DNA from: Acinetobacter sp. ANC 4173
Lineage (GTDB): Bacteria; Pseudomonadota; Gammaproteobacteria; Pseudomonadales; Moraxellaceae
Assembly (NCBI RefSeq): GCF_004331255.1
Contig: NZ_SJOF01000003.1
Span: 186,001 to 250,000 of the forward strand
DNA length: 64,000 bases
Reading direction: 5' to 3'
A program made the translations under genes and the position numbers. Shown here one piece after another: positions 1-64,000 of this stretch. The notes under the pieces were generated by a model. That model was given only the letters and a program-made list of their open reading frames with translations, was not told where the DNA came from and searched no databases. Within the stretch, counting starts at the first letter, position 1. The number at the start of each line of letters is the position of its first letter.

Positions 1-719
1 TGATGGATACTTTCCACTTTAGGCAATTGTAGTAAATCTTGACGCAATTGCTCTATATCAATTTCTTCTGGTACCCCTTCCAATAAAATATTAATACTCT
101 GTTTCAGTAAAATCCACGTCCGTGGCAACACCCAAAAGCCAATCAAGACAGCAATCAGCGTATCCACCCAATACCACTGGGTAAAATAAATCACAATGGC
201 CCCAATAATCACTCCGACTGAACCTAAGGCATCACTTAAAACCTCTAAATAAGCGCCTTTCACATTCAGACTTTCTTGTGCACTGGAAAACAAGATGCGC
301 ATGGAAATTAAATTAATGATCAAGCCAATGACGGCCACAACCAACATACCCATACTTTGAATTTCTGGAGGATGACTAAAACGCTGATAGGCTTCGTATA
401 AAATATAGATGGCAACTAAGAACAACATTAGCGCATTAAATAACGCCGCTAAAATTTCGAAACGCTGATAGCCAAAGGTCCGTTTATTATCCGCAGGTAA
501 TTTGCCAATTTTAATGGCGACCAAAGCAATCGCGAGTGCTGCTGCATCGGTAAACATATGTGCCGCATCCGAAAGCAATGCCAAACTCTGCGTAATAAAA
601 CCCGCGATGACTTCAATAATTAAAAAAATACTGGTCAGCATTAAAGCGAAACTTAACTTCTTCGCATTTTTTTCAGTCACGGTTGCATGTGTATGCTCAT
701 GCCCATGCGATCCACTCAT
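1..719 (-). CDS. czcD: Cation diffusion facilitator CzcD, C-terminus cut off by the window edge
   Basis: Inner-membrane proton antiporter of the CDF family that exports Zn(II), Co(II) or Cd(II) from the cytoplasm. Reading the minus strand from the ATG at 719 gives about 239 codons without a stop. The N-terminus is His-rich (MSGSHGHEHTHA), as in CzcD. TM2 has the metal-site motif SDAAHMFTD and TM5 has YLEVLSDALGS, in which Glu stands where YiiP has His, as in other CzcD proteins. Several hydrophobic helices and the start of the cytoplasmic domain (LLEGVPEEID) are visible. The gene lies next to the czcCBA block but is separated from it by a DUF4198 gene on the other strand, so it probably has its own promoter. 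The family is clear; the metal is inferred from context. Confidence 0.93.
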   Translation of the reverse strand, partial: MSGSHGHEHTHATVTEKNAKKLSFALMLTSIFLIIEVIAGFITQSLALLSDAAHMFTDAAALAIALVAIKIGKLPADNKRTFGYQRFEILAALFNALMLFLVAIYILYEAYQRFSHPPEIQSMGMLVVAVIGLIINLISMRILFSSAQESLNVKGAYLEVLSDALGSVGVIIGAIVIYFTQWYWVDTLIAVLIGFWVLPRTWILLKQSINILLEGVPEEIDIEQLRQDLLQLPKVESIH

Positions 720-800
720 ATTGTTGCCTCTATTCATTCTTATTTCAGTCAACTTGGTCAAATTCGACCTACACGTTATATTTTACTTTGCAAAATATAT

Positions 801-819
801 GAAAATAATTATCATTTGC
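801..819. promoter_or_regulatory. Fur-box-like sequence upstream of the DUF4198 gene
   Basis: The 19 bases GAAAATAATTATCATTTGC match the classical Fur 19-mer at 14 of 19 positions and sit 66 bp before the ATG at 886. They also lie upstream of czcD on the other strand (start at 719). The surroundings are AT-rich, which makes chance matches easier. This suggests iron (Fur) or possibly zinc control of the gene at 886, but it is inference only. Confidence 0.4.
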
Positions 820-885
820 ATATCTAATTGATTGGCTAAGTCTTCACTTATCTTCTCGCATCATTTTTGAAATTGGAATTCTGTT

Positions 886-1689
886 ATGAAAAAAATTGTT
901 ATTCTTTCTGGGGTACTGCTGAGCAGCTATGGCTTTGCACATGAACCTTATGTCGCGCCACTGGCCTTTACCACGGATAACACCCAAATTCCTGTTATTG
1001 CAGCTTATGCAGAGCAAGCCTTACAAGCAGAATATGCACTCAAAGATCCACAATTTACCATTGTTCAACCCAACCAAAAGCAAGCCACCTTACAGCCCAC
1101 AACGACTTTAAAATCTGCCACCACCTTTGATTTACCCCTACCCGAAAAAGGCACCTATACGGTTTTTGCCAAGACCAGTTACCCAATCCAATATGTTCAG
1201 CATAATAAACAATGGAAAATTTTAGCCGATGCGACAGCAGAGCAAGTCCCGCCTTTAAGTGAGCGTGATTATGTGATTGCCAGCGACTTTAAGGGCAAAT
1301 TGCCCAAAAAAGTAGACACCGTTCGTGAATGGACCTTGCAGACTTATATCAGCAAACAATCGACTTCTGCGATTGCTGCGAGTTCAGCACCGATTCAGGT
1401 CAATTTTTCTACCCATCCGAATGCACTGATCGCGCAGCAAGCGGTTCAGCTCCACATTCATAAAGCCAATAAACCTTTAGCTCAGGCTGAGTTAGTGGTT
1501 CGTGCTCAAGGTGCAACTGAAGCTCAAGCACTCCGCATTCCTGTACACAATAATGGCAGTGCCAATCTTACTTTTCCACATGCTGGAAATTACTTGATCG
1601 AAGTGTCTGAAAAACTCGATAACAAAGCGACTCCGAAAAATCAGTACGCCACCATTATCAGTGTCCATGTTGCTCAAGCAAATTCTTAA
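886..1689 (+). CDS. Secreted DUF4198-type protein
   Basis: A 267-residue protein with a clear signal peptide (MKKIVILSGVLLSSYGFAH, cleavage near residue 18). The exported part begins HEPYVAPLAF and looks like the DUF4198 family, beta-rich periplasmic proteins often found near metal (Ni/Co/Fe) uptake genes. A C-terminal Ig-like part is suggested by LTFPHAGNYLIEVSEKLD. The family's biochemical role is not established; a periplasmic metal-related function is inferred from family context. The gene is inserted between czcA and czcD on the opposite strand and has a Fur-box-like site 66 bp upstream. It ends at a hairpin shared with the converging czcA gene. The ATG at 886 follows a plausible leader and gives the signal peptide directly. 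Confidence 0.75.
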   Translation: MKKIVILSGVLLSSYGFAHEPYVAPLAFTTDNTQIPVIAAYAEQALQAEYALKDPQFTIVQPNQKQATLQPTTTLKSATTFDLPLPEKGTYTVFAKTSYPIQYVQHNKQWKILADATAEQVPPLSERDYVIASDFKGKLPKKVDTVREWTLQTYISKQSTSAIAASSAPIQVNFSTHPNALIAQQAVQLHIHKANKPLAQAELVVRAQGATEAQALRIPVHNNGSANLTFPHAGNYLIEVSEKLDNKATPKNQYATIISVHVAQANS

Positions 1690-1698
1690 GACTCAACA

Positions 1699-1727
1699 AT
1701 GCCTTGATTCAAAGCGAATCAAGGCAT
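1699..1727. terminator. Hairpin between converging DUF4198 gene and czcA
   Basis: A perfect 12-bp inverted repeat, ATGCCTTGATTC and GAATCAAGGCAT, with a 5-nt loop, lies in the 45 bp between the two converging genes. The flanking T-runs are weak, so it is a likely shared terminator. Confidence 0.65.
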
Positions 1728-1734
1728 ATTTCAT

Positions 1735-4700
1735 TTAACTTGCTTTAGCTTCATGCATCCAACGATACAAAATTGGCAAAAGTACCAAGGTCAGCATCGT
1801 CGAAGATAAAATCCCGCCAATCACCACGGTCGCAAGCGGTCGTTGCACTTCCGCCCCTGTTCCTGTCGCCAAAGCCATGGGAATGAACCCCAATGAGGCA
1901 ACACAAGCCGTCATCAACACAGGGCGTAAACGCAAAATTGCACCTTGCCATGTGGCAGGGTAAATATCTAAATGCTGTCTTAGCTCTTTGATAAAGGTCA
2001 GCATGACCAGACCATTCAAGACCGCAACACCTGATAAAGCAATAAAACCTACCCCTGCTGACATTGAAAGTGGAATATCACGTAACCATAAAGCAATCAA
2101 ACCACCACACAGCGCAAATGGCACTCCAGTAAACACCAGCAAGCTCTCTTTGATGTCATGAAACACGGCCATGAGTAGAATAAAAATTGCAATTAAGGCC
2201 AGCGGAACCACCCAGAGCATACGGTTTTTAGCGGAGATTAAATTTTCGAACTGACCACCATAATCTAACCAATAGCCTGCGGGTAAAGGCTGCTCTGCCA
2301 GCGTCGTTTGCAGTTCCTGTACAAATGAACCCAAATCACGCCCTTCGACATTAGCAGTCACCACCATACGGCGTTTGCCATCTTCACGGCTCACTTGGTT
2401 GATCCCTAAAATGGTTTCAACTTTGGCCACGTCTTGTAGTTGAATGAGTCCGCCATTGGCGGTTTGTAGCGGCAATACAGCTAAATGTTCAGGCGTTCGC
2501 TGTTGCTCATCTAAACGAATGACAAAATCAAAGCGTCGATCACCTTGTAAAATTTGTCCAATATGTTGACCACCCACGCTGGTCGCCACCAAATCTTGAA
2601 TCGCTTTGACCGACAAACCATATTGCGCCGCTAAGGCTGGGTTCACCTCTACATTCAACAAAGGAAGACCACTGGTTTGCTCAATATTGACCGCCGTTGC
2701 GCCTGAAATGCGCTGAATTTTTTGCGCAATCTGCGTCGCCTGCTGATTCAGCACCTGCATATCATCGCCAAAAATCTTGACTCCGACATCACTGCGTACA
2801 CCTGAAATCAGCTCATTAAAGCGCAGTTCAATCGGTTGAGAAAACTCACTGTTATTGCCCGGTAAAGTCGCCAGAAAAGCGATCATACGTTGCCGTAGCT
2901 CATCGAGGCTTTGTTTGGATTCTGGCCATTGCTCACGTGGCTTTAACAATACAATCGCATCGGAAATATTGGGGGGCATCACATCTGTTGCGACCTCTGC
3001 GGTTCCCGTACGCGCAAAAATTGCCTTAATTTCAGGAAATTGTTTTAACAGTAACTTTTCAGTATTTTCCTGCATGCGCAAGGACTGTTCTAAGCCCGTA
3101 CTCGGCGAACGCATTTGTTGTACCGCAAAATCCCCTTCGCTCAATTGCGGTGCAAACTCACTCCCCACCTGTGTGGCAAGTACACCTGTAAAAAATAAAA
3201 TACACAGCGCTAGCGTCAGTACCAAGGCTTTGAAGTCATAGGCCCAGTTCAATAATCGCGTGTACTGCTGCTTCAGCCAGAGCATCCAGCGACTTTCGGT
3301 TTCTTTGACCTCCCCCGTGACCCATAAGGCCACCGCGGCAGGGACAAAACTGATCGAGAGAAGAATGGCGCCTATCAGGGCCAACACGACCGTCATTGCC
3401 ATGGGGTGAAACAATTTGGCTTCTACTCCTGACAAGGCAAAAATCGGGAAATACACCACCAAAATAATCAATTGACCAAAGATTAATGGTCGACGTGCCT
3501 GCTTCGCTGCTAAAAACACTTCCTGAAATCGTTCAGAACGGGTGAGTAAGCGTCGATGTCGATGCTGGGCTTCTGCTAATCTGCGAATACAGTTTTCCAC
3601 AATCACCACAGCCCCATCCACGATGATGCCGAAATCCAGTGCGCCCAAACTCATTAAATTGGCACTGATGTTCTGTTGCGCCATCCCCGCTAAAGTAAAC
3701 AACATCGAAAGTGGAATCACACAGGCGGTGATCAGTGCGGCACGGAAATTCCCCAGAAATAAAAACAGAATCACGATAACCAGAATTGCACCTTCGACCA
3801 GATTTTTCTGTACGGTGCGTATCGCACGATCGACCAGACTGGTACGGTCATATACGGTTTCAATAACCACACCTTTGGGTAAAGACTGTTGTACCTGTTT
3901 CAATTTGGCATCCACAGCTTGCGCGACAGTACGACTGTTCTCACCCATCATCATCATCGCGATACCCAATACCGTTTCTTCTCCGTTATAGGTTGCGGCC
4001 CCTGTCCGTAAATCATAACCTATGGAAACTGTGGCAACATCAGCCACCCGAATCGGAAAACCATTTTTGTTGCTGATACTGACATTTTGAATCGCTTTGA
4101 TATCAGTGAGTGTACCTGGTACCCGTACCGTCAATTGCTGACCATTCTGTTCAATAAAGCCTGCACCACGGTTTTCATTATTTTCAGTAAGCGCAGTTTG
4201 TAACTCACTGAGTGGAATTTGCAATTGCTGTAAGCGTTGTAAATCTGGCGTGACCACATAGGTTTTGTTATACCCACCAATCGAGTTGACCTCCGCAACA
4301 CCTGCGACACGTTGCAATTGTGGACGAACAATCCAGTCCTGAATTTCACGCAAATCCATAGCACTATACACTGTACCGTCTGCCTTACGTGCATTCGGTT
4401 CTGCCTTAATTACCCATTGATAAATTTCACCCAACCCCGTAGAAATGGGCGACATAGTCGGAATAATGGCTTCAGGAAGTTCCGCCTGTGCTTCTTGTAG
4501 ACGCTGATTGATCAACTGCCTTGCCCAATAAATATCGGTACCATCCTGAAAAATAATGGTGACCTGAGACAGACCATAACGTGAAATGGAACGGGTTTGC
4601 TGTAACTCAGGCAAACCTGCCATGGCATTTTCTATGGAATAGGTAATTCGTTGTTCGACCTCCAAGGCTGTAAAGCCTGTGGCTTGGGTATTAATTTGCA

Positions 4701-4917
4701 CCTGCGTATTGGTAATATCGGGCACAGCATCAATTGGCAATTGTTGATAGCTGTAAATCCCGACTCCAATCCACGTCAGCACAAAGAGCATGACCCAAAT
4801 GGCATTGCGAATAGAAAACTGGATGATGCGGTCAAACCATCCTCCTGGCGGAGGTAAACCGTCTGAAGTAAGCTGTGCCGTTTCAACCTCGGGTGGAAGC
4901 GGTGGTTTAGTGTGCAT
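1735..4917 (-). CDS. czcA: RND heavy-metal efflux pump, inner-membrane subunit CzcA
   Basis: A 1060-residue RND permease of the HME subfamily, the proton-driven core of a tripartite pump exporting Zn/Co/Cd across the envelope. Residues about 428-442 carry DFGIIVDGAVVIVEN, which fits the HME-1 signature DFGx3DGAx3VEN assigned to Zn/Co/Cd transporters. The N-terminal TM1 (about 36-57), two large periplasmic loops (one with GVRSDVGVKIFGDD) and the C-terminal block of TMs are all present, so it is full length. The start codon overlaps the last 11 nt of czcB, indicating translational coupling in a czcC-czcB-czcA operon. No disruption is seen. Substrate range is inferred from the signature. Confidence 0.95.
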   Translation of the reverse strand: MHTKPPLPPEVETAQLTSDGLPPPGGWFDRIIQFSIRNAIWVMLFVLTWIGVGIYSYQQLPIDAVPDITNTQVQINTQATGFTALEVEQRITYSIENAMAGLPELQQTRSISRYGLSQVTIIFQDGTDIYWARQLINQRLQEAQAELPEAIIPTMSPISTGLGEIYQWVIKAEPNARKADGTVYSAMDLREIQDWIVRPQLQRVAGVAEVNSIGGYNKTYVVTPDLQRLQQLQIPLSELQTALTENNENRGAGFIEQNGQQLTVRVPGTLTDIKAIQNVSISNKNGFPIRVADVATVSIGYDLRTGAATYNGEETVLGIAMMMMGENSRTVAQAVDAKLKQVQQSLPKGVVIETVYDRTSLVDRAIRTVQKNLVEGAILVIVILFLFLGNFRAALITACVIPLSMLFTLAGMAQQNISANLMSLGALDFGIIVDGAVVIVENCIRRLAEAQHRHRRLLTRSERFQEVFLAAKQARRPLIFGQLIILVVYFPIFALSGVEAKLFHPMAMTVVLALIGAILLSISFVPAAVALWVTGEVKETESRWMLWLKQQYTRLLNWAYDFKALVLTLALCILFFTGVLATQVGSEFAPQLSEGDFAVQQMRSPSTGLEQSLRMQENTEKLLLKQFPEIKAIFARTGTAEVATDVMPPNISDAIVLLKPREQWPESKQSLDELRQRMIAFLATLPGNNSEFSQPIELRFNELISGVRSDVGVKIFGDDMQVLNQQATQIAQKIQRISGATAVNIEQTSGLPLLNVEVNPALAAQYGLSVKAIQDLVATSVGGQHIGQILQGDRRFDFVIRLDEQQRTPEHLAVLPLQTANGGLIQLQDVAKVETILGINQVSREDGKRRMVVTANVEGRDLGSFVQELQTTLAEQPLPAGYWLDYGGQFENLISAKNRMLWVVPLALIAIFILLMAVFHDIKESLLVFTGVPFALCGGLIALWLRDIPLSMSAGVGFIALSGVAVLNGLVMLTFIKELRQHLDIYPATWQGAILRLRPVLMTACVASLGFIPMALATGTGAEVQRPLATVVIGGILSSTMLTLVLLPILYRWMHEAKAS

Positions 4918-6154
4918 GGCTCGCCTCTCCTTTCTCTAATTCAGATTTGAGTAAGAAGCTGCCTTGTGCTGCGTATTGTTGTCCCTTATTTAAACCAGAT
5001 TGCACCTCTATCCATTGACCATCGCTAGAGCGAGCGCCTAAAGTCACGGCTTGAGGCATAAATTCAATTTTTTGCCCATGCTGACTAGCCACAAATACCG
5101 CATCTTTCCCTTCCACTTGCTGTAGCGCACTGGTCAAAATACGTAAACCCTGTTGCGCTTGCTGCTGTTGTAACTGTACATTGACCATTAAATTCGGACG
5201 TAATTCTGACGCACTGGACAAAACTTTTGCACGGACTTGTAGACGTCCCGTTTGTACATCGGCCTGACTATTTAAGCTTTGAATTTGTGCCTTAAATAAA
5301 TTTCCTGTTTGTAAGGATTTAAATTCAAGCGTTTGATTTGGCACAATTGCGGCAAATTCACTGCTCGGTGCAATAAATTCCAGCCACAATTGATCCAACT
5401 GATCAATCACAAACAATTGATCAGCCAGTTGTACATTCTCACCCACCACCAGATCTTTCTGACTGATCACACCTGCGATGGGTGCCTTTAATACATAACG
5501 CCCTTGGCTGCTCGTTTGAGCACCAAAAGCAGATAAGCGTGAGCGTGTTGCTCTGACCTGAATCTGCGCTTGCTGATAGGCGTGATAGGCACGTTGATAA
5601 TCCTGCTGGGCAGAAATACCTTCTGCCCATAACTTTTTCTCGCGCTCATAGTCTTGCCGTGCCAATTCCAAATTGGCTTGCGCAGTTTGTAAATTGGCTT
5701 GTTGATCAACCAGATCTGGCACCAATAAACTGGCGAGTGCTTGTCCTTTCGCGACCTGCTGCCCCAATTCGACATAGACAGCTTCCACATGCCCAGCAAA
5801 TGCAGGAGCCACATGCGCTTGGCGATCAGTATTCACCACCAATTTGGCAGGATAAGCAGCCGATTTCAGCACAGAACCCAACTCTGCAACAGCCAGTTGA
5901 ATACCTTGTTCAGTGACCTGTTTAGCCGTTAAAGCAATTGCGGTTTCATGTTCCTCCGATTCTTCATGCCCTTCTTCATCTGCATGTTCTTCTGCCTCAG
6001 CGTGTCCGTGCTCATCCTCCTTCGTAGATGACTTTTGCGTCAAGAACAACACCGCTATAGACACCGCCGCCGTAACCACGACCGCCAATATCATTAACAG
6101 TTTTTGGGAGATTTTCCCCTGTTGATTTAATCTCTTATTGCTCAAATTCAACAT
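4907..6154 (-). CDS. czcB: RND efflux periplasmic adaptor CzcB
   Basis: Membrane fusion protein linking CzcA to the outer-membrane channel CzcC. The chosen ATG at 6154 gives 415 residues and is preceded by GGGGGAAACTAAC; the reading frame is open further upstream from a GTG at 6172, but that lies inside czcC. An N-terminal TM anchor (about residues 18-40) is followed by an acidic, His-rich stretch (EHGHAEAEEHADEEGHEE) typical of CzcB and a likely metal-binding segment. Then come the lipoyl/hairpin region (Ala/Gln-rich helices about 120-200) and beta-barrel domains. The protein ends KGEASHAH. The czcC stop is one base before this start. Confidence 0.93.
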   Translation of the reverse strand: MLNLSNKRLNQQGKISQKLLMILAVVVTAAVSIAVLFLTQKSSTKEDEHGHAEAEEHADEEGHEESEEHETAIALTAKQVTEQGIQLAVAELGSVLKSAAYPAKLVVNTDRQAHVAPAFAGHVEAVYVELGQQVAKGQALASLLVPDLVDQQANLQTAQANLELARQDYEREKKLWAEGISAQQDYQRAYHAYQQAQIQVRATRSRLSAFGAQTSSQGRYVLKAPIAGVISQKDLVVGENVQLADQLFVIDQLDQLWLEFIAPSSEFAAIVPNQTLEFKSLQTGNLFKAQIQSLNSQADVQTGRLQVRAKVLSSASELRPNLMVNVQLQQQQAQQGLRILTSALQQVEGKDAVFVASQHGQKIEFMPQAVTLGARSSDGQWIEVQSGLNKGQQYAAQGSFLLKSELEKGEASHAH

Positions 6155-6155
6155 G

Positions 6156-7526
6156 TTAGTTTCCCCCACCAATCGCCGATAATGCCTGTGTGTCTTGCCC
6201 CAGGCTTTGATTTAATTGTGCAATCGCATCTTTGTTCATGACCTGATTCGGATCAATGCCTAAACTGAGGCTTTCTGCTGCAAGGACGCACTGCCAAGCA
6301 TCTTTCAACAATTGCACTTTACGCATACGAACTTCTTGCAACTGCAAAGTGGCTTGCTGTACATCCAAAAGTGCAAATTTACCGACCTTAAAGCCTTGCA
6401 GCGTCTTTTGTTGAACGGTTTGCGCTAAAGGCAGTTGCGTCTGTTGCAATGCACGAAACTGCACTTCTAGACCTTGCAATTCCGTCAGTAAACTCCCCAC
6501 CTGCAAGGCATTTTGCTTGAGATAAAATTCCTGTTGCTGCTCTAGCTGAGTTTGCTGCGCCTGCACGATTTCCTTGCCATATTGCTGACGGTCAAACAGA
6601 TTCAACGGAATGGAAATACCGACCACTAACGTATTGTCCGTATTCGTTTCTACCGATCGACTGCGATTCACCCCGACATTCACAGTAGGACTGGGACGTG
6701 CTTGAGCTTTCAATTGCTCAATTTTGGCGTGTGAATCCAGCAACAATAATTGCCGATTTTTTTCCATTAAATTAGCAGCTAAATGCTGTTGGACTTGCTG
6801 GGCTGTCGTTACAGGCCATATGTGCTGGGGACTAAGTGCAACAGCCACCGACTGATCCCGCTCTCCCCAAGCACTCGACAAATACTGTTTTGCCAACTGA
6901 ACTTGTAAATCAGCCTGTCGGAACAAACGCAAACTTTCGGCATGAGTCAAGCGAGCACGATCGACATCGACCTGTGCCACACTGCCGGCCTGATAACGCT
7001 TTTGAATGGCATCCAGATTTTCTTCACTGACCCGTAATTGCTCTTGTACCACCTGACGTTCCAATTCATAAATCGCCAGTTGTGACCACAAATATTTGAC
7101 TGCCAGTTCCAATTCGGCTTGATAGATCTGCTGTTTCAGTCCAATGTGCTGTTGGGCAATTTGCGCGCGTTTTTGCTTGGCCTTGCGTTCACCAAAAACA
7201 TCCAGACGCTGGGAAATGCCCAGTGCAAATTCCCGTTCCTGATCTGAATTAAAGCCCGTTTGCTGTATGGACAACTCTGGATTTACCCACAGCTTTGCCT
7301 GTTTGATATTTGCAGTGGCAATTTGCTGTTGCGTTTTCCATACGCCTTGGGTCTGTTGATACTGTGCTGAACGTTGTATAGCTTGTGACAACGTGATTGA
7401 TGGTATCTGCTCACCCGCCCAGACTGGCAAGCTGTAAAGCGCCACACTCAACGCTAGTCCCATTGCACATACAGATATACGTGAACGGTCGAAATTTGAA
7501 ACTTTCGAAGTTTTAAAAGACATCAT
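6156..7526 (-). CDS. czcC: Outer-membrane efflux channel CzcC
   Basis: A 456-residue TolC-family outer-membrane factor, the exit duct of the Czc pump. It has an N-terminal signal sequence (about residues 16-38, ending VWAGEQ) and two repeats of long Gln/Ala-rich helices with IRQ-type beta segments, including the pattern KYLWSQLAIYELERQ. It opens the czcCBA run: only one base separates its stop from the czcB ATG. The start ATGATG at 7526 follows GTGGGGC. Length and order are normal for the family. Confidence 0.9.
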   Translation of the reverse strand: MMSFKTSKVSNFDRSRISVCAMGLALSVALYSLPVWAGEQIPSITLSQAIQRSAQYQQTQGVWKTQQQIATANIKQAKLWVNPELSIQQTGFNSDQEREFALGISQRLDVFGERKAKQKRAQIAQQHIGLKQQIYQAELELAVKYLWSQLAIYELERQVVQEQLRVSEENLDAIQKRYQAGSVAQVDVDRARLTHAESLRLFRQADLQVQLAKQYLSSAWGERDQSVAVALSPQHIWPVTTAQQVQQHLAANLMEKNRQLLLLDSHAKIEQLKAQARPSPTVNVGVNRSRSVETNTDNTLVVGISIPLNLFDRQQYGKEIVQAQQTQLEQQQEFYLKQNALQVGSLLTELQGLEVQFRALQQTQLPLAQTVQQKTLQGFKVGKFALLDVQQATLQLQEVRMRKVQLLKDAWQCVLAAESLSLGIDPNQVMNKDAIAQLNQSLGQDTQALSAIGGGN

Positions 7527-7580
7527 ACTGCCCCACTAAAATGAAAAATTAGTGGTGGGCCATATTTTCGGCTACCCCAC

Positions 7581-7988
7581 CTATAGCGGGGTCAAAACAG
7601 GAGGCGGATTGGTGAGGAATAAATGGGGCGACTGATACAGGTTTTGCCAGTTAAACTGAACCTGAACCAATTGAGGAATAAAAACAGGAGATAAAGCCGA
7701 CTGCTGAGCTTCCGTCAGCATGACATGTGCAAAAGAAGGCAAATGATCGCTATGATCGTCTTGTGCAAAGGCCGCCAAATCAAAGGAAGATATGTGTTGC
7801 GTCGTACTTTTCTTTACCATTCCATGCGCTTTTGACTCGCAACTGGCAGTAACATGATGTCCAAAATGCGACATCGTACTCACGCGCTTGGGTTCTTCAT
7901 GCACACAAAATGCCGCTGCCACGTTCCAAAGACTTTGAAACATGAACAAACTCAGCAATATGGTGACAAAAAGACGAGAACGTTTCAC
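7581..7988 (-). CDS. CzcI-like small exported metal-efflux accessory protein
   Basis: A small protein first in the efflux operon, 54 bp upstream of czcC. The frame is open from a GTG at 8009, but the GTG at 7988 (MKRSRLFVTILLSLFMFQSL) gives a better signal peptide; neither has a strong ribosome-binding site. After cleavage (near AAAFC) the product has Cys residues (AFCVHEE, TASCESKAHG) and scattered His (SHFGHH, DHSDH), as in CzcI/cation-efflux accessory proteins found ahead of czcCBA. The CzcI role in regulating efflux expression is only partly understood. Position and composition support the call; the start is uncertain. Confidence 0.65.
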   Translation of the reverse strand: MKRSRLFVTILLSLFMFQSLWNVAAAFCVHEEPKRVSTMSHFGHHVTASCESKAHGMVKKSTTQHISSFDLAAFAQDDHSDHLPSFAHVMLTEAQQSALSPVFIPQLVQVQFNWQNLYQSPHLFLTNPPPVLTPL

Positions 7989-8188
7989 TGCATAAAATAC
8001 GGTCAACACAATTTGCGAACACTATAACAGCTTCAAGCATGTAATAAAATTACACGCCAAAATTGACTGGAAGCTTTAACAGAACATACCAATAAAACCA
8101 TTTTGTTACAATAATTTAATACATCTTTACGCCAGAACGTTTAAATTAAATATTGACCATTGCAGTTGTCAGCGACAAGGAGGAGATG

Positions 8189-8617
8189 ATGAATATGCAA
8201 TACTTCAATACAGTACGGACACTATTATTTCACACTCCCTATAACGACTCGGCGGCCCCCGTATTTGACTTTTCCGCCGAACATGAATACCAACGTGGAC
8301 TGCATTTCGAGCAATTGGCTTTAAGCGAACATTATTATATGTTCATGCACAAAAATATATTGCAATCTATGCACAAGTTAAACCACCCCGTCATTTCAAG
8401 CCATACCCGTAATGCAATATGGTATTTTCTGCGCTCCGCCTTACGCGGTTACCCTGAAGCAGAATTTAAAATGGGCATTGGTTACTTAAATGGACAGTTG
8501 GGTTTAGATCGCAATTATGCCAAAGCCGAACGATGGCTAAAAAAAGCCGCTCAGGATGGTCATCCAGATGCTAAACGCTGCCTATATCATGCCTACAGCG
8601 AACTGGCTTTTTCTTAA
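8189..8617 (+). CDS. Sel1-repeat (TPR-like) protein
   Basis: About 142 residues. The frame is open from 8153, but AAGGAGG at 8177-8183 sits correctly for the ATG at 8189 (8186 and 8195 are also possible). The C-terminal half shows Sel1-like helix pairs: AIWYFLRSALRGYPEAEFKMG followed by LDRNYAKAERWLKKAAQDGH and PDAKRCLY. No signal peptide is seen. Sel1 proteins are protein-interaction scaffolds; no specific partner can be inferred. It stands alone between the czc block and ettA and ends at a bidirectional terminator. Confidence 0.75.
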   Translation: MNMQYFNTVRTLLFHTPYNDSAAPVFDFSAEHEYQRGLHFEQLALSEHYYMFMHKNILQSMHKLNHPVISSHTRNAIWYFLRSALRGYPEAEFKMGIGYLNGQLGLDRNYAKAERWLKKAAQDGHPDAKRCLYHAYSELAFS

Positions 8618-8626
8618 ATCATTCCC

Positions 8627-8659
8627 ATAAAAAAACCAGCCCGAAGGCTGGTTTTTTTA
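8627..8659. terminator. Bidirectional terminator between the Sel1 gene and ettA
   Basis: AACCAGCC-CGAA-GGCTGGTT hairpin with a run of A on the left and T on the right serves both converging genes. Confidence 0.85.
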
Positions 8660-8669
8660 TGCAGTGAGA

Positions 8670-10331
8670 TTAACCACCGATTTTTTTGTATTTGGTACGC
8701 TTTTGTACCGCATCTTCGCCTAAACGTGCTAAGCGGTATGCTTCATACTCAGCATAGTTGCCTTCGTAGAATTCAGGTTGTTCATTTTCAAATGACAAAA
8801 TGTGCGTTGCAATACGGTCAAGGAACCAACGGTCATGCGATACCACCATCACTGTGCCTGGGAAGACCAAAATGGCATCTTCAAGCGCACGTAAAGTTTC
8901 GATATCCAAGTCGTTCGATGGCTCATCCAGTAAGATCACGTTTGCGCCCATTTGCAGGATTTTCGCCAGTTGTAAACGGTTACGCTCACCACCTGACAAT
9001 TCGCCTACACGTTTTTGCTGATCTTGGCCTTTAAAGTTAAAGCGACCGATATAAGCACGTGATGCAATTTCGTATTCGCCAATTCTTAAGATATCTAAAC
9101 CGCCAGAAACTTCTTCCCAAACAGTTTTGTTGTTATCTAAAGTGTCACGAATCTGACCGACATACGCCACTTTAACCGACTCACCTAAAGTCACCGTACC
9201 TGTGTCTGGCTGTTGTTCACCCGTCATCATACGGAACAGTGTGGTTTTACCCGCACCGTTTGGACCCACAATACCCACAATTGCTGTAGGCGGCACGGTA
9301 AAGCTGAGGTTTTCGTATAGTACGCGACCATCAAATGATTTGCTGATGCCTTCCACTTCCACCACTTTATTACCTAGGCGTGGACCAGGTGGAATATAGA
9401 TTTCAGACGTTTCGTTACGCTGTTGGAATTCGCGTGAGTTAAGCTCTTCAAAACGCTCCATACGCGCTTTGTTTTTCTTTTGCTGACCTTTCGCATTTGA
9501 ACGAACCCATTCAAGTTCTTTCTTTAATGCTTTCGCAAAAGATTCTTCTTGTTTCTGTTCTTGCTCTAGACGCGCATTCTTTTGCTCTAACCAAGCAGAA
9601 TAGTTGCCTTGATACGGAATACCCATACCGCGGTCAAGCTCAAGAATCCATTCCGCCACGTTATCCAAGAAATAACGGTCATGCGTAATCGCCACAATGG
9701 TGCCGGCAAAGTCTTTCAAGAAACGCTCTAACCAAGACACAGACTCTGCATCCAAATGGTTCGTCGGTTCGTCTAAAAGCAACATGTCTGGCTTAGATAA
9801 AAGCAAACGACACAGCGCAACACGACGACGCTCACCACCTGACAGTAAAGTCACGTCAGCATCCCAAGCTGGAAGATTCAACGCAGCTGCGGCTTGATCC
9901 ATTTGGTTGCTGAGGTTATGCGCATCCCATGAATGGATAATCGCTTCTAATTTTTCTTGCTCTTTAGCGAGCTTATCGAAGTCTGCATCTTCAGCTGCAT
10001 ATTCAGCAAACACTTCATCCAAACGTGCCAAGGCATCTAATGGTTCGCGTAAACCATCTTCTACGTTGCCACGCACGTCTTTATTTGGATCGAGCGGTGG
10101 TTCTTGCTCTAGATAACCAATTTTGATACCCGGTTGCGCACGCGCTTCACCAGAGAAATCTTTGTCTACGCCCGCCATAATACGAAGCAAGGTCGATTTA
10201 CCTGCACCGTTTAAACCAAGTACACCAATTTTTGCACCCGGGAAAAATGACAAAGAGATGTCTTTTAAGATTTCGCGCTTAGGCGGAACCATTTTAGACA
10301 CTCGGTTCATCGTATAAATATATTGGGCCAC
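8670..10331 (-). CDS. ettA: Energy-dependent translational throttle protein EttA (ABC-F)
   Basis: Soluble ABC-F ATPase that binds the ribosomal E site and gates the first elongation step according to ATP/ADP. The chosen GTG start at 10331 (VAQYIYTMNRVSK) has GAGGAG 6 nt upstream and gives 553 residues, matching E. coli EttA (555). The frame stays open a further 20 codons upstream, with no ribosome-binding site. Two ABC cassettes are visible: Walker A GLNGAGKST and GPNGAGKTT, signatures LSGGERRRVAL and LSGGERNRLQL, and Walker B motifs LLLDEPTNHLD and ILLDEPSNDLD. The linker is rich in Glu/Lys/Gln, as in the EttA arm/linker. No membrane domain. Monocistronic. Confidence 0.95.
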   Translation of the reverse strand: MAQYIYTMNRVSKMVPPKREILKDISLSFFPGAKIGVLGLNGAGKSTLLRIMAGVDKDFSGEARAQPGIKIGYLEQEPPLDPNKDVRGNVEDGLREPLDALARLDEVFAEYAAEDADFDKLAKEQEKLEAIIHSWDAHNLSNQMDQAAAALNLPAWDADVTLLSGGERRRVALCRLLLSKPDMLLLDEPTNHLDAESVSWLERFLKDFAGTIVAITHDRYFLDNVAEWILELDRGMGIPYQGNYSAWLEQKNARLEQEQKQEESFAKALKKELEWVRSNAKGQQKKNKARMERFEELNSREFQQRNETSEIYIPPGPRLGNKVVEVEGISKSFDGRVLYENLSFTVPPTAIVGIVGPNGAGKTTLFRMMTGEQQPDTGTVTLGESVKVAYVGQIRDTLDNNKTVWEEVSGGLDILRIGEYEIASRAYIGRFNFKGQDQQKRVGELSGGERNRLQLAKILQMGANVILLDEPSNDLDIETLRALEDAILVFPGTVMVVSHDRWFLDRIATHILSFENEQPEFYEGNYAEYEAYRLARLGEDAVQKRTKYKKIGG

Positions 10332-10615
10332 GTAGGACTCCTCAATAGAAAAACCAAAAAATCGCCAGAAGCGAAAAATATTTGCGGGCATTATACGATG
10401 AATACGTTGAAAAAATAAGGCATCAAACTGATCTTCAATGCAATGTTACAACTTTCATCTCGGTTGTTTTTTAAACATACTCTTTATCACCCTCTTCTGC
10501 AGACAACGTGCTCCTCACAGCTCATCTTTATGAATTTTTTAGATAAATATTCATTATTTTCACACTTTCACTCATATTCATTAATGGTAGACTGTGCAAA
10601 ATTTAACTCACGCAG

Positions 10616-11902
10616 ATGAAGTTCATGACCTATAAAGACGAAACTTTAGCCATTCATGCAGGTTACAGCCCTGAAGCCACCACCAAAGCAGTGGCTGTAC
10701 CGATTTATCAAACCACTTCTTATGCCTTTGATAATACGCAACATGGCGCTGATTTATTTGACCTTAAAGTCCAAGGCAATATTTATACCCGAATTATGAA
10801 CCCGACCACTGCGGTGCTAGAACAACGTTTAGCCGCACTCGAAGGGGGCATTGGTGCGTTGGCCTTAGCATCTGGCATGGCAGCCATTACTTACGCCATT
10901 CAAACCATTACCGAAGCAGGCGACAACATTGCTTCGGTGTCGACCTTGTACGGTGGCACTTATAACCTGTTTGCGCATACTTTGCCAAAACAAGGCATTG
11001 AAGTCCGTTTCTTTGATTATCAAAATCCAGAAGCCTTACGCGGTTTAATTGATGAAAAAACCAAGTTGGTCTTTGTTGAATCCATTGGCAATCCACTGGG
11101 TAATATCATTGACCTAGAAGCCATTGCCAAAATCGCACATGAATATGGCGTGCCTGTGGTGGTTGATAATACCGTCGCAACTCCTGCGCTGCTGAAACCC
11201 TTTGAATATGGGGCAGATATCGTGGTGCATTCCTTGACCAAATATATTGGCGGGCATGGTAACTCGATTGGTGGCGCGATTGTCGACAGTGGCAAATTCC
11301 CTTGGGGCAAATATCCTGAGCGCTTTAAAGTGCTGAATACACCCGACCCAAGCTATCACGGCGTGAACTATGTCGAAGCTTTAGGTGAGGCAGCTTATAT
11401 CGCACGCGCACGTGTGGTGCCATTACGTAATACTGGTGCTGCGATTAGCCCTTTAAGTGTGTTCTTGATTTTACAAGGCTTAGAAACGCTAAACCTACGT
11501 ATGGAGCGCCATACTGACAATGCGCAAAAAGTGGCAGAATATTTGCAAGCCCATCCGAAAGTACAATGGGTCAACTATGCCGGACTGAAAGATCACCCTC
11601 AGCATGGCTTGGCACAAAAATATGTCAAAGGCAAACCCTCTGCCATTTTATCCTTTGGGGTACAAGATGGTCGTGAAGGCGGGACGCGCTTTATTGATGC
11701 CCTACAACTCTTCACTCGCTTGGTCAATATTGGCGATGCTAAAAGTTTGGCTTGCCATCCAGCCACCACCACCCATCGTCAATTGAATGAAGCTGAACTA
11801 AAGTCTGCTGGAGTGAGTATTGATATGGTTCGCCTTTCTGTCGGGATTGAACATATTGATGATCTGCTTGTAGATTTGGAACAGGCTTTAGCAACCGTCT
11901 AA
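10616..11902 (+). CDS. metY: O-acetylhomoserine aminocarboxypropyltransferase/sulfhydrylase
   Basis: PLP enzyme of the Cys/Met metabolism family that makes homocysteine from O-acetylhomoserine and sulfide (methionine synthesis by direct sulfhydrylation). 428 residues, the usual length. The N-terminus ETLAIHAGYSPEATTKAVAVP is typical. The PLP lysine lies in VHSLTKYIGGHG (about residue 209), and the C-terminus has GDAKSLACHPATTTHRQL. The start may be 10616 or the ATG at 10625 (MTYKDETL); neither has a strong ribosome-binding site. It stands alone, with a strong terminator directly after it. The 284 bp upstream hold no obvious riboswitch. Confidence 0.93.
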   Translation: MKFMTYKDETLAIHAGYSPEATTKAVAVPIYQTTSYAFDNTQHGADLFDLKVQGNIYTRIMNPTTAVLEQRLAALEGGIGALALASGMAAITYAIQTITEAGDNIASVSTLYGGTYNLFAHTLPKQGIEVRFFDYQNPEALRGLIDEKTKLVFVESIGNPLGNIIDLEAIAKIAHEYGVPVVVDNTVATPALLKPFEYGADIVVHSLTKYIGGHGNSIGGAIVDSGKFPWGKYPERFKVLNTPDPSYHGVNYVEALGEAAYIARARVVPLRNTGAAISPLSVFLILQGLETLNLRMERHTDNAQKVAEYLQAHPKVQWVNYAGLKDHPQHGLAQKYVKGKPSAILSFGVQDGREGGTRFIDALQLFTRLVNIGDAKSLACHPATTTHRQLNEAELKSAGVSIDMVRLSVGIEHIDDLLVDLEQALATV

Positions 11903-11904
11903 AG

Positions 11905-11940
11905 AAAAAATCAAGACCTCTTTTGAGGTCTTGATTTTTG
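11905..11940 (+). terminator. Terminator after metY
   Basis: TCAAGACCTC-TTTT-GAGGTCTTGA followed by a T-run, starting three bases after the stop. Confidence 0.9.
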
Positions 11941-12144
11941 AGCCTTTTCTCTTGGAATTTAAGTCAAATCGTGTTAAAAATAAGGAAATAAAATATCATA
12001 AATAGAGCAAATACTCTAAATTTATTTATAAATTCAATGACTTATTTATAGCTTTTTTCAGTATATCCGTTATCATTATGCGTGTGAGTTTTAGTCAACT
12101 CATAGAATAATGTGAACCAAGTTCTCCAATAAAATAAAGACAAT

Positions 12145-12171
12145 TTAGAATTTAAGTGAACTAAATTCTAA
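12145..12171. promoter_or_regulatory. Inverted repeat just upstream of the SDR gene
   Basis: Perfect 10-bp arms TTAGAATTTA and TAAATTCTAA separated by 7 nt, ending 15 bp before the GTG start at 12187. It has no T-run, so it looks like an operator or a leader hairpin rather than a terminator. The rest of the 284-bp gap after metY is AT-rich and shows nothing else I can name. Confidence 0.45.
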
Positions 12172-12186
12172 TCAGGGAAACACAGC

Positions 12187-13074
12187 GTGAAAGCAAAATT
12201 AGAGAAACTCTTTCAGGACCGTATCCACGGCAAAACCGTACTCATTACTGGCGCATCTAGTGGCATTGGCCTAACTACAGCACATCGTCTTGCTAATGCG
12301 GGTGCACATGTCCTCCTCGTCTCGCGTACCAAAGAAACTTTAGATGAGGTCAAAGCAGAAATTGAAGCCAAAGGTGGCAAGGCCTCTGTATTTCCATGTG
12401 ACCTTAACGATATGGAAGCCATTGATGCGGTCTCTAAAGACATCTTAGCGTCTGTAGAACATATTGATATTTTAATTAACAATGCTGGTCGTTCAATTCG
12501 TCGTGCCGTACATGAATCACTTGATCGCTTTCACGATTTTGAACGCACCATGCAACTGAATTATTTTGGGGCCGTACGTTTAGTCCTGAACCTCTTGCCA
12601 CACATGATGGATCGTAAAGGCGGTCAAATCATTAATATCAGCTCAATCGGTGTTTTAGCCAATGCGACTCGCTTCTCTGCTTATGTCGCCTCTAAAGCAG
12701 CCCTCGATGCATTTAGCCGCTGTCTATCTGCAGAAGCACATGCGCATAAAATTGCCATTACCTCAATTTATATGCCGCTGGTGCGCACGCCAATGATCGC
12801 GCCAACCAAAATGTATAAATACGTCCCTACGCTGTCTCCTGAACAAGCAGCCGACTTAATTGCTTATGCGATTGTGAAGCGTCCAAAGAAAATTGCCACC
12901 AATCTTGGTCGTTTAGCATCCATTACTTATGCCATTGCTCCAGACATTAACAATATGTTGATGTCGATTGGCTATAACCTATTTCCAAGTTCTTCTGCAT
13001 CAATCGGAAAACAAGAACGCCTCAATTGGGTACAAAAGGCGTATGTCCGTCTGTTCCCAGGTGAACATTGGTAA
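12187..13074 (+). CDS. Short-chain dehydrogenase/reductase
   Basis: 295-residue classical SDR enzyme using NAD(P)H. Residues 21-29 carry TGASSGIGL (dinucleotide-binding Gly motif), NNAGRS is at about 97, the catalytic Ser is in NISSIG (about 157) and the Tyr-Lys pair is in SAYVASKAALDAF (about 165-169). The C-terminal 60 residues are longer than the basic fold, with a hydrophobic part (ITYAIAPDINNMLMSIGYNL), suggesting a lipid-like or membrane-associated substrate. The GTG start has AGGGAA 8 nt upstream. Monocistronic, between an upstream inverted repeat and a terminator. Substrate unknown. Confidence 0.85.
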   Translation: MKAKLEKLFQDRIHGKTVLITGASSGIGLTTAHRLANAGAHVLLVSRTKETLDEVKAEIEAKGGKASVFPCDLNDMEAIDAVSKDILASVEHIDILINNAGRSIRRAVHESLDRFHDFERTMQLNYFGAVRLVLNLLPHMMDRKGGQIINISSIGVLANATRFSAYVASKAALDAFSRCLSAEAHAHKIAITSIYMPLVRTPMIAPTKMYKYVPTLSPEQAADLIAYAIVKRPKKIATNLGRLASITYAIAPDINNMLMSIGYNLFPSSSASIGKQERLNWVQKAYVRLFPGEHW

Positions 13075-13087
13075 GATCCAAATATTC

Positions 13088-13117
13088 AAAAAGCCTGTCC
13101 AATGACAGGCTTTTTTA
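13088..13117 (+). terminator. Terminator after the SDR gene
   Basis: AAGCCTGTC-CAAT-GACAGGCTT hairpin followed by T6. Confidence 0.88.
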
Positions 13118-13192
13118 TATCTTTATTTTGATTTCAGTCTCAACATATTTCTACATAACACCCAGTATTTCACTACCAGATATGATCAACCT

Positions 13193-15382
13193 TTAGGTTT
13201 CCAGAAAATTGACTCGACCTGTTTTCACATCATAAATCGCACCTACAATTGCAATTTGTCCTTGCTGAAACATCTCTGCCAACACGGTACTATGTTGCTG
13301 AATATATTGCATGTTATACAACACATTCATCGCTGTAACTTGATCCAAGAAAGCTTTACTGAGCTCATGCGGCTGCATAATCTGATACACGCTGTTGACC
13401 GATTGCATTAATGGCCCCAACACATATTGAATATGCGGCATCTCCTTCACCTCCGCAATCTGTTTCTGTTGTAAGCGTAATTGACATGCACTACTGACTG
13501 CACCACAGTCGGTATGTCCAAGGACCACAATCACTTTAGAACCTTTAGCCTGACAGGCAAACTCGAGCGAGCCTAATACCTTTTGTCCTGCAATATTGCC
13601 TGCAATCCGTAAACTAAACAGATCTCCAATCCCGACATCAAATAACATTTCTGTTGGCGCACGTGAATCCATACAGCCCAATACTGCTGCAATCGGGTGC
13701 TGACCTTGATCAGCCGTGACACGGATCTGACGGTAGATATCCCGTTGCAAGCGGTCATTTTGAACGAAACGCTCATTACCTGCTTTAAGTAAATCAATCA
13801 CTTGTGCTGGACTCAATTGACGCTGTAATTCGGCAGTGCTGATATCAATATCTAGAGTTGCATCATCCAGTTCTTGATAATGTTGTTTAAAGCCAATCAA
13901 TTTCACATCAACTTGACGCTTCAGTGCTGTTTCAGCTTGATAATCCTGAATGACCTGATAGATATCTGCATCAATCGATTCCGACTGTGTGGCGTCAATA
14001 ATTAACTGTTCACCGGCATGAATATGCTCCAGTGCTGAAATGAGGGCTGAACGATTCAAAAAAGTGACTTGTGACGGTAGCTCAATACGAGTCACGACAC
14101 CATGTAAATGATGCTCTTTATAAATTCTGACACCTTTATAAAAGTTTCCGTACAGAATAAAAGCCGCACTACAGAATAACCCAACCAGAATACCCATCAA
14201 CAAATCAGTCAGCAAAATCGCTATTAGGGTAATAATAAATGGCACAAACTGTTTCCAACCCTTTTGATACAACTGCTGGAACAACTTAGGATGCGTGAGT
14301 TTAAAGCCCGTCGCCAATAAAATGGCAGCCAATGCCGATAAGGGAATCATATTCATCAATGGCACAAAACATAGCATGGCCAACAACAGCAATAGCCCAT
14401 GAATCACACTGGAATACTTACTCCGCGCTCCTGAATTCGCATTGACCGAACTACGGACAATCACCGAAGTCAATGGCATTCCACCAATAGTACCCGAGAC
14501 CACATTGCCAATGCCCTGCGCCCACAATTCACGATTTGGAGGTGATGAGCGTTTATATGGGTCTAATTTGTCCGCCGCTTCCAGATTCAGCAACGTTTCC
14601 AAAGAAGCGACCACGGCTAAAGTCAGTGCTCCTGTATAAATTAAGGGTTCGGTTAAATAACGCCAATCAGGTCCCGTCAATACCTGCTCAGGTGCCAACC
14701 AAATGTTGGGTAATTGAATTAAATTTGAGGTATTGACCGCCCAAGGAGACCCAATGGTAATGAATAGATAATTTACTCCTGCTGCCAGAGTTACAGCGAC
14801 CAATGCTGAGGGAATATTGTATTTTCTGAGAGGGCTACAATCCCACATTAAAATCAGCAATAAGCTGAATAAGCCAATCAGTGCAGCACCAGCATCAACT
14901 GTGGCAAACACGGTGTGAATTTGACCTCCCCAGAGCTGTTCCCATGAGAAATTGGAAAAACCCAACAGATAAGGCAATTGGCTGAGAATTAGAATAATTC
15001 CAATAGCCGCCAATAACCCCAAAATAACATTGTTGGGGATAAAGTTGGCAAAGAAACCAAGCCTAAGTAAACCAAAGCCAATTTGCAGTAGACCTGCAAA
15101 AATAATACACAATAAAAAAGCGGCATAATTGCCGCCTAATTGATCCAATTGCACCAGAATCACTGCCGTTAGCCCTGCTGCTGGACCCGCAACGCTAATG
15201 TGTGAGCCACTCAAAAGCCCAACAACTATACCGCCAATAATTCCCGAGATAATCCCTGAAATAATTGGCGCACCAGATGCAAGCGCAATACCTAAACACA
15301 GCGGTAATGCCACCAAAAACACCACTAAACCTGACAAAGCATCCCTGATATGGAATCGGTTTTTTGTTTCTAAAGTCAACAT
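13193..15382 (-). CDS. SulP-family anion transporter fused to a beta-carbonic anhydrase
   Basis: 729 residues in two parts. Residues about 1-410 are a SulP (SLC26-like) permease with many TM helices (FHIRDALSGLVVFLVALPLCLGIA at the start), then a STAS-like linker (about 420-500). Residues about 515-729 are a beta-carbonic anhydrase with zinc ligands in LGCMDSRAP (about 568) and VLGHTDCGAV (about 620-625). The fusion implies bicarbonate transport or hydration coupled to uptake at the inner membrane; such SulP-CA fusions are known, but transport has been shown for few. The ATG at 15382 begins MLTLETKNR. It stands alone, with no obvious terminator of its own nearby. Confidence 0.9.
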   Translation of the reverse strand: MLTLETKNRFHIRDALSGLVVFLVALPLCLGIALASGAPIISGIISGIIGGIVVGLLSGSHISVAGPAAGLTAVILVQLDQLGGNYAAFLLCIIFAGLLQIGFGLLRLGFFANFIPNNVILGLLAAIGIILILSQLPYLLGFSNFSWEQLWGGQIHTVFATVDAGAALIGLFSLLLILMWDCSPLRKYNIPSALVAVTLAAGVNYLFITIGSPWAVNTSNLIQLPNIWLAPEQVLTGPDWRYLTEPLIYTGALTLAVVASLETLLNLEAADKLDPYKRSSPPNRELWAQGIGNVVSGTIGGMPLTSVIVRSSVNANSGARSKYSSVIHGLLLLLAMLCFVPLMNMIPLSALAAILLATGFKLTHPKLFQQLYQKGWKQFVPFIITLIAILLTDLLMGILVGLFCSAAFILYGNFYKGVRIYKEHHLHGVVTRIELPSQVTFLNRSALISALEHIHAGEQLIIDATQSESIDADIYQVIQDYQAETALKRQVDVKLIGFKQHYQELDDATLDIDISTAELQRQLSPAQVIDLLKAGNERFVQNDRLQRDIYRQIRVTADQGQHPIAAVLGCMDSRAPTEMLFDVGIGDLFSLRIAGNIAGQKVLGSLEFACQAKGSKVIVVLGHTDCGAVSSACQLRLQQKQIAEVKEMPHIQYVLGPLMQSVNSVYQIMQPHELSKAFLDQVTAMNVLYNMQYIQQHSTVLAEMFQQGQIAIVGAIYDVKTGRVNFLET

Positions 15383-15616
15383 AGTTAAACCGTTTATAAT
15401 GATTAAATAGCAAAAAGTTTACGTCTGTATATTAATATCCAGACGCTCTCAATCTTGTCGGACAATCTGCTGGGTGAAAAGTGAAGTTCTGCTGTGCTGT
15501 TGTGAAGGTTTAACAGCTTTTAATATTATTTTTGTTGATCTTCAGATTCGGCTCATCTTGAGATTAAAAATGCGACTACATATCAGTTCAAAATATATCT
15601 CGATATATTTTAAGCA

Positions 15617-15649
15617 TAAAAAAACCTCCCGATTGGGAGGTTTTTTTTA
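15617..15649 (-). terminator. Terminator after tex
   Basis: AAACCTCCC-GATT-GGGAGGTTT hairpin flanked by A and T runs, directly after the tex stop on the minus strand. Confidence 0.85.
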
Positions 15650-15662
15650 GTTGAACTAAGGC

Positions 15663-18029
15663 TTATTTCGAGCCTTTAATCCCTGCTTGTAATAACAATG
15701 CACCTAAACCACCAATTTTGTTGTCTTGTGGTTTATTGGCTTGCGGCTTTTGACCACCTTGACGTTGTGGACGGTCACCTTGAGGGCGTGTCTGCTGTGG
15801 ACGTTTCGCTTGTGGCTTACGTTCAGCACGCTGTTCCTGATTTTGCTCACGACGTGGTTGACGCGGTGCTTTAGCTGGCGCTTCAGAACCTTCTGGACGC
15901 ATTGACAAGTTCACGCGATTACGCTCGGCATCGACTTGTAATACACGCACCTGAACAATTTGACCTGGTTTCACGACTTTGTGTGGATCAGAAACAAACT
16001 CATTGGCCAATTCAGAAATATGTACCAAACCATCTTGATGTACACCGACATCAACAAAGGCACCGAAGTTGGTCACATTGGTCACGACGCCTTCAAGTTG
16101 CATCCCTTCAGTGAGTTGAGCAACTTCCGTAATGTCTTCACGGAATTTTGCCGTACGAAATTCTGGACGTGGATCACGGCCTGGTTTTTCTAATTCACTT
16201 AAAACGTCTTGAATGGTGGGTAAACCAAACTGCTCATCAGCAAAATCTTCCGCCTTCATTTGACGAATAATTTCACTGTTGCCAATTAAGTCTTTCACAG
16301 TGGTCGCTTTCGCCGTCACCATTTTCTCGACTAGACCATAACTTTCAGGGTGCACCGCAGATGCATCTAGAGGTTCACTACCATTTTGGATACGCAAGAA
16401 ACCTGCCGCTTGTTCAAAGGTACGATCGCCTAAACGAGGTACTTTCTTCAAGGCTTGACGGTTGTCAAAACGACCATTTTCTTTACGGAATTCTACGATT
16501 TGCTGTGCAATGGCTTTATTCAAACCTGCGATATAACCCAAAATTGCCGCAGAAGCGGTGTTTACATCAACACCAACGGCGTTCACACAGTCTTCAACCA
16601 CAGCATCTAGAGTTTTGGCTAAACCTGTTTGGTTCACGTCATGTTGGTATTGGCCAACACCAATCGATTTTGGATCAATTTTGACTAATTCAGCCAATGG
16701 GTCTTGTAAGCGACGCGCAATTGAAACCGCACCACGAATCGACACATCTAACTCTGGCAACTCAGCCGAAGCCAACTCCGATGCTGAATAAACCGATGCC
16801 CCTGCTTCACTCACCGTCACACGCGTAACTTTTAGCTCAGGGTGTTGCGCCATCATTTCAGCAACGACAGCTTCTGTTTCACGGCTGGCTGTACCATTAC
16901 CAATTGCGATTAAATCGACATTGAACTCTTGGCACAAACGCGCTAATTCAGCGATTGAACCCGCTTTATCTTCTTTCGGTGCAAATGGGTAAATCGTGCT
17001 ATGTGCAACCACATCACCAGATTCATTCACCACAGCCAATTTCACCCCTGTACGAATACCAGGATCTACCCCGAGGGTACAACGGCTGCCTGCTGGTGCA
17101 GAGAGCAATAAGTGACGTAGGTTTTCAGCAAAGACTTGCATGGCTTCAGCTTCGGCATTCAAACGCTTTTCAGTCAATAATGAATGTTCGATGCTTGGAC
17201 GAACTTTACCCAACCAGAACAGTTTCGCGGTTTGCTTTAAAAAGTCTTGACGTGCTTGTGGCTGAACTTGATCTAAGTTGTATTCAACTTCAGTACGCGC
17301 CAATGGTGCATTATCGTCACCATCTATCTTTAAGCCCAAAACATTTTCTTGGCGACCACGTAACATCGCCAATAAACGATGTGAAGGGACTTTGTTTAGG
17401 TTTTCAGAGAAATCAAAATAATCGCGGAATTTTTTACCGACTTCTTTTTTCTCTTCACTTGCCACTAAGCTTTTCAGTACGGCTGTTTTAGCAAAAGTGG
17501 TTTTTAACTCTGTAGTTAAAGCAATATTTTGTGCCCAGTCATCAATCAGAATGTGCTGGATCGCGTCAAGTTGGCTTTCCACATCTGGGTATTCTTCATG
17601 ACTAAAACCAGCCAAGGCTTCACTTGGTTCAACAGCCTCTTGAAAGATTTTTTCTGCAATTGGACCCAAGCCCGCTTCTTTCGCTTTAAACGATTTACTG
17701 GTGCGCTTTGGACGATATGGCGCGTAAATTTCTTCTAAAGCATTTTTGGTTTCAGCAGCTTTTACACGTGCCAATAAATCATCTGACAATTTATTTTGTT
17801 CTTTCAATGATTCAATGACTTTTTCGCGACGCTCGTATAAATCTCTTAAATAAGCTAAACGTGTATCAAGCTGACGTAATTGAATGTCGTCTAAACCTTG
17901 CGTCACTTCTTTACGGTAACGTGCGATAAATGGAACGCTTGCGCCTTCATCGATTAGTTTAATCGCAGCTTCAACCTGATTTGAACGTACGGCAAGCTCT
18001 GTTGCCAACTGCTGAACTAAGTCAGTCAT
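15663..18029 (-). CDS. tex: Tex-family RNA-binding transcription accessory protein
   Basis: 788-residue Tex protein. The chosen start is the ATG at 18029 (MTDLVQQLATEL), the usual Tex N-terminus; a GTG five codons upstream is less likely. It has a helical Tex-N domain, a YqgF/RNase H-like core (CTLGVDPGIRTGVKLAVV), helix-hairpin-helix repeats (NTASAAILGYIAGLNKAIAQ) and a C-terminal S1 domain (GVVTNVTNFGAFVDVGVHQDGLVHISEL). The tail is unusually Gln/Arg/Pro-rich (QGDRPQRQGGQKPQANKPQ), a disordered RNA-binding extension. Role: nucleic-acid binding linked to transcription and stress tolerance. Monocistronic. Confidence 0.92.
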   Translation of the reverse strand: MTDLVQQLATELAVRSNQVEAAIKLIDEGASVPFIARYRKEVTQGLDDIQLRQLDTRLAYLRDLYERREKVIESLKEQNKLSDDLLARVKAAETKNALEEIYAPYRPKRTSKSFKAKEAGLGPIAEKIFQEAVEPSEALAGFSHEEYPDVESQLDAIQHILIDDWAQNIALTTELKTTFAKTAVLKSLVASEEKKEVGKKFRDYFDFSENLNKVPSHRLLAMLRGRQENVLGLKIDGDDNAPLARTEVEYNLDQVQPQARQDFLKQTAKLFWLGKVRPSIEHSLLTEKRLNAEAEAMQVFAENLRHLLLSAPAGSRCTLGVDPGIRTGVKLAVVNESGDVVAHSTIYPFAPKEDKAGSIAELARLCQEFNVDLIAIGNGTASRETEAVVAEMMAQHPELKVTRVTVSEAGASVYSASELASAELPELDVSIRGAVSIARRLQDPLAELVKIDPKSIGVGQYQHDVNQTGLAKTLDAVVEDCVNAVGVDVNTASAAILGYIAGLNKAIAQQIVEFRKENGRFDNRQALKKVPRLGDRTFEQAAGFLRIQNGSEPLDASAVHPESYGLVEKMVTAKATTVKDLIGNSEIIRQMKAEDFADEQFGLPTIQDVLSELEKPGRDPRPEFRTAKFREDITEVAQLTEGMQLEGVVTNVTNFGAFVDVGVHQDGLVHISELANEFVSDPHKVVKPGQIVQVRVLQVDAERNRVNLSMRPEGSEAPAKAPRQPRREQNQEQRAERKPQAKRPQQTRPQGDRPQRQGGQKPQANKPQDNKIGGLGALLLQAGIKGSK

Positions 18030-18365
18030 CGTGTTTGATCCCACAAGGATAAGTTCTAAAAGCCATGATTATAAAGACCAAGACCATAAAATCCACAACT
18101 GTTTTATTAAATTTCATTCTGATTGAATTTGCCAATTTTCGATTTTTTCACCATTCACACACTTTTTTTGCATATTCAGGCAAAGAACTGCAGTAAATCA
18201 GGCGTTAATCCGCTATTTTAGATGTATATATTTGGTATCTATGTCTTGATTTTATCTGCGATATTTGTTGCTTTAGAACATAGCAAATCGATATAAATGA
18301 ATCGTATACTCCTAATGATCCTCGACCCCGTATACGATGACAATAAAGAATAAGGAGCACACATC
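18030..18365. other. Intergenic gap between divergent tex and ompR
   Basis: 336 bp without a gene. The last 65 bp hold an inverted repeat, ATCGTATAC (18301-18309) and GTATACGAT (18330-18338), about 27 bp upstream of the ompR ATG. The rest is AT-rich promoter-like DNA with no feature I can name. Confidence 0.5.
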
Positions 18366-19130
18366 ATGAGTTTAGTTGTACCTGCAGAACATGGCGATGT
18401 TGTACATGCAGAAACTGATCGCGTTGAACGCATTCTCGTCGTAGATGATGATGTGCGTTTACGGACACTGTTACAGCGCTTTTTGGAAGACAAAGGCTTC
18501 GTGGTGAAAACAGCGCACGATGCCACCCAAATGGATCGCTTACTCCAACGCGAACTATTTTCTCTCATCGTGCTCGATTTTATGCTTCCTGTGGAAGATG
18601 GTTTAAGTATTTGTCGTCGTTTGCGCCACTCAAATATTGATACGCCGATTATTATGCTGACCGCTCGTGGTAGCGACTCAGACCGTATTGCGGGTTTAGA
18701 GGCGGGCGCCGATGATTATTTACCTAAACCATTTAATCCGAATGAATTGTTAGCCCGTATTCGTGCCGTATTACGTCGTCAAGTCCGTGAAGTACCTGGC
18801 GCACCTAGTCAGCAAATGGAAGTGGTGAGTTTTGGTCCGTGGTCTTTAGACCTCTCCACACGTACCCTCACTCGTGAAGGTCAAGTGGTTACTCTCACAA
18901 CAGGTGAATTTGCTGTACTGAAGGCCCTCGTGCAACATCCACGTGAACCTCTCACTCGTGACAAATTAATGAATTTAGCACGTGGACGTGAATGGGGTGC
19001 CATGGAACGTTCAATTGACGTACAAGTCTCACGTTTACGTCGTCTAATTGAAGAAAACCCAGCCCGTGCCCGTTATATCCAAACGGTTTGGGGAGTCGGT
19101 TATGTTTTTGTTCCAGATGGCGCTGAATAA
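18366..19130 (+). CDS. ompR: OmpR-type response regulator
   Basis: 254-residue OmpR-family regulator. Receiver domain: acidic pair in VVDDDVR (about 26-29), phospho-acceptor Asp in VLDFMLPVEDG (about 71), TAR and KPF conserved positions (ARGSDSD; LPKPFNP). The C-terminal winged helix (TLTREGQVVTLTTGEFAVL to YIQTVWGVGYVFVPDG) binds DNA. A 20-residue N-terminal extension precedes the receiver. AAGGAG lies upstream of the ATG. Paired with the downstream envZ kinase. Acinetobacter OmpR/EnvZ pairs are linked to osmotic response; the regulon here is not visible. Confidence 0.92.
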   Translation: MSLVVPAEHGDVVHAETDRVERILVVDDDVRLRTLLQRFLEDKGFVVKTAHDATQMDRLLQRELFSLIVLDFMLPVEDGLSICRRLRHSNIDTPIIMLTARGSDSDRIAGLEAGADDYLPKPFNPNELLARIRAVLRRQVREVPGAPSQQMEVVSFGPWSLDLSTRTLTREGQVVTLTTGEFAVLKALVQHPREPLTRDKLMNLARGREWGAMERSIDVQVSRLRRLIEENPARARYIQTVWGVGYVFVPDGAE

Positions 19131-19428
19131 AATTAAAGAATAAGACTCCACTCGATCAGTACACTGCTTAACAGTGACATGGTGGCATCTTTCCTTTAGG
19201 CTCAAATTTAAAGATTAAGCTGCGGTTCGCCTTACTTTTGTTTCGGCAAAAGTAAGCAAAACCATTGTCTTCTGCAAAACTCGGCATTTTTCTGCATCTA
19301 AAACCTATACTCGCAGAAACTTTAGCAATCTAAAGACCTCCTGCCTCGAACAATTGCAGATGACGTCTTCGCGTATCGCATCCCTGTCGCAATTCAACTA
19401 TGTCATACACATAGAAACAGGAAATAAC
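19131..19428. repeat. ompR-envZ intergenic gap with a stem-loop element
   Basis: 298 bp separate two genes normally adjacent. At about 19231-19257 there is a near-perfect stem-loop (CTTACTTTTG, TTTCGG, CAAAAGTAAG) preceded by GCGGTTCGC. Similar KxAAAAGTAAG palindromes recur as dispersed intergenic elements in many proteobacteria, from memory. It may act as a partial attenuator or a mobile repeat. Nothing else is seen. Confidence 0.45.
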
Positions 19429-20889
19429 GTGAAATTAGATCCGATCGACCCGCAAGAATTTACCGATTTTGTGAGCTACTCAGAAAAGAAGCGCACTTCT
19501 TCGGAACGTTTTTTCGATAAAATTAAGCCACGTTCGGCCGCTATGCGCACCACGATCCTGGTGTTGTTTATCGTGTTCTTTAGCTTATTCATGTCGTTAT
19601 GGTTCTTCTGGAAAACCCTTTATTTACCTGAAATTCAACAGCATGCAAGATTTCTTGCCGTTGAATTGGAAATGATCAACAACCCACGCTTAAAAATTTA
19701 CCACGATGATGTTCAACTCGACATTGACCAATGGCTCAAACAACGCGTTGGGGTTGAATATGTTACCGATCCTAATGAATATCCAAGTGTCAAAGACAAG
19801 CTAATAGCCGATTTCTTTACCAATCGGATTGAACATCAGCTCGCCAAAGAGTTGAGAATTAAAGACGTCACCGTTTATTTCCAGTTTAAGCCCAGCCCCA
19901 GAATTTGGGTGCAAACCCCAGAAATGAATGGACACTGGGTTCGTGAACCGCTGAAAACCTATGCCAACTATAGCCCTGAATTAATTCTTGGTTGGTTACT
20001 GGGTATACCGCTCATATCTGCTGTCATTATTTTGACCTTGGTTCGTCAGTTGAACCGCCCATTGCGTCGTTTGCAAAATGCCGCCAACAGCTACAGTAAA
20101 ACAGGCACTGCACCCTACTTAGAAACCAATCATGGACCGCAAGAAATTCGCGAGGTGAATCAAGCATTTAATCATATGATTTACACGCTAGATCAGACTG
20201 AACGAGACCGTCGTATTATGTTGGCAGGTATTTCACATGACTTACGTACGCCGCTCACACGTATTCGCCTCAGTGCAGAAATGATGCCTGATGATGACTT
20301 TTTGAAAGAAGGTCTGATTTATGATGTGGAAGATATGGATGCTATTTTGAATCAGTTTATTTCCTTTATGCGCGATGGCTCAGATGAAGTCCTACAAGCC
20401 ACGGATATCAATAATTTATTGCAGGAATTGGTGATTCAATTTAAACCCCTCGATGTCCGTTTTAGCCCACAAGAACTGCCCTTAATTCAAGCGCGTAGTC
20501 TGTCCCTGAAACGCTTAATTGGTAATTTAATTAATAACTCCAAACGGTATGGCGCCGAGCCTGTCGAGTTATCCGCACGCGTGGAAGGCGAACATATTTT
20601 AATTAGTGTGGCCGATCATGGTGAAGGCATTCCAGAAGATCAAATTGAAGACCTGATGCAACCATTCGTGCGTGGCAATGCCGCACGCACAGTGCAAGGC
20701 AGTGGCTTAGGACTGGCCATTGTGAAACGCATTGTAGACATTCATCAAGGTAAACTCCTGATTCACAATCGTGAGCAAGGTGGACTCGAAGCCATTATCT
20801 TACTGCCGTTACCGAAAGAAGAACCTGAAGAGCCGGTCATCATCAATCCCATTGAAAAATTAAAACAGAGTATTAGCGAACACTTCTAA
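19429..20889 (+). CDS. envZ: EnvZ-type sensor histidine kinase
   Basis: 486 residues from the GTG at 19429, which has AGGAAA 8 nt upstream (the frame stays open 25 codons further back). N-terminal TM (about 38-60), periplasmic sensor loop, TM2 (about 185-205), HAMP, then the dimerisation/H-box ISHDLRTPLTRIRL (about 274), N box RLIGNLINNSKRYG, G1 VADHGEGIP and G2 GSGLGLAIVKRI. It autophosphorylates on His and phosphorylates OmpR. Co-directional with ompR but 298 bp downstream. Confidence 0.9.
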   Translation: MKLDPIDPQEFTDFVSYSEKKRTSSERFFDKIKPRSAAMRTTILVLFIVFFSLFMSLWFFWKTLYLPEIQQHARFLAVELEMINNPRLKIYHDDVQLDIDQWLKQRVGVEYVTDPNEYPSVKDKLIADFFTNRIEHQLAKELRIKDVTVYFQFKPSPRIWVQTPEMNGHWVREPLKTYANYSPELILGWLLGIPLISAVIILTLVRQLNRPLRRLQNAANSYSKTGTAPYLETNHGPQEIREVNQAFNHMIYTLDQTERDRRIMLAGISHDLRTPLTRIRLSAEMMPDDDFLKEGLIYDVEDMDAILNQFISFMRDGSDEVLQATDINNLLQELVIQFKPLDVRFSPQELPLIQARSLSLKRLIGNLINNSKRYGAEPVELSARVEGEHILISVADHGEGIPEDQIEDLMQPFVRGNAARTVQGSGLGLAIVKRIVDIHQGKLLIHNREQGGLEAIILLPLPKEEPEEPVIINPIEKLKQSISEHF

Positions 20890-21321
20890 TTTCTTCGCTT
20901 ATCCTACAATGGTGAAAGCCGTATTTCTAAACTATGGACTTTCACCTTTTAGTAATTGATGTCTTTACCCATCCCCTTCTGATCAATCCTGCAACAGCAA
21001 TTGAGTGACATTTCTAGCTTATTTAAAATGATTTACTCCACTTTTTAATCTAAATTTTTCTGTATCGTGATGTTGTGATCTTCAAAACATGCCATTTGTA
21101 ACAAATTTTGCGCCAATTTTGATCAATAACCGTACAGTCAGTATTAAAAACAACCGAATAGTTATGAAATATCCTTCATAAAATCAATTGATTAAAAATT
21201 ATCAAAATTTGTTATACCCGCATTTTTCTAAAAAATTAGACCTTAGCCTAACAGGTATGCAAAATGCGTTTTCTGATGGGTACAATCCCTATCAGTTTCA
21301 AAATTCCAACGAGAGTAAACC
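20890..21321. other. Gap between envZ and the acetyl-CoA hydrolase gene
   Basis: 432 bp without a gene. It contains a weak hairpin, GGTGAAAG (20911-20918) and CTTTCACC (20939-20946) with TTTT after it, which could end envZ. The remainder is AT-rich and probably includes the promoter and leader of the next gene; I see no defined element. Confidence 0.4.
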
Positions 21322-22839
21322 ATGTCATTAGATCGCATTCGTTTAGCTTCACTACACGACAAAGTCATTAGCGCAGAACAAGCTGCGGAATTCATCCAAG
21401 ACGGCATGACTGTCGGTATGAGTGGCTTTACCCGTGCTGGCGAAGCAAAAGCTGTTCCATTGGCTTTAGTAAAACGTGCTCACACCAACCCATTAAAAAT
21501 CACGTTAATTACGGGTGCGAGTCTAGGGAATGACCTTGACAAACAATTGACTGAAGCAGGTGTTTTAGCTCGTCGTCTACCATTCCAAGTCGACAACACA
21601 TTACGTAAAGCCATCAACAATGGCGAAGTGATGTTCATTGACCAACACTTGTCTGAAACTGTTGAGCAAATGCGTAACCTTCAGTTGAAAAAGCCAGATG
21701 TAGCGATCATCGAAGCAGTTGCAATCACTGAAGATGGTGGCATTATTCCAACAACTTCTGTGGGTAACTCTGCAAGCTTTGCAATTTTTGCTGAAAAAGT
21801 GATTGTTGAAATTAACACCAATTTAAGCCCAGCATTTGAAGGCTTACACGACATTTATATTCCAACGTATCGTCCTACACGCCAACCAATTCCATTGACT
21901 CAAGTGGACGAGCGTATCGGTACAACTGCGATCAACATCGACCCATCTAAAATCGTTGGTATTGTCATCAACAATGATTTGCACGACTCTCCGTCAACGG
22001 TGACTGCCCCAGACGATGAGACACAATCAATCGCGAACCACTTAATCGCATTCTTCGAAAAAGAAGTGGCTGAAGAACGTTTACCGAAGAACTTAGGCCC
22101 ACTTCAAGCAGGTATCGGTTCAATCGCAAACGCAGTATTGACTGGTTTGAAAGATTCAAACTTCGAAGACTTGATCATGTATTCAGAAGTTCTTCAAGAC
22201 TGTACTTTCGAATTGATCGATGCAGGTAAAATGATTTTTGCATCAGGTTCTTCAATTACCCTTTCTGCAAAATATGGCGAGAAAGTATTTAACAACCTTG
22301 AAGCATATAAAGACAAATTGGTGCTTCGTCCACAAGAAATTTCGAACCATCCAGAACTTGTACGTCGTTTAGGTATTATCGGCATCAACACTGCACTTGA
22401 GTTTGATATTTACGGTAACGTGAACTCAACGCATGTTTGCGGTACGAAAATGATGAACGGTATCGGTGGTTCAGGCGACTTCGCACGTAATGCACACTTG
22501 GCAATCTTCGTGACCAAATCAATTGCAAAAGGTGGCGACATTTCTTCAATTGTTCCATTTGCATCACACGTTGACCATGCAGAGCACGACGTCGACATCC
22601 TTGTGACTGAACAAGGTCTGGCAGATCTTCGTGGTTTAGCGCCGCGTGAGCGTGCTCGTGCGATTATCGACAACTGTGCGCACCCACTTTACCGTGATGC
22701 ACTAAACGACTACTTTGATCGTTCATGTGCAAAAGGTGGCCATACTCCTCACTTACTTCGTGAAGCGTTGTCTTGGCACTCTAACTTCGAAGAAACAGGT
22801 CACATGCTTGCTCCTCAAGCACAAGCAAAGTCTGCTTAA
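21322..22839 (+). CDS. Acetyl-CoA hydrolase / succinate:acetate CoA-transferase family
   Basis: 505-residue member of the Ach1/Cat1/AarC family, which moves CoA between acetate and succinate (or hydrolyses acetyl-CoA) through a glutamyl-CoA intermediate. N-terminal SGFTRAGEAKAVP, central SIGNIANAVLTGL-type motif (GSIANAVLTGL) and C-terminal MMNGIGGSGDFARNA and VTEQGLADLRGLAPRERA are family hallmarks. Length is normal. The start follows GAGAG. Likely role: acetate handling and CoA recycling. Monocistronic with a strong terminator. The exact reaction cannot be decided from sequence. Confidence 0.88.
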   Translation: MSLDRIRLASLHDKVISAEQAAEFIQDGMTVGMSGFTRAGEAKAVPLALVKRAHTNPLKITLITGASLGNDLDKQLTEAGVLARRLPFQVDNTLRKAINNGEVMFIDQHLSETVEQMRNLQLKKPDVAIIEAVAITEDGGIIPTTSVGNSASFAIFAEKVIVEINTNLSPAFEGLHDIYIPTYRPTRQPIPLTQVDERIGTTAINIDPSKIVGIVINNDLHDSPSTVTAPDDETQSIANHLIAFFEKEVAEERLPKNLGPLQAGIGSIANAVLTGLKDSNFEDLIMYSEVLQDCTFELIDAGKMIFASGSSITLSAKYGEKVFNNLEAYKDKLVLRPQEISNHPELVRRLGIIGINTALEFDIYGNVNSTHVCGTKMMNGIGGSGDFARNAHLAIFVTKSIAKGGDISSIVPFASHVDHAEHDVDILVTEQGLADLRGLAPRERARAIIDNCAHPLYRDALNDYFDRSCAKGGHTPHLLREALSWHSNFEETGHMLAPQAQAKSA

Positions 22840-22852
22840 TTTGAATTAGCAT

Positions 22853-22882
22853 AAAAAACGCCCCATCGGGGCGTTTTTTTTT
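22853..22882 (+). terminator. Terminator after the acetyl-CoA hydrolase gene
   Basis: AACGCCCC-AT-CGGGGCGTT hairpin followed by T-run. Confidence 0.9.
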
Positions 22883-22912
22883 GGCTGAGTTTAGAATTTA
22901 AACCATGACAAC

Positions 22913-23428
22913 TTAATGTGACGTCAATAAAAACATTTTCATTAACCCATCAACATTCATCTGTTGCTCAATTGTCCCAATTGAAACCACGCCCAAATTC
23001 AGCTGAATTTGAGGGGCTTGCTGTAAGTACTGAATAGGACTATTCGGGTTCACCACGGGATCAATCATTCGATATAGCCCCAGTCTCGGGTCATCCGACT
23101 GTAATCCATCCGCAATTGAATAGACTTGCAACAAAATCGGTAAAGGCAAATCAAAAGTTGGAATACGTTCAGGGGGTAAAATTTCTTGTGAAACACGAGC
23201 CGTGTCGATCAATGTCCACTGCTGTGGTGCCGCTTCAAGTTTTATCAAATAATGATCGAAGATTTGCTGTCTCACGCCATCAGGTTGAGATTGAATATCC
23301 CCAGTTTGAAGACGTAAATCTTGCTCTGTCAGCACGGAAAGATCAGATGGGGCATTGGCGGCGTAGCCATGGCTCATCAACAATGCACCCAAAGCCAGTG
23401 CATTAAATAATTTGGGGAAGAAATACAT
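22913..23428 (-). CDS. Exported protein of unknown function
   Basis: 171 residues with a clear signal peptide (MYFFPKLFNALALGALLMSHGYAANA, cleavage near 25). The mature part has no motif I recognise; it contains LPPERIPTFDLPLPILLQVYSIADGL and ends VDGLMKMFLLTSH. Probably periplasmic. It lies alone on the minus strand between a CoA-transferase and a methyltransferase gene. The ribosome-binding site is weak. Confidence 0.7.
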   Translation of the reverse strand: MYFFPKLFNALALGALLMSHGYAANAPSDLSVLTEQDLRLQTGDIQSQPDGVRQQIFDHYLIKLEAAPQQWTLIDTARVSQEILPPERIPTFDLPLPILLQVYSIADGLQSDDPRLGLYRMIDPVVNPNSPIQYLQQAPQIQLNLGVVSIGTIEQQMNVDGLMKMFLLTSH

Positions 23429-23513
23429 GGCAGAATGTCCATTTAGATTTCTACCCTTTTTATTTTAAAACTCAGCAAATGATTAAACAGTTGTTTCAAC
23501 GTAAAACGACCAT

Positions 23514-24266
23514 TTACGCAACTTCACTCACAAATTGACGCCCTACCCGTAACAAGACAGGAAAACTCAGCTTCACACGAGGATTTCCCTTTGCTACTAG
23601 GTACTGACGTATATTCTGCAATGGGTCTTGCTGGTGCTGTCGCTGATAGTGCTGTACGCCTGACCATGTTGCTAAATACTGCAACAATTGCGCACTGCTC
23701 CATGTATAGCATAAGGCTAAAGCAGGAACAGCCAACTCCTGAAAAGGGAAAGGAATGGTTTGATAATGCTCATCAATATAACGCCGCTCTGGGTCCCAAT
23801 AACCTTGTAGGGTTTTGAAATAGAGCTGCTGTAAGACATGCTGCAACTCGACATCTTGCAATTGAATCAGCCCATAGCCAATCACAGCAAGCACACCTTT
23901 GGGTTTCAGTACACGCTTTGCCTCAGCATAGAAGGTCGTAAAATCGAACCAGTGAATGGCTTGCGCCACACAAACCAAATCTACCGACGCAGTCGCACAA
24001 GAGCTATGCTCCGCCGCTGCTTGTAAATAACGCACATTCGCAAATACAGGGGCCTGCTGGAGTTGCTGCTCGCTCAAGTCTGTCGCGAGCACCTGCGCAA
24101 AATGAGGCGCAAGTAACTGGGTAAATTGCCCTGAACCTGCACCACAATCCCAAGCCAATTCTCGCTCGGGCACATAAGTCAAAATAGCATCAAGAATTTC
24201 TGTTGAATATTGAGGACGTGCCTGCTGATACAATGCACTATTTGCAGAAAATAAATCCTTGACCAT
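23514..24266 (-). CDS. Class I SAM-dependent methyltransferase
   Basis: 250-residue Rossmann methyltransferase. Motif I is ELAWDCGAGSGQFTQLLAPHF (about 35-55), the acidic residue after beta-2 is in LATDLSEQQLQ, then VDLVCVAQAIHWFDFTTFYAEAKRVLKPKG follows the methyltransferase-11 pattern. The IHWFD stretch resembles small-molecule methyltransferases (trans-aconitate-like/UbiE-like), but the substrate cannot be named. Cytoplasmic. Monocistronic on the minus strand. Confidence 0.82.
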   Translation of the reverse strand: MVKDLFSANSALYQQARPQYSTEILDAILTYVPERELAWDCGAGSGQFTQLLAPHFAQVLATDLSEQQLQQAPVFANVRYLQAAAEHSSCATASVDLVCVAQAIHWFDFTTFYAEAKRVLKPKGVLAVIGYGLIQLQDVELQHVLQQLYFKTLQGYWDPERRYIDEHYQTIPFPFQELAVPALALCYTWSSAQLLQYLATWSGVQHYQRQHQQDPLQNIRQYLVAKGNPRVKLSFPVLLRVGRQFVSEVA

Positions 24267-24344
24267 GCCCCCTCACTCCCTGCTATTTTTATTTGAAATT
24301 TAGTCATGATTGTACAGAACACCACTTTTCTTTGCGCATAAAAA

Positions 24345-24369
24345 AACCCTCAAACAATGTTTGAGGGTT
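24345..24369 (-). terminator. Terminator after the first tRNA-Phe
   Basis: AACCCTCAAAC-AAT-GTTTGAGGGTT with T-run on the minus strand, 10 bp beyond the CCA end. Confidence 0.85.
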
Positions 24370-24378
24370 TTTTGAATA

Positions 24379-24454
24379 TGGTGGCGAGACCCAGGATCGA
24401 ACTGGGGACACACGGATTTTCAATCCGTTGCTCTACCTACTGAGCTATCACGCC
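24379..24454 (-). tRNA. tRNA-Phe (GAA), copy 1
   Basis: 76-nt cloverleaf on the minus strand: D-arm GCTC/GAGC, anticodon arm ACGGA-TTGAAAA-TCCGT (anticodon GAA), T-arm CCCAG-TTCGATC-CTGGG, discriminator A and encoded CCA. The acceptor stem GGCGTGA/TCTCGCC has a U-U mismatch at pair 5-68. Identical to the copy at 24593-24668. Confidence 0.95.
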
Positions 24455-24540
24455 GATGCCGTGTATTAAGCCCGATCTCAGAGGATTAGTCAATCCCAAT
24501 CCATAACTTTTTGATCAACCGGATATTTTTCAGCCAAAAA

Positions 24541-24564
24541 AAATCCCTGATGGGATCAGGGATT
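24541..24564 (-). terminator. Terminator after the second tRNA-Phe
   Basis: AATCCCTGAT-GGG-ATCAGGGATT followed on the minus strand by T8, separating the two tRNA units. Confidence 0.85.
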
Positions 24565-24592
24565 GAAAACACAAATTCGGTTTTAAAATATA

Positions 24593-24668
24593 TGGTGGCG
24601 AGACCCAGGATCGAACTGGGGACACACGGATTTTCAATCCGTTGCTCTACCTACTGAGCTATCACGCC
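24593..24668 (-). tRNA. tRNA-Phe (GAA), copy 2
   Basis: Same 76-nt sequence as copy 1, including encoded CCA and the U-U mismatch in the acceptor stem. The two copies are tandem, each with its own terminator, so they look like a duplicated transcription unit. Confidence 0.95.
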
Positions 24669-24813
24669 GATGGGGCGTATTAAAGCGCTTTAAGAAAAAA
24701 ACGTCAAGTACTTTTTTATGTATTTTGTATCAAATGATGACTTTTTCAGCAAACTCTAAATTCCAACCCAAAACTACGCGCATTCTTATCCGTAATTTAA
24801 GCTTGAAGCTAAA

Positions 24814-24835
24814 AAGGCAGCACCCGTGCTGCCTT
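24814..24835. terminator. Hairpin downstream of the GNAT gene
   Basis: AAGGCAGCAC-CC-GTGCTGCCTT with an A-run to its left, giving a T-run on the minus strand; likely terminator for the minus-strand GNAT gene at 24888. Confidence 0.75.
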
Positions 24836-24887
24836 CTATTCAATATCGACATGAGCAATGCCATTCCTGCTGCATGATCCATTCTGT

Positions 24888-25271
24888 TTAGCCAGGTAAT
24901 TTATTTAAATGAGCCAAACAGCGGTGAATGGCTCCACAGCCCGGTTCAAATATTTTCACCCCTTTGGCTTCTTCCATTCGGCATACTTCTGCCACCAAGC
25001 GTTCTGCAACGCCACGACCACGATTCGCAGGATGCACCACAATATACTCCAGCGTCTTACTTTCACCCTGCCCTGTACACCAAATCGCACCAATCACTTT
25101 AGTATTAAATTCTGCGGTGTAAACTAGGGTATACTGAGCTAAGTTTTGTTCAAGTTGTTCAATGGCATCTTGCCCATCACCAAATTCTGGGCTGGTGTCA
25201 TACAGTCGCTCAAGCTGGCTGCGCATTTCTTCATTTTCTAGTGAAGTATAAGCATGTACGGTAATAGGCAT
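24888..25271 (-). CDS. Small GNAT acetyltransferase, possibly PanZ/PanM family
   Basis: 127-residue single-domain GNAT protein. The acetyl-CoA motif is NRGRGVAERLVAEV (about 83-96) preceded by LEYIVVHP. The size equals PanM/PanZ (127 in E. coli), the factor that triggers PanD self-cleavage; that assignment is inference. It ends GAIHRCLAHLNKLPG. The ATG has AGGAGG upstream. It is divergent from hisB. Confidence 0.75.
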   Translation of the reverse strand: MPITVHAYTSLENEEMRSQLERLYDTSPEFGDGQDAIEQLEQNLAQYTLVYTAEFNTKVIGAIWCTGQGESKTLEYIVVHPANRGRGVAERLVAEVCRMEEAKGVKIFEPGCGAIHRCLAHLNKLPG

Positions 25272-25367
25272 TGATAAACCCTCCTGAGCAATCTAATATG
25301 CGGTGATTTCGTCACGGCGAAAAACATTTTACATCAATCATTTTTGACGTTTTTGAGGAACGTGTCT

Positions 25368-25961
25368 ATGACAGAACGTATCAGTGAAGTGGTAAGAAAT
25401 ACCAACGAAACCAAAATTCGAGTACGCTTAAATCTCGATGGTACAGGTCAAGGCACTTTAAACACTGGAGTTCCTTTTTTAGACCATATGATTGATCAAA
25501 TCAAGCGGCATGGACTATTTGATATTGATATTCATTGTGATGGCGACTTAGAAATTGATGATCACCACACGGTAGAAGACTGTGGTATCACGCTTGGACA
25601 AGCATTTGCCAAAGCATTGGGCGATAAAAAAGGCTTGCGTCGTTATGGACATTTTTATGCGCCACTGGATGAATCTTTAAGCCGTGCGGTGGTTGACCTT
25701 TCTGGTCGTCCGGGTTTGTTTATGGATATTCCATTTACCCGCGCCATGATTGGTCGTTTTGATGTCGATTTATTTTCTGAATTCTTCCAAGGTTTCGTCA
25801 ATCATGCCCTTGTAACGGTGCACATTGACAACCTCAAAGGCAAAAATAGCCACCATCAAATTGAAAGTGTGTTCAAAGCCTTTGCACGTGCATTACGTAT
25901 GGCATGTGAAATTGATCCTCGTGCAGCCAATACGATTGCATCAACCAAAGGAAGTTTGTAA
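25368..25961 (+). CDS. hisB: Imidazoleglycerol-phosphate dehydratase
   Basis: Sixth step of histidine biosynthesis. 197 residues from the ATG at 25368, with GAGGAA upstream (the frame is open from 25344). Metal-binding His motifs DHHTVED (about 63) and [13 protein letters not shown] (about 163) are intact. Monofunctional, without the N-terminal phosphatase of enteric HisB. Its last base is the first base of hisH (TAATG overlap), giving translational coupling. Confidence 0.96.
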
Positions 25962-26578
25962 TGACCCGTATTGCACTTCTTGATTATGGCATGGGCAATT
26001 TGCACTCGGCTGCAAAAGCACTGGAACATGTCGGGGCGACTGTTGATGTCACCAATGATCCAAAACTGATTGCCCAAGCAGACAAAATTGTATTCCCTGG
26101 CGTGGGAGCGATGCGTGACTGTATGCAAGGCATGCATGAAGCAGGGATTGATGAGGTGGTACGCAAAGCCGCATTTAACAAACCTGTTTTAGCCATTTGC
26201 GTAGGGATGCAGGCACTGATGCAGCACTCTGAAGAAAATGACGGTACGGATGCGCTGGGTATTTTTGCAGGTGCCGTCAAACACTTCCCAAACATGGATG
26301 GCTTAAAAGTGCCACACATGGGCTGGAATCAAGTGCATCAGGCCGATCCAAGCCACCCAATGTGGAACAACATTGAACAAGATGCGCGTTTCTACTTCGT
26401 ACATAGTTTCTATGTCGAACCGAAAGACAGCAATATTGTGGCTGCGACCTGTGATTATGGCATCCAATTCTGCTCGGCCATTCATCAAGAAAATCTATTC
26501 GCGACACAGTTCCATCCAGAAAAAAGTCACACGGCTGGACTCCAATTACTGAAAAACTTTGTGGAATGGGATATCTAA
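25961..26578 (+). CDS. hisH: Imidazole glycerol phosphate synthase, glutaminase subunit HisH
   Basis: 205-residue class I glutamine amidotransferase that supplies ammonia to HisF. Catalytic Cys in [11 protein letters not shown] (about 81), His-Glu pair in TQFHPEKSH (about 187-189), oxyanion region PGVGAM. Overlaps hisB by one base. The partner hisF is 9.7 kb away at 36263. Confidence 0.96.
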
Positions 26579-26593
26579 ACCCGTTGCATTGTA

Positions 26594-26620
26594 AAAGCCC
26601 GCAACCAGCGGGCTTTTTTG
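26594..26620 (+). terminator. Terminator after hisBH
   Basis: AAGCCCGC-AACCA-GCGGGCTT hairpin followed by T6. Confidence 0.88.
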
Positions 26621-26735
26621 TTCTGGATGACTTATTCTTTATCAATATCATCTCATTATCATTTAGATCATTACTCAATATATTTATTTAGACTTTTCAA
26701 ACCTTACACTTACTAAAAATCATAGGAATATAACA

Positions 26736-27254
26736 ATGAATCCTGCTGTGAATGATTCTGCACTGAGCACGACTGGACGTTTTGGACGCTTATCTTATTT
26801 TGGCTGGAATGGATTACTGCTGATCGCAGTCATGATCCTCGTTCTGCTCTGTATTCTCTTACTTCCTGGCTTCTCTCCAGCAGCAGGGCAAAGCATGTCA
26901 TTTTTCACCCTTCTAATTTTCGGAATGATATATATTGGCATGCTGTATTTTACTTTTGTCTTTACCATTCGTCGTCTGCATGATCGTAATCATAGCGGTT
27001 GGTTATCTTTAGTGATGCTGGTGCCAATTGCCAATATCATCATGATGTTGTATTTATCTCTCGCTAAAGGTGATGTACATGAAAATCAATTTGGTCAACC
27101 AAGACCTACTCACACTTGGGAAAAGCTTCTAGGTTGGATTTATATCCTCATTTTTCCGATTGGTTTTTTTCTAGCAATTGCAATCCCTGCATATCAAGAT
27201 TATGTACAGCGCGCACAACAGCAGCAAATTGAAATGCAACAACAGGCTGAATAA
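26736..27254 (+). CDS. DUF805 membrane protein with a pilin-like C-terminal helix
   Basis: 172 residues. Three TM helices (about 26-48, 54-76, 90-110) carry DUF805 features: RLSYFGWNGLLL and RRLHDRNHSGWLSLVMLVPIANIIMM. A fourth helix near the C-terminus (IFPIGFFLAIAIPAYQDYVQRA) closely resembles the start of a type IV pilin alpha-1 helix, but without a GFTLIE-like cleavage site. The tail is Gln-rich. Function unknown; DUF805 proteins are small inner-membrane proteins. Lies between hisH and an exonuclease gene, with an AAATAGGAA leader. Confidence 0.8.
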   Translation: MNPAVNDSALSTTGRFGRLSYFGWNGLLLIAVMILVLLCILLLPGFSPAAGQSMSFFTLLIFGMIYIGMLYFTFVFTIRRLHDRNHSGWLSLVMLVPIANIIMMLYLSLAKGDVHENQFGQPRPTHTWEKLLGWIYILIFPIGFFLAIAIPAYQDYVQRAQQQQIEMQQQAE

Positions 27255-27279
27255 AGTCATATAGCCCGAATACAATTTG

Positions 27280-27303
27280 AAACCTGCATCTTGCAGGTTT
27301 TAT
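27280..27303 (+). terminator. Terminator after the DUF805 gene
   Basis: AAACCTGCA-TCT-TGCAGGTTT hairpin followed by ATTTT. Confidence 0.7.
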
Positions 27304-27359
27304 TTTGCCTTTAAAATAAAAAAACGCTAGTCTGCTTAAAAAGATAGCTTTGAATTCAA

Positions 27360-27995
27360 ATGAATCATCTTCACACCACCTCTGTCCTCCCAAGTAAACA
27401 ACAAATTCAACAATTGCCTGTTTTTCAAAATTTGGCGCCCGAGCAAATTCAACTGATTTCCAAGCTAGAACACTGCCATACCCTGCAAGACGAACTGTTT
27501 TCCACCCCTTTATTTGGCTTTGATTCCGAATCTAAACCGACCTTTCGTAAGGGTGAAGTCGCAACTGGCCCACATGTGATTCAATTAGCAACCGTTGATC
27601 AGGCGTATGTTTTCCAAATTAGCCCTGCCATTTTGGACTTTTTAACCCCAATTTTTGAAAATTCTGAACAATTGAAGGTTGGCTTTGGTCTAAAAAATGA
27701 TGCGCATCTGTTTCGTAAAAAAGGCATTCATTTCAATCAGGTGCTTGATCTGTCTAAAGCTTTTCACGCCTTTGGCATCACCACTCCTGTAGGCGTTAAA
27801 AATGCCATGGCATTGCTGTTTCAAGTGAATTTTCCCAAAAGTAAAAGTGTCAGTACCTCCAATTGGAGCAAATTCCCTTTAAGCCCTGCACAAATTCAAT
27901 ACGCGGCCGCAGATGCCTATGCACCTGTGCTAATTTATCAAGAATTACAACGTTTAGGCATTACTTTGCCTGCTGCACAGCATAGAACGAAATAA
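27360..27995 (+). CDS. DEDDy 3'-5' exonuclease domain protein
   Basis: 211-residue RNase D-like exonuclease. The DEDDy residues are visible: FGFDSESKPTF (Asp, Glu), GFGLKNDAHLF (Asp) and IQYAAADAYAPVLIY (Tyr...Asp). There is no HRDC domain, so it is a compact WRN-exo/RNase-D type enzyme for RNA or DNA ends. The ATG start lacks a clear ribosome-binding site. Co-directional with hisA downstream but separated from it by 85 bp. Confidence 0.85.
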   Translation: MNHLHTTSVLPSKQQIQQLPVFQNLAPEQIQLISKLEHCHTLQDELFSTPLFGFDSESKPTFRKGEVATGPHVIQLATVDQAYVFQISPAILDFLTPIFENSEQLKVGFGLKNDAHLFRKKGIHFNQVLDLSKAFHAFGITTPVGVKNAMALLFQVNFPKSKSVSTSNWSKFPLSPAQIQYAAADAYAPVLIYQELQRLGITLPAAQHRTK

Positions 27996-28080
27996 AAGCA
28001 ACATCTTGCTTAGATATTTGCCAATACTTTGCTAAGATTGCGGCGAATAAATTCTACAAGATCGGGTAAGGAGCGAAAGC

Positions 28081-28812
28081 ATGCTGATCATCCCTGCAAT
28101 TGACCTGAAAGATGGCAAATGTGTCCGTTTAAAACAAGGCCGTATGGAAGACGATACCGTATTTTCTGATGACCCTGTGGCAACTGCACAGCATTGGGTT
28201 AATGAAGGCGCACGTCGCTTACATTTGGTCGATTTAAACGGTGCTTTCGCAGGTACTCCGATTCATAAACCTGTAGTTGAAGCGATTGCCAAAGCACAAC
28301 CTGAGCTGCCAATTCAAATTGGTGGCGGTATCCGTTCACTGGAAACCATTGAGCATTATTTAGATGCTGGCGTGTCTTTTGTGATTATTGGCACCAAAGC
28401 GGTGAAAGAACCTGAGTTTGTTGAAGAAGCCTGTAAGAAATTTGCCGGTCGCATTATTGTCGGTATTGACGCCATAAATGGCATGGTCGCAACTGATGGT
28501 TGGGCAAATGTCACTGACGTTAAAGCCACTGATCTGGCAAAACGTTTTGCAGATGCAGGTGTATCGAGCATTGTGTATACCGATATTGCCCGTGATGGCA
28601 TGATGCAAGGTGTAAACGTAGAACAAACGGTTCATTTGGCACAATACTCAGGCTTGCCTGTGATTGCCTCTGGTGGTGTAACCAATTTAGATGACGTACG
28701 CAACTTAAAAGGTCAGCCAGGTATTCTGGGCGCCATTACAGGTCGTGCCATTTACGAAGGTTCATTGAACTTACGTGAAGCACAGCTGTTATTGGATGAG
28801 CAAGCGCTTTAA
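28081..28812 (+). CDS. hisA: ProFAR isomerase HisA
   Basis: 243-residue TIM-barrel isomerase of histidine synthesis. N-terminal [16 protein letters not shown] with catalytic Asp, IQIGGGIRS phosphate site, [12 protein letters not shown] with second catalytic Asp, and [24 protein letters not shown] gives a strong ribosome-binding site. Ends at a terminator. Confidence 0.96.
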
Positions 28813-28823
28813 TTCCAAGCACT

Positions 28824-28853
28824 AAAAAAGAGGTCACAAGACCTCTTTTTTTT
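28824..28853 (+). terminator. Terminator after hisA
   Basis: AAAGAGGTC-ACAA-GACCTCTTT hairpin followed by T-run. Confidence 0.88.
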
Positions 28854-28888
28854 GTCACTGAACATCTGATTCAGTCCATGTGCTTATT

Positions 28889-29437
28889 TTAGTAAATCGC
28901 ATTACGAATAAATTTAAGCGGAACTGAAGCATGATTGATGTAACGGTAATCAATGGTACTGGCATACACGATTGATTCTCCTGCATGTAATACTTTCACC
29001 TCACCTGCCAAATCTAGGGTGAGTTCTCCTTCAATCACATACAACATCTCACGATAGCCTTCTGGGTCGGGTTCAGCACAATATTGTTCATTGGGCGCCA
29101 AAGTCCACGTCCAAAGTTCCACCTTCTTGCTGGCAGATACGGAAGCCAGAAGTATTGCTTCACTTTGGGCTTGCGTTCCTTGCCATGCCAATGCATTCAC
29201 AACGGCTTGGCCGTGTTGTTCTGGCGCAGCAATCATCTGGGCAAAATCCACCTCAAGTACATCGGCAATTAAGCTGAGTTTCGCCAGACTAATATTGTCT
29301 TGTCCAGTTTCTACCCCTGCCACCATACGCCGACTTAAACCCGCTAAATCTGCCAATTGCTGTTGACTTAAGCCTTTTAGATTACGGTAATGGCGAACAT
29401 TTTGACTCACATATTGTAAAACCGCAGGATGCTTCAT
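28889..29437 (-). CDS. XRE-family regulator with C-terminal cupin domain
   Basis: 182 residues. Helix-turn-helix at about 12-66 (GLSQQQLADLAGLSRRMVAGVETGQDNISLAKL), cupin barrel at about 105-180 (LYVIEGELTLDLAGEV, LHAGESIVYA). This layout senses a small ligand through the cupin. It is divergent from an EamA exporter, with two palindromes of the form GCAATATAnTGC in the shared gap, so it probably represses itself and the exporter. Ligand unknown. Confidence 0.88.
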   Translation of the reverse strand: MKHPAVLQYVSQNVRHYRNLKGLSQQQLADLAGLSRRMVAGVETGQDNISLAKLSLIADVLEVDFAQMIAAPEQHGQAVVNALAWQGTQAQSEAILLASVSASKKVELWTWTLAPNEQYCAEPDPEGYREMLYVIEGELTLDLAGEVKVLHAGESIVYASTIDYRYINHASVPLKFIRNAIY

Positions 29438-29461
29438 ATAGGCATTTCAAGAAAAATTTGA

Positions 29462-29473
29462 GCAATATATTGC
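29462..29473. promoter_or_regulatory. Palindrome 1, likely operator of the XRE-cupin regulator
   Basis: Perfect 12-bp palindrome GCAATATATTGC, 24 bp upstream of the regulator's start. A close copy lies 41 bp away, about four helical turns. Confidence 0.65.
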
Positions 29474-29499
29474 ACAAAAAATAAAAGCATGGCAAGCTA

Positions 29500-29517
29500 T
29501 GTGCAATATACTGCACA
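29500..29517. promoter_or_regulatory. Palindrome 2, likely operator overlapping the exporter start
   Basis: TGTGCAATATACTGCACA is symmetric apart from one base pair, and its core matches palindrome 1. It overlaps the first possible ATG (29499) of the EamA gene, so translation probably starts at 29517 or 29526. Confidence 0.6.
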
Positions 29518-30434
29518 TGACTCCAATGATCGCTATGTTCAATGCACGTTTTGGCTCCAATGCTCCTGTGATTGCCCTGATACTCATTACTTTTATTTGG
29601 GGCGGTACCTTTTTGACGGTGAAATATGCACTCAATTTCAGTTCCCCAATGTTTTTTGTGGGCTGTCGTTTTGCCTGTGCGGCAATGATTATTGGCTTAT
29701 TCTCTTTCAAACAACTCAAACATATTACCGCACAAGACTTATTCGCAGGTTGTATTATCGGCTGTATGCTCACCATCGGTTATGGTACGCAAACTGTCGG
29801 TTTACAGACCATTAGCAGCAGTGAATCGGCATTTTTAACCGCATTGTATGTGCCCTTAGTCCCTGTATTATTGTGGTTAATTTTCCGTAAAGCCCCACAT
29901 TTTATGATTTGGATTGGCGCGCTTTGTGCGTTTATAGGCTTGGTTTTATTGACGGGTAATGGTTTCCATGCAATCACTTTAAATTTTGGTCAGGTAGTAA
30001 CTTTACTCGGCGCAATTGGAATCGCATTAGAAATTATTCTGATTGGTTATTTTGCCCCAAAAGTAAATTTAGGTCGGGTGACAGTTATTCAACTGGCGGT
30101 GGCGTCTTTACTGGCGTTTGCCTCAATGCCACTGGTGGGTGAACATACCATTCCTAGCTTTTCATGGCCTCTGCTCAGTATCGCGATAGGTTTGGGTCTC
30201 GCCAGTGCCTTGATTCAATATGTTATGAATTGGGCACAACGTTCGGTAGCCCCTTCACAAGCGGCCATTATCTATGCAGGCGAACCCGTTTGGGCAGCAC
30301 TTTTTGGACGCCTTGCAGGTGAACGCTTGGCACCATTGGCTTTATTGGGTGGTGTATTGGTGGTTTTTGGTATCCTCATCAGTGAATGGAAACCCAAACG
30401 CTTGAAATCCAAAACAGAAATTGAACAACTCTAA
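29517..30434 (+). CDS. EamA/DMT-family exporter
   Basis: About 305 residues with ten predicted TM helices in two EamA repeats. Signs: VIALILITFIWGGTFLTVKYAL at the start, SSPMFFVGCRFACAAMI, SSSESAFLTALYVPLVPVLLWL and the second-repeat SQAAIIYAGEPVWAALFGRLAGERLAP. Substrates in this family are amino acids, metabolites or toxic compounds; here unknown. The frame is open from 29499, but an operator-like palindrome covers that ATG. Divergent from and probably controlled by the XRE-cupin regulator. Confidence 0.85.
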   Translation: MTPMIAMFNARFGSNAPVIALILITFIWGGTFLTVKYALNFSSPMFFVGCRFACAAMIIGLFSFKQLKHITAQDLFAGCIIGCMLTIGYGTQTVGLQTISSSESAFLTALYVPLVPVLLWLIFRKAPHFMIWIGALCAFIGLVLLTGNGFHAITLNFGQVVTLLGAIGIALEIILIGYFAPKVNLGRVTVIQLAVASLLAFASMPLVGEHTIPSFSWPLLSIAIGLGLASALIQYVMNWAQRSVAPSQAAIIYAGEPVWAALFGRLAGERLAPLALLGGVLVVFGILISEWKPKRLKSKTEIEQL

Positions 30435-30446
30435 TGACATAAAAAA

Positions 30447-30480
30447 ATGAAGTCGACTGCTAACTTCAATCGACTTCATC
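30447..30480. terminator. Terminator between EamA gene and the FAD oxidoreductase
   Basis: ATGAAGTCGA...TCGACTTCAT inverted repeat (loop contains CTGCTAACTTCAA) with A-run on the left, between converging genes. Confidence 0.7.
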
Positions 30481-30494
30481 ATCACGTGATCTAT

Positions 30495-31907
30495 TTAGAA
30501 CGACACCATTTTCCCTGGATTCATCATGGCGCCAATGCCATACATACTCTTGGCAATCGGAATGACAATCGGTGCCAATGCACGCCCCATTGGAATATTC
30601 ATGTGTTGGATTTTGGTCAGCATTTCAAAATCATCGGACAGCCCCAAGAAATCATCGGCAATGGCTTTCCCAATCCGTACCGTTTGCGCCACGCCATGCC
30701 CACTCCAACCCTGTACCGCATAAATTGGATATTGATTGCCAAATTTACGACTGTCCGTAGCGCCATTCACGGTTAAATCGGTGGTTCCACTCCAAACAAA
30801 ATCAAGTTCGACCTGCTTAAGTTGCGGAAATACATGTTGAATACGCCCTAACAAATAATCATGTGTTTGTGCTGCATCCCAACATGAGCCTGTCCCTTCT
30901 CCCCCAAACAATAAGCGGTTTTTTGATACACCGCGGTAATAGTCAATCTGAAACTGCGTGTCATAGACAGGGAGATCCGTCGGGAGCAATGCTTTTAAAT
31001 CAAGCTCGAGTGGCGCTGTAGTACACACATAGGTATAAAACGGAATAGTGGTTTGTTTGTGTTCTTCTAGCAACTTAAACGAAGCATGATGTACGGCCAT
31101 CACCACACTTTTACGCGCTTTAATGACCCCATTGGCCGTAGTGACATAAATACCATCGCCACGTTCTTGTATGGATTGCACTTCAGTTTGCTCATAAATT
31201 TTGCCACCATTTTGACAAAAGCCATACGCCAAACCACGGGTCAAGGCTAAAGGATGAATGTGTCCACCGAGGTGATCCAACAACCCGCCAAAATAATGTT
31301 CAGAAGCGACGTGTTCACGCAACTCATCCTGATTTAAGAGCGACGTATGAGTTTCTTGCAAATACTCACGTGCTTGCATCCCTGCGCGCAAAGCATCTAA
31401 ATGCCCAGGGTGTACCGCAGCCGTAATATGACCGCGTTTGCGTTGCAATTCCAACTCATATTTTTCACTGATGCCGTCAATTAAGGCCATAGCTTCAGTG
31501 GACGTGAAATGCCATAACCTTTTCGCATCTTCAAAACTGAAATGCTCTACCATGGTTTCGGCTTCCCAACGTGCCAAGCCGGGAGTCAGTTGTCCCCCAT
31601 TACGCCCAGATGCAGCACTGCCGATACGGTTTTTTTCGACCAGTACGGTGTCTACACCTTGTTCAGCCAAATGCAAAGCGGTGGATGTTCCCAATAATCC
31701 CCCACCAATAACTAAAACATCACAGACCATATCGGCATTTAAAGATGCAAATTGATGCCATGTTTTTAATGAACTTTCATAGTAATTTGCAGGATGACTA
31801 AACTCGTCCCGCTTCGGATTAAGCCAATTCCACTCTTTGCCACTGTGTAAAGCATGACTGGCCCTATACTCCACGTCATTTTCAAATATTGGTTTATTTA
31901 TCTTCAT
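30495..31907 (-). CDS. FAD-dependent amine oxidoreductase, PuuB-like
   Basis: About 470 residues of the DAO family. N-terminal Trp/Tyr-rich leader (EWNWLNPKRDEFSHPANYYESS), FAD-binding motif DVLVIGGGLLGTSTALHLAEQG (about 66-87), VEKNRIGSAASGRNGGQ and C-terminal YAVQGWSGHGVAQTVRIGKAIA. This resembles gamma-glutamylputrescine oxidase PuuB, but substrate could be another amine. A permease follows 39 bp upstream on the same strand (33278-31947), so uptake and oxidation are likely linked. Start taken as ATG 31907; GTG 31916 is also possible. Confidence 0.82.
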   Translation of the reverse strand: MKINKPIFENDVEYRASHALHSGKEWNWLNPKRDEFSHPANYYESSLKTWHQFASLNADMVCDVLVIGGGLLGTSTALHLAEQGVDTVLVEKNRIGSAASGRNGGQLTPGLARWEAETMVEHFSFEDAKRLWHFTSTEAMALIDGISEKYELELQRKRGHITAAVHPGHLDALRAGMQAREYLQETHTSLLNQDELREHVASEHYFGGLLDHLGGHIHPLALTRGLAYGFCQNGGKIYEQTEVQSIQERGDGIYVTTANGVIKARKSVVMAVHHASFKLLEEHKQTTIPFYTYVCTTAPLELDLKALLPTDLPVYDTQFQIDYYRGVSKNRLLFGGEGTGSCWDAAQTHDYLLGRIQHVFPQLKQVELDFVWSGTTDLTVNGATDSRKFGNQYPIYAVQGWSGHGVAQTVRIGKAIADDFLGLSDDFEMLTKIQHMNIPMGRALAPIVIPIAKSMYGIGAMMNPGKMVSF

Positions 31908-31946
31908 GTCGTTCACACTCTCATTTACTTTATTTTCATGTCAGGT

Positions 31947-33278
31947 CTAATAAGCATTTTCGATCACAATATTTTGTCTTTTCAGTCTTTTATAAATAAA
32001 TAAGCCAATACCAACAGCCAACCAAGAACAGCCAAAGATCAAGGCATTACGCTCTAAATTTACCCAGAGTCCAATCATGACTGTTACTGATAAAAGCGGC
32101 AGAATCAGGTTAAAAAATTTGTTTTTCAACCCTTGTGTTTGTTTGTCGCGCAAATAGAATTTGACGAAGACCGAGAAATTCACTGCGGTAAAAGCAATCA
32201 AGGCACCAAAACTAATCATGCTCACCACCGTCGCCAACTCAAGAAAAATGGCAGACAGTGAAATTAGTCCAATGGTCAATACGGCATACAGCGGAGTGCC
32301 TAATTTTGCATGCAGTTGCCCAAACGTTGCTTTGGGAAAAATGCCATCTTTAGCCATAATATGAATTAAACGTGAAGCGCTGGCATGCGTTGCCAAACCT
32401 GAAGCAAAGGTATTCATAATTTGGGCGCACAAGAAAACCGCTTGGAATAAAGCACCTCCCACATACAGCACAATTTCAGGCAAGGCTTCATCTGGCTTGT
32501 TAAAGCGCACATTGCTTGGGAAATACAATTGAATGAACCATGAAGCCGTGAAGAAAATGACACCCCCCAGCAATGTGGTGAGCAACACCGCACGTGGAAT
32601 ATTCTTTTTCGGATCTTTGGTTTCATGGGCCAATGTGGTCACGGCGTCGAAACCCAAAAATGAAAAACACAGAATAGATGCGCCCGCAATCAAAGGTAGA
32701 ACCGTGGTATCTCCGTTAAATAAAGGGGCTAAGGTCAATACATGCGCATAACCTTGTTCTGAACCCACGCCCTGAATAACCAAATAAATAAACACCACCA
32801 TGAGCAATAGCGGCATAAATACAAAAAGCAGACTTAAATTTGCCAAGAAATTAATGCGGAAGCAGTTAATCAGCGTCACGATACCAGTGAACAAAGCAAC
32901 CCAAACCCAATACGGCACACTGGGAATCACAGCTTCTAAATAAATGCCTGCCAATAAAGCATTCACCAAAGGCAGCAAAAGATAATCCAGCAATGAACAC
33001 CAACCCACAAAGAAACCTGCTTTTGCTCCGCAGGACTGCGCCGTGTAATTATAAGCTGAACCCGAATCTTCACTGATTCGACTGAAACGTGCGTAACTAA
33101 ACGCCGTTAAGAGCATCGCAAATAGCGCCAAAACATAAGCGAGTGGCACTCGACCTTCGGTCACCCCCGAAACGATACCAAAAGTATCGAATACCACCAT
33201 GGGGGTCATATACGCCACACCAATAATAATGACTTGCCACAAGGACAACGATCTTAAAGAAACCTCTGTTCTTTTCAT
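31947..33278 (-). CDS. APC-family amino acid/polyamine permease
   Basis: 443-residue transporter with about 12 TMs. MKRTEVSLRSLSLWQVIIIGVAYMTPM and the consensus-like SEDSGSAYNYTAQSCGAKAGFFVGW mark the APC superfamily. TM6/TM7 region has LCFSFLGFDAVTTLAHETKDPKKNIPRA. It is closest in layout to PuuP-like putrescine importers. Transcribed just before the PuuB-like oxidoreductase, likely an operon for catabolism of an amine. Confidence 0.88.
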   Translation of the reverse strand: MKRTEVSLRSLSLWQVIIIGVAYMTPMVVFDTFGIVSGVTEGRVPLAYVLALFAMLLTAFSYARFSRISEDSGSAYNYTAQSCGAKAGFFVGWCSLLDYLLLPLVNALLAGIYLEAVIPSVPYWVWVALFTGIVTLINCFRINFLANLSLLFVFMPLLLMVVFIYLVIQGVGSEQGYAHVLTLAPLFNGDTTVLPLIAGASILCFSFLGFDAVTTLAHETKDPKKNIPRAVLLTTLLGGVIFFTASWFIQLYFPSNVRFNKPDEALPEIVLYVGGALFQAVFLCAQIMNTFASGLATHASASRLIHIMAKDGIFPKATFGQLHAKLGTPLYAVLTIGLISLSAIFLELATVVSMISFGALIAFTAVNFSVFVKFYLRDKQTQGLKNKFFNLILPLLSVTVMIGLWVNLERNALIFGCSWLAVGIGLFIYKRLKRQNIVIENAY

Positions 33279-33375
33279 TTAAACTCCATTTACATATTTT
33301 ATTTAACTTAATTATTTTTTTGCAACAACTATGCCATATAATATAAAAAATCTTATTTTAAAATGAGACAAGTTA

Positions 33376-33735
33376 ATGCCTAGATACTCTGTTGAACTAC
33401 GTAAAGCTGCAATTCAAGCCTACAAGATAACCGACTACAAAGTAGCGGTATGCAAACAATTTAACATTTCCCGTGTCACCCTCGATGCTTGGATCAAGCT
33501 TGAAGAAGAAACCGGAGATCTTGTCCCCAAGCCGAGTGAAAAGCGTGGTGCACCAAATCATATCAAGGACTGGAATAGCTTCCAAGTCTTTGTTAAAAAA
33601 ACAAAATTTCAGAATATTAGTGATCTAGTTCCGCTTTTTGAACAGGAGTTTGGCTATACGGTTTCGTATGCCGTTTTGGTCCGTGCAATCCATGTTTTGG
33701 GCTTACGTCGACGTCGTGGTCGCTTCTATTGTTAA
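33376..33735 (+). CDS. IS630-type helix-turn-helix protein without its transposase half
   Basis: 119 residues that resemble the N-terminal DNA-binding part of IS630 transposases: MPRYSVELRKAAIQAYKITD, HTH around KQFNISRVTLDAWIK, and the second small domain ending VRAIHVLGLRRRRGRF. It has its own stop, and no DDE domain or terminal inverted repeats are visible downstream; the next 415 bp are AT-rich repeats. Either a remnant of an IS, or a domesticated DNA-binding protein. A role as regulator of the divergent permease gene is possible but unsupported. Confidence 0.65.
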   Translation: MPRYSVELRKAAIQAYKITDYKVAVCKQFNISRVTLDAWIKLEEETGDLVPKPSEKRGAPNHIKDWNSFQVFVKKTKFQNISDLVPLFEQEFGYTVSYAVLVRAIHVLGLRRRRGRFYC

Positions 33736-33815
33736 TCAAGTTTTAGGCTATTTTTAAATAAATTAAGCTTACATATTTAATTAAATAAATGTACATATAT
33801 GTAAAGTTAATTTAT

Positions 33816-33938
33816 TAAAAACGTAAATTATAATTATTAAAAATGTAATTTTAAAAATATAAAAAAGTAAATTATAATTATTAAAAATGTAACTTTATAA
33901 ATATAAAAAAGTAAATTTAAAATATTAAAGATGTAAAT
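33816..33938. repeat. 44-bp tandem repeat, about 2.7 copies
   Basis: Units begin AAAAACGTAAATTATAATTA at 33816-33818 and recur with a 44-bp period at 33861 and about 33905 (the GTAAATTA landmarks are at 33823, 33867 and 33911). Units 1 and 2 differ at only a few bases, unit 3 has diverged more. Almost pure AT. Confidence 0.75.
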
Positions 33939-34054
33939 GATTTACCAGAAATTTCAAAACTTTAAAACGATCATGTAAAGTCTACACGCTGAAAAAGCCC
34001 AGCTTGGGGCACAATACTGCCAAGCAGTGGTGCACTGGGTCTCAGAATCGGGCA

Positions 34055-34084
34055 AAAAAAGAGTGGCAAATGCCACTCTTTTCC
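34055..34084. terminator. Terminator hairpin
   Basis: AAAAAGAGTGGCA-AA-TGCCACTCTTTT, flanked by A and T runs, so active in either direction; probably ends the minus-strand gene at 34151. Confidence 0.75.
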
Positions 34085-34150
34085 ATTTGAGATTCCATCT
34101 CATTTTGAACTACAGCCAAGGCCTTACTTCCATGCTTTTATCTCAATTTT

Positions 34151-34537
34151 TTAAATGGGCTGATTATCATTTAAAGTGATAATGCCGCGAATAGCACGAT
34201 AGACAATCCAAATCCATGCCAGTGCGATTACGCCAATACAAAAGATGCTACTGCCCAAAGCAACACCCGCAAACAGGTCAGGATTATTCCCCGTAAAGAA
34301 CAAGAAAAAGAATGGCACAAATGCAATCACGTTCCAGAATAAATACCACCAGAAGCTGCGAATTTGCCATAAAAAGTGACTTTCAAAGATTGAGCCGCGG
34401 ACATCATTCAGTTTGACATAGTTAATAATCAAGGCGATGAGTGCCAACAAGCCGCCAGTAAAAATCGCAATGATATAAAGGACGTATAACACCAGCGTTA
34501 AGCTACGATTAGGATCTTGATCTATGGGTTTATTCAT
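34151..34537 (-). CDS. Small multi-TM membrane protein, DUF4870-like
   Basis: 128 residues with three to four TM helices (about 14-38, 60-82, 88-120). LVLYVLYIIAIFTGGLLALIALIINYVK and FESHFLWQIRSFWWYLFW are the kind of pattern seen in DUF4870 proteins. No catalytic residues. The start is preceded by GGGGGAGAAAA. Function unknown. Located 33 bp downstream of the cold-shock/DUF1294 gene, same strand. Confidence 0.72.
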   Translation of the reverse strand: MNKPIDQDPNRSLTLVLYVLYIIAIFTGGLLALIALIINYVKLNDVRGSIFESHFLWQIRSFWWYLFWNVIAFVPFFFLFFTGNNPDLFAGVALGSSIFCIGVIALAWIWIVYRAIRGIITLNDNQPI

Positions 34538-34569
34538 TTTTCTCCCCCTTATTGTTGAAACACGCTCCT

Positions 34570-35184
34570 TTAGATCGGCAAACTATTAAAAGGAGAGATC
34601 AGCCATAAAATAAGTAATAAATTTAAGGCTATAGTACAGAAATACACCTTTCTAAAAGGTTGTTTTTGTGTTTTATGTCGCAGCTTTTGCTGGGCTAACC
34701 ATGCTGCTGGCCATCCGCCCAAAAAAGCCAAAATATGTAGCGTCTGTTCAGGTACACGACGCCCACCCAATTGCGCGGCTTCTTTATCTTGTGCATAGAA
34801 CCAATAACTGGCTGCATTCATTAAACAAATCAATAACAACACCAAACCACTCAGTAGTCCCGCAATCACCAGAACGGCCAAAACCACAAAGTAAGCCATA
34901 CATGCCAGTTGCATCACGGAATGCTTTTGTGGCGGAGTCGGCTTGGCTTTAGGTTTCACACCTGTTTGTGAGGCTTTTAAATAAGTGACCTGTTGTGCCC
35001 GAAAGCGCCCCTGACCATCTAATAAGACAATATATTCCAAGGCGCAGCCAACGATTGGACGCGGACCAGGTCGTGCAAAATCCTTAATATGTAAGAACAC
35101 ACGCTGTTTATTGGGATCATTCGGTTGAATAAAGCCGTAGCCTTTATCATCCAACCATTCTACCAAGCGTCCCTGATCTCGCAT
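34570..35184 (-). CDS. Cold-shock domain / DUF1294 membrane protein
   Basis: 204 residues. Residues about 4-65 form a cold-shock (S1-like) domain with the RNA-binding surface GRLVEWLDDKGYGFIQPND and RVFLHIKDF. Residues about 85-200 contain TM helices and the DUF1294 motif KEAAQLGGRRVPEQTLHILAFLGGWPAAWLAQQKLRHKT. Such fusions suggest a membrane-tethered nucleic-acid binder, with unknown role. AAGGAAGATCAC precedes the ATG. Adjacent to thrB (15 bp) in the same direction. Confidence 0.88.
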   Translation of the reverse strand: MRDQGRLVEWLDDKGYGFIQPNDPNKQRVFLHIKDFARPGPRPIVGCALEYIVLLDGQGRFRAQQVTYLKASQTGVKPKAKPTPPQKHSVMQLACMAYFVVLAVLVIAGLLSGLVLLLICLMNAASYWFYAQDKEAAQLGGRRVPEQTLHILAFLGGWPAAWLAQQKLRHKTQKQPFRKVYFCTIALNLLLILWLISPFNSLPI

Positions 35185-35198
35185 GTGATCTTCCTTGT

Positions 35199-36149
35199 TT
35201 AACCATTTACAAATTTTAAGCGTTCAATCAGCATATTACGCATTTCTAAAGGATTTTTCTGCAAAATGTCGTCACCCGTGCGTCCTTCAGCGGCATTTTT
35301 TTGTGCCACTTGCAAACGCATCATCCAGAAACGACCTGCTGCCATCGCCAAATAAAGCTCCAAACAGGCTTTCTCATCTTCAGTAAGAGGACGAACCGTT
35401 TGATAGGCGGTGAGGAAGGCCAAGGCTTTTTCTTCATCTAAATGCACCTCTGGATATTCAGTACAGAAGTCATTCAGGGTAATGGCGATGTCAAACAACA
35501 ACTCATCTTTGTTCAACTCATAAAAATCGAGAATACCCTTGAGTTGCTCCCCTTCAAATAAGGTGTTGTCACGGAACAAGTCCGAATGAATAAAACCTTT
35601 TGGTCGATCTGGATAAATCACGGTCATGGCATCATACAAACCGAGCAATTCATTCAACAGCACGGTATCTGCTGCATTTAGCGTGGGTTTAATTTCACGT
35701 GACACCTGACGCCAGTATTGATGGTTACGGTATTGGGTACGTTCAAGTGGAAAATCCTGCAAAGCCACATGCATTTTCGCTTGCGCTACCGCAATCGCTT
35801 CCACCTGTGCTAAAGAGGCTGGCATGGGATGTTTACCCATTAAACGCGGGGCAATTTGGGCAGGCTTTTGTTTGATAAAGTGAATCGCTTGCCCAGAATG
35901 TTTTAACGGCACAGGCACCGCTAGACCTTGCTGTCCTAAATGTTCCAATACAGGCACAATTTCACCCGCACCATGTTCATCCATTTCTTCAAATACGGTT
36001 AATACATATTGGCTTTGGTCTTCACAGACCAGAAAATAGTTTGTATTTTGAATACCTCCTTGAATGGGAATCAGGTCAATCACCTCTAATCCATAAGGTG
36101 CTGTGAAGTCCTGAACTTCCTTTAAAGTCAAAGTGGTATAAACCGACAT
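35199..36149 (-). CDS. thrB: Homoserine kinase, aminoglycoside-phosphotransferase fold
   Basis: 316 residues of the ThrB type found in pseudomonads and Acinetobacter, which phosphorylates homoserine for threonine synthesis. N-terminal MSVYTTLTLKEVQDFTAPYG and IQGGIQNTNYFL, catalytic FIHSDLFRDNTLFEG, and metal-binding GILDFYEL match. It begins a minus-strand run followed by the cold-shock gene. Divergent from hisF. Confidence 0.92.
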   Translation of the reverse strand: MSVYTTLTLKEVQDFTAPYGLEVIDLIPIQGGIQNTNYFLVCEDQSQYVLTVFEEMDEHGAGEIVPVLEHLGQQGLAVPVPLKHSGQAIHFIKQKPAQIAPRLMGKHPMPASLAQVEAIAVAQAKMHVALQDFPLERTQYRNHQYWRQVSREIKPTLNAADTVLLNELLGLYDAMTVIYPDRPKGFIHSDLFRDNTLFEGEQLKGILDFYELNKDELLFDIAITLNDFCTEYPEVHLDEEKALAFLTAYQTVRPLTEDEKACLELYLAMAAGRFWMMRLQVAQKNAAEGRTGDDILQKNPLEMRNMLIERLKFVNG

Positions 36150-36262
36150 AGAAAACCTGCGAAAAATCTTACATAAGTTTGATAGAATACAGTTTCAATC
36201 TACCAAGGTGTAGCGCTTGTGTAGGTGAGTTTCATAATCGGCTGTAATTATTGGAAAAAATT

Positions 36263-37021
36263 ATGCTCGCTAAACGTATTATTCCTTGCCTCGACGTTGA
36301 TAACGGTCGTGTGGTGAAAGGTGTGCAATTCCTTGATATTCGCGATGCAGGTGACCCAGTTGAAGTTGCCCGTCGCTATAACGAACAAGGTGCCGATGAA
36401 ATTACCTTCCTTGATATTACTGCTACACATCATGGACGCGACACCACTTACCGTACGGTAGAACGTATGGCAGAAAGCGTGTTTGTTCCGCTTACAGTCG
36501 GTGGTGGTGTCCGTAAAGTCGAAGATATTCGCTTATTATTAAATGCGGGTGCAGATAAAGTCAGTATTAATTCCGCAGCCATTTATAACCCTGAGTTTGT
36601 CCAAGAAGCATCACAACGCTTTGGGGCACAATGTATTGTGGTTGCGATTGATGCGAAAAAAACCGCAGAAAACAAATGGGAAATTTTCACCCACGGCGGT
36701 CGTAAAGAAACCGGGATTGATGCGATTGAATGGGCAGTGAAAATGGCCAGCTACGGTGCCGGTGAGCTTTTAATCACCTCAATGGATGCCGATGGGACCA
36801 AAGCAGGTTATGACCTTGGGCTGATGCGTGCCATTAATGACCGTGTGACCATTCCGACCATCGCTTCTGGTGGTGTAGGAACATTGCAACATTTGGCGGA
36901 CGGTATTTTAAAAGGCGGTGCCGATGCAGTACTGGCGGCATCTATTTTCCACTTTGGGCAGCATACCATTCCTGAAGCGAAACAATATTTGGCAGCACAA
37001 GGCATTGAAATGCGCCTTTAA
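36263..37021 (+). CDS. hisF: Imidazole glycerol phosphate synthase, cyclase subunit HisF
   Basis: 252 residues from the ATG at 36263 (frame open from a TTG at 36251, less likely). N-terminal [20 protein letters not shown] with catalytic Asp11, second Asp in [16 protein letters not shown], phosphate loops [10 protein letters not shown] and [12 protein letters not shown]. Works with HisH at 25961. Alone, with a terminator after. Confidence 0.96.
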
Positions 37022-37040
37022 GCAGGTATTTCATGATCTA

Positions 37041-37066
37041 AAAGAGCGCCTAGAGCGCTCTTTTTT
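37041..37066 (+). terminator. Terminator after hisF
   Basis: AAGAGCGC-CTAGA-GCGCTCTT followed by T-run. Confidence 0.85.
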
Positions 37067-37086
37067 ATATGCCTATCCTCCAAAAA

Positions 37087-37103
37087 GGAGTCTTCACGAC
37101 TCC
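37087..37103. terminator. Small hairpin between hisF and the hydroxylase gene
   Basis: GGAGTC-TTCAC-GACTCC with an A-run on the left, giving a T-run on the minus strand, 144 bp beyond the stop of the minus-strand hydroxylase gene. May be its terminator; weak. Confidence 0.4.
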
Positions 37104-37246
37104 CGATACACCAAGACATTTCAGCGCACTTGGTTAGGCTAGATGGCTCAACACTTAAACCAAGTTACAGACATTCGTTGATCTGTAAATCCAGAAACCA
37201 ATCAAAAGATTTTAAACATCATCAAGCAGGATGATTGCTGCCAAAA

Positions 37247-37915
37247 TTATTGACCTATTGCCACTGATGTTTGCGGCGGCACAGCTTCATTTGCCTCAGT
37301 TTTTAGCGCTAACCCAGTCACCACATTATTTTTCTCTACCCATTTGGCAGGAAAATAACGTTGCATCACTTGATTCAATCGCTTGGCGAACACTTGTGGC
37401 AATGCAATACCCAATGGATTCTGCTCTTGCAAATTCGCAGCCGAAATCACTCGTGTGCCCAATAAATAATCAAACCATGGCTTGGTCACACACCAGTTGG
37501 CATCCTGATTGGCATTCATATGATGATCATAATGCCACGGTATTTTCTTCATGGCCCATTCAGGTTCCAGATGCGCTCGACGATGAATATAAAAATAATT
37601 ACAGGCACTATACACCGCTGCGGCTGCCATCCCTTTTGAAATAGGATAAAACAAGGCACTACTGACCCCTGCGGCAACCAGTAATGACATCACTTCATTT
37701 TTGGTGCGCCAATGTGGCAAGCCCTCTACATAGCTATCATCATGAAATTGCTGTTTGCGTACCTCTCGATGATGCTCCCAATGCGATTTCATGCTTAAAG
37801 ACACAGGGCTATAACGAGGCTGACCTGCACGATGGGTACCATGCAGCAGATATTTATGCGCGACCCATTCAAAACCATTTGCAACGACCAATCCTGCTAA
37901 AAATCCTTTCCACAT
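37247..37915 (-). CDS. Fatty acid hydroxylase / sterol desaturase-like membrane di-iron protein
   Basis: 222 residues with the histidine clusters of the superfamily: HKYLLHGTH (about 20), HWEHHREV (about 45), HRRAH (about 111) and HYDHHMN (about 128). Two to three TM segments lie between. These His ligands bind a di-iron site for oxygen-dependent hydroxylation or desaturation of a lipid. The C-terminal 60 residues have no recognisable domain. GGAGAAATAAATT precedes the ATG. Divergent from an AraC regulator, its likely controller. Confidence 0.85.
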   Translation of the reverse strand: MWKGFLAGLVVANGFEWVAHKYLLHGTHRAGQPRYSPVSLSMKSHWEHHREVRKQQFHDDSYVEGLPHWRTKNEVMSLLVAAGVSSALFYPISKGMAAAAVYSACNYFYIHRRAHLEPEWAMKKIPWHYDHHMNANQDANWCVTKPWFDYLLGTRVISAANLQEQNPLGIALPQVFAKRLNQVMQRYFPAKWVEKNNVVTGLALKTEANEAVPPQTSVAIGQ

Positions 37916-38015
37916 AATTTATTTCTCCATTCATAACTTGAATATAGAAAACTGAATGTGATAAATATTGACCATCCACACGCTTAATATTGACAAATCA
38001 CGACAACAAAAACAG

Positions 38016-39026
38016 ATGATGCTTACCCTGAATGATTATACAGGCTCCGTCTATGGTGGACTGGGACACCTGTTGTATGCCTATAGCCAAGCCCAAGGTC
38101 TTGTGATTCAGCCGCAATTGCTGAAAGTGCAAAACCTCGAACGCTTTGATTATCGTATTTGGCATGAGTTGTTGAATGAATTACAGCAACAAGTGCCTCG
38201 TCCCGCCCTCGGTTTAGAAATTTCCACCTATGTACAAACGAAACATTTGGGCATTCTGGCTTATCTCGCCCTCGCCTGTGACACTTTGGGCGAAGCCCTC
38301 AGCCGTTATCATGATTTTCATCGTCTGATTTATGATGGTAGTCCACTACAGATTGATCTATCTACTGATTACCTTGCCATTCGCTGGGGTGAATTACCAG
38401 AGCATCTGACCACGCAACTCACCGACGAAATTGCGATTGCCTTGATGGTACAGTTCTTAAATCAAAATATGACTGCGCAGCCTATTCAACTGCATGAAGT
38501 GCATTTCCGTCATACCTCACCTAAAAATAGTCGACTATATGAACAGTTTTTTCATTGTAAAGTGCGCTTTTCACAACCTGTCACGCAAGTCTTGCTCCCA
38601 GTTGCCGAATTAAATAAACCCTTGCAACAAGGCGACCACACCTTACAACAATTATTGATGCAGCAAGCACAGGCGCTGTTAAAGCAATTGCCACATTCAA
38701 CCCAACTGGATCAACGGCTCCAGCAAGCCATCTTGACGGGTCTACAGAAAAACCGATACCAAATTGATGTGATTGCTCAACAGTTGAATATTTCAGTGCG
38801 GCAGCTACAACGTTATTTACAAGCACAAGGCAGTAATTATCAACAACGTACCCAGCAAGTTCGGCAAATGTTAGCAGAGCAATACTTACAAGACCCACAT
38901 CTGAGCTTACAAGAGATTGCCTTGCTGTTAAGTTACTCCGAGCAAAGTGCTTTTCAACGTGCGTTTAAACTTTGGACTGGGAACACCCCTCAACAGTTCC
39001 GTAAACAATATCTTCAAACAATATAA
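38016..39026 (+). CDS. AraC-family regulator with arabinose-binding-like N-terminus
   Basis: About 336 residues; the frame opens at 37968 with TTG, but the ATG at 38016 (MMLTLNDYTG) is the better start. The N-terminal ligand domain (about 15-195: GLEISTYVQTKHLGILAYLALACDTLGEAL) matches the AraC-binding-like type seen in OruR/ArgR-like regulators. C-terminal double HTH (about 235-330): YQIDVIAQQLNISVRQLQRYLQ, LSLQEIALLLSYSEQSAFQRAFKLWTGNTPQQFR. Divergent from the hydroxylase gene, so likely its activator. Confidence 0.9.
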   Translation: MMLTLNDYTGSVYGGLGHLLYAYSQAQGLVIQPQLLKVQNLERFDYRIWHELLNELQQQVPRPALGLEISTYVQTKHLGILAYLALACDTLGEALSRYHDFHRLIYDGSPLQIDLSTDYLAIRWGELPEHLTTQLTDEIAIALMVQFLNQNMTAQPIQLHEVHFRHTSPKNSRLYEQFFHCKVRFSQPVTQVLLPVAELNKPLQQGDHTLQQLLMQQAQALLKQLPHSTQLDQRLQQAILTGLQKNRYQIDVIAQQLNISVRQLQRYLQAQGSNYQQRTQQVRQMLAEQYLQDPHLSLQEIALLLSYSEQSAFQRAFKLWTGNTPQQFRKQYLQTI

Positions 39027-39153
39027 GTATTTATAAAAATAAGCACATTTTTTTAATCACCTCTACATTGAGTCATTTTATATTTTTCGTTAAAGATAGA
39101 CTGTTGTGCTTTAGAACAAAAATTAATCATCACGAATAACACTGGAGATCAAG

Positions 39154-39731
39154 ATGCATAAATATATTGCCGAACTACTCGGCACATTTTAGTTGGTCTT
39201 CGGTGGTTGTGGCAGTACCATCTTTGCTACAGCTTTTCCTGAACTTGGCATTGGTTTTTTCGGGCGTTGCGCTCGCCTTGGGTTTAACCGTCTTAACGGG
39301 TGCTTATGCCTTTATCTCTGACGGACATTTTAAACCAGCAGTAAGTATGGGCTTATGGGGTCTGGACAACGCTTCGCTGGCAAAGACCTGTTGCCTGATC
39401 TGGCCACTCAAGTGAATAGCTTACTTTCAGTACTGCTTATTGAAGTGCTACTGACGGCGTTTTTCTTCATCGAGATTATGGGGGCTACGGATAAACGAGC
39501 ACCCGCAGGTTTCGCATCAATTTCAATTGGTCTCGCGCTAACACCCATCCACTTAATCAGTATTCCTGTTACCAATACCTCGGTGAATCCCGCCCACAGC
39601 ACAAGGGGCGCTTGTTCGCAGAGACTGAAGCATTACGACAATTGTGGTTATTCTGGCTTGCTCCAATTCTAGGTGCGGTCATCGGCAGTTCAATTTATAC
39701 ATTTGTTGCGCAAAGTAAAACCGCACCCTAA
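39154..39731 (+). pseudogene. aqpZ: aqpZ aquaporin pseudogene
   Basis: The ATG at 39154 (GGAG upstream) starts [12 protein letters not shown], followed by TAG (39190-39192) where AqpZ has Trp, then LVFGGCGST. Further fragments are in other frames: after one extra T in a T6 run near 39255-39260 the frame reads [17 protein letters not shown] and [13 protein letters not shown] (the first NPA box is KPA); near 39355 the frame shifts again to [13 protein letters not shown]; then SVNPAHST (second NPA intact); after about 39600 another shift restores [22 protein letters not shown]. An internal deletion after LATQVNSLL removes about one or two helices. At least three shifts, one stop and one lost NPA Asn show a long-dead gene. 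Confidence 0.92.
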
Positions 39732-39732
39732 A

Positions 39733-39771
39733 AATAAAGCCAGTTGATCTTAGGATCAACGGGCTTTATTC
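39733..39771 (+). terminator. Terminator after the aqpZ remnant
   Basis: AATAAAGCC and GGCTTTATT enclosing GTTGATC...GATCAAC. The hairpin remains although the gene is dead; it probably also serves the minus-strand gene at 39784. Confidence 0.75.
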
Positions 39772-39783
39772 CGGTTTGAGTAT

Positions 39784-40029
39784 TTATAAAAATGGGTTTT
39801 CAACGTCCTGAATCGCAGCATCAATGATTTGTTCTGGTAAGTCTGGTTCTGCTTCCAACTTTGCCACAATCGCATTTAAATAAGCTTGCAAAGCTTTTGC
39901 TGCGGCTAAACCTGCCTGATCTTTGCCTATTTGCAAATTGCCATAAATATTGACCCGATCTAATTGATTTTCTAGGGTTAAATCATGAATTGCATGTGAT
40001 TCTGTGCCATTTTCGAAAGGTTTAAACAT
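39784..40029 (-). CDS. Small protein of unknown function
   Basis: 81 residues from the ATG at 40029, with GAGGTG upstream (a GTG two codons earlier is also in frame). Cytoplasmic, acidic and helical: NIYGNLQIGKDQAGLAAAKALQAYLNAIVAKLEAEPDLPEQI. No domain recognised, but codon use and ribosome-binding site look genuine. Follows the endonuclease gene on the same strand by 42 bp. Confidence 0.7.
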   Translation of the reverse strand: MFKPFENGTESHAIHDLTLENQLDRVNIYGNLQIGKDQAGLAAAKALQAYLNAIVAKLEAEPDLPEQIIDAAIQDVENPFL

Positions 40030-40070
40030 AATCACCTCGCAGCCAATACTTCAAATGGATAGGTCTTTTT

Positions 40071-41147
40071 CTACTTCACCAATTGCAAGATATACTGCAA
40101 TAACGCTTCAATCAACTGTTTCACAATCGCATCTTGCGTGTCTGCATCCAGACTCGGGGTCGAATTTGAAGTGGCTTTACTGCCGCCAGCACTAAAGCTC
40201 TTTTGGGCTGCGCTAATCTTTTCCGCAGAAATATCTTCTGCACACTGGCTTTCTGCGTCCCAATGCGAATACGGAATGTCTTGTTTGGCTTTCACCGCAG
40301 TCGCGGTCAGCGGTAACTGATAGGTATTCCGCTTTTGCTCTTCGGTCAGTTGCGGGAATAAATTGACCCCAATTTGTTCTTCCAAATAACAGACGCTGAC
40401 AATTTTCACTTCTTGCGAATTATTGTTTGGCGCGTAATACACCCCAATTGCTCCTGTTTTTGGAATATACACCGCCTTATACACGGCGGTTGGTACCATA
40501 ACGCCTTGTCCAATCACTTTTAATTTTTTGCTGGTAAAGGTTGGACCCGACACCACATACACAGTGGTCTGGTGTTTGGTCACAATGGCACGTGTCGCTT
40601 CTTCCAGTTTACGCCACACTTCCTGATTGTTTTTAGGTGCTTGCGGTACCATATTCGCCAAAGAGAAACTGTCAAACTGCGAGGTTTTATTCGGCATATC
40701 GGCATTCGGTGCCATATGCCCTCGGTCATAGCCAGAGCCACGATAATCCGACAAAGTCGCACGATATTGCATTGGAATGCGTTCTTCTTCGTGAAAACTA
40801 TCTTCACGTGGAATTTTTTGACTTAAACGCTGTGGTGTTAAGGCCTCTGCCACCCAAAGTGGTGTTTTAGACACGCCTGAATACATGACATTAAAGCCGT
40901 TAAAGCATAAGGCATAGCTCTGCTTTTGGAGGCTTTCTTTGTTTAAATAAGGGGGAACCTCTCGATAAAACTGATCGAGACAGGCCGAGTTTGATGCACT
41001 CGGTAAAGATAAAAACTGGCTAATTCGCTCTTGTCCAAAGGCAATGGCAAAACTCCCTACGGCAACCACTCCCAACACCACTTTTGAACTGTGCTGATTA
41101 AAAAACCAAGGAAAGGATTGCTTTGAACTACGTTTCTTACTGGCCAT
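40071..41147 (-). CDS. DNA/RNA non-specific endonuclease, membrane-anchored
   Basis: 358 residues. An N-terminal basic stretch and TM anchor (VVLGVVAVGSFAIAFGQ, about 23-40) is followed by a NUC1-type domain. The active-site motif YDRGHMAPNAD (about 138-148) and the Mg-binding Asn region NMVPQAPKNNQEVW are intact. Enzymes of this family degrade DNA and RNA, exported or membrane-bound, with scavenging or toxin roles. The C-terminus (about 310-358) is low-complexity plus a helix (AIVKQLIEALLQYILQLVK). Usual catalytic residues all present. Confidence 0.88.
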   Translation of the reverse strand: MASKKRSSKQSFPWFFNQHSSKVVLGVVAVGSFAIAFGQERISQFLSLPSASNSACLDQFYREVPPYLNKESLQKQSYALCFNGFNVMYSGVSKTPLWVAEALTPQRLSQKIPREDSFHEEERIPMQYRATLSDYRGSGYDRGHMAPNADMPNKTSQFDSFSLANMVPQAPKNNQEVWRKLEEATRAIVTKHQTTVYVVSGPTFTSKKLKVIGQGVMVPTAVYKAVYIPKTGAIGVYYAPNNNSQEVKIVSVCYLEEQIGVNLFPQLTEEQKRNTYQLPLTATAVKAKQDIPYSHWDAESQCAEDISAEKISAAQKSFSAGGSKATSNSTPSLDADTQDAIVKQLIEALLQYILQLVK

Positions 41148-41397
41148 TGCTTTATCAAACGACTGATTTTACAGGAGCTTAACAAAGCCCTTCTGTAGAA
41201 GTATATGTTCCAATGTTTGATCGTTTAACAATTCAGCAAAATCGTGACAAGCAAGTGACGGTTGTAACAAATTGTCTGATTTCATCAGGTGTTTAAGTAG
41301 CTTATCGATGCAATTGGGTAGATTCAATTGTCAGCCGGATTTTGTATGTGCCAAGGTAATGGCACAACAAACGATCACCATAAAACACGGAGCCATG

Positions 41398-41862
41398 ATG
41401 TCTTCACATAATTTAATTTCAGCAACAGTTTTAGCCTCTGGATTATTACTCGGTTTCAGCAGCGTCAACGCATTTGCAGAACCCGCAGTACAGGCAGGTG
41501 AAACGCTAGAAAGTTTGTCACAAGCCAAAGTGAGCACCACGATTAATGGACAACCAGGATCCATTCAAGACTTAATACAATCTGGACAAGTACGCTTGCT
41601 CAATACCGAAAATAATCCTACAGCATCGAATATGAGCGCAACTCCGAATAATACAATCGAGGATGCATCCGCAGTCGTACCCAATCAGGTCATTCCCCCA
41701 GCACCACAATTAAGCTCTTCTGCGAGTCAGCCAATCAATAGTCCAGATACAGACGTCACAAATAATCATCTGCCAGAATCTGAGCAAAATCTTGAAGCAC
41801 AACCTCTGCAAAACCCTTCGGAACAGATGCCAGCTGAAGCTCCATCTGAAGTCGCACAATAA
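41398..41862 (+). CDS. Exported low-complexity protein of unknown function
   Basis: 154 residues from the second ATG of ATGATG (41395/41398), with CGGAG upstream; the frame is open from 41272 but without a start signal. Signal peptide SHNLISATVLASGLLLGFSSVNAFA. The mature protein is Ser/Pro/Asn/Glu-rich and probably disordered (SSSASQPINSPDTDVTNN). The N-terminal part TLESLSQAKVSTTINGQPGSIQDLIQSGQVRL may be a short folded segment. Function unknown. Confidence 0.7.
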   Translation: MSSHNLISATVLASGLLLGFSSVNAFAEPAVQAGETLESLSQAKVSTTINGQPGSIQDLIQSGQVRLLNTENNPTASNMSATPNNTIEDASAVVPNQVIPPAPQLSSSASQPINSPDTDVTNNHLPESEQNLEAQPLQNPSEQMPAEAPSEVAQ

Positions 41863-41894
41863 CTAATGTGACGCTAAAAATATTTCAATCCGCA

Positions 41895-41931
41895 TAAAAA
41901 AACCAAGGACGATGCCTTGGTCTTTTTATTT
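41895..41931. terminator. Bidirectional terminator before kup
   Basis: ACCAAGG-ACGATG-CCTTGGT with A-run on the left and T-run on the right, between converging genes. Confidence 0.8.
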
Positions 41932-41963
41932 TTAGCGCTTATGTTTAAGCAAGAGGGAAATCA

Positions 41964-43841
41964 TCAGATTTCAATTTGACTACCCAACTCCACCACACGA
42001 TTCGGTGGAATTTGGTAAAAGTCACTGACAGGACTGGTATTGCGCTGCATCGAAATAAACAGCTTTTCACGCCACGGCGCCAAGCCATCGCCCACAGTAC
42101 TAATAATCCGTTCACGCGACACAAAGAAGCTGATTTGCATTAAATTATATTCGAGTTCTATCGCTTGATAGACCGCTTCCAATGCCATTGGAATATTCAT
42201 TTCATCTTTAAAGCCATAGAATAATTCAACGCGATAAAAATGCTGATTCATGGTTTCCACGTGGAATCGATCTTGATCGGTAACATAAGGTACATCCTGA
42301 ATTTTTACCGTCAGAATGATGTTCTTTTGATGTAAGACCTTATTGTGCTTCATGTTGTGTAACATGGCATGTGGCACAACTGTTGGAGTCCCTGTCAGGA
42401 ACACCGCTTCTCCTTCGACCCAATTCGCCTGCTCACCAATACTCTGCACAAATAAGTCCAATGGAAGTGTATCTTGTTGCAGCTTGGAAAAAGTGAGTTC
42501 ACGACCATCTTTCCACGTCATTAACAACATAAATGCAATTCCGCCAATCAATAATGGCACCCAACCACCTGACAGAACTTTCAGCGAAGTGGCACTCACC
42601 AAGACCAAATCCAGCAATAGAAATGGTGTAATCAATAATGCTAGTTTTGGCTTACTCCATTTCCATGTGTAACGTATGAAAACTGCAATCAATAAAGTAT
42701 CGCAGAGCATGGTCATGGTCACGGCCAAACCGTAAGCATGCGATAAACGCGAACTGGTTTGGAAAATTAGAATTAAAACAATAATCGCTGCGAGCAAAAT
42801 CCAATTCAGCAAAGGTACATAAATTTGCCCTTGTTCTGAATCTGAGGTGTGCTTAATGCTTAAACGTGGCAAATAACCCAATTGAATGGCTTGGCGTGCC
42901 AAGGAGAACACCCCTGAAATCACGGCTTGAGAGGCAATAACCGCTGCCATGGTCGCCAAGAAAATCATTGGATACAACGCCCATTCTGGCACCAATAAAT
43001 AAAATGGGTTTTCAATGGCATTCGGATCACGCAGTAATAATGCACCTTGCCCTGCATAGTTGAGTAATAAACACGGCAAAACCACGATAAACCATGCTAA
43101 ACGAATAGGAACAGGCCCGAAATGCCCCATATCCGCATATAACGCCTCCCCCCCCGTTACGGTTAACACGACCGCACCCATGATAAAGAATGCCATCATC
43201 GGGTTGGTAATAATAAACTGAATGGCCCAATGCGGACTCAGCATTCCCAAAACCAAAGGGGTTTGAATAATGCTGGAGATGCCTAATAGTCCAAGGGCAA
43301 AAAACCATAATAAGGTGAGTGGACCAAAGAATTTCCCAACAAAAGCTGTGCCATATTTTTGCATCACAAACAAAGCGGTCACGACACTAATCGCAATCGG
43401 CACAATATAAGGATCCAGCGCATCAGTCGCGATGGACAACCCCTCTACTGCTGACAACACTGAAATGGCAGGGGTAATAATCCCATCACCAAAAAACAGC
43501 GAGGCCCCAATAAAGCCAATGGCAATCAACAATAATTTTTTGCGATCACTAAAATTGGTATTGCGCAGGTTCAGGGCAAGTAGCGCCATAATGCCACCCT
43601 CACCATTGTTGTCTGCACGCATGACAATTGCGACATATTTGATGGTAATGACCAAGGTCATTGTCCAAAAGATAATCGACAAAATACCCAAGACATTCTC
43701 AGGGTTAATCCCTAATCCATGTGCAGCATGGAAAGATTCTTTTAATGCGTAGAGTGGACTGGTTCCGATATCCCCAAACACAACCCCTAATGCTGCCATG
43801 GTAATCGCAGGCAATGCGGCTTTTTTTGCAGAACTTTGCAT
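41964..43841 (-). CDS. kup: Low-affinity potassium uptake protein Kup
   Basis: 625 residues from the ATG at 43841 ([31 protein letters not shown]), the usual Kup length. Twelve TM helices, selectivity-like [13 protein letters not shown] and [12 protein letters not shown] motifs, and a C-terminal cytoplasmic domain (residues about 460-625). A K+/H+ symporter of the inner membrane. The last core gene before the tRNA-Ser and the island. Confidence 0.95.
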
Positions 43842-43962
43842 AAGCTTGTCTTCAATTATCGACACTATTTTTGCGAATCATATCATTGAGCTAAAACTTT
43901 TGCTCGAATTCAATTGTTTCACCTTGTCGATGGCTATATTTTTCGATATCATCCTCCGCCAT

Positions 43963-44053
43963 GGTGAAGTGTCCGAGTGGCTGAAGGAGCACGCCTGGAA
44001 AGTGTGTAAACGTTTATAGCGTTTCGAGGGTTCGAATCCCTCTTTCACCGCCA
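43963..44053 (+). tRNA. tRNA-Ser (GGA)
   Basis: 91-nt class II tRNA: acceptor GGTGAAG/TTTCACC, anticodon loop CTGGAAA (anticodon GGA), long variable arm, T-arm GAGGG-TTCGAAT-CCCTC, discriminator G and encoded CCA. Used as the integration site of the island to its right. Confidence 0.93.
44034..44053 (+). other. Likely attL of the integrated island
   Basis: The 3' end of tRNA-Ser (T-arm to CCA) directly precedes a P4-type integrase gene, the usual place for attB/attL. The matching attR was not found in this window and should lie to the right of 64000. Confidence 0.5.
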
Positions 44054-44084
44054 AATTCAATTCTTATGGAATCTCATAAGGTCT

Positions 44085-44120
44085 AAAAAAGCTTAAATCT
44101 AAAGGGTTTAAGCTTTTTTT
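44085..44120 (+). terminator. Terminator after tRNA-Ser
   Basis: AAAAAGCTTAAA...TTTAAGCTTTTT hairpin with T-run. Confidence 0.75.
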
Positions 44121-44165
44121 ACGTCTCATACAATCTACTTGATCTATTGCAAGCTTGATGTAGTT

Positions 44166-44213
44166 GGGGGTATAACTGGGGGTATAATATTTTACCCCTA
44201 AAATTATACCCCC
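44166..44213. promoter_or_regulatory. GGGGGTATAA repeats upstream of the integrase gene
   Basis: Two direct copies of GGGGGTATAA (44166-44175 and 44178-44187, 12-bp period) and one inverted copy TTATACCCCC (44204-44213), with a degenerate TTTACCCCT between. Probably arm-type sites for integrase or for an AlpA-like excision factor, or an operator of the integrase promoter. Confidence 0.55.
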
Positions 44214-44233
44214 AATTCTGCGGAATTATTGCC

Positions 44234-45430
44234 ATGCTTACAGATGCTCAAGTCAGAAAAATAAAACCTTTAGAAAAGAAGACTAAATACTCTGATGAAA
44301 AAGGCATGTATCTAGAGGTCACTCCTTCTGGAGGAATGCATTGGCGAATGAAGTTTCGTTTGAATGGAAAAGAGAATATCTTCAGTATTGGTACATACCC
44401 TGAAACTACGCTAGCACAGGCTCGCCGTGCTAGAGATGAAGCACGATTGAAGCTTAAAGATGGGATTAATCCCAATGAAGAGAAAAAGCAGAAGAAGCAA
44501 CAAGCTGATGAAAGCATTCTTTTCAAAGCGCTTGCTATGGAGTGGATGGAAGATCGTAAGGCTGTTATTAAAGAAGGGACTTACTTACGTGACTTATCTG
44601 TATTTGAAAAAGACCTTTTCCCTGCGTTAGGTAATATGCCTATTGATCAGATTAAAGGCAAAGATGTCCTTGCTTGTGCTAAGCAAATTGAAGCACGCGG
44701 TGCTCAAGAGATGGCTAAACGCTCTATTCCTTTAGCTGGGCGTATTTTCCGCTTTGCAATTCGTAAAGGGCTAATCGAGAATGATCCAACCCCTCACCTT
44801 CAAGAAGCTCTCAAGCCTCGTAAAGTGAAGCACATGGCTCGCTTAGATATTTCTGAATTCCCGCCTTTCTTAGAAAGAATGGATCGTTATCACGGCAATA
44901 TCCTTGTTAAGACAGCTTTACAGTTTATGACCTTAACTTTTGTGAGAACTGCTGAACTCATTAACATGGAATGGAATGAGATTGATTTCGAGAATCATTT
45001 ATGGAGAATTCCTGCATATAAAATGAAAATGGCTTTACCCCATATTGTCCCATTATCAAGACAAGCTATCGAGCTCATTCAAGCTCTACAGCCACTCACA
45101 GGTAACAAACAATTTGTTTTTTATAATCATAGTACTGCGAAACCGCTAAGCAACAATGCTCTTTTAAGTGCCATTCGCACTATGGGCTATACAGGTAAAA
45201 TGACTGGGCATGGTTTTCGGGGACTTGCTTCTACTACCCTACATGAGCAAGGCTATATGCATGATGCGATTGAAATACAGTTAGCTCATACTGTTGGGAA
45301 CGCAGTCTCTCAGGCGTATAACCATGCACAGCATTTAGAATATCGAACAAAGATGATGCAGGAATGGGCTGATTTTATTGATGGATTGAGGGAAAAAACT
45401 ATTCCTTTTCCTAAGATTAGGAAAGCTTAA
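44234..45430 (+). CDS. P4-type tyrosine integrase
   Basis: 398-residue site-specific recombinase. Residues 1-100 are the DUF4102 arm-binding domain (MLTDAQVRKIKPLEKKTKYSDEKGMYLEV); the core-binding SAM-like domain is about 105-195; the catalytic domain has RTAELINMEW (Arg), HGFRGLASTTLHEQG (His-x-x-Arg), and AQLAHTVGNAVSQAYNHA (His and catalytic Tyr). Full length. Lies just 3' of tRNA-Ser, facing into the island; directs integration and excision. Confidence 0.95.
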   Translation: MLTDAQVRKIKPLEKKTKYSDEKGMYLEVTPSGGMHWRMKFRLNGKENIFSIGTYPETTLAQARRARDEARLKLKDGINPNEEKKQKKQQADESILFKALAMEWMEDRKAVIKEGTYLRDLSVFEKDLFPALGNMPIDQIKGKDVLACAKQIEARGAQEMAKRSIPLAGRIFRFAIRKGLIENDPTPHLQEALKPRKVKHMARLDISEFPPFLERMDRYHGNILVKTALQFMTLTFVRTAELINMEWNEIDFENHLWRIPAYKMKMALPHIVPLSRQAIELIQALQPLTGNKQFVFYNHSTAKPLSNNALLSAIRTMGYTGKMTGHGFRGLASTTLHEQGYMHDAIEIQLAHTVGNAVSQAYNHAQHLEYRTKMMQEWADFIDGLREKTIPFPKIRKA

Positions 45431-45479
45431 GTTTCAAAGCCACTCGGCTTAAAAGTTTTATCTTTTCAATCTATAACTT

Positions 45480-45826
45480 TTACTTCGGACTTTTAGGCTT
45501 GCTTGGCATGATACGCTCAATCAAACCTTCTTCTATTGCGGGATTCAGATAATTCTTTTGTAATGTTGCCTTATGGTTTAATCCAACCAACTGCATCAAT
45601 TCAGCCAAGCTATATGCATCTTGCCCCCATTCCGAAATTAAAATGCTGGGCTTGCTCGCTAGCTTGAGCGGTATCGTTTGAACTGAATATCGCATCTAAA
45701 TCATCTGCAAGATAAATTCTATGAGAGGTGCTAAATCAATCTGATCAGTATATGCTTGTGAAGCTTCGTAATAGGCGTTTCTGATTTTAATAGGGTAGTT
45801 TTTTAACTCTTCTTTAAAATATTAAA
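45480..45826 (-). pseudogene. Remnant of a Fic-family protein C-terminus
   Basis: Minus-strand reading begins about 45826 with KEELKNYPIKIRNAYYEASQ, LAPLIEFILQMI, resembling the end of a Fic/DOC catalytic domain, then has an in-frame TAG at 45698-45696. It continues MRYSVQTIPLK, then LAELMQLVGLNHKATLQKNYLNPAIEEGLIE and PSKPKSPK, the winged-helix tail of Fic-family proteins. The catalytic HPFxxGNG part is absent, so this is a truncated pseudogene and not an active AMP-transferase. Confidence 0.6.
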
Positions 45827-45864
45827 ACTTTACATTAGTAACCTTATTGTTGAATAGAGTTCTA

Positions 45865-46371
45865 TCAAATCTTCAGACCAATCTCTTGAAAAAAAGTGTT
45901 CATATTGATACACCGAATACCAAGATCATTAGCAATATCAGGAACTTTCGGGCTCTGCGAAGGTTGATTTTTATTTAAACTGATATTTTTCGTTTCACTT
46001 GTTACAATCACTAAATTATCTTTTTTTGCAATTGCGATCAACCATCCATCTGCTATTTTTTCATGTGTCCAACTTTTGTCATTTGTTAACGCTTTCTCAC
46101 TATAACAGTCATGAGTTGCAATATGTTGGATAACTTCACTCCATAAATCAGCATAATCTTTGTATTTACAAGAAGCTCCTGTAAAGTTTTCTTCAAGCCA
46201 TTTTTTAAAACTTTCATCTTGATAATGTTCATTAACAACAATATCTGGAAGTACTACTTGTGAATTGATGATTACTTTAATTTTCTCCCAAAAACTTGGA
46301 AAAAAATCAAATTGATAATATCTTTCATAAAAGTTGATATAAATATTAGTGTCCAATAAATACTTAGTCAT
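45865..46371 (-). CDS. DUF4411 PIN-like protein, putative toxin
   Basis: About 168 residues from the ATG at 46371, with GAGG 5-6 nt upstream. PIN-domain signs: KYLLDTNIYINFYERYY (conserved Asp near the N-terminus), EHYQDESF, DCYSEKALTND, and EKIADGWLIAIAKKDNLVIVTSE (second acidic cluster). DUF4411 genes are usually paired with an HTH-ImmA/IrrE gene, as here; a toxin/RNase role is inferred. The start overlaps the end of that upstream gene, so the pair is translationally coupled. Confidence 0.85.
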   Translation of the reverse strand: MTKYLLDTNIYINFYERYYQFDFFPSFWEKIKVIINSQVVLPDIVVNEHYQDESFKKWLEENFTGASCKYKDYADLWSEVIQHIATHDCYSEKALTNDKSWTHEKIADGWLIAIAKKDNLVIVTSETKNISLNKNQPSQSPKVPDIANDLGIRCINMNTFFQEIGLKI

Positions 46372-47470
46372 TGCCACCTCTATTCATCAAAATTTTATAT
46401 CCTTTGAAACCAACACCTACAATATTAAATGCATCTGTATATGAAATACGATCATGATTTACTGCATTCATAACATATTTGAAAAATTTATTATCAACTC
46501 GAAATCTAATGTTATTTGTATAACTTCCACCATTAGAATCACTTGGTAATAAACGTTCAAGATTTTTCTTTAGATATCTAGTCCGATTCTGGTATTCGTC
46601 ATGTGTTATCTTATTTAAGTCTAATAGTCTTCTAACAATTACAAATTCACTGACTTTAAATTTTCTAGCTAAAAAATTACTATCGGTTGAATTAAGCTGT
46701 AAGAAAATCTCTTGAGGAACTAAGATTTCTGCTGTTACTTTATTTATAAATGCTTCAGTTCGATCAAATTGGTAATCGCCAGTATCTACAATGTTAAATA
46801 TTTCTTCAGTACCTACAAAAATATGCACTAACTCATGTACTAATGTAAAGAGTTGACCATTCTTAGTATCTTTTTGATTAATAAAAATTATAGGTGCTTT
46901 ATGGTCAAGTAATACAAACCCTCGAAATTCTTTCACACTTAGAGGACGATGTGTATTGTCTTTCACTTTACCATTAAAAAAAACAAATACGCCTATACCA
47001 TTAATCTTATCACGTAGATAATTTAATGGATTATCCGCTTGATTCTGGAAAAACAAAGGAATTTCCAGCTTATTACGTATTTTTTTAGCTACCTCTAGAA
47101 AATTGGAATCAATAGAAAATTGACCCACAAAATCTAAATTGTCAGTAATTTCATTCTTCAAAAATTCCTGCTTGACTTCCATTTCTGCAATGGTATCTCT
47201 TAACTCTTCACTTGCTTCATCGATTGAATCAGACTCAAGTGTCCTAAAGTCCAATCGTTTGATGTCAATATCAATAGTTTTATTTAGTAATAAGAGACCT
47301 GTTGGAACATTTATTTTTTTTGCTATTTCAGATAACTGATTAAAAGTTGGCTGTTTTTCTCCACTTAAAATTTGATCTAAATTATTAATTTTGGTTCTTA
47401 AAACACTCAAAGAAATTTGGGCATTTTGAACATAATAATTCAATGTGTTAGTGTCGATACGCATTGACAT
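46364..47470 (-). CDS. HTH plus ImmA/IrrE-type metallopeptidase domain protein
   Basis: 368 residues. N-terminal XRE-like HTH region (about 15-60: LRTKINNLDQILSGEKQPTFNQLSEIAKKINV), then a DUF955 peptidase domain with zinc motif LVHELVHIFVG (HELVH at about 213) and downstream Glu in FDRTEAFINKVTAEILVP. Such proteins act as regulators or antitoxins cut or activated by stress. Overlaps the DUF4411 gene. AGGAGGGG precedes the ATG. Strongly AT-rich, unlike the core genome. Confidence 0.88.
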   Translation of the reverse strand: MSMRIDTNTLNYYVQNAQISLSVLRTKINNLDQILSGEKQPTFNQLSEIAKKINVPTGLLLLNKTIDIDIKRLDFRTLESDSIDEASEELRDTIAEMEVKQEFLKNEITDNLDFVGQFSIDSNFLEVAKKIRNKLEIPLFFQNQADNPLNYLRDKINGIGVFVFFNGKVKDNTHRPLSVKEFRGFVLLDHKAPIIFINQKDTKNGQLFTLVHELVHIFVGTEEIFNIVDTGDYQFDRTEAFINKVTAEILVPQEIFLQLNSTDSNFLARKFKVSEFVIVRRLLDLNKITHDEYQNRTRYLKKNLERLLPSDSNGGSYTNNIRFRVDNKFFKYVMNAVNHDRISYTDAFNIVGVGFKGYKILMNRGGND

Positions 47471-47595
47471 TACATCCCCTCCTCTACGCCCATTTGACCT
47501 TTTCTTATGCTAACATAAATTAACTGTGCAATACTGTCTATAAACACTCACAACAATACGGCACAAGTTGACGTGAATTTTAAATAGAATTATTT

Positions 47596-50500
47596 TCAAA
47601 CCTTCTTTTTCGTCCGTGTATAAATATGCTTTGCCAATCGCTTAGCAACTTTTTTACGCAACTCATCTGTACTCATAACCTTATTACAGACTTCCTCATT
47701 TCCTGCAAGTCGAACAAGAAACAGATCAATCAACTTTCCAGATAAGTACTCTGTAAAACTGTCTAAAGAATTTGCGTTCACTGCTTGTACAATTTCTTCA
47801 TTTTCGATAGCTGCTTGCTCAACCTGATCAAAGAACAATTGATCAGCTACTGTAAAGTCTGTACCGAACGCCTCATTCAACTCATCAATCAGATGCGATA
47901 CATTATCAGTAGATTCTGCCTGCCCTGTTCCCACATCCGTTGAACCTTTCAAGGCATTCGCTTCACCATGCCCTAAATCGATACTATTTTCACTTAACTT
48001 CTGTAGGCGATAAAATTGAAGTTCAACAATTTTCGATAAATCAACTTCATTTTCTTTAGAGCCTTTAGGCAACTTTTGTAGTAAAGCTTTTAAATACGCA
48101 TATCGTTGCTCATGCTCTGAATCTGTAAAGTCCATGATTTGCGAGACAAAGAGATATAAATTTAAATAGCTTTGTAATTGGCTTTTAAATAGTTTTTGTT
48201 GCTCTTGTTGATGTACAAGATCATCAGGATGAATTTTCTTATATTTATCAACAGCACGGTCAATAATACTATTCAACTGTTTATGTTCATGCCCTGTTAG
48301 CTTGCTTCTATCCTTAAACCAAATATTGGCAAACTCATTTAAATCAACTTCAAAGTAAAACTTCCATTGATCCAATGTATGACCAAGCTCATTCAACTTT
48401 TGCTCATTTGGAATATCACCAAGTTTAGTCAACTCGTAAAATGGTTTAAATGCTTTATAAATGTCTTCATGGGTATTCACAAAGTCCAATACAAAAGTAT
48501 CTTCTTTACCATAAGTACAACGGTTCAGACGAGATAAGGTTTGTACTGCTTGAATTCCCGATAGTTTCTTATCTACAAACATGGTGTGTAGTAAAGGCTG
48601 ATCAAAGCCTGTTTGATATTTTTCAGCAACCAATAACACTTGATAATCATCTGTGTCAAATTGATCAGGTAATTCAGTTTCTTTAAAACCATTCATTTTA
48701 GGTTCTGTATATTCAGTACCATCAACCTCTAGTTTCCCTGAAAAAGCGACTAAAGACTTAATCCCTGTATATTTTTTTTCTTTAATATACTCATCAAAAG
48801 CAAGCTTGTAGCGTACTGCTTGTTCACGAGAATTCGTTACAACCATTGCTTTGGCACGACCACCAATTCGGTGCATCGTCACTGTTCTAAAATGCTCGAC
48901 AATGATTTCTACTTTCTGAGCGATCACGCTTGGATGCATTGAAACAAAACGAGCCATCAAAGCTTTGGTTTTATTCTTTGCAAGTTCTGGATCATTGTCA
49001 GCAATTTTGATTAATTTATAGTACTGCCCATAGGTCGTGTAGTTTGCCAATACATCTAAAATAAAGCCCTCCTGAATTGCCTGTTTCATACTGTAATGAT
49101 GAAACGGGGCTTCGCCGTTATCACCCGCTTCATCAAAGCAAGCAAGCGTTTTCCATTTTGGTGTAGCAGTAAAGGCAAAAAAACTTAAGTTAGGCTGGCG
49201 ACTACGTTTTGACGCTTCTGCAAATAAATGCTTTTTCACATCATCTGTGAGTTCACTTTCATCCTCATCGCCATCATCTAAAAACTCTTGGGCGATTGCT
49301 GCTTCAATCCCATCTTTATTTAGAATCTGCTTCAGTTGCTGTGCTGTCTCCCCACCTTGCGAGCTATGAGCTTCATCTACAATCACTGCAAAACGCTTCC
49401 CTTCTGTACTCAAATCAACAGTAATTCCTTTTTTCGCTTGGGTGCGAATCGACTGCATGATGTATGGAAATTTTTGGATAGTGGTAATAATGATAGGTAC
49501 ATTTGAAGCCAAGGCATTGGTGAGCTGTAGGGTGTTTTCATCAATTTTTTGCACGACACCATCTTTATGCTCAAACTGTGCAATGGTTTCTTGTAACTGT
49601 CGATCAAGTACAATACGGTCAGTAATCACAATAATAGAATTAAAAATTTTCTGATCATCTGCATTGTGCATCGATGCCAATTGATGTGCGAGCCAAGCAA
49701 TGGTATTTGACTTACCTGAACCTGCTGAATGCTGAATTAAGTAGTTATGACCTGAACCATTGGCTTTACTGTGTTTTGTGAGTTTACGCACAGCATCTAA
49801 TTGATGGTAACGTGGGAAAATCATGGTTTCTTTTTCGATATATCGAAAACCAGTTTCAGTTCTAATTTTTTTGGTTTCTACACTCAAATGCATATAGCGC
49901 GCAAAGATTTCCATAAAACTATGACGAGCTAAAGTTTCAGTCCACAGATAATGCGTGCGTACATCACCTTCTACAGGTGGATTACCTTTACCATTTAGAT
50001 AACCTTTGTTGAAAGGTAGAAAAAAGGTGTTTTCTCCATCCAACTTCGTGGTCATATAGACATCGCAGGTATCTACTGCAAAATGAACCAAGGTACGTTT
50101 TTTAAAATCAAATAAACGTCCTTTTGCATTACGCTCTTTTTTAAATTGAATTTTGGCATCTTCAACATTCCAACCCGATGCTGAAAACTCATTTTTAAGT
50201 TCAAGCGTGATTAATGGAATACCATTGAGTGAAAGCACCATATCAGGAATTTCATTAAATTCTGTATGAAGCTGACGTGTACATTTAAGGACATTGGCAT
50301 CGTATTGTTCTTGGGTAGTTTTATTGATGCTGGTATTGGGTGCAAAGTATGCCATTTTGATTTTTTTACCAAAGCATTTAAAGCCTTGACGTAAAACTGA
50401 TAGAGCACCTTCGGTATCTAATGCATGTGCTAAATCATTGACAATACGAGTTGCTGTTTCATCTTTACACGAGTTATGGATTTTCTCCCAAACTTTTGGT

Positions 50501-50643
50501 TGCGTCGCTTGAATAAAGGCAACGACATCTTTAGGAAATAGAGCAATTCTTGGGTCATAATCTTTCGGGTTGCCTTTTACATAACCGCCAGCCGTTGTTA
50601 AGCTTTGTTCGATGGCTTGTTCAAAATAATATTCGCTATGCAT
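47596..50643 (-). CDS. hsdR: Type I restriction enzyme, endonuclease/translocase subunit HsdR
   Basis: 1015 residues. N-terminal PD-(D/E)xK nuclease (Asp in EIPDMVLSL, ELK in LITLELKNEFS, about 134-150), then SF2 translocase: Walker A QHSAGSGKSN (about 304-313), DEAH in VIVDEAHSSQ (about 422-428), SFFAFTATPK, and motif VI region QTLSRLNR. The C-terminal helical domain contacts HsdM. Cuts DNA lacking the host methylation. Last gene of the hsd operon, 35 bp after hsdS. Full length. Confidence 0.95.
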   Translation of the reverse strand: MHSEYYFEQAIEQSLTTAGGYVKGNPKDYDPRIALFPKDVVAFIQATQPKVWEKIHNSCKDETATRIVNDLAHALDTEGALSVLRQGFKCFGKKIKMAYFAPNTSINKTTQEQYDANVLKCTRQLHTEFNEIPDMVLSLNGIPLITLELKNEFSASGWNVEDAKIQFKKERNAKGRLFDFKKRTLVHFAVDTCDVYMTTKLDGENTFFLPFNKGYLNGKGNPPVEGDVRTHYLWTETLARHSFMEIFARYMHLSVETKKIRTETGFRYIEKETMIFPRYHQLDAVRKLTKHSKANGSGHNYLIQHSAGSGKSNTIAWLAHQLASMHNADDQKIFNSIIVITDRIVLDRQLQETIAQFEHKDGVVQKIDENTLQLTNALASNVPIIITTIQKFPYIMQSIRTQAKKGITVDLSTEGKRFAVIVDEAHSSQGGETAQQLKQILNKDGIEAAIAQEFLDDGDEDESELTDDVKKHLFAEASKRSRQPNLSFFAFTATPKWKTLACFDEAGDNGEAPFHHYSMKQAIQEGFILDVLANYTTYGQYYKLIKIADNDPELAKNKTKALMARFVSMHPSVIAQKVEIIVEHFRTVTMHRIGGRAKAMVVTNSREQAVRYKLAFDEYIKEKKYTGIKSLVAFSGKLEVDGTEYTEPKMNGFKETELPDQFDTDDYQVLLVAEKYQTGFDQPLLHTMFVDKKLSGIQAVQTLSRLNRCTYGKEDTFVLDFVNTHEDIYKAFKPFYELTKLGDIPNEQKLNELGHTLDQWKFYFEVDLNEFANIWFKDRSKLTGHEHKQLNSIIDRAVDKYKKIHPDDLVHQQEQQKLFKSQLQSYLNLYLFVSQIMDFTDSEHEQRYAYLKALLQKLPKGSKENEVDLSKIVELQFYRLQKLSENSIDLGHGEANALKGSTDVGTGQAESTDNVSHLIDELNEAFGTDFTVADQLFFDQVEQAAIENEEIVQAVNANSLDSFTEYLSGKLIDLFLVRLAGNEEVCNKVMSTDELRKKVAKRLAKHIYTRTKKKV

Positions 50644-50678
50644 GGCATTTCCCCAAAAAAATATGACCCAATGATTTT

Positions 50679-52007
50679 TTAGTTTAGTTTAAGATTTCGA
50701 ACATCGATCTTCCCTGTCACCACTTGCGTGATTAAGGTTGAGCGATATTCATTTAAAAGATGAACGAGTTTTTTGCCTTTACCAATAGCGCTATTAAACT
50801 TTTCATCTTCATTTTTTAAATATTCAATTAATTGCTTTTGCTCTTCCAAGGGAGGAATAGCCAAAGTTAAATCATTATACTTTTCAGCACTTACATTCTG
50901 AATCGTAGCTTGGATATTAATGGAACTAATCCAATCCCAATATTGTTTAGATTGAAGAAAATAATTAACAAATTCAGGATTATAATTTTCTTGATCTAAC
51001 CTAGCACGAATTAGATAACCCGCATAACAGGCAATACCTATTGATTCAGCTTTGTAAAGATAACTTTTACCAACTGTTGCCCCACTTCTTGCTAGTAAAA
51101 TATCTAAGTCATCCAATAGATATTCCTCTGCTTTTTCGAACTCTAGAGATTTAAATGTTTCATCCTTCAAATTTCCAGAATCATCAATATCAGTGATTCG
51201 TATATATCGTGGATTTTCTTTATCCTCGGATTCAGCTGATTCATTTGCACCATATTTCAGCTTTTCCGATAAAAGAAATTTTAACCTTTTAATTTTCCAT
51301 TGTTGTGGAATATTACCTAAAATCTCTATACCACTTTCTTTCATCTCCACATCAGGATTTAAGCCCTTAGTCACCGCATGAGAAATTAAAGCGACTCGTT
51401 GTTCAGCTAACTTTTCCAGTAAGGTTGCTTGCTTCGTAATCAGAGAATCAACTTGGGCAAGACGTTTATCTAAAAAATCTGCAATAGCTTCTTGTTCATC
51501 AGATGGTGGCAAAGCAATTTTGATATTTCCGACAGTATCTGTATTTAAATTTAATTGTGTACCAAGTTTTCCTAGACCTAAATAAGGTTGTCCTGATGCA
51601 AAAATATAATATAAAAAATTAATGGACTCCTTCCAATCAGGAAAATAAACAAATCCATCGTGGATACAAGCTTTAACCTTAGTGATAATGGGTTTTCCTA
51701 CACTACCTGCAATACTTAAAAATATTGAATCAGGTTGCATTTTCACACTCAAAGAATTTCCTAATTCAGACAATCGCTGAGTAGTTTCTAAGAGATACTT
51801 ATCACTAGCTGTTACATCTGCTATTCGAACCCAAGCATATTCACCTTCATCATCAAAATACTCTGGATTATCAATTGGCCTAGGAGAAGCTCCGCGTTTA
51901 ACTAAAGTCAAACGCTTAATAGACAAGCATTTCCAATGGCTAGGGATTTCCCCTAACCATTGCACGCCACTATCCTTATAACTTTCGTAACGTGGTAACT
52001 GACTCAT
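50679..52007 (-). CDS. hsdS: Type I restriction specificity subunit HsdS
   Basis: 442 residues with two target-recognition domains. TRD1 is about 1-160 (YKDSGVQWLGEIPSHWKCLSIKRL), then the first conserved spacer helix (LDKRLAQVDSLITKQATLLEKL, about 185-215); TRD2 begins at SGIEILGNIPQQWKIKRLKF, and the final helix (LEEQKQLIEYLKNEDEKFNSA) ends the protein. Each TRD reads half of the bipartite target. Start overlaps the hsdM stop by 4 nt (ATGA), as usual. Target sequence cannot be predicted. Confidence 0.94.
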   Translation of the reverse strand: MSQLPRYESYKDSGVQWLGEIPSHWKCLSIKRLTLVKRGASPRPIDNPEYFDDEGEYAWVRIADVTASDKYLLETTQRLSELGNSLSVKMQPDSIFLSIAGSVGKPIITKVKACIHDGFVYFPDWKESINFLYYIFASGQPYLGLGKLGTQLNLNTDTVGNIKIALPPSDEQEAIADFLDKRLAQVDSLITKQATLLEKLAEQRVALISHAVTKGLNPDVEMKESGIEILGNIPQQWKIKRLKFLLSEKLKYGANESAESEDKENPRYIRITDIDDSGNLKDETFKSLEFEKAEEYLLDDLDILLARSGATVGKSYLYKAESIGIACYAGYLIRARLDQENYNPEFVNYFLQSKQYWDWISSINIQATIQNVSAEKYNDLTLAIPPLEEQKQLIEYLKNEDEKFNSAIGKGKKLVHLLNEYRSTLITQVVTGKIDVRNLKLN

Positions 52008-54241
52008 GCAGACAAACCTCCTAACATCTGCATAATCTCACGCTCAAGCTGAACAATCTCAGACTTAATTTCCTCTAAAGGACGTGGTGGCTCATAAACA
52101 TAAAAATGACGGTTGATTGGAATTTCATAACCCACTTTGGTTTTACTATAATCAATCCACGCATCAGCCACATGCGGTAAAACTTCAGCTTTTAAATAGG
52201 CTTCACAGTGCGTTGTAACCAATGGCAATAACTCAGACAAGTCAGGCTCTTTGTCATAATTTACAGGCAAAGGCAAAGTCAAATTGTCAGGGAATGAAAC
52301 AAGTTCCGTATCCCGCAACTGAGTATCAGGCTCAATATTACCTTTACTGTCTTTGCAGACATCCGCAGTTTGATCACGCTCAGACAACGCTTCCAAAATC
52401 GCTTTTTTCACAGGTGCACCAAGCTTAAAAGTTAATCCTTTTAGAATTGGATCAAGTACTTTTAAAAATTCATCACGATTTTTCCAAACCTGATCAGAGA
52501 TTTTTGCTGTAAGTGCCTTCTTAATCGCTTCCTGTTGTAAACGACCTGCTTGCTCCTCTTTCGAAATTTCAGCAGTATCTTTGACTTTCTTACTCTTGGC
52601 TAAGCTTGCAAATGCGGACTGTTCATCCAACAAAGCAATACGTTCAGCAGAAATTGTAAAGTTCAAACGCAATGGGCGTTCTACAGTCAGCTTCAAGTAA
52701 CCAAAATCTTGATTATTAAAAATCTTTGAACACACCTTCGCTTCACCAGCTTTGGTTTGGATCAATGCACTCGTGTCTTGATCTTTAAATTTCGAATAAA
52801 ACTTAGTCAGTTCAGCAATATGATCTTTAGACAATTCATGGCGCTTATTACCTAAACTTTTAGCCATTTTCTGATAATGCGAAGTACCATCAATGAGCTG
52901 TACTTTACCTTTACGCTGTTCAGATTTTTTGTTCGAAATAATCCAGATATAAGTATAAATACCTGTGTTATAGAACATCTGATCAGGCAAAGCGATAATC
53001 GCTTCAAGCCAATCATTTTCGATAATCCAACGACGAATATTACTTTCACCACTGCCTGCATCACCTGTAAATAAGGGCGAACCATTAAATACCACAGCAA
53101 TACGTGAACCTTCACCACCATTTTCAGGCGAAGCTTTCATTTTAGAAATCATGTGTTGAGCGAACAATAATGATCCGTCATTGATACGTGGCAAGCCTGC
53201 ACCAAAGCGACCTGAAAAGCCTTGCTTCTCTTCCTCATCAATAAATTCTTTTTGGTTTTTCCATTCCACACCAAAAGGAGGATTTGAGAACATATAGTGA
53301 AAGTCTTTATCTGCATGACCATCACGCGGAACATAACCATCTTTTTCCTTGGCATTTTTCACACCAAGCGTATCACCATACACAATGTTTTCAGCAGGTT
53401 CATCTTTTATCAACAAGTCAGAACAACAGATGGCGTATGACTCAGGGTTATACTCTTGTCCATACATATCAAGGCTAATCTTGTCATTGTATTTCTTAAG
53501 AAATTTTTCTGATTCAGACAACATCCCGCCCGTACCCGCCGTAGGATCATAAATACTACGGTGCACACCTGCTTTAACAAGCTCATCCTGATCTTCTTCA
53601 AAGATTAAATTCACCATCAGCTCAATCACTTCACGAGGCGTAAAGTGATCCCCTGCTTCCTCATTTGCCTGTTCATTAAACTTACGTACTAACTCTTCAA
53701 ATAGGTAGCCCATTTGTAGATTACTCACGCTACTAGGCGCAAGGCTTAAACCTGACTCTACCAAACCATTACGGAACTCTTGGAAGACTTTATATAGGCG
53801 GTTTGCATCATCAAGTTTTTCAATTTCTTTAGCAAATTCAAACTTGGCAAAAATATCCTTTGCTTTAGGTGAAAAACCATCAATATACTTTGTTAAATTT
53901 GCCGTAAATTGATCTGGATCATCCAACAGTTTTTGTAGATTAAAACCACTGATGTTATAAAGATTTTGTTTACGATTTTTATCCGCAATTTGGCTCAACT
54001 GCTTTTGTAAAAAGACATTTGGGTTTTTGTCTTGCAAATTCGCCACAGCTTTTTCATAGCATGCTTTCATTTCATCTGCATACGGTGCAAGAATTGCATC
54101 AAAACGGCCTAATACAATTAATGGCAACATCACACGACGATACTGCGGTGGACGATAAGGGCCACGAATAATGTTGGCGATACTCCAGACTAATCCTACA
54201 ATTTTGCCATGTTGTGAGTGTTGATTTACTTCATTTGTCAT
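52004..54241 (-). CDS. hsdM: Type I DNA methyltransferase HsdM
   Basis: About 745 residues; start ATG 54241 chosen because GGAG lies 8 nt upstream (another ATG two codons earlier). N6-adenine methyltransferase: SAM motif SIYDPTAGTGGM (about 232-242), catalytic NPPF in FSNPPFGVEW (about 320). Region before it is the HsdM N-terminal helical domain; about 560-745 the C-terminal part. Methylates the HsdS target and protects the host. Second gene of the operon. Confidence 0.95.
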   Translation of the reverse strand: MTNEVNQHSQHGKIVGLVWSIANIIRGPYRPPQYRRVMLPLIVLGRFDAILAPYADEMKACYEKAVANLQDKNPNVFLQKQLSQIADKNRKQNLYNISGFNLQKLLDDPDQFTANLTKYIDGFSPKAKDIFAKFEFAKEIEKLDDANRLYKVFQEFRNGLVESGLSLAPSSVSNLQMGYLFEELVRKFNEQANEEAGDHFTPREVIELMVNLIFEEDQDELVKAGVHRSIYDPTAGTGGMLSESEKFLKKYNDKISLDMYGQEYNPESYAICCSDLLIKDEPAENIVYGDTLGVKNAKEKDGYVPRDGHADKDFHYMFSNPPFGVEWKNQKEFIDEEEKQGFSGRFGAGLPRINDGSLLFAQHMISKMKASPENGGEGSRIAVVFNGSPLFTGDAGSGESNIRRWIIENDWLEAIIALPDQMFYNTGIYTYIWIISNKKSEQRKGKVQLIDGTSHYQKMAKSLGNKRHELSKDHIAELTKFYSKFKDQDTSALIQTKAGEAKVCSKIFNNQDFGYLKLTVERPLRLNFTISAERIALLDEQSAFASLAKSKKVKDTAEISKEEQAGRLQQEAIKKALTAKISDQVWKNRDEFLKVLDPILKGLTFKLGAPVKKAILEALSERDQTADVCKDSKGNIEPDTQLRDTELVSFPDNLTLPLPVNYDKEPDLSELLPLVTTHCEAYLKAEVLPHVADAWIDYSKTKVGYEIPINRHFYVYEPPRPLEEIKSEIVQLEREIMQMLGGLSA

Positions 54242-54269
54242 TTTCATTTCTCCAATTCAAAAATTCGGT

Positions 54270-54863
54270 TTATTGCGCCACTTTGGCTTGCACTAAAATT
54301 TGTTCGCTCTTCGCTTGATTGTATTCGGCTCTTAAAGCTGTCAATTGTTTGAATATTAAAGCTTCATTGTGTGCTTCTTCGGCAAGTCGAAGAATCTCTT
54401 CTTGTTGAAACATAGAAGGAATAACTATTTCCGCTTCTTTTAAGGTCGAAATACTGAGCATCATCAGCAATGATCCTCGACTATTCATTTCAAAATAAGA
54501 TCGCATTGCTTGTGAATGATTAAAGTACCAAGCTAAAAATTCGGGTTTTATGTTATCAACATTCAAATTCACGACGATAAATTGATTACTTACAACAACT
54601 TGATCTGATTCATTACCTTTGAATACATAGGCTTTTGGCTCTCCACGAGCGACCACAATAATCGAGTTATATTTCAAATATTGAGGTCTTGAGTCGTAAG
54701 CCCATTCAAGTTCTGACCATTGATTTTCTGAAATAACTACTTGATCTTTGGATAAATCTTTAATTTGAATTGCTTTTACATCAAAAGTCACTGCTGGTTT
54801 CTCAAGGGGGCGTTGTGTAAACCCTGTATAAATCTCAGCAATATTTTTTAATTTAGTCTCCAT
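54270..54863 (-). CDS. Half-size HsdS-like (single TRD) protein
   Basis: 197 residues. MKTKLK-type start (METKLKNIAEIYTGFTQRPLE) and SIIVVARGEPKAYVFKGNESDQVVVSNQFIVV resemble one HsdS target-recognition domain (LKNIAEIxxG ... ISTLKEAEIVIPSMFQQEEI), followed by a single helix (LRLAEEAHNEALIFKQLTALRAEY) like a CR segment. Only one TRD and one spacer, so half of a normal S. First gene of the hsd operon, 28 bp before hsdM. It could dimerise to give an alternative specificity or modulate HsdS. AGGAAGG precedes the ATG. Confidence 0.75.
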   Translation of the reverse strand: METKLKNIAEIYTGFTQRPLEKPAVTFDVKAIQIKDLSKDQVVISENQWSELEWAYDSRPQYLKYNSIIVVARGEPKAYVFKGNESDQVVVSNQFIVVNLNVDNIKPEFLAWYFNHSQAMRSYFEMNSRGSLLMMLSISTLKEAEIVIPSMFQQEEILRLAEEAHNEALIFKQLTALRAEYNQAKSEQILVQAKVAQ

Positions 54864-54989
54864 AGTCCTTCCTTTAATAAACTTGGAGTACTTTGTTATT
54901 TTTCAGATATAATCTGTTTAACAAAGTCTCCTGTGATAGTGGATTTTGTTTTGAAAAGTTATCTGATCGCCAAATCCTAACTTTTCAAA

Positions 54990-55027
54990 TCACGCAGTAG
55001 AACTCGTACTGAGTTTTTACTGCGTGA
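54990..55027. repeat. Inverted repeat upstream of the hsd operon
   Basis: Perfect arms TCACGCAGTA (54990-54999) and TACTGCGTGA (55018-55027) with an 18-nt spacer, between the DUF262 stop and the start of the hsd operon. Possible operator or hairpin at the operon head. Confidence 0.5.
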
Positions 55028-55100
55028 GATTAATGTACGATAGAATTGAAACTTATGCAATAAAATTTTCACTTTTTAACGTACTGCAAAGTATAACGCT

Positions 55101-57044
55101 TTAATTTTCTAATTCTTCTTGATATTTTTTATAACCTATATACCCTTTTAAAGACCATCTTTTCATTGCAAATTTAATATAACGCTCTTCTTGCTCATCA
55201 ATAATTTCATTATAAAAATCAGAGTAATAATTAATAGTTTTCTTAACATCACACATAGCTTTAACAGTTTTCCGAACACTTTTTCCTGCTAGTCGTACAT
55301 GATATAAATCTGTTGGGACTTCCCGTTCAAACCCTTCAAGATATCGATCTGCTTTGATCCATACATCATCATCGTTACCTTGAATATTTAATCGGAGTTC
55401 AAGTAAAACGAAATTTCCAAGTCTTCTTTTTTGATAATAGTCGATTTCTCTACAATTCTGACCATCAAAATTTCGGTTTTGTTTTGCCCATAAGTGCTCT
55501 ATAGACAAGTAATCATTTGTTTTTCCAGATGATCTACTCTTTAAAATCTTATCTATATTAATAGTCTTATTAGGTTGTAAAGAAGACTCATAGTTCATTA
55601 AGAAGTAGCGAATCCCTCGCCACCCATAAAAATCAAATGGACTTTTATTATCTAAACGAAAAGATTCTTCAAACCATCCATCGTGTGCATGACGTTGTGT
55701 GAAATCTACAAGTAAATACTCAAGTACTTGATCATCATTTATTAGAGTAATATTGCCAATTGCTCTATTATCTTCCGAATTGTAATAATTTAATAAGTTT
55801 CCATAGTAATATTTACTTGCAAACTGATACAAATCACCTTGTCCTGTGTCTTTCCTGAATGTCATACCGTTAGCAATGTAGACTCGAAAATTTAATTTTT
55901 CCAATAATTGAAGATGACGTTCAAGAATCTCTCCTTTTCCTTTATTTTTTAGTACCAGTGCTAGGAATAAAGGCATGATTGAAGCATGGACATTTTGGGC
56001 TCTAATGTTTTCAATAAGTGGTTTTATGGTCTTGTCTAAACCGACATAATTAGGAGCATAAAGGTGTTCATACCACTTTGCAGCTAATTTTAAAAACTGA
56101 ATAAATTCTTGTAGTTTGGTTATTGTTTGATTTTTCTTTTCACTGGACTGCAAACATTGATCTATTTTTATTCTGTCCTTAAGAACATCATACCCATACT
56201 GACTATCAGTTTTATTCATTTTAAAAAATACAACTAAACAATATCTTAAAAATGAACTTTCTTCAGCTGGTGATGTTTTCTTGGCTTTATTCAATGATTG
56301 TAAAATATCAGACCAGTGTTCTGTAATTTCATCTCTTAATGACAAGGCTGAGAGCTTAATAGAACAATAGATTAAATAATTTTTTACTTTCTCTAATTCG
56401 CTGAGCTGCTTGCCTCTGTTATTAATAACTTCAAACATGATACCTGTTTCAGCGTCTTCTACAGGCGAATAAACTAAAAAACCTAATCTATCTTCTAAAA
56501 TATTTAAAATCTGCTCAGTAGCAACTCCTGAAGAAGTCTGTTGAGATAACCATTTGGTAATCAAATTATGAGCATTTAACAAGCGCTCATGTGACTCTAA
56601 TGTAATTGGACAATTTTCTAAATTAGCATCAGCCAATACTACTTTTTCAAAAAATTTCCGAGTATCCATATTTAGCTTTAATACAAATTGGTCATTTCCT
56701 ATAGTGCCTCGTATTAGATATTTGGCGGTAATGCTTTCTTTTTCCACTTTATTAGCAAATAGAGAAATACATTTAAAAAAAATAACCAACGTAGTTAATC
56801 GCTGTTGACCATCTACAATATGATATTGATTAGACTGATTTTTAATCCGTGATAAAACAAGTGTACCTGTATAGTGCCTTACGGCTGAAGTATCTAAAAG
56901 AAGATGATCAATATCTTTCAATAATTCATCAATCTGCTTTTCATCCCAAGCATATCCTCTTTGATAATCAGGGATCTGAAAAAAATTATTTGTAAAAATC
57001 TCTGATAAAGTTAAGAGCTGGGTAACGAAGTGATTTTCTGACAT
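55101..57044 (-). CDS. GmrSD-like DUF262/DUF1524 protein
   Basis: 647 residues from the ATG at 57044 (a GTG 16 codons upstream is weaker). The DUF262 ParB-like NTPase-type domain has IPDYQRGYAWDEKQIDELL (about 24) and YHIVDGQQRLTTLVIFF (about 75). A DUF1524 HNH-like domain near the C-terminus has SIEHLWAKQNRNFDG and KRRLGNFVLLELRLNIQGND. This single-chain fusion matches GmrSD, a type IV restriction enzyme cutting modified (e.g. glucosylated hydroxymethylcytosine) phage DNA. Distal to a GIY-YIG gene in the same direction. Modified-DNA specificity is inferred. Confidence 0.88.
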   Translation of the reverse strand: MSENHFVTQLLTLSEIFTNNFFQIPDYQRGYAWDEKQIDELLKDIDHLLLDTSAVRHYTGTLVLSRIKNQSNQYHIVDGQQRLTTLVIFFKCISLFANKVEKESITAKYLIRGTIGNDQFVLKLNMDTRKFFEKVVLADANLENCPITLESHERLLNAHNLITKWLSQQTSSGVATEQILNILEDRLGFLVYSPVEDAETGIMFEVINNRGKQLSELEKVKNYLIYCSIKLSALSLRDEITEHWSDILQSLNKAKKTSPAEESSFLRYCLVVFFKMNKTDSQYGYDVLKDRIKIDQCLQSSEKKNQTITKLQEFIQFLKLAAKWYEHLYAPNYVGLDKTIKPLIENIRAQNVHASIMPLFLALVLKNKGKGEILERHLQLLEKLNFRVYIANGMTFRKDTGQGDLYQFASKYYYGNLLNYYNSEDNRAIGNITLINDDQVLEYLLVDFTQRHAHDGWFEESFRLDNKSPFDFYGWRGIRYFLMNYESSLQPNKTINIDKILKSRSSGKTNDYLSIEHLWAKQNRNFDGQNCREIDYYQKRRLGNFVLLELRLNIQGNDDDVWIKADRYLEGFEREVPTDLYHVRLAGKSVRKTVKAMCDVKKTINYYSDFYNEIIDEQEERYIKFAMKRWSLKGYIGYKKYQEELEN

Positions 57045-57175
57045 TTGAAAAAGCTGGATAAAATAAGAACAATTATATTGGTTTAAGATCACTAAAAGGA
57101 AAAAATCTAATAATGTATCAATTATTTAGACATGACTTTCCAATCTAAAAGTAAAAAGATCTCTTTTCATACCAA

Positions 57176-58093
57176 CTAACGAGAATTAATTTGAATTTCC
57201 TCCCAATCCTTATAACTAATTTGAGGTTGACCTAAAAGCTTCCAAGTAGATGGTCCTGATGTTGGACGGCCAAATAACATTGCAGCAGGTGTCGAAGTAC
57301 TTGTAAAAGATACATCTTGGGTAAACTCAATTTTATCATCGATCACTCGGATCATATCTTTATCTATCAAAGATTGACGTTGATTTATTATGAAATTATG
57401 TTGAGAAGAAGTCTGCTGTTCCTTACCAATAGAACCTTGTCTCACATAAAAAACTCCATCTTTTATATAAGCTTTTCCATCTACTTTTTTATCACGGCTT
57501 AAAACAAAAAATTCTGCCTCTATTCTTTCATTTATAGTATTAGCCAATTGAGTATTTAACTGACTTGAAATTTTTACCACTGGCGTAAGTAAGTCGACTC
57601 CTAATGCAGGTAAAATAAAACTTAAATTATCTAAGAAAGTATCCATATCTGAAATATCAGCATCTGATAACTTTCCAGCATAATTTTTTATTTCTTGTTT
57701 ATTTTCAATTTTATATAGTGTTTTTTCTTTAATAAATTTATAAACCTGATATTCTAAATACGCACAATGAGTTTTAGTTAGTGTCGTATCCTTACATTGA
57801 ACTAATATGACTGTATCCCAAAAATCTTTATTGTAGTCATGATGTTGCATTCTCTGAATTCCATTGACGGTTTCTCCAACATAAACATTGTATTTACCTT
57901 CAAGCTCTTGAGACTTACTGATAAGAAAATAAATTCCAGAACCATGTGCATCTTCTTTCTCAAGCAGTTGTTTTAAACTTGCTCTCGGTGCTGCATATAC
58001 ATAGCCTGTCCAATTCATTAGCTCGGCTCTAACAATACCATTATGTTGCCCATCCACATAGAACAGACGAATTTGACGACCACGTTTTTTCAT
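57176..58093 (-). CDS. GIY-YIG nuclease-domain protein with C-terminal DUF4357
   Basis: 305 residues. The GIY-YIG-like core is GSGIYFLISKSQELEGKYNVYVGETVNGIQRMQHH (about 50-85) with the conserved Arg, followed by a Glu/Tyr region EYQVYKFIKE (about 116). The C-terminal DUF4357 is seen in STPAAMLFGRPTSGPSTWKL. Proteins of this layout occur in defence regions and are presumed DNA nucleases; the substrate is unknown. Precedes the DUF262 gene by 131 bp on the same strand; the two may form a unit. Confidence 0.85.
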   Translation of the reverse strand: MKKRGRQIRLFYVDGQHNGIVRAELMNWTGYVYAAPRASLKQLLEKEDAHGSGIYFLISKSQELEGKYNVYVGETVNGIQRMQHHDYNKDFWDTVILVQCKDTTLTKTHCAYLEYQVYKFIKEKTLYKIENKQEIKNYAGKLSDADISDMDTFLDNLSFILPALGVDLLTPVVKISSQLNTQLANTINERIEAEFFVLSRDKKVDGKAYIKDGVFYVRQGSIGKEQQTSSQHNFIINQRQSLIDKDMIRVIDDKIEFTQDVSFTSTSTPAAMLFGRPTSGPSTWKLLGQPQISYKDWEEIQINSR

Positions 58094-58195
58094 TTTTTAC
58101 CTTTAAAATCATGACAGATACAAAAACATTGAACACAAAAAATCTCTTATTTATCCAATATCAATGAATAAGATTATTGCTGATATACGGCTCTT

Positions 58196-59215
58196 TCAAA
58201 TTAAATTCCACAATAAATATCCATTTTCTTTTGCCTGACCATATGCCCAATCCGCTACCCGATGTGAACGCTGCATATCGGTTAAAAAACCTAGTTGAGA
58301 AATCTCTTGACCGATCAGTCGATCATGTAAATGATTACGTTCTAACCATTGATTCAAAAACTCTTCTGAAGCCAAATAGTTACTTTTTTGTGAATTACAT
58401 TTGTCATCTGCCAGCACAAAATTATGTCCAGTATCTGCTGGGTAAAGTGACCAGGGAATAAAGTGATCTACTGCGTATTTATTATTTTTAAGGCTTTTCC
58501 CACAGTAGAAACACTGACATTTTTGCAAGTCAATCAGAAAACTTGCAACTTGTCCCAATTGGCTACGGTTGGGAGCAAACATAAATTCATCCAAATCAGG
58601 CAGACCATCTAAGACAACAAGGTTCTGTTTATTCAGTCGAATAAAATCAATCCAACGTTTCTGGCACAGTTCTTCAATAATTTCACTGAATTGCCTTAAG
58701 CAGTACATCGCTTTTGGCAATAATTGCAGAGCTTCCTTAGAGTCACTCAAGTGGTAGAGAAATTCGAAAGTTTGCCCATTTAGATTTTGCAAATACATAA
58801 CTGGCATTTGCTTCACCGTACTTGCAACTGATTTCCTGAGTTTTAACCAAAAAACTGAATCTCTTCTTGCAACGGCGATTGTTTTGTATTGCTGCTGCGC
58901 TTTCTGAATTTCATTGATAATCTTTGCTTGCTTACCTGTACTTTGTTGAATGGTAAAAGGTTCATATTGGCTGAACTGAAATGGCAGTGACTGTTTCCAA
59001 TAAAGATCAATAAACTTTTCAGCAATATCCAAATAGTCTAGACGGAGTGTTGCACCCGTATCTTGTCCCTGTTCAATTGCAAGTCGAGTAATGCTCATTA
59101 GCAAAGCAAACTTATAGGTTGAAGTAAAAGTCCCTGACTGCAAAATTTGCTGGATATGCTTAAGGAATTTTAATTGTTCCTGAGGTGCTGGAACGGCTTC
59201 ATCACTTACAAACAT
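58196..59215 (-). CDS. HNH endonuclease with N-terminal helical domain
   Basis: 339 residues. An N-terminal domain contains YKFALLMSITRLAIEQG and AEKFIDLYWKQSLPF (about 30-80), seen in other defence-associated HNH proteins. The C-terminal HNH motif (about 235-300) is CQCFYCGKSL, VDHFIPWSLYP, then HNFVLADDKCNSQKSNYL: the two CxxC pairs and DH-x-x-P are intact. A Zn-stabilised DNA nuclease. Its start lies 3 bp after the methyltransferase stop, so the two are a coupled unit. Confidence 0.87.
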   Translation of the reverse strand: MFVSDEAVPAPQEQLKFLKHIQQILQSGTFTSTYKFALLMSITRLAIEQGQDTGATLRLDYLDIAEKFIDLYWKQSLPFQFSQYEPFTIQQSTGKQAKIINEIQKAQQQYKTIAVARRDSVFWLKLRKSVASTVKQMPVMYLQNLNGQTFEFLYHLSDSKEALQLLPKAMYCLRQFSEIIEELCQKRWIDFIRLNKQNLVVLDGLPDLDEFMFAPNRSQLGQVASFLIDLQKCQCFYCGKSLKNNKYAVDHFIPWSLYPADTGHNFVLADDKCNSQKSNYLASEEFLNQWLERNHLHDRLIGQEISQLGFLTDMQRSHRVADWAYGQAKENGYLLWNLI

Positions 59216-59218
59216 TAT

Positions 59219-59809
59219 TTACGCCTTTTGCTTTTTGAAAAGAATGTTCAGCCACTCTTCTGTTCGATCAGAGCGTTTATCTAAGGTAATCCACTGCTGT
59301 AAAATTAGTACCTGATCAAAGTCTTTTAACAGATCATCTACCTGCTTTTCATTTAAGTCAGTAAAGCTACGCCCATCTTTTTCACGATCTTGATTGCCAT
59401 ATTTAAAAGACATATAGCACACACCATTTGGCTTTAGTGCCGTTAAAATCCTGTCCAATACATCTGATAACTTCTCCCTCTCACAATGCAACAAAGAAGC
59501 ACATGCCCAAATACCCCCATATTTTTCCTGTGCAGATAATTCATAAAAACTATCTAACCGCACTGGTAGTCCTGTAAGCTGACGTGCTTTTGCAACCAAC
59601 TCTTCTGAATAATCAATGGCTTCTACCTGATGACCCAAATTTTTAAAAGCCAGCGTATCTCGACCCGAGCCACAACCCAGGTCAAGAATAGAAGCATGTT
59701 CAGGTAGGTATCTTAAAAATGATTGGTACAAACTGGTCATGTCCACTTGATAAGTAGTATCAAAGAACTGATCAGCATTTTGATTGTAGTAATATATATT
59801 TTTATTCAT
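59219..59809 (-). CDS. Class I SAM-dependent methyltransferase in the defence island
   Basis: 196 residues. Motif I ASILDLGCGSGRDTLAFKNLG (about 37-57), acidic residue after beta-2 in VEAIDYSEEL, then GIWACASLLHCEREKLSDVL and CYMSFKYG. It lacks the NPPY/DPPY motif of DNA adenine methyltransferases and resembles TehB-like small methyltransferases, so the substrate may be a nucleotide or small molecule. Directly upstream of the HNH nuclease gene, 3 bp gap. Confidence 0.85.
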   Translation of the reverse strand: MNKNIYYYNQNADQFFDTTYQVDMTSLYQSFLRYLPEHASILDLGCGSGRDTLAFKNLGHQVEAIDYSEELVAKARQLTGLPVRLDSFYELSAQEKYGGIWACASLLHCEREKLSDVLDRILTALKPNGVCYMSFKYGNQDREKDGRSFTDLNEKQVDDLLKDFDQVLILQQWITLDKRSDRTEEWLNILFKKQKA

Positions 59810-59940
59810 AATCTTCTAATAAACAGACTTGGTGTTCACTTTAAGTGAGTAATATAAGCATAGAATGGTAGCTACACACTGAGCTTGCAACAAATTTAAT
59901 TAAAAATTAAAATAAGACAAATAGTTAAAGGCTAAAAAAG

Positions 59941-60147
59941 ATGGCTTTTTGTCCCTTATGTAATGATGAACTCGATAATGAATACCTCAACTCTGTCATG
60001 GATGAACTTTCTCGGCATAAAGACTCACCTTTTTATTCTATAATTAAGCAATGTCTTCATTGTAAACATGATTTACTTTTTAAAAAAATTGCACTCAGTT
60101 ATTACCTAGTTACTAATAACAAAGAAATTCTTATTGGTGGTGCATAA
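59941..60147 (+). CDS. Small zinc-ribbon-like protein
   Basis: 68 residues with two CxxC pairs, FCPLC near the N-terminus and KQCLHCKHDLL (about 37-47), suggesting a zinc ribbon. The rest is helical (SVMDELSRHKDSPFYSII). It stands divergent from the methyltransferase gene and ends at a terminator. No strong ribosome-binding site. Could be an accessory or regulatory protein of the island; function unknown. Confidence 0.55.
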   Translation: MAFCPLCNDELDNEYLNSVMDELSRHKDSPFYSIIKQCLHCKHDLLFKKIALSYYLVTNNKEILIGGA

Positions 60148-60166
60148 AAAATTGGGTCAGAAATAA

Positions 60167-60190
60167 GGGAGCTAAAGCTCCCATTTTTAT
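60167..60190. terminator. Terminator between the zinc-ribbon and AlpA genes
   Basis: GGGAGCT-AA-AGCTCCC hairpin followed by ATTTTTATT, after the stop at 60147. Confidence 0.8.
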
Positions 60191-60417
60191 TCACGACTTT
60201 GTATTTTTTCTTCAATCCATTGATGAACTTCCAAAGCCACCCAACCAATACGTGATTCACTTAAGCGTATTGGTTTTGGAAAGCTTGGATCATAGTACTT
60301 TGAATCAACATTAATCATTTCGTAGATCTTTGCCCGACTAATACTTGTGAATTGAATGACTTCTTTAATATTGATAATTTGATTCATCTGAAAAGTCTGA
60401 CCTGTGAACGCATTCAT
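60187..60417 (-). CDS. AlpA-family phage/island regulator
   Basis: 76 residues from the ATG at 60417, with AGGAG 8 nt upstream. MerR-like winged helix: IINIKEVIQFTSISRAKIYEMI, PSFPKPIRLSESRIGWVALEVHQWIEEK matches the AlpA/Vis signature. Such proteins activate the integrase or act as excisionases. It could control excision of this island together with the integrase at 44234. Confidence 0.9.
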   Translation of the reverse strand: MNAFTGQTFQMNQIINIKEVIQFTSISRAKIYEMINVDSKYYDPSFPKPIRLSESRIGWVALEVHQWIEEKIQSRE

Positions 60418-60513
60418 GATGTTTACTCCTGATCATTGATGCGAGCGCGTATTCGCTCAGATCATAGGGCAGTCCAATAAAATTTTACGGAGTCCCATGT
60501 TATCTAGATTTAT

Positions 60514-61446
60514 CTAATTCACCGACCTCACACTCCCCTGTAAATCTTGCTGAATATCCTGCACAAACCCCTTACTCTGAGTGAATTTGGTCTTCGTCTT
60601 GGCTTTTGATTCAAGTGGAGAATGCTCAGACTCAGCATTCTCATCCACATAAAACTCTTCCACGAAATCTAGTCCCTCCTCAGCATTCACCTCAAACCGT
60701 GCATTGCCATACCCCTGCCGTGCCATTTGATCTAAAGCAGCCTGATTAAAACCACATAACTTAGTTTTTTGGTCAATCTCTTTCGCAGTTTGAATCGCTT
60801 CTTGTACATGAACACCTTCACGTAAAGTCAAATCCACGTAGTACACAGGCGTGCGATAGCTTTGAGTTGTGGACTTTCCTCTAAGCGTGAGTTGTAGCGG
60901 TAAACACGAAAGCAAGCCATTAGATGCTGCATGGTAATAACTGAGTCTCGCAGCCAAAGTACGGATACTATTAAAGCCTGTGGTTCTAAAGATGAATGTC
61001 CCAAGTTCATCCGATTCATCTAAATTGACATGCAAACGCCCATAAGGTTTACAGTTACCTCCTTGTGCCAATGGACACAAATCAGGGGATGGGCATGGAT
61101 GTTGTTCTACCCCTTGATTAGTCAGTCGTTGGCAGGTTTCTCCATTCCCAACACATACAGGCCTACCCGTTTGACGGTCAAATAAACTGTATTCCGCCCG
61201 TAGATTCAGTTCAGGATCATTGAATATCATGCGGACTGGAATACTTCTGAGTTTTTGATTCGGTGCTTTCGCTCGAAGTTGTTCATCCAATGGATGTTTC
61301 ACCCAACCACTATCCTTGTTTTGGATTTGGCTGGTAATGGTGAATTGGTCATCCTTTTCAGGGATGCGTTTCCCGTTCTTTTCGACAACCTTGCCGATAC
61401 TGATCCGCCCAAGAATTGGCGGTGTAATAGCTAAACCTTTAATCAT
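60514..61446 (-). CDS. Conserved mobile-element protein with a Cys cluster (RDF/Gp3-like?)
   Basis: 310 residues. N-terminal MIKGLAITPPILGRISIGKVVEKNGKRIPEKDDQFT and a Cys-rich cluster (about 95-130: CVGNGETCQRL, HPCPSPDLCPLAQGGNCKPYG) that could bind metal. The C-terminus is Ser/Lys-rich. Proteins of this family sit beside YqaJ and DUF932 genes in integrative elements and are often annotated as hydrolase or metal-binding proteins; similarity to Gp3-like recombination directionality factors is my recollection and unproven. First of three co-directional genes here from the right. Confidence 0.6.
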   Translation of the reverse strand: MIKGLAITPPILGRISIGKVVEKNGKRIPEKDDQFTITSQIQNKDSGWVKHPLDEQLRAKAPNQKLRSIPVRMIFNDPELNLRAEYSLFDRQTGRPVCVGNGETCQRLTNQGVEQHPCPSPDLCPLAQGGNCKPYGRLHVNLDESDELGTFIFRTTGFNSIRTLAARLSYYHAASNGLLSCLPLQLTLRGKSTTQSYRTPVYYVDLTLREGVHVQEAIQTAKEIDQKTKLCGFNQAALDQMARQGYGNARFEVNAEEGLDFVEEFYVDENAESEHSPLESKAKTKTKFTQSKGFVQDIQQDLQGSVRSVN

Positions 61447-61511
61447 GGTATTTTCCTCTTCTACTTAAATGTGTAGATATGCTTGGTTAAAAATGAAATC
61501 GGCATAAAAAA

Positions 61512-61533
61512 TCCCATGCTCTCAGGCATGGGA
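61512..61533 (-). terminator. Terminator after the YqaJ gene
   Basis: TCCCATGC-CTGAGA-GCATGGGA (minus strand) followed by T6. Confidence 0.82.
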
Positions 61534-61587
61534 CATTTAGATTAGTTTGGTATTTTGCTAGCGAAGTACACTTAGGCTAAATCTGTT

Positions 61588-62631
61588 TCAATCAGCATCG
61601 GTATAGATGTTGAATCGCCGTGTGCCCTGCTTGCTTTGTGAAAATTGATTAAGATACTCAGGGTGTAACTTGAGTAAAGCCTTGCTATCTAAGCTGATTG
61701 AATCCTTAGACTTTTTCCATGTCACTGAGCCTACTTTAAAGGTGGCACGTTCAGCCCCCTGCATCTTGGCTTGAAGTTGATGCTTCAGTAGATCGAACTG
61801 CTCCTGATGTTTTTCAATTTGGTTACGGGTCTGAATGAGTTGCTCAAACTGTTGATTGGCTTGCTCATCCTCAGATAGATCCGTGGTGCTGAGCGGTACA
61901 TGTTCAGGATAGAGTAGCTGTAAGGCTTTGGCTGCGGATTCACTGGCATCGGCTTCAGGTGGGATATCCTTTTCAACACACTCCCAGAAGTAACGCTCCG
62001 CATTGATGATGTGTTGAATCACCGATTCTGAACGTGTGACTTTAAAAATTCTTGTTTCATGTCCACAAATTAAGACACAGATATGTGCTGCCTTTTTGCC
62101 TGTGACTGCCAGTTGGTGTTGCACCTGACACAACACGTATAACGGCACACCATCTCGCCACAACTTGGCCCCATATTCTCCAGCAGTTTTACACTCCAGT
62201 ATTTGTACATCAGCATCCCCAACCACCGAATAATCCAAGTTGGCCAACATAAAATGCTTGTCTGGATCAGGATGTTGTAATACGGCATTGACTCGACGCA
62301 CTTTATAGTTGGTATACATGCTGTAGTATTCAGCAACCAAAGGTTCCAGTTGCTTGCCCCAGTACAAGGGTGCATGGCCTTCACTTTCATCTTCAATGTT
62401 TTGTTGAATCCGTCCTGTCTTGATCATCCATAGTTCAAGCATCGATATATAAGGATTGAGGCCACAAGCTGCGGCACAGTCACTACTACCAATACCTTGA
62501 CGACGAACTTCCAGCCATTCCGCCTGACTTAGGTTTTTGGTCTCTACAAAGCGTTTTGGATGGCTGAGTTTAGGGCGATGCGCATGGATATTTGCTCGAG
62601 TAGGATGATGTTGAATTAAAGCTGAGTTCAT
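61588..62631 (-). CDS. YqaJ-type viral recombinase (lambda exonuclease-like)
   Basis: 347 residues. The N-terminal WLEVRRQGIGSSDCAAACGLNPYISMLELW is the YqaJ/exo hallmark (the GIGSSD region), with nuclease residues in VGDADVQILECKTAGEYGAKLW (Asp, Glu-x-Lys at about 140-150). This 5'-3' exonuclease would supply single strands for homologous recombination. The C-terminus is a long Gln-rich coiled coil (NQQFEQLIQTRNQIEKHQEQ). Its terminator follows, and the DUF932 gene lies upstream. Confidence 0.9.
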   Translation of the reverse strand: MNSALIQHHPTRANIHAHRPKLSHPKRFVETKNLSQAEWLEVRRQGIGSSDCAAACGLNPYISMLELWMIKTGRIQQNIEDESEGHAPLYWGKQLEPLVAEYYSMYTNYKVRRVNAVLQHPDPDKHFMLANLDYSVVGDADVQILECKTAGEYGAKLWRDGVPLYVLCQVQHQLAVTGKKAAHICVLICGHETRIFKVTRSESVIQHIINAERYFWECVEKDIPPEADASESAAKALQLLYPEHVPLSTTDLSEDEQANQQFEQLIQTRNQIEKHQEQFDLLKHQLQAKMQGAERATFKVGSVTWKKSKDSISLDSKALLKLHPEYLNQFSQSKQGTRRFNIYTDAD

Positions 62632-62671
62632 AAAGCTGTCCTCTGATTATTAAATTTTAGGCATAAAAAAA

Positions 62672-62691
62672 GCCACATCTGGAGATGTGGC
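62672..62691 (-). terminator. Terminator after the DUF932 gene
   Basis: GCCACATCT-CC-AGATGTGGC (minus strand) followed by T7. Confidence 0.85.
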
Positions 62692-62774
62692 AAAGAGGTA
62701 TTTGGATTCAAAGAGATTTACAGGATCATGTTGATCTGATGTGATTATCTTAAATTCTGAATCTGAATCTAAAC

Positions 62775-63821
62775 TTAAACAATCAAGCGTAATGCTTGTT
62801 CCAGTCCACGTTGTTTTAAACCTGCTCCAGCACCGAACCATGCTGAATCTAAGCGATGATCCTGACTCATCGCTCGACGTTCATGATCACAAAATTCCGT
62901 AATGGAACACAGTAAGCCATAAGCCGTGTCTTTGGCTGAACTGAGTTCTGCCCCACGACCATGGCCATTAAACATGGTCATGACTTTAGACATGGCACGT
63001 CCATTCGGTTCAGACTTATTGTCAGCTTTATTGGATTGGCTTCCTTGCGCTGGCACATTGCGATAAAACTGAATAATACTGTCATCTTGCTCGGTTGGAC
63101 TGAGGCTGGTGTTATTAAACACCGCATCAAAATAAGCTGCAGCTTCAGTCTGTGTAACTTTACGTTGACTGAGCTGTTTCATTTCATACATGTGTTCGTT
63201 CCATGCCCGCACTGAAATCCCCAATTGCTGTTTGATCTTCTGCGCATCAAACTTAGTACTGTGTGGCACTTTAACTACGCCTGCACTTGCATTCTGACCT
63301 TTTAAGGCAATGGCTAAAGTGTTGTTACACACCACGCGAATCGAGGTAAATTGCGCCGTGGTCGCTAAGGTGCCATCACATCCAGTGGCTAAGAGAATAT
63401 AGCCATTGCTGACATCTTTACCCTTTAAAGCAGAAGTTTGCCCAGTTTTGGCTAAAGCCCAGAATTTCTTGCCACCTTTCAGTACTCCTGCGGTTTCCAG
63501 TTCAAAGCCAGATTGTTCAGTCAAGTCTCGATAGAATTCTAGAATCTCTCGGGGTTGGACTTCCTGATAACGCTGACTGACTACCGATAAAGGTGCATGT
63601 GTGTCGGAACGGTATAAAACCCGCTGTTCATCATGCGGTAGGATCAAGCTTTGTCCTTTGTGATTTTCAGCCATGTAACTCACATTCGAGCTTTCAATCT
63701 GCCAGTCCATGCCCGCCTGCTTGGCCCAGACCTCAATCGGTTGATTGGGTGTCAGTTGATTACCCAAACCATGCCAAGGGGTTTGACCGACATAAGCCAT
63801 GTTTTCGATTTGATGTGCCAT
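62775..63821 (-). CDS. DUF932 phage/plasmid-like protein
   Basis: 348 residues. MAHQIENMAYVGQTPWHGLGNQLT is the family start, followed by a GKKFWALAKTG block and VVCNNTLAIAL. DUF932 (TIGR03299-like) proteins are common on plasmids and integrative elements; their function is unknown, though an involvement in recombination or element maintenance is often supposed. Divides into its own unit, with terminator before YqaJ. Confidence 0.85.
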   Translation of the reverse strand: MAHQIENMAYVGQTPWHGLGNQLTPNQPIEVWAKQAGMDWQIESSNVSYMAENHKGQSLILPHDEQRVLYRSDTHAPLSVVSQRYQEVQPREILEFYRDLTEQSGFELETAGVLKGGKKFWALAKTGQTSALKGKDVSNGYILLATGCDGTLATTAQFTSIRVVCNNTLAIALKGQNASAGVVKVPHSTKFDAQKIKQQLGISVRAWNEHMYEMKQLSQRKVTQTEAAAYFDAVFNNTSLSPTEQDDSIIQFYRNVPAQGSQSNKADNKSEPNGRAMSKVMTMFNGHGRGAELSSAKDTAYGLLCSITEFCDHERRAMSQDHRLDSAWFGAGAGLKQRGLEQALRLIV

Positions 63822-63846
63822 TGTGAATATTCCTAAAATAAAAGTG

Positions 63847-63933
63847 AAAGATGTAAAGATTTAAAGATGCAGAAATGTGCTGTAAGGGTTTAAACAATCC
63901 ATCTATTTAAAGATGTAACTGTGTAAAGTCTGA
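63847..63933. repeat. Short AAAGATG-type repeats upstream of the DUF932 gene
   Basis: AAAGATG occurs at about 63847, 63863 and 63910, within a stretch of TAAAGA/TGTAA-like words. Too short and AT-rich to be called an origin; could be an iteron-like or promoter region. Confidence 0.3.
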
Positions 63934-63940
63934 GATGCGA

Positions 63941-64000
63941 TTACGGCATCCATGCAAACTGTTGTTGGCAATCCAAGCAGACATACTGCTCGGCATTGCT
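63941..64000 (-). CDS. C-terminal end of a gene running off the right edge
   Basis: Minus strand reads SNAEQYVCLDCQQQFAWMP followed by TAA (63943-63941). The CxxC in a short end is reminiscent of a zinc-ribbon tail. Only 19 residues are visible, so identity is unknown; codon frame and position fit the upstream member of the island module. Confidence 0.45.
   Translation of the reverse strand, partial: SNAEQYVCLDCQQQFAWMP

Follow-up and report, generated by a model that had tools for sequence, protein, structure and literature searches.

The methyltransferase-HNH gene pair and its neighbourhood

Two adjacent genes of Acinetobacter sp. ANC 4173 encode a small methyltransferase and an HNH endonuclease protein. 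They occupy positions 58196-59809 of the window, that is, the whole stretch of 64,000 nucleotides that was analysed. The features of the locus are the following:

59219..59809, minus strand: class I SAM-dependent methyltransferase, 196 aa, ATG start, first gene of the pair (ORF list)
59657..59689, minus strand: SAM-binding motif I of the methyltransferase, ILDLGCGSGRD, residues 41-51; the motif type is present in 70 of the 72 family ORFs of at least 150 aa
59222..59229, minus strand: AAAAGGCG, a ribosome-binding-site-like stretch for the HNH gene, putative role judged from its position
58196..59215, minus strand: HNH endonuclease protein, 339 aa, ATG start, second gene of the pair (ORF list, Pfam)
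58571..59194, minus strand: N-terminal domain of the HNH protein, residues 8-215, mostly helical (AlphaFold2 model of the domain alone, pLDDT 86.7)
58370..58513, minus strand: HNH nuclease domain, residues 235-282, Cas9/IscB-like (Pfam; predicted fold)
57176..58093, minus strand: PDC-S14 candidate (PADLOC) with DUF4357 and a weak GIY-YIG match, the next downstream gene, outside the pair
55101..57092, minus strand: GmrSD-type protein (GmrSD_N, Pfam 1.7e-35), a defence neighbour outside the pair

A gap of 3 bp separates the stop codon of the methyltransferase gene from the start of the HNH gene, in agreement with the coordinates and spacing of the first-pass annotation. AAAAGGCG falls within the terminal part of the methyltransferase gene, with 6 bases between its last base and the HNH start. 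Downstream of the pair, the window encodes half of an HsdS protein, the GmrSD-type protein and the PADLOC PDC-S14 candidate, so that the defence-island setting originally ascribed to the pair is real at this locus. Near the pair there is also what we take, by eye from the ORF list, to be a type I restriction-modification (R-M) operon; the names GIY-YIG, AlpA, HsdM/HsdR and SAM synthetase, where assigned by eye, are likewise our presumed identifications. Both genes are under purifying selection, as indicated by low dN (0.11-0.26 for each gene in six Acinetobacter comparisons per gene) against dS that is saturated in all comparisons except one (1.9).

The HNH protein

The nuclease domain is recognised by two Pfam models (HNH_4, 6.8e-08; HNH, 1.9e-05) over residues 235-282, and a Pfam scan of the window protein at E values up to 1 matched HNH models alone. 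The AlphaFold2 model of the protein has a pLDDT of 92.9, and its HNH domain aligns with that of Nme1Cas9 with a Z score of 8.5 and an rmsd of 3.4 over 99 residues. The active-site CxxC (C235/C238) and DH (D250/H251) motifs are present, as the first reading of the DNA had it; these four residues and N265, C273, N274 and K277 are each retained in 140-142 of the 142 aligned family members. An RNA-guided nuclease was considered and rejected since the NCBIfam models for Cas9, Cas9d and IscB match the HNH stretch only, far below their cut-offs. A phage-borne origin of the gene was rejected as well, given that a search of 50,697 phage records (E 1e-5) returned no match to the HNH protein; three relatives are found in viral contigs.

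In the N-terminal domain, K35 is invariant across the family and P138 and Q143 are nearly so. A Pfam scan of the domain in 38 members returned no match for the window protein, the best stray hit being one at E 0.0051 in a single member; the best PDB match of the domain profile (E 0.0071) is a designed helical protein; and neither Foldseek nor VIA retrieved a credible fold match for the domain alone. Alignment of the domain profile with the DNA sulfur-binding domain (SBD) by hhalign places P138xxxLQ on YPFWRLQ over 11 columns at E 0.056. This is a weak match (probability 0.97 on a scale of 0-100). Its score is 17.07, compared to no more than 15.82 for any of 60 profiles with shuffled columns and 12.10 after profile reversal, and a relationship of the N-terminal domain to the SBD may be taken as a lead. 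An alignment by eye of Y34-K35 and P78 with H116-R117 and Y164-P165 of ScoMcrA was discarded, hhalign having chosen P138xxxLQ instead. The ScoMcrA structure (5zmm_D) is matched by the full HNH model only (Z 6.1, rmsd 3.6, 110 residues), under the trust level of the tool. Since neither fold nor sequence searches gave the domain a significant match, its putative role as a reader of modified DNA is proposed from analogy and one weak profile match.

The methyltransferase

The methyltransferase matches Methyltransf_25 (5.3e-14) and TehB (5.6e-08) in Pfam, and its nearest solved structure in a search with profile A2 is 3e23, RPA2492 (5.5e-29); by its profile matches, the protein resembles small-molecule enzymes such as TehB. 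In the class I methyltransferase fold, motif I binds SAM. At 196 aa, the protein would have scant space for a target-recognition domain. The lack of a DPPY-type motif, noted in the first-pass annotation, extends to the entire family: the DNA-methylase motif [DNS]PP[YFW] is found in none of the 72 family ORFs (near-copies included), the window protein among them, and the m5C pair PCQ/ENV occurs in none of the 72 either.

A search of 321 genomes with the methyltransferase profile yielded 11 loci, and an HNH gene of the window's family (family A) is adjacent only in the window's own locus. The methyltransferase gene overlaps a PLD-helicase gene in L160, a PLD-helicase is encoded nearby in L158, a distant HNH-like gene is present in L163, and the remaining loci have other or no clear partners. 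Judging from these contexts, members of the methyltransferase family also occur beside genes other than those for HNH proteins and PLD-helicases.

Exchange of partners in HNH family A

The partners of family A were tallied over loci retrieved with HNH queries; the genome scan covered the best 80 of 459 relatives, so that distant members are under-sampled. After removal of 12 partial ORFs from 153 matches, 141 ORFs remained. Clustering at 88% identity yields 77 clusters, which are not phylogenetically independent, and certain organisms are represented by loci from more than one collection. A cluster was scored as paired if any member is paired, and majority labels give identical totals; three clusters are mixed, with L053, L066 + L074 and L018 + L089, respectively, lacking the partner of their cluster mates.

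The architecture of these loci is modular. At the cluster level, the partner is a HIT protein in 31 cases, the methyltransferase in 26, a MazG-like protein in one and a NUDIX protein in one, with no partner in 15 and a contig end in three; the respective ORF counts are 37, 71, 1, 3, 26 and 3. The HIT profile was built on 12 pattern-picked ORFs from the tally's own loci, and MazG and NUDIX were searched with single-sequence queries, so that some members may be missed. Thus, 33 clusters have HIT, NUDIX or MazG-like proteins in place of the methyltransferase, and HIT and methyltransferase are not found together in any of the 77. On one quick HNH tree (without bootstrap and with two long branches), there are at least three changes between HIT and methyltransferase, which suggests repeated exchange. 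Of the 59 partnered clusters, 48 (31 HIT, 17 methyltransferase) have the partner gene upstream of the HNH gene and co-oriented with it, mostly overlapping it or nearly touching it; the partner is encoded downstream in Psychrobacter and on the opposite strand in Wohlfahrtiimonas and Agitococcus. In two Ignatzschineria genomes (L092, L106), methyltransferase and HNH are fused in a single ORF. Recurrence in 26 of 77 clusters and 71 of 141 ORFs argues against chance adjacency and, with the fusion, bears out the original claim that the pair is truly coupled. Among the genes up to 3 kb away from an HNH ORF (70 de-replicated ORFs), the only ones present in more than three loci are the methyltransferase (25), HIT (18) and, with 6 each, three genes of Acinetobacter elements.

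None of the four partners is encoded within 400 bp of the HNH gene in 15 of the 74 evaluable clusters and 26 of the 138 evaluable ORFs. L055 was counted here, with a methyltransferase 440 bp from the HNH gene and a GIY-YIG-like ORF in between, and so was L120; in both L120 and L201, the methyltransferase is broken and the HNH ORF is intact.

HNH family B and other partner contexts

A divergent HNH family (family B) draws on the same set of partners. Eight of its neighbourhoods (from ten plasmid records) contain a methyltransferase, a HIT protein, a nucleoside triphosphate pyrophosphohydrolase and no partner in two cases each, and the methyltransferase is present in all four viral contigs, two of which are near-copies. 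In Exiguobacterium (L208), the family B HNH gene has none of the four partners and is located about 370 bp from two divergently oriented, annotated DNA methyltransferase genes, which makes R-M-like use of family B possible in this organism.

The PLD-helicase genes in L154 and L160/L168 are overlapped by genes of the same methyltransferase family. Among ten loci from a PLD-helicase query, a methyltransferase-like ORF overlaps upstream in L168 and L169 (the latter by eye), and none was recognised in the other eight. The L121 HNH protein contains a C-terminal S24-like domain that, in a comparison with eight sequences, matches that of the PLD-helicases of L168 (4.9e-44) and L169 (5.9e-52). In L088, the genes for HNH, NUDIX and PLD-helicase-DUF3427 proteins are consecutive, the last of these having the SauUSI architecture, as given in PMC3874153. 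In L185, the gene for a phosphorothioated-DNA restriction endonuclease and a HIT gene have an overlap of 4 bp, the sole case of this kind among the loci covered: none of five NF045808-annotated plasmid loci, for which the gene tables are incomplete, has an adjacent HIT gene listed. HIT relatives are also found in other contexts (Jeotgalibacillus L189; by annotation, beside TIR-domain genes), and no HNH-family gene was found in Paraburkholderia L188, where a close HIT relative is present.

Spread and genomic setting

The HNH family is represented in 32 of 199 genomes of the host family, some of them with weak E-values that are probably due to generic HNH proteins, in 2 of 369 genomes of the class sample (the host itself included), and in 9 of 300, 7 of 294 and 13 of 150 genomes in samples around three other hosts, with the centre host counted. 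HNH-methyltransferase adjacency extends to several bacterial classes and viral contigs. In Acinetobacter, the pair is often carried by one type of integrative element: of ten representative loci, seven contain an RDF-like gene, three HsdM and three HsdR. The 38 representative loci from elsewhere (two viral contigs included) contain four PLD-helicases, a count that leaves out L121, where it is the S24-like domain of the HNH protein itself that gives the match; there are also one GmrSD, one BrxC, one PDC-S14 and no type I R-M system. Several HNH genes outside Acinetobacter, with or without a partner, lie amid genes that, by eye, appear to be metabolic (L034, L057-L059, L081-L084). Of the genome-wide co-occurrence in defence islands that had been put forward as a check on the pair, the pairing itself recurs (26 of 77 clusters); a defence-island setting is seen in the window, with no enrichment established outside Acinetobacter.

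A putative restriction-like system with exchangeable partners

The exchange of the methyltransferase for small, presumably nucleotide-processing enzymes, together with its dissimilarity to DNA methylases, points to a restriction-like system distinct from ordinary R-M, as far as can be judged from sequences. The first-pass annotation had also set the pair apart from ordinary R-M; in support, the family has no DNA-methylase motif, and HIT, MazG-like and NUDIX proteins are not expected to methylate DNA. The system appears to be little described: a literature search, with subscription papers mostly outside its reach, found no description of HNH-methyltransferase pairing, in line with the earlier remark that the pair is poorly described.

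We tentatively favour, at a little under an even chance, a type IV-like restriction nuclease accompanied by an exchangeable small-molecule or nucleotide enzyme, which might keep the target of the nuclease out of host DNA. Under this scheme, the HNH protein would be a DNA endonuclease that works alone, equipped with an N-terminal reader or sensor domain, and would act like a type IV restriction enzyme directed by a modification or abnormality of the DNA, probably of invaders such as phages. The methyltransferase would be an accessory enzyme with a small-molecule substrate, most probably a nucleotide, in the slot that related systems fill with a HIT protein or a MazG-like or NUDIX pyrophosphohydrolase. 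The partner could remove or cap unusual nucleotides, either made by the invader or set free by cleavage of its DNA, and thereby keep them from host DNA, which otherwise would become a target. A common substrate class for the partners is a guess given that three of them are expected to be hydrolases and one is a methyltransferase, and the 15 partner-less clusters imply that the nuclease can at times do without a partner, so that the case for a strict role in self-protection is weakened.

A broader and rather doubtful proposal is that these loci represent a modular class of restriction systems that has so far gone undescribed. In this class, a reader-HNH nuclease would be combined with an interchangeable metabolite enzyme that defuses unusual nucleotides by chemical means, self and non-self being set at the nucleotide pool rather than on the DNA of the host. 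The nucleases of the proposed class would come from at least two divergent families, with methyltransferase, HIT, MazG-like and NUDIX proteins as partners. Hint-type proteins desulfurise nucleoside phosphorothioates. In a bolder form of the proposal, the common chemistry would be that of sulfur: the N-terminal domain would be related, if divergently, to phosphorothioate readers, HIT would desulfurise nucleoside phosphorothioates, and the TehB-like methyltransferase would methylate a thiol or a related nucleophile. Should the favoured scheme hold, it would represent a repeated restriction design in which the partner keeps the trigger of the nuclease out of the host genome rather than marking the genome, with enzymes freely exchangeable in that role; it would explain why certain modification-dependent nucleases have odd methyltransferases or small nucleotide hydrolases as neighbours, and would suggest testable substrates for uncharacterised enzymes in Acinetobacter, Burkholderiales, Gemmatimonadota and Planctomycetota.

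An alternative that we consider unlikely is that a nucleotide signal or metabolite produced during infection switches the HNH protein on and the partner, by removing or altering it, serves as the off-switch. Apart from the methyltransferase, the exchanged partners are expected to have nucleotide substrates, and there is a hypothesised precedent: in PMC8565338, the PADLOC authors suggest an off-switch role for ThsC, the HIT protein of Thoeris II. However, no signal-making gene recurs within 3 kb of the 70 de-replicated HNH ORFs, and the N-terminal domain alone gives no credible fold match.

The partner-upstream order on the same strand is usual in toxin-antitoxin operons, and 48 of the 59 partnered clusters conform to it; the HNH protein could accordingly be pictured as a toxin that the partner neutralises, for example by modifying the toxin itself, its target or a nucleotide. 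This is improbable because HNH ORFs often lack these partners (in 15 of 74 clusters), the order or strand differs in Psychrobacter, Wohlfahrtiimonas and Agitococcus, and it would be unusual for a single toxin to have four unrelated enzymes as its antitoxins. Altogether, the HNH genes without partners make both a strict antitoxin and a classical R-M pair unlikely.

It is still harder to believe that the methyltransferase generates a mark or product, on foreign DNA or its ends, that the HNH protein recognises. The fusion in L092/L106 suggests joint action, but the DNA-methylase motif is absent and the HIT, MazG-like and NUDIX proteins at the same position are not expected to make a methyl mark; more generally, marking of anything sensed by the HNH protein leaves the exchange with hydrolases unexplained.

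Classical or unusual R-M, with the methyltransferase modifying host DNA and so shielding it from the HNH endonuclease, seems highly improbable to us. It would fit the tight operon and the fusion, a small methyltransferase of unknown type might in principle act on DNA, and the DNA methyltransferase genes of L208 lie near a family B gene. In type II R-M, however, the nuclease is regularly accompanied by a methyltransferase that carries a DNA-methylase motif, whereas here the companion occurs in 26 of 77 clusters and the motif in 0 of 72 ORFs, with PCQ/ENV likewise missing and the profile matches pointing to small-molecule enzymes such as TehB. Furthermore, 33 clusters have one of the other enzymes instead, and the methyltransferase is broken next to an intact HNH ORF in L120/L201. 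The 15 of 74 clusters (26 of 138 ORFs) without a partner within 400 bp imply that the methyltransferase provides no host protection in the usual R-M sense and speak against the unusual R-M that the first-pass annotation had entertained. Finally, incidental proximity without joint function has next to no likelihood: Acinetobacter copies often share one integrative element type, but the adjacency spans several bacterial classes and viral contigs, the genes can be fused, and HIT takes the same position, with overlaps.

Comparison with known systems

None of the systems in PADLOC or NCBIfam was recognised at the system level. The HNH domain, in sequence and predicted fold, is all that the window protein has in common with Cas9/IscB, the other domains of which are unmatched in its 339 aa. 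With HNH effectors of Septu (PtuB; PADLOC 2.3e-06) and retrons, it shares generic similarity confined to the HNH domain and, unlike in Septu, there is no PtuA-type ATPase beside it (by eye). The methyltransferase matches the C-terminal part of PADLOC mad2 from MADS (1.7e-15, positions 285-427 of 492) but lacks the N-terminal part of Mad2; among up to 25 listed families for each of eight window proteins (54270-63821), the mad1-8 set is represented only by this part of mad2 and by mad5 (the half HsdS).

SauUSI-type PLD-helicases have MutT/NUDIX neighbours, according to PMC7641849. They resemble the HNH family in their partners, namely NUDIX (L088) and the present methyltransferase family (L154, L160), and an S24-like C-terminal domain is common to the L121 HNH protein and the PLD-helicases of L168/L169. 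Of the three domains that make up SauUSI (PLDc + helicase + DUF3427), the window protein matches none, and the L168 PLD-helicase has the S24-like domain instead of DUF3427 at its C-terminus.

With regard to the SBD-HNH phosphorothioate-dependent endonucleases (NF045808; ScoMcrA/SprMcrA/EcoWI), the NF045808 model has no match to the window protein at E 10 or elsewhere in the genome, and the HNH type differs, HNH_4 in the window protein as opposed to HNH_2 in the SBD-HNH protein of L185. Nevertheless, these endonucleases have a similar layout, with an N-terminal reader (in the window protein, a putative one) and a C-terminal HNH domain in about 300-340 aa; their YPFWRLQ is the counterpart of P138xxxLQ in the weak profile match; and L185, a member at 275 bits against a cut-off of 180, has its HIT gene overlapping by 4 bp, in the manner of the HNH family described here.

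Gene content and neighborhood of the pair

The two genes lie 3 bp apart on one strand, as described in the first-pass annotation; this is the minus strand. The host genome carries a single copy.

59809-59219, minus strand: methyltransferase gene (196 aa), first of the pair
Within the end of the methyltransferase gene: ribosome-binding-site-like AAAAGGCG
59215-58196, minus strand: HNH gene (339 aa), second of the pair
57176-58093, minus strand: PDC-S14 candidate (DUF4357, weak GIY-YIG), downstream of the pair
55101-57092, minus strand: GmrSD-type protein, downstream
54270-54863, minus strand: half-size HsdS (197 aa; Methylase_S, 1.9e-07), downstream
50679-52007: full-size HsdS of the type I operon, by eye
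Downstream of the pair: HsdM, HsdS and HsdR, by eye
59941-60147, plus strand: 68-aa ORF oriented divergently to the methyltransferase gene; its two CxxC pairs look by eye like a zinc ribbon
60187-63821, minus strand: AlpA-like gene (by eye), RDF-like protein, YqaJ exonuclease and DUF932 protein, upstream of the pair

The latter four genes form the backbone of an integrative element, and the cargo side of this element differs among Acinetobacter genomes. Of 10 representative Acinetobacter loci, 7 have an RDF-like gene together with the pair; the opposite flank varies and can carry type I R-M, BREX or type I-Fv CRISPR genes, among others. Thus, the proposed defense island, which does contain the adjoining PDC-S14, GmrSD-type and HsdS genes along with the HsdM and HsdR genes recognized by eye, is probably in part a cargo zone of this element. 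In locus L061 (11081-12016), an HNH gene with 70% identity is immediately followed by a PDC-S14 candidate and then a GmrSD-type gene, both identified by eye. The half-size HsdS, located just upstream of a type I operon with its own full-size HsdS, is possibly a spare specificity half. In the plasmid locus L031, a DUF4236 gene occupies the place of the 68-aa ORF.

Its matches (Methyltransf_25, 5.3e-14; TehB, 5.6e-08) place the methyltransferase among the generic class I enzymes. Its nearest solved structure is the uncharacterized RPA2492 (3e23; 5.5e-29), and in PADLOC it best matches mad2, in the C-terminal part of that model (1.7e-15). The reported lack of a motif of the DNA adenine type extends to its relatives, with a DNA-methylase motif found in 0 of 72 methyltransferases of the family.

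The HNH protein contains an HNH_4-type nuclease domain (residues 235-282), and its full predicted structure is confident (pLDDT 92.9), with the C-terminal part of the model resembling the HNH domains of Cas9 (Nme1Cas9: Z 8.5, rmsd 3.4, 99 residues). Among 142 aligned members, D250, H251 and N274 of the catalytic part are invariant, C235, C238, C273 and K277 are kept in 141, and N265 in 140. The N-terminal ~220 residues are not explained by any Pfam, NCBIfam, PADLOC or PHROGs model, and this domain modeled alone (pLDDT 86.7) yielded no credible structural match. In this part, K35, A37, Y72, W188 and R217 are invariant in all 142 members and P138 is kept in 140. In a profile comparison with five sulfur-binding-domain sequences, the domain scored above all 60 column shuffles (E 0.056, 11 columns), so that a relationship to sulfur-binding domains can be considered a lead, no more.

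Exchange of partner genes

Relatives of the HNH protein were collected from plasmids (20 records), genome contigs (the best 80 of 459 relatives), viral contigs (3) and genome samples. After removal of 12 partial matches, 141 full-length ORFs formed 77 clusters at 88% identity. A partner was defined as a gene within 400 bp of the HNH gene, and a cluster was scored as paired when any member was; the majority label gave the same totals.

Partners of the HNH family, clusters (n=77) and ORFs (n=141)
HIT: 31 clusters, 37 ORFs
Methyltransferase: 26 clusters, 71 ORFs
MazG-like: 1 cluster, 1 ORF
NUDIX: 1 cluster, 3 ORFs
None of the four: 15 clusters, 26 ORFs
Contig end: 3 clusters, 3 ORFs

HIT and methyltransferase genes were never found together beside one HNH gene in the 77 clusters. 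Methyltransferases are associated with the gammaproteobacterial clades around the window, a Pseudoalteromonas-type clade and locus L113; on one quick tree of the HNH family, this distribution requires at least three changes between HIT and methyltransferase, so that the partner seems to have been swapped more than once.

In loci L092 and L106, the methyltransferase and HNH are fused in a single ORF, and in L005, L046, L048 and L079, the methyltransferase ORF runs on into a second domain, which in L048 (8779-9978) is GIY_YIG_2 (Pfam, 4.1e-35). GIY-YIG is a further module of the partner set. By eye, a GIY-YIG domain is also fused to, or follows, the methyltransferase in L055 (8808-9980) and L199 (3969-5173). 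Decayed forms include a methyltransferase start running into a truncated HNH (L013, 1498-2166), a long methyltransferase ORF with a truncated HNH (L029, 1399-2321), and an intact HNH ORF with a broken methyltransferase (L120/L201).

The same choice of partners is seen in a second family of HNH proteins (family B) with a similar yet divergent N-terminus around a TYKFA or SYKFA stretch. Ten plasmid records matched this family, and the neighborhoods of eight were examined. Two encode a methyltransferase (Roseomonas L153, Acinetobacter NCu2D-2 L210), two HIT (Hymenobacter L190, Persicobacter L191), and two an annotated nucleoside triphosphate pyrophosphohydrolase (Rhodococcus L183, where this gene is divergently oriented, and Lysinibacillus L211, where the HNH gene is broken). 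The remaining two, Exiguobacterium L208 and Nostoc L209, have none of these partners; the former carries two annotated DNA methyltransferase genes in divergent orientation ~370 bp from the HNH gene. In viral contigs, the methyltransferase directly follows HNH in 4 of 4 cases, including the near-copies L197 and L198, in which an S-adenosylmethionine synthetase-like gene (by eye) lies a few genes away. The Hymenobacter plasmid locus L190 also encodes a BPTD_3080-type restriction endonuclease and a (deoxy)nucleoside triphosphate pyrophosphohydrolase adjoining a DEAD/DEAH helicase, a clustering of such nuclease-enzyme pairs.

Predicted mechanism

Proteins of the HIT, NUDIX and MazG types are mostly known for hydrolyzing nucleotides. 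The strongest clue to the mechanism is the apparent swapping of the methyltransferase with these enzymes beside two nuclease families, and the missing DNA-methylase motif fits a small-molecule substrate. Together, these observations favor a restriction nuclease, the HNH protein, with an accessory partner that would defuse unusual nucleotides, all biochemistry here being predicted. The rivals to this interpretation are an accessory enzyme that would switch off a signal, a toxin-antitoxin pair, a mark-and-cut mechanism and R-M, which the first-pass annotation considered in an unusual form. It appears unlikely, albeit worth considering, that the pair represents an undescribed modular restriction class, in which a reader-HNH nuclease would be combined with interchangeable, nucleotide-defusing metabolite enzymes and self would be told from non-self at the nucleotide pool.

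Comparison with known systems

By family tests, the pair falls in no named system, and a literature search found no paper on the methyltransferase-HNH pairing, in agreement with its initial listing as a candidate for a poorly described system. We rate the pair as a putative restriction system of a type IV-like kind, in which the accessory enzyme can be exchanged. Several loci link these genes to modification-dependent nucleases. Methyltransferases of the family found in the window overlap PLD-helicase genes in Aeromonas (L154) and in L160/L168. The HNH protein of L121 (9989-11530) has a C-terminal S24-peptidase-like domain that, among eight PLD-helicases compared, matches the C-termini of those from L168 (4.9e-44) and L169 (5.9e-52) and is absent from the other six. 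In L185 (229-1589), a HIT gene shares 4 bp with the gene for a protein that scores above the cut-off (275 vs 180 bits) for NF045808, the phosphorothioated-DNA restriction endonuclease family; a HIT neighbor was not listed in five other NF045808-type loci examined. Finally, in Psychrobacter L088, the gene order is HNH, NUDIX and PLD-helicase-DUF3427. The nearest models of this NUDIX protein are Nudix, pyrimidine-nucleotide diphosphatase and MutT (PRK08999, 2.1e-26; PRK10546, 6e-24; below the cut-offs), which fits a putative nucleotide-defusing role. The PLD-helicase-DUF3427 protein has the same architecture as SauUSI, which is described as an m5C/hm5C-dependent type IV enzyme (PMC3874153) and whose homologs adjoin MutT homologs according to a figure legend (PMC7641849).
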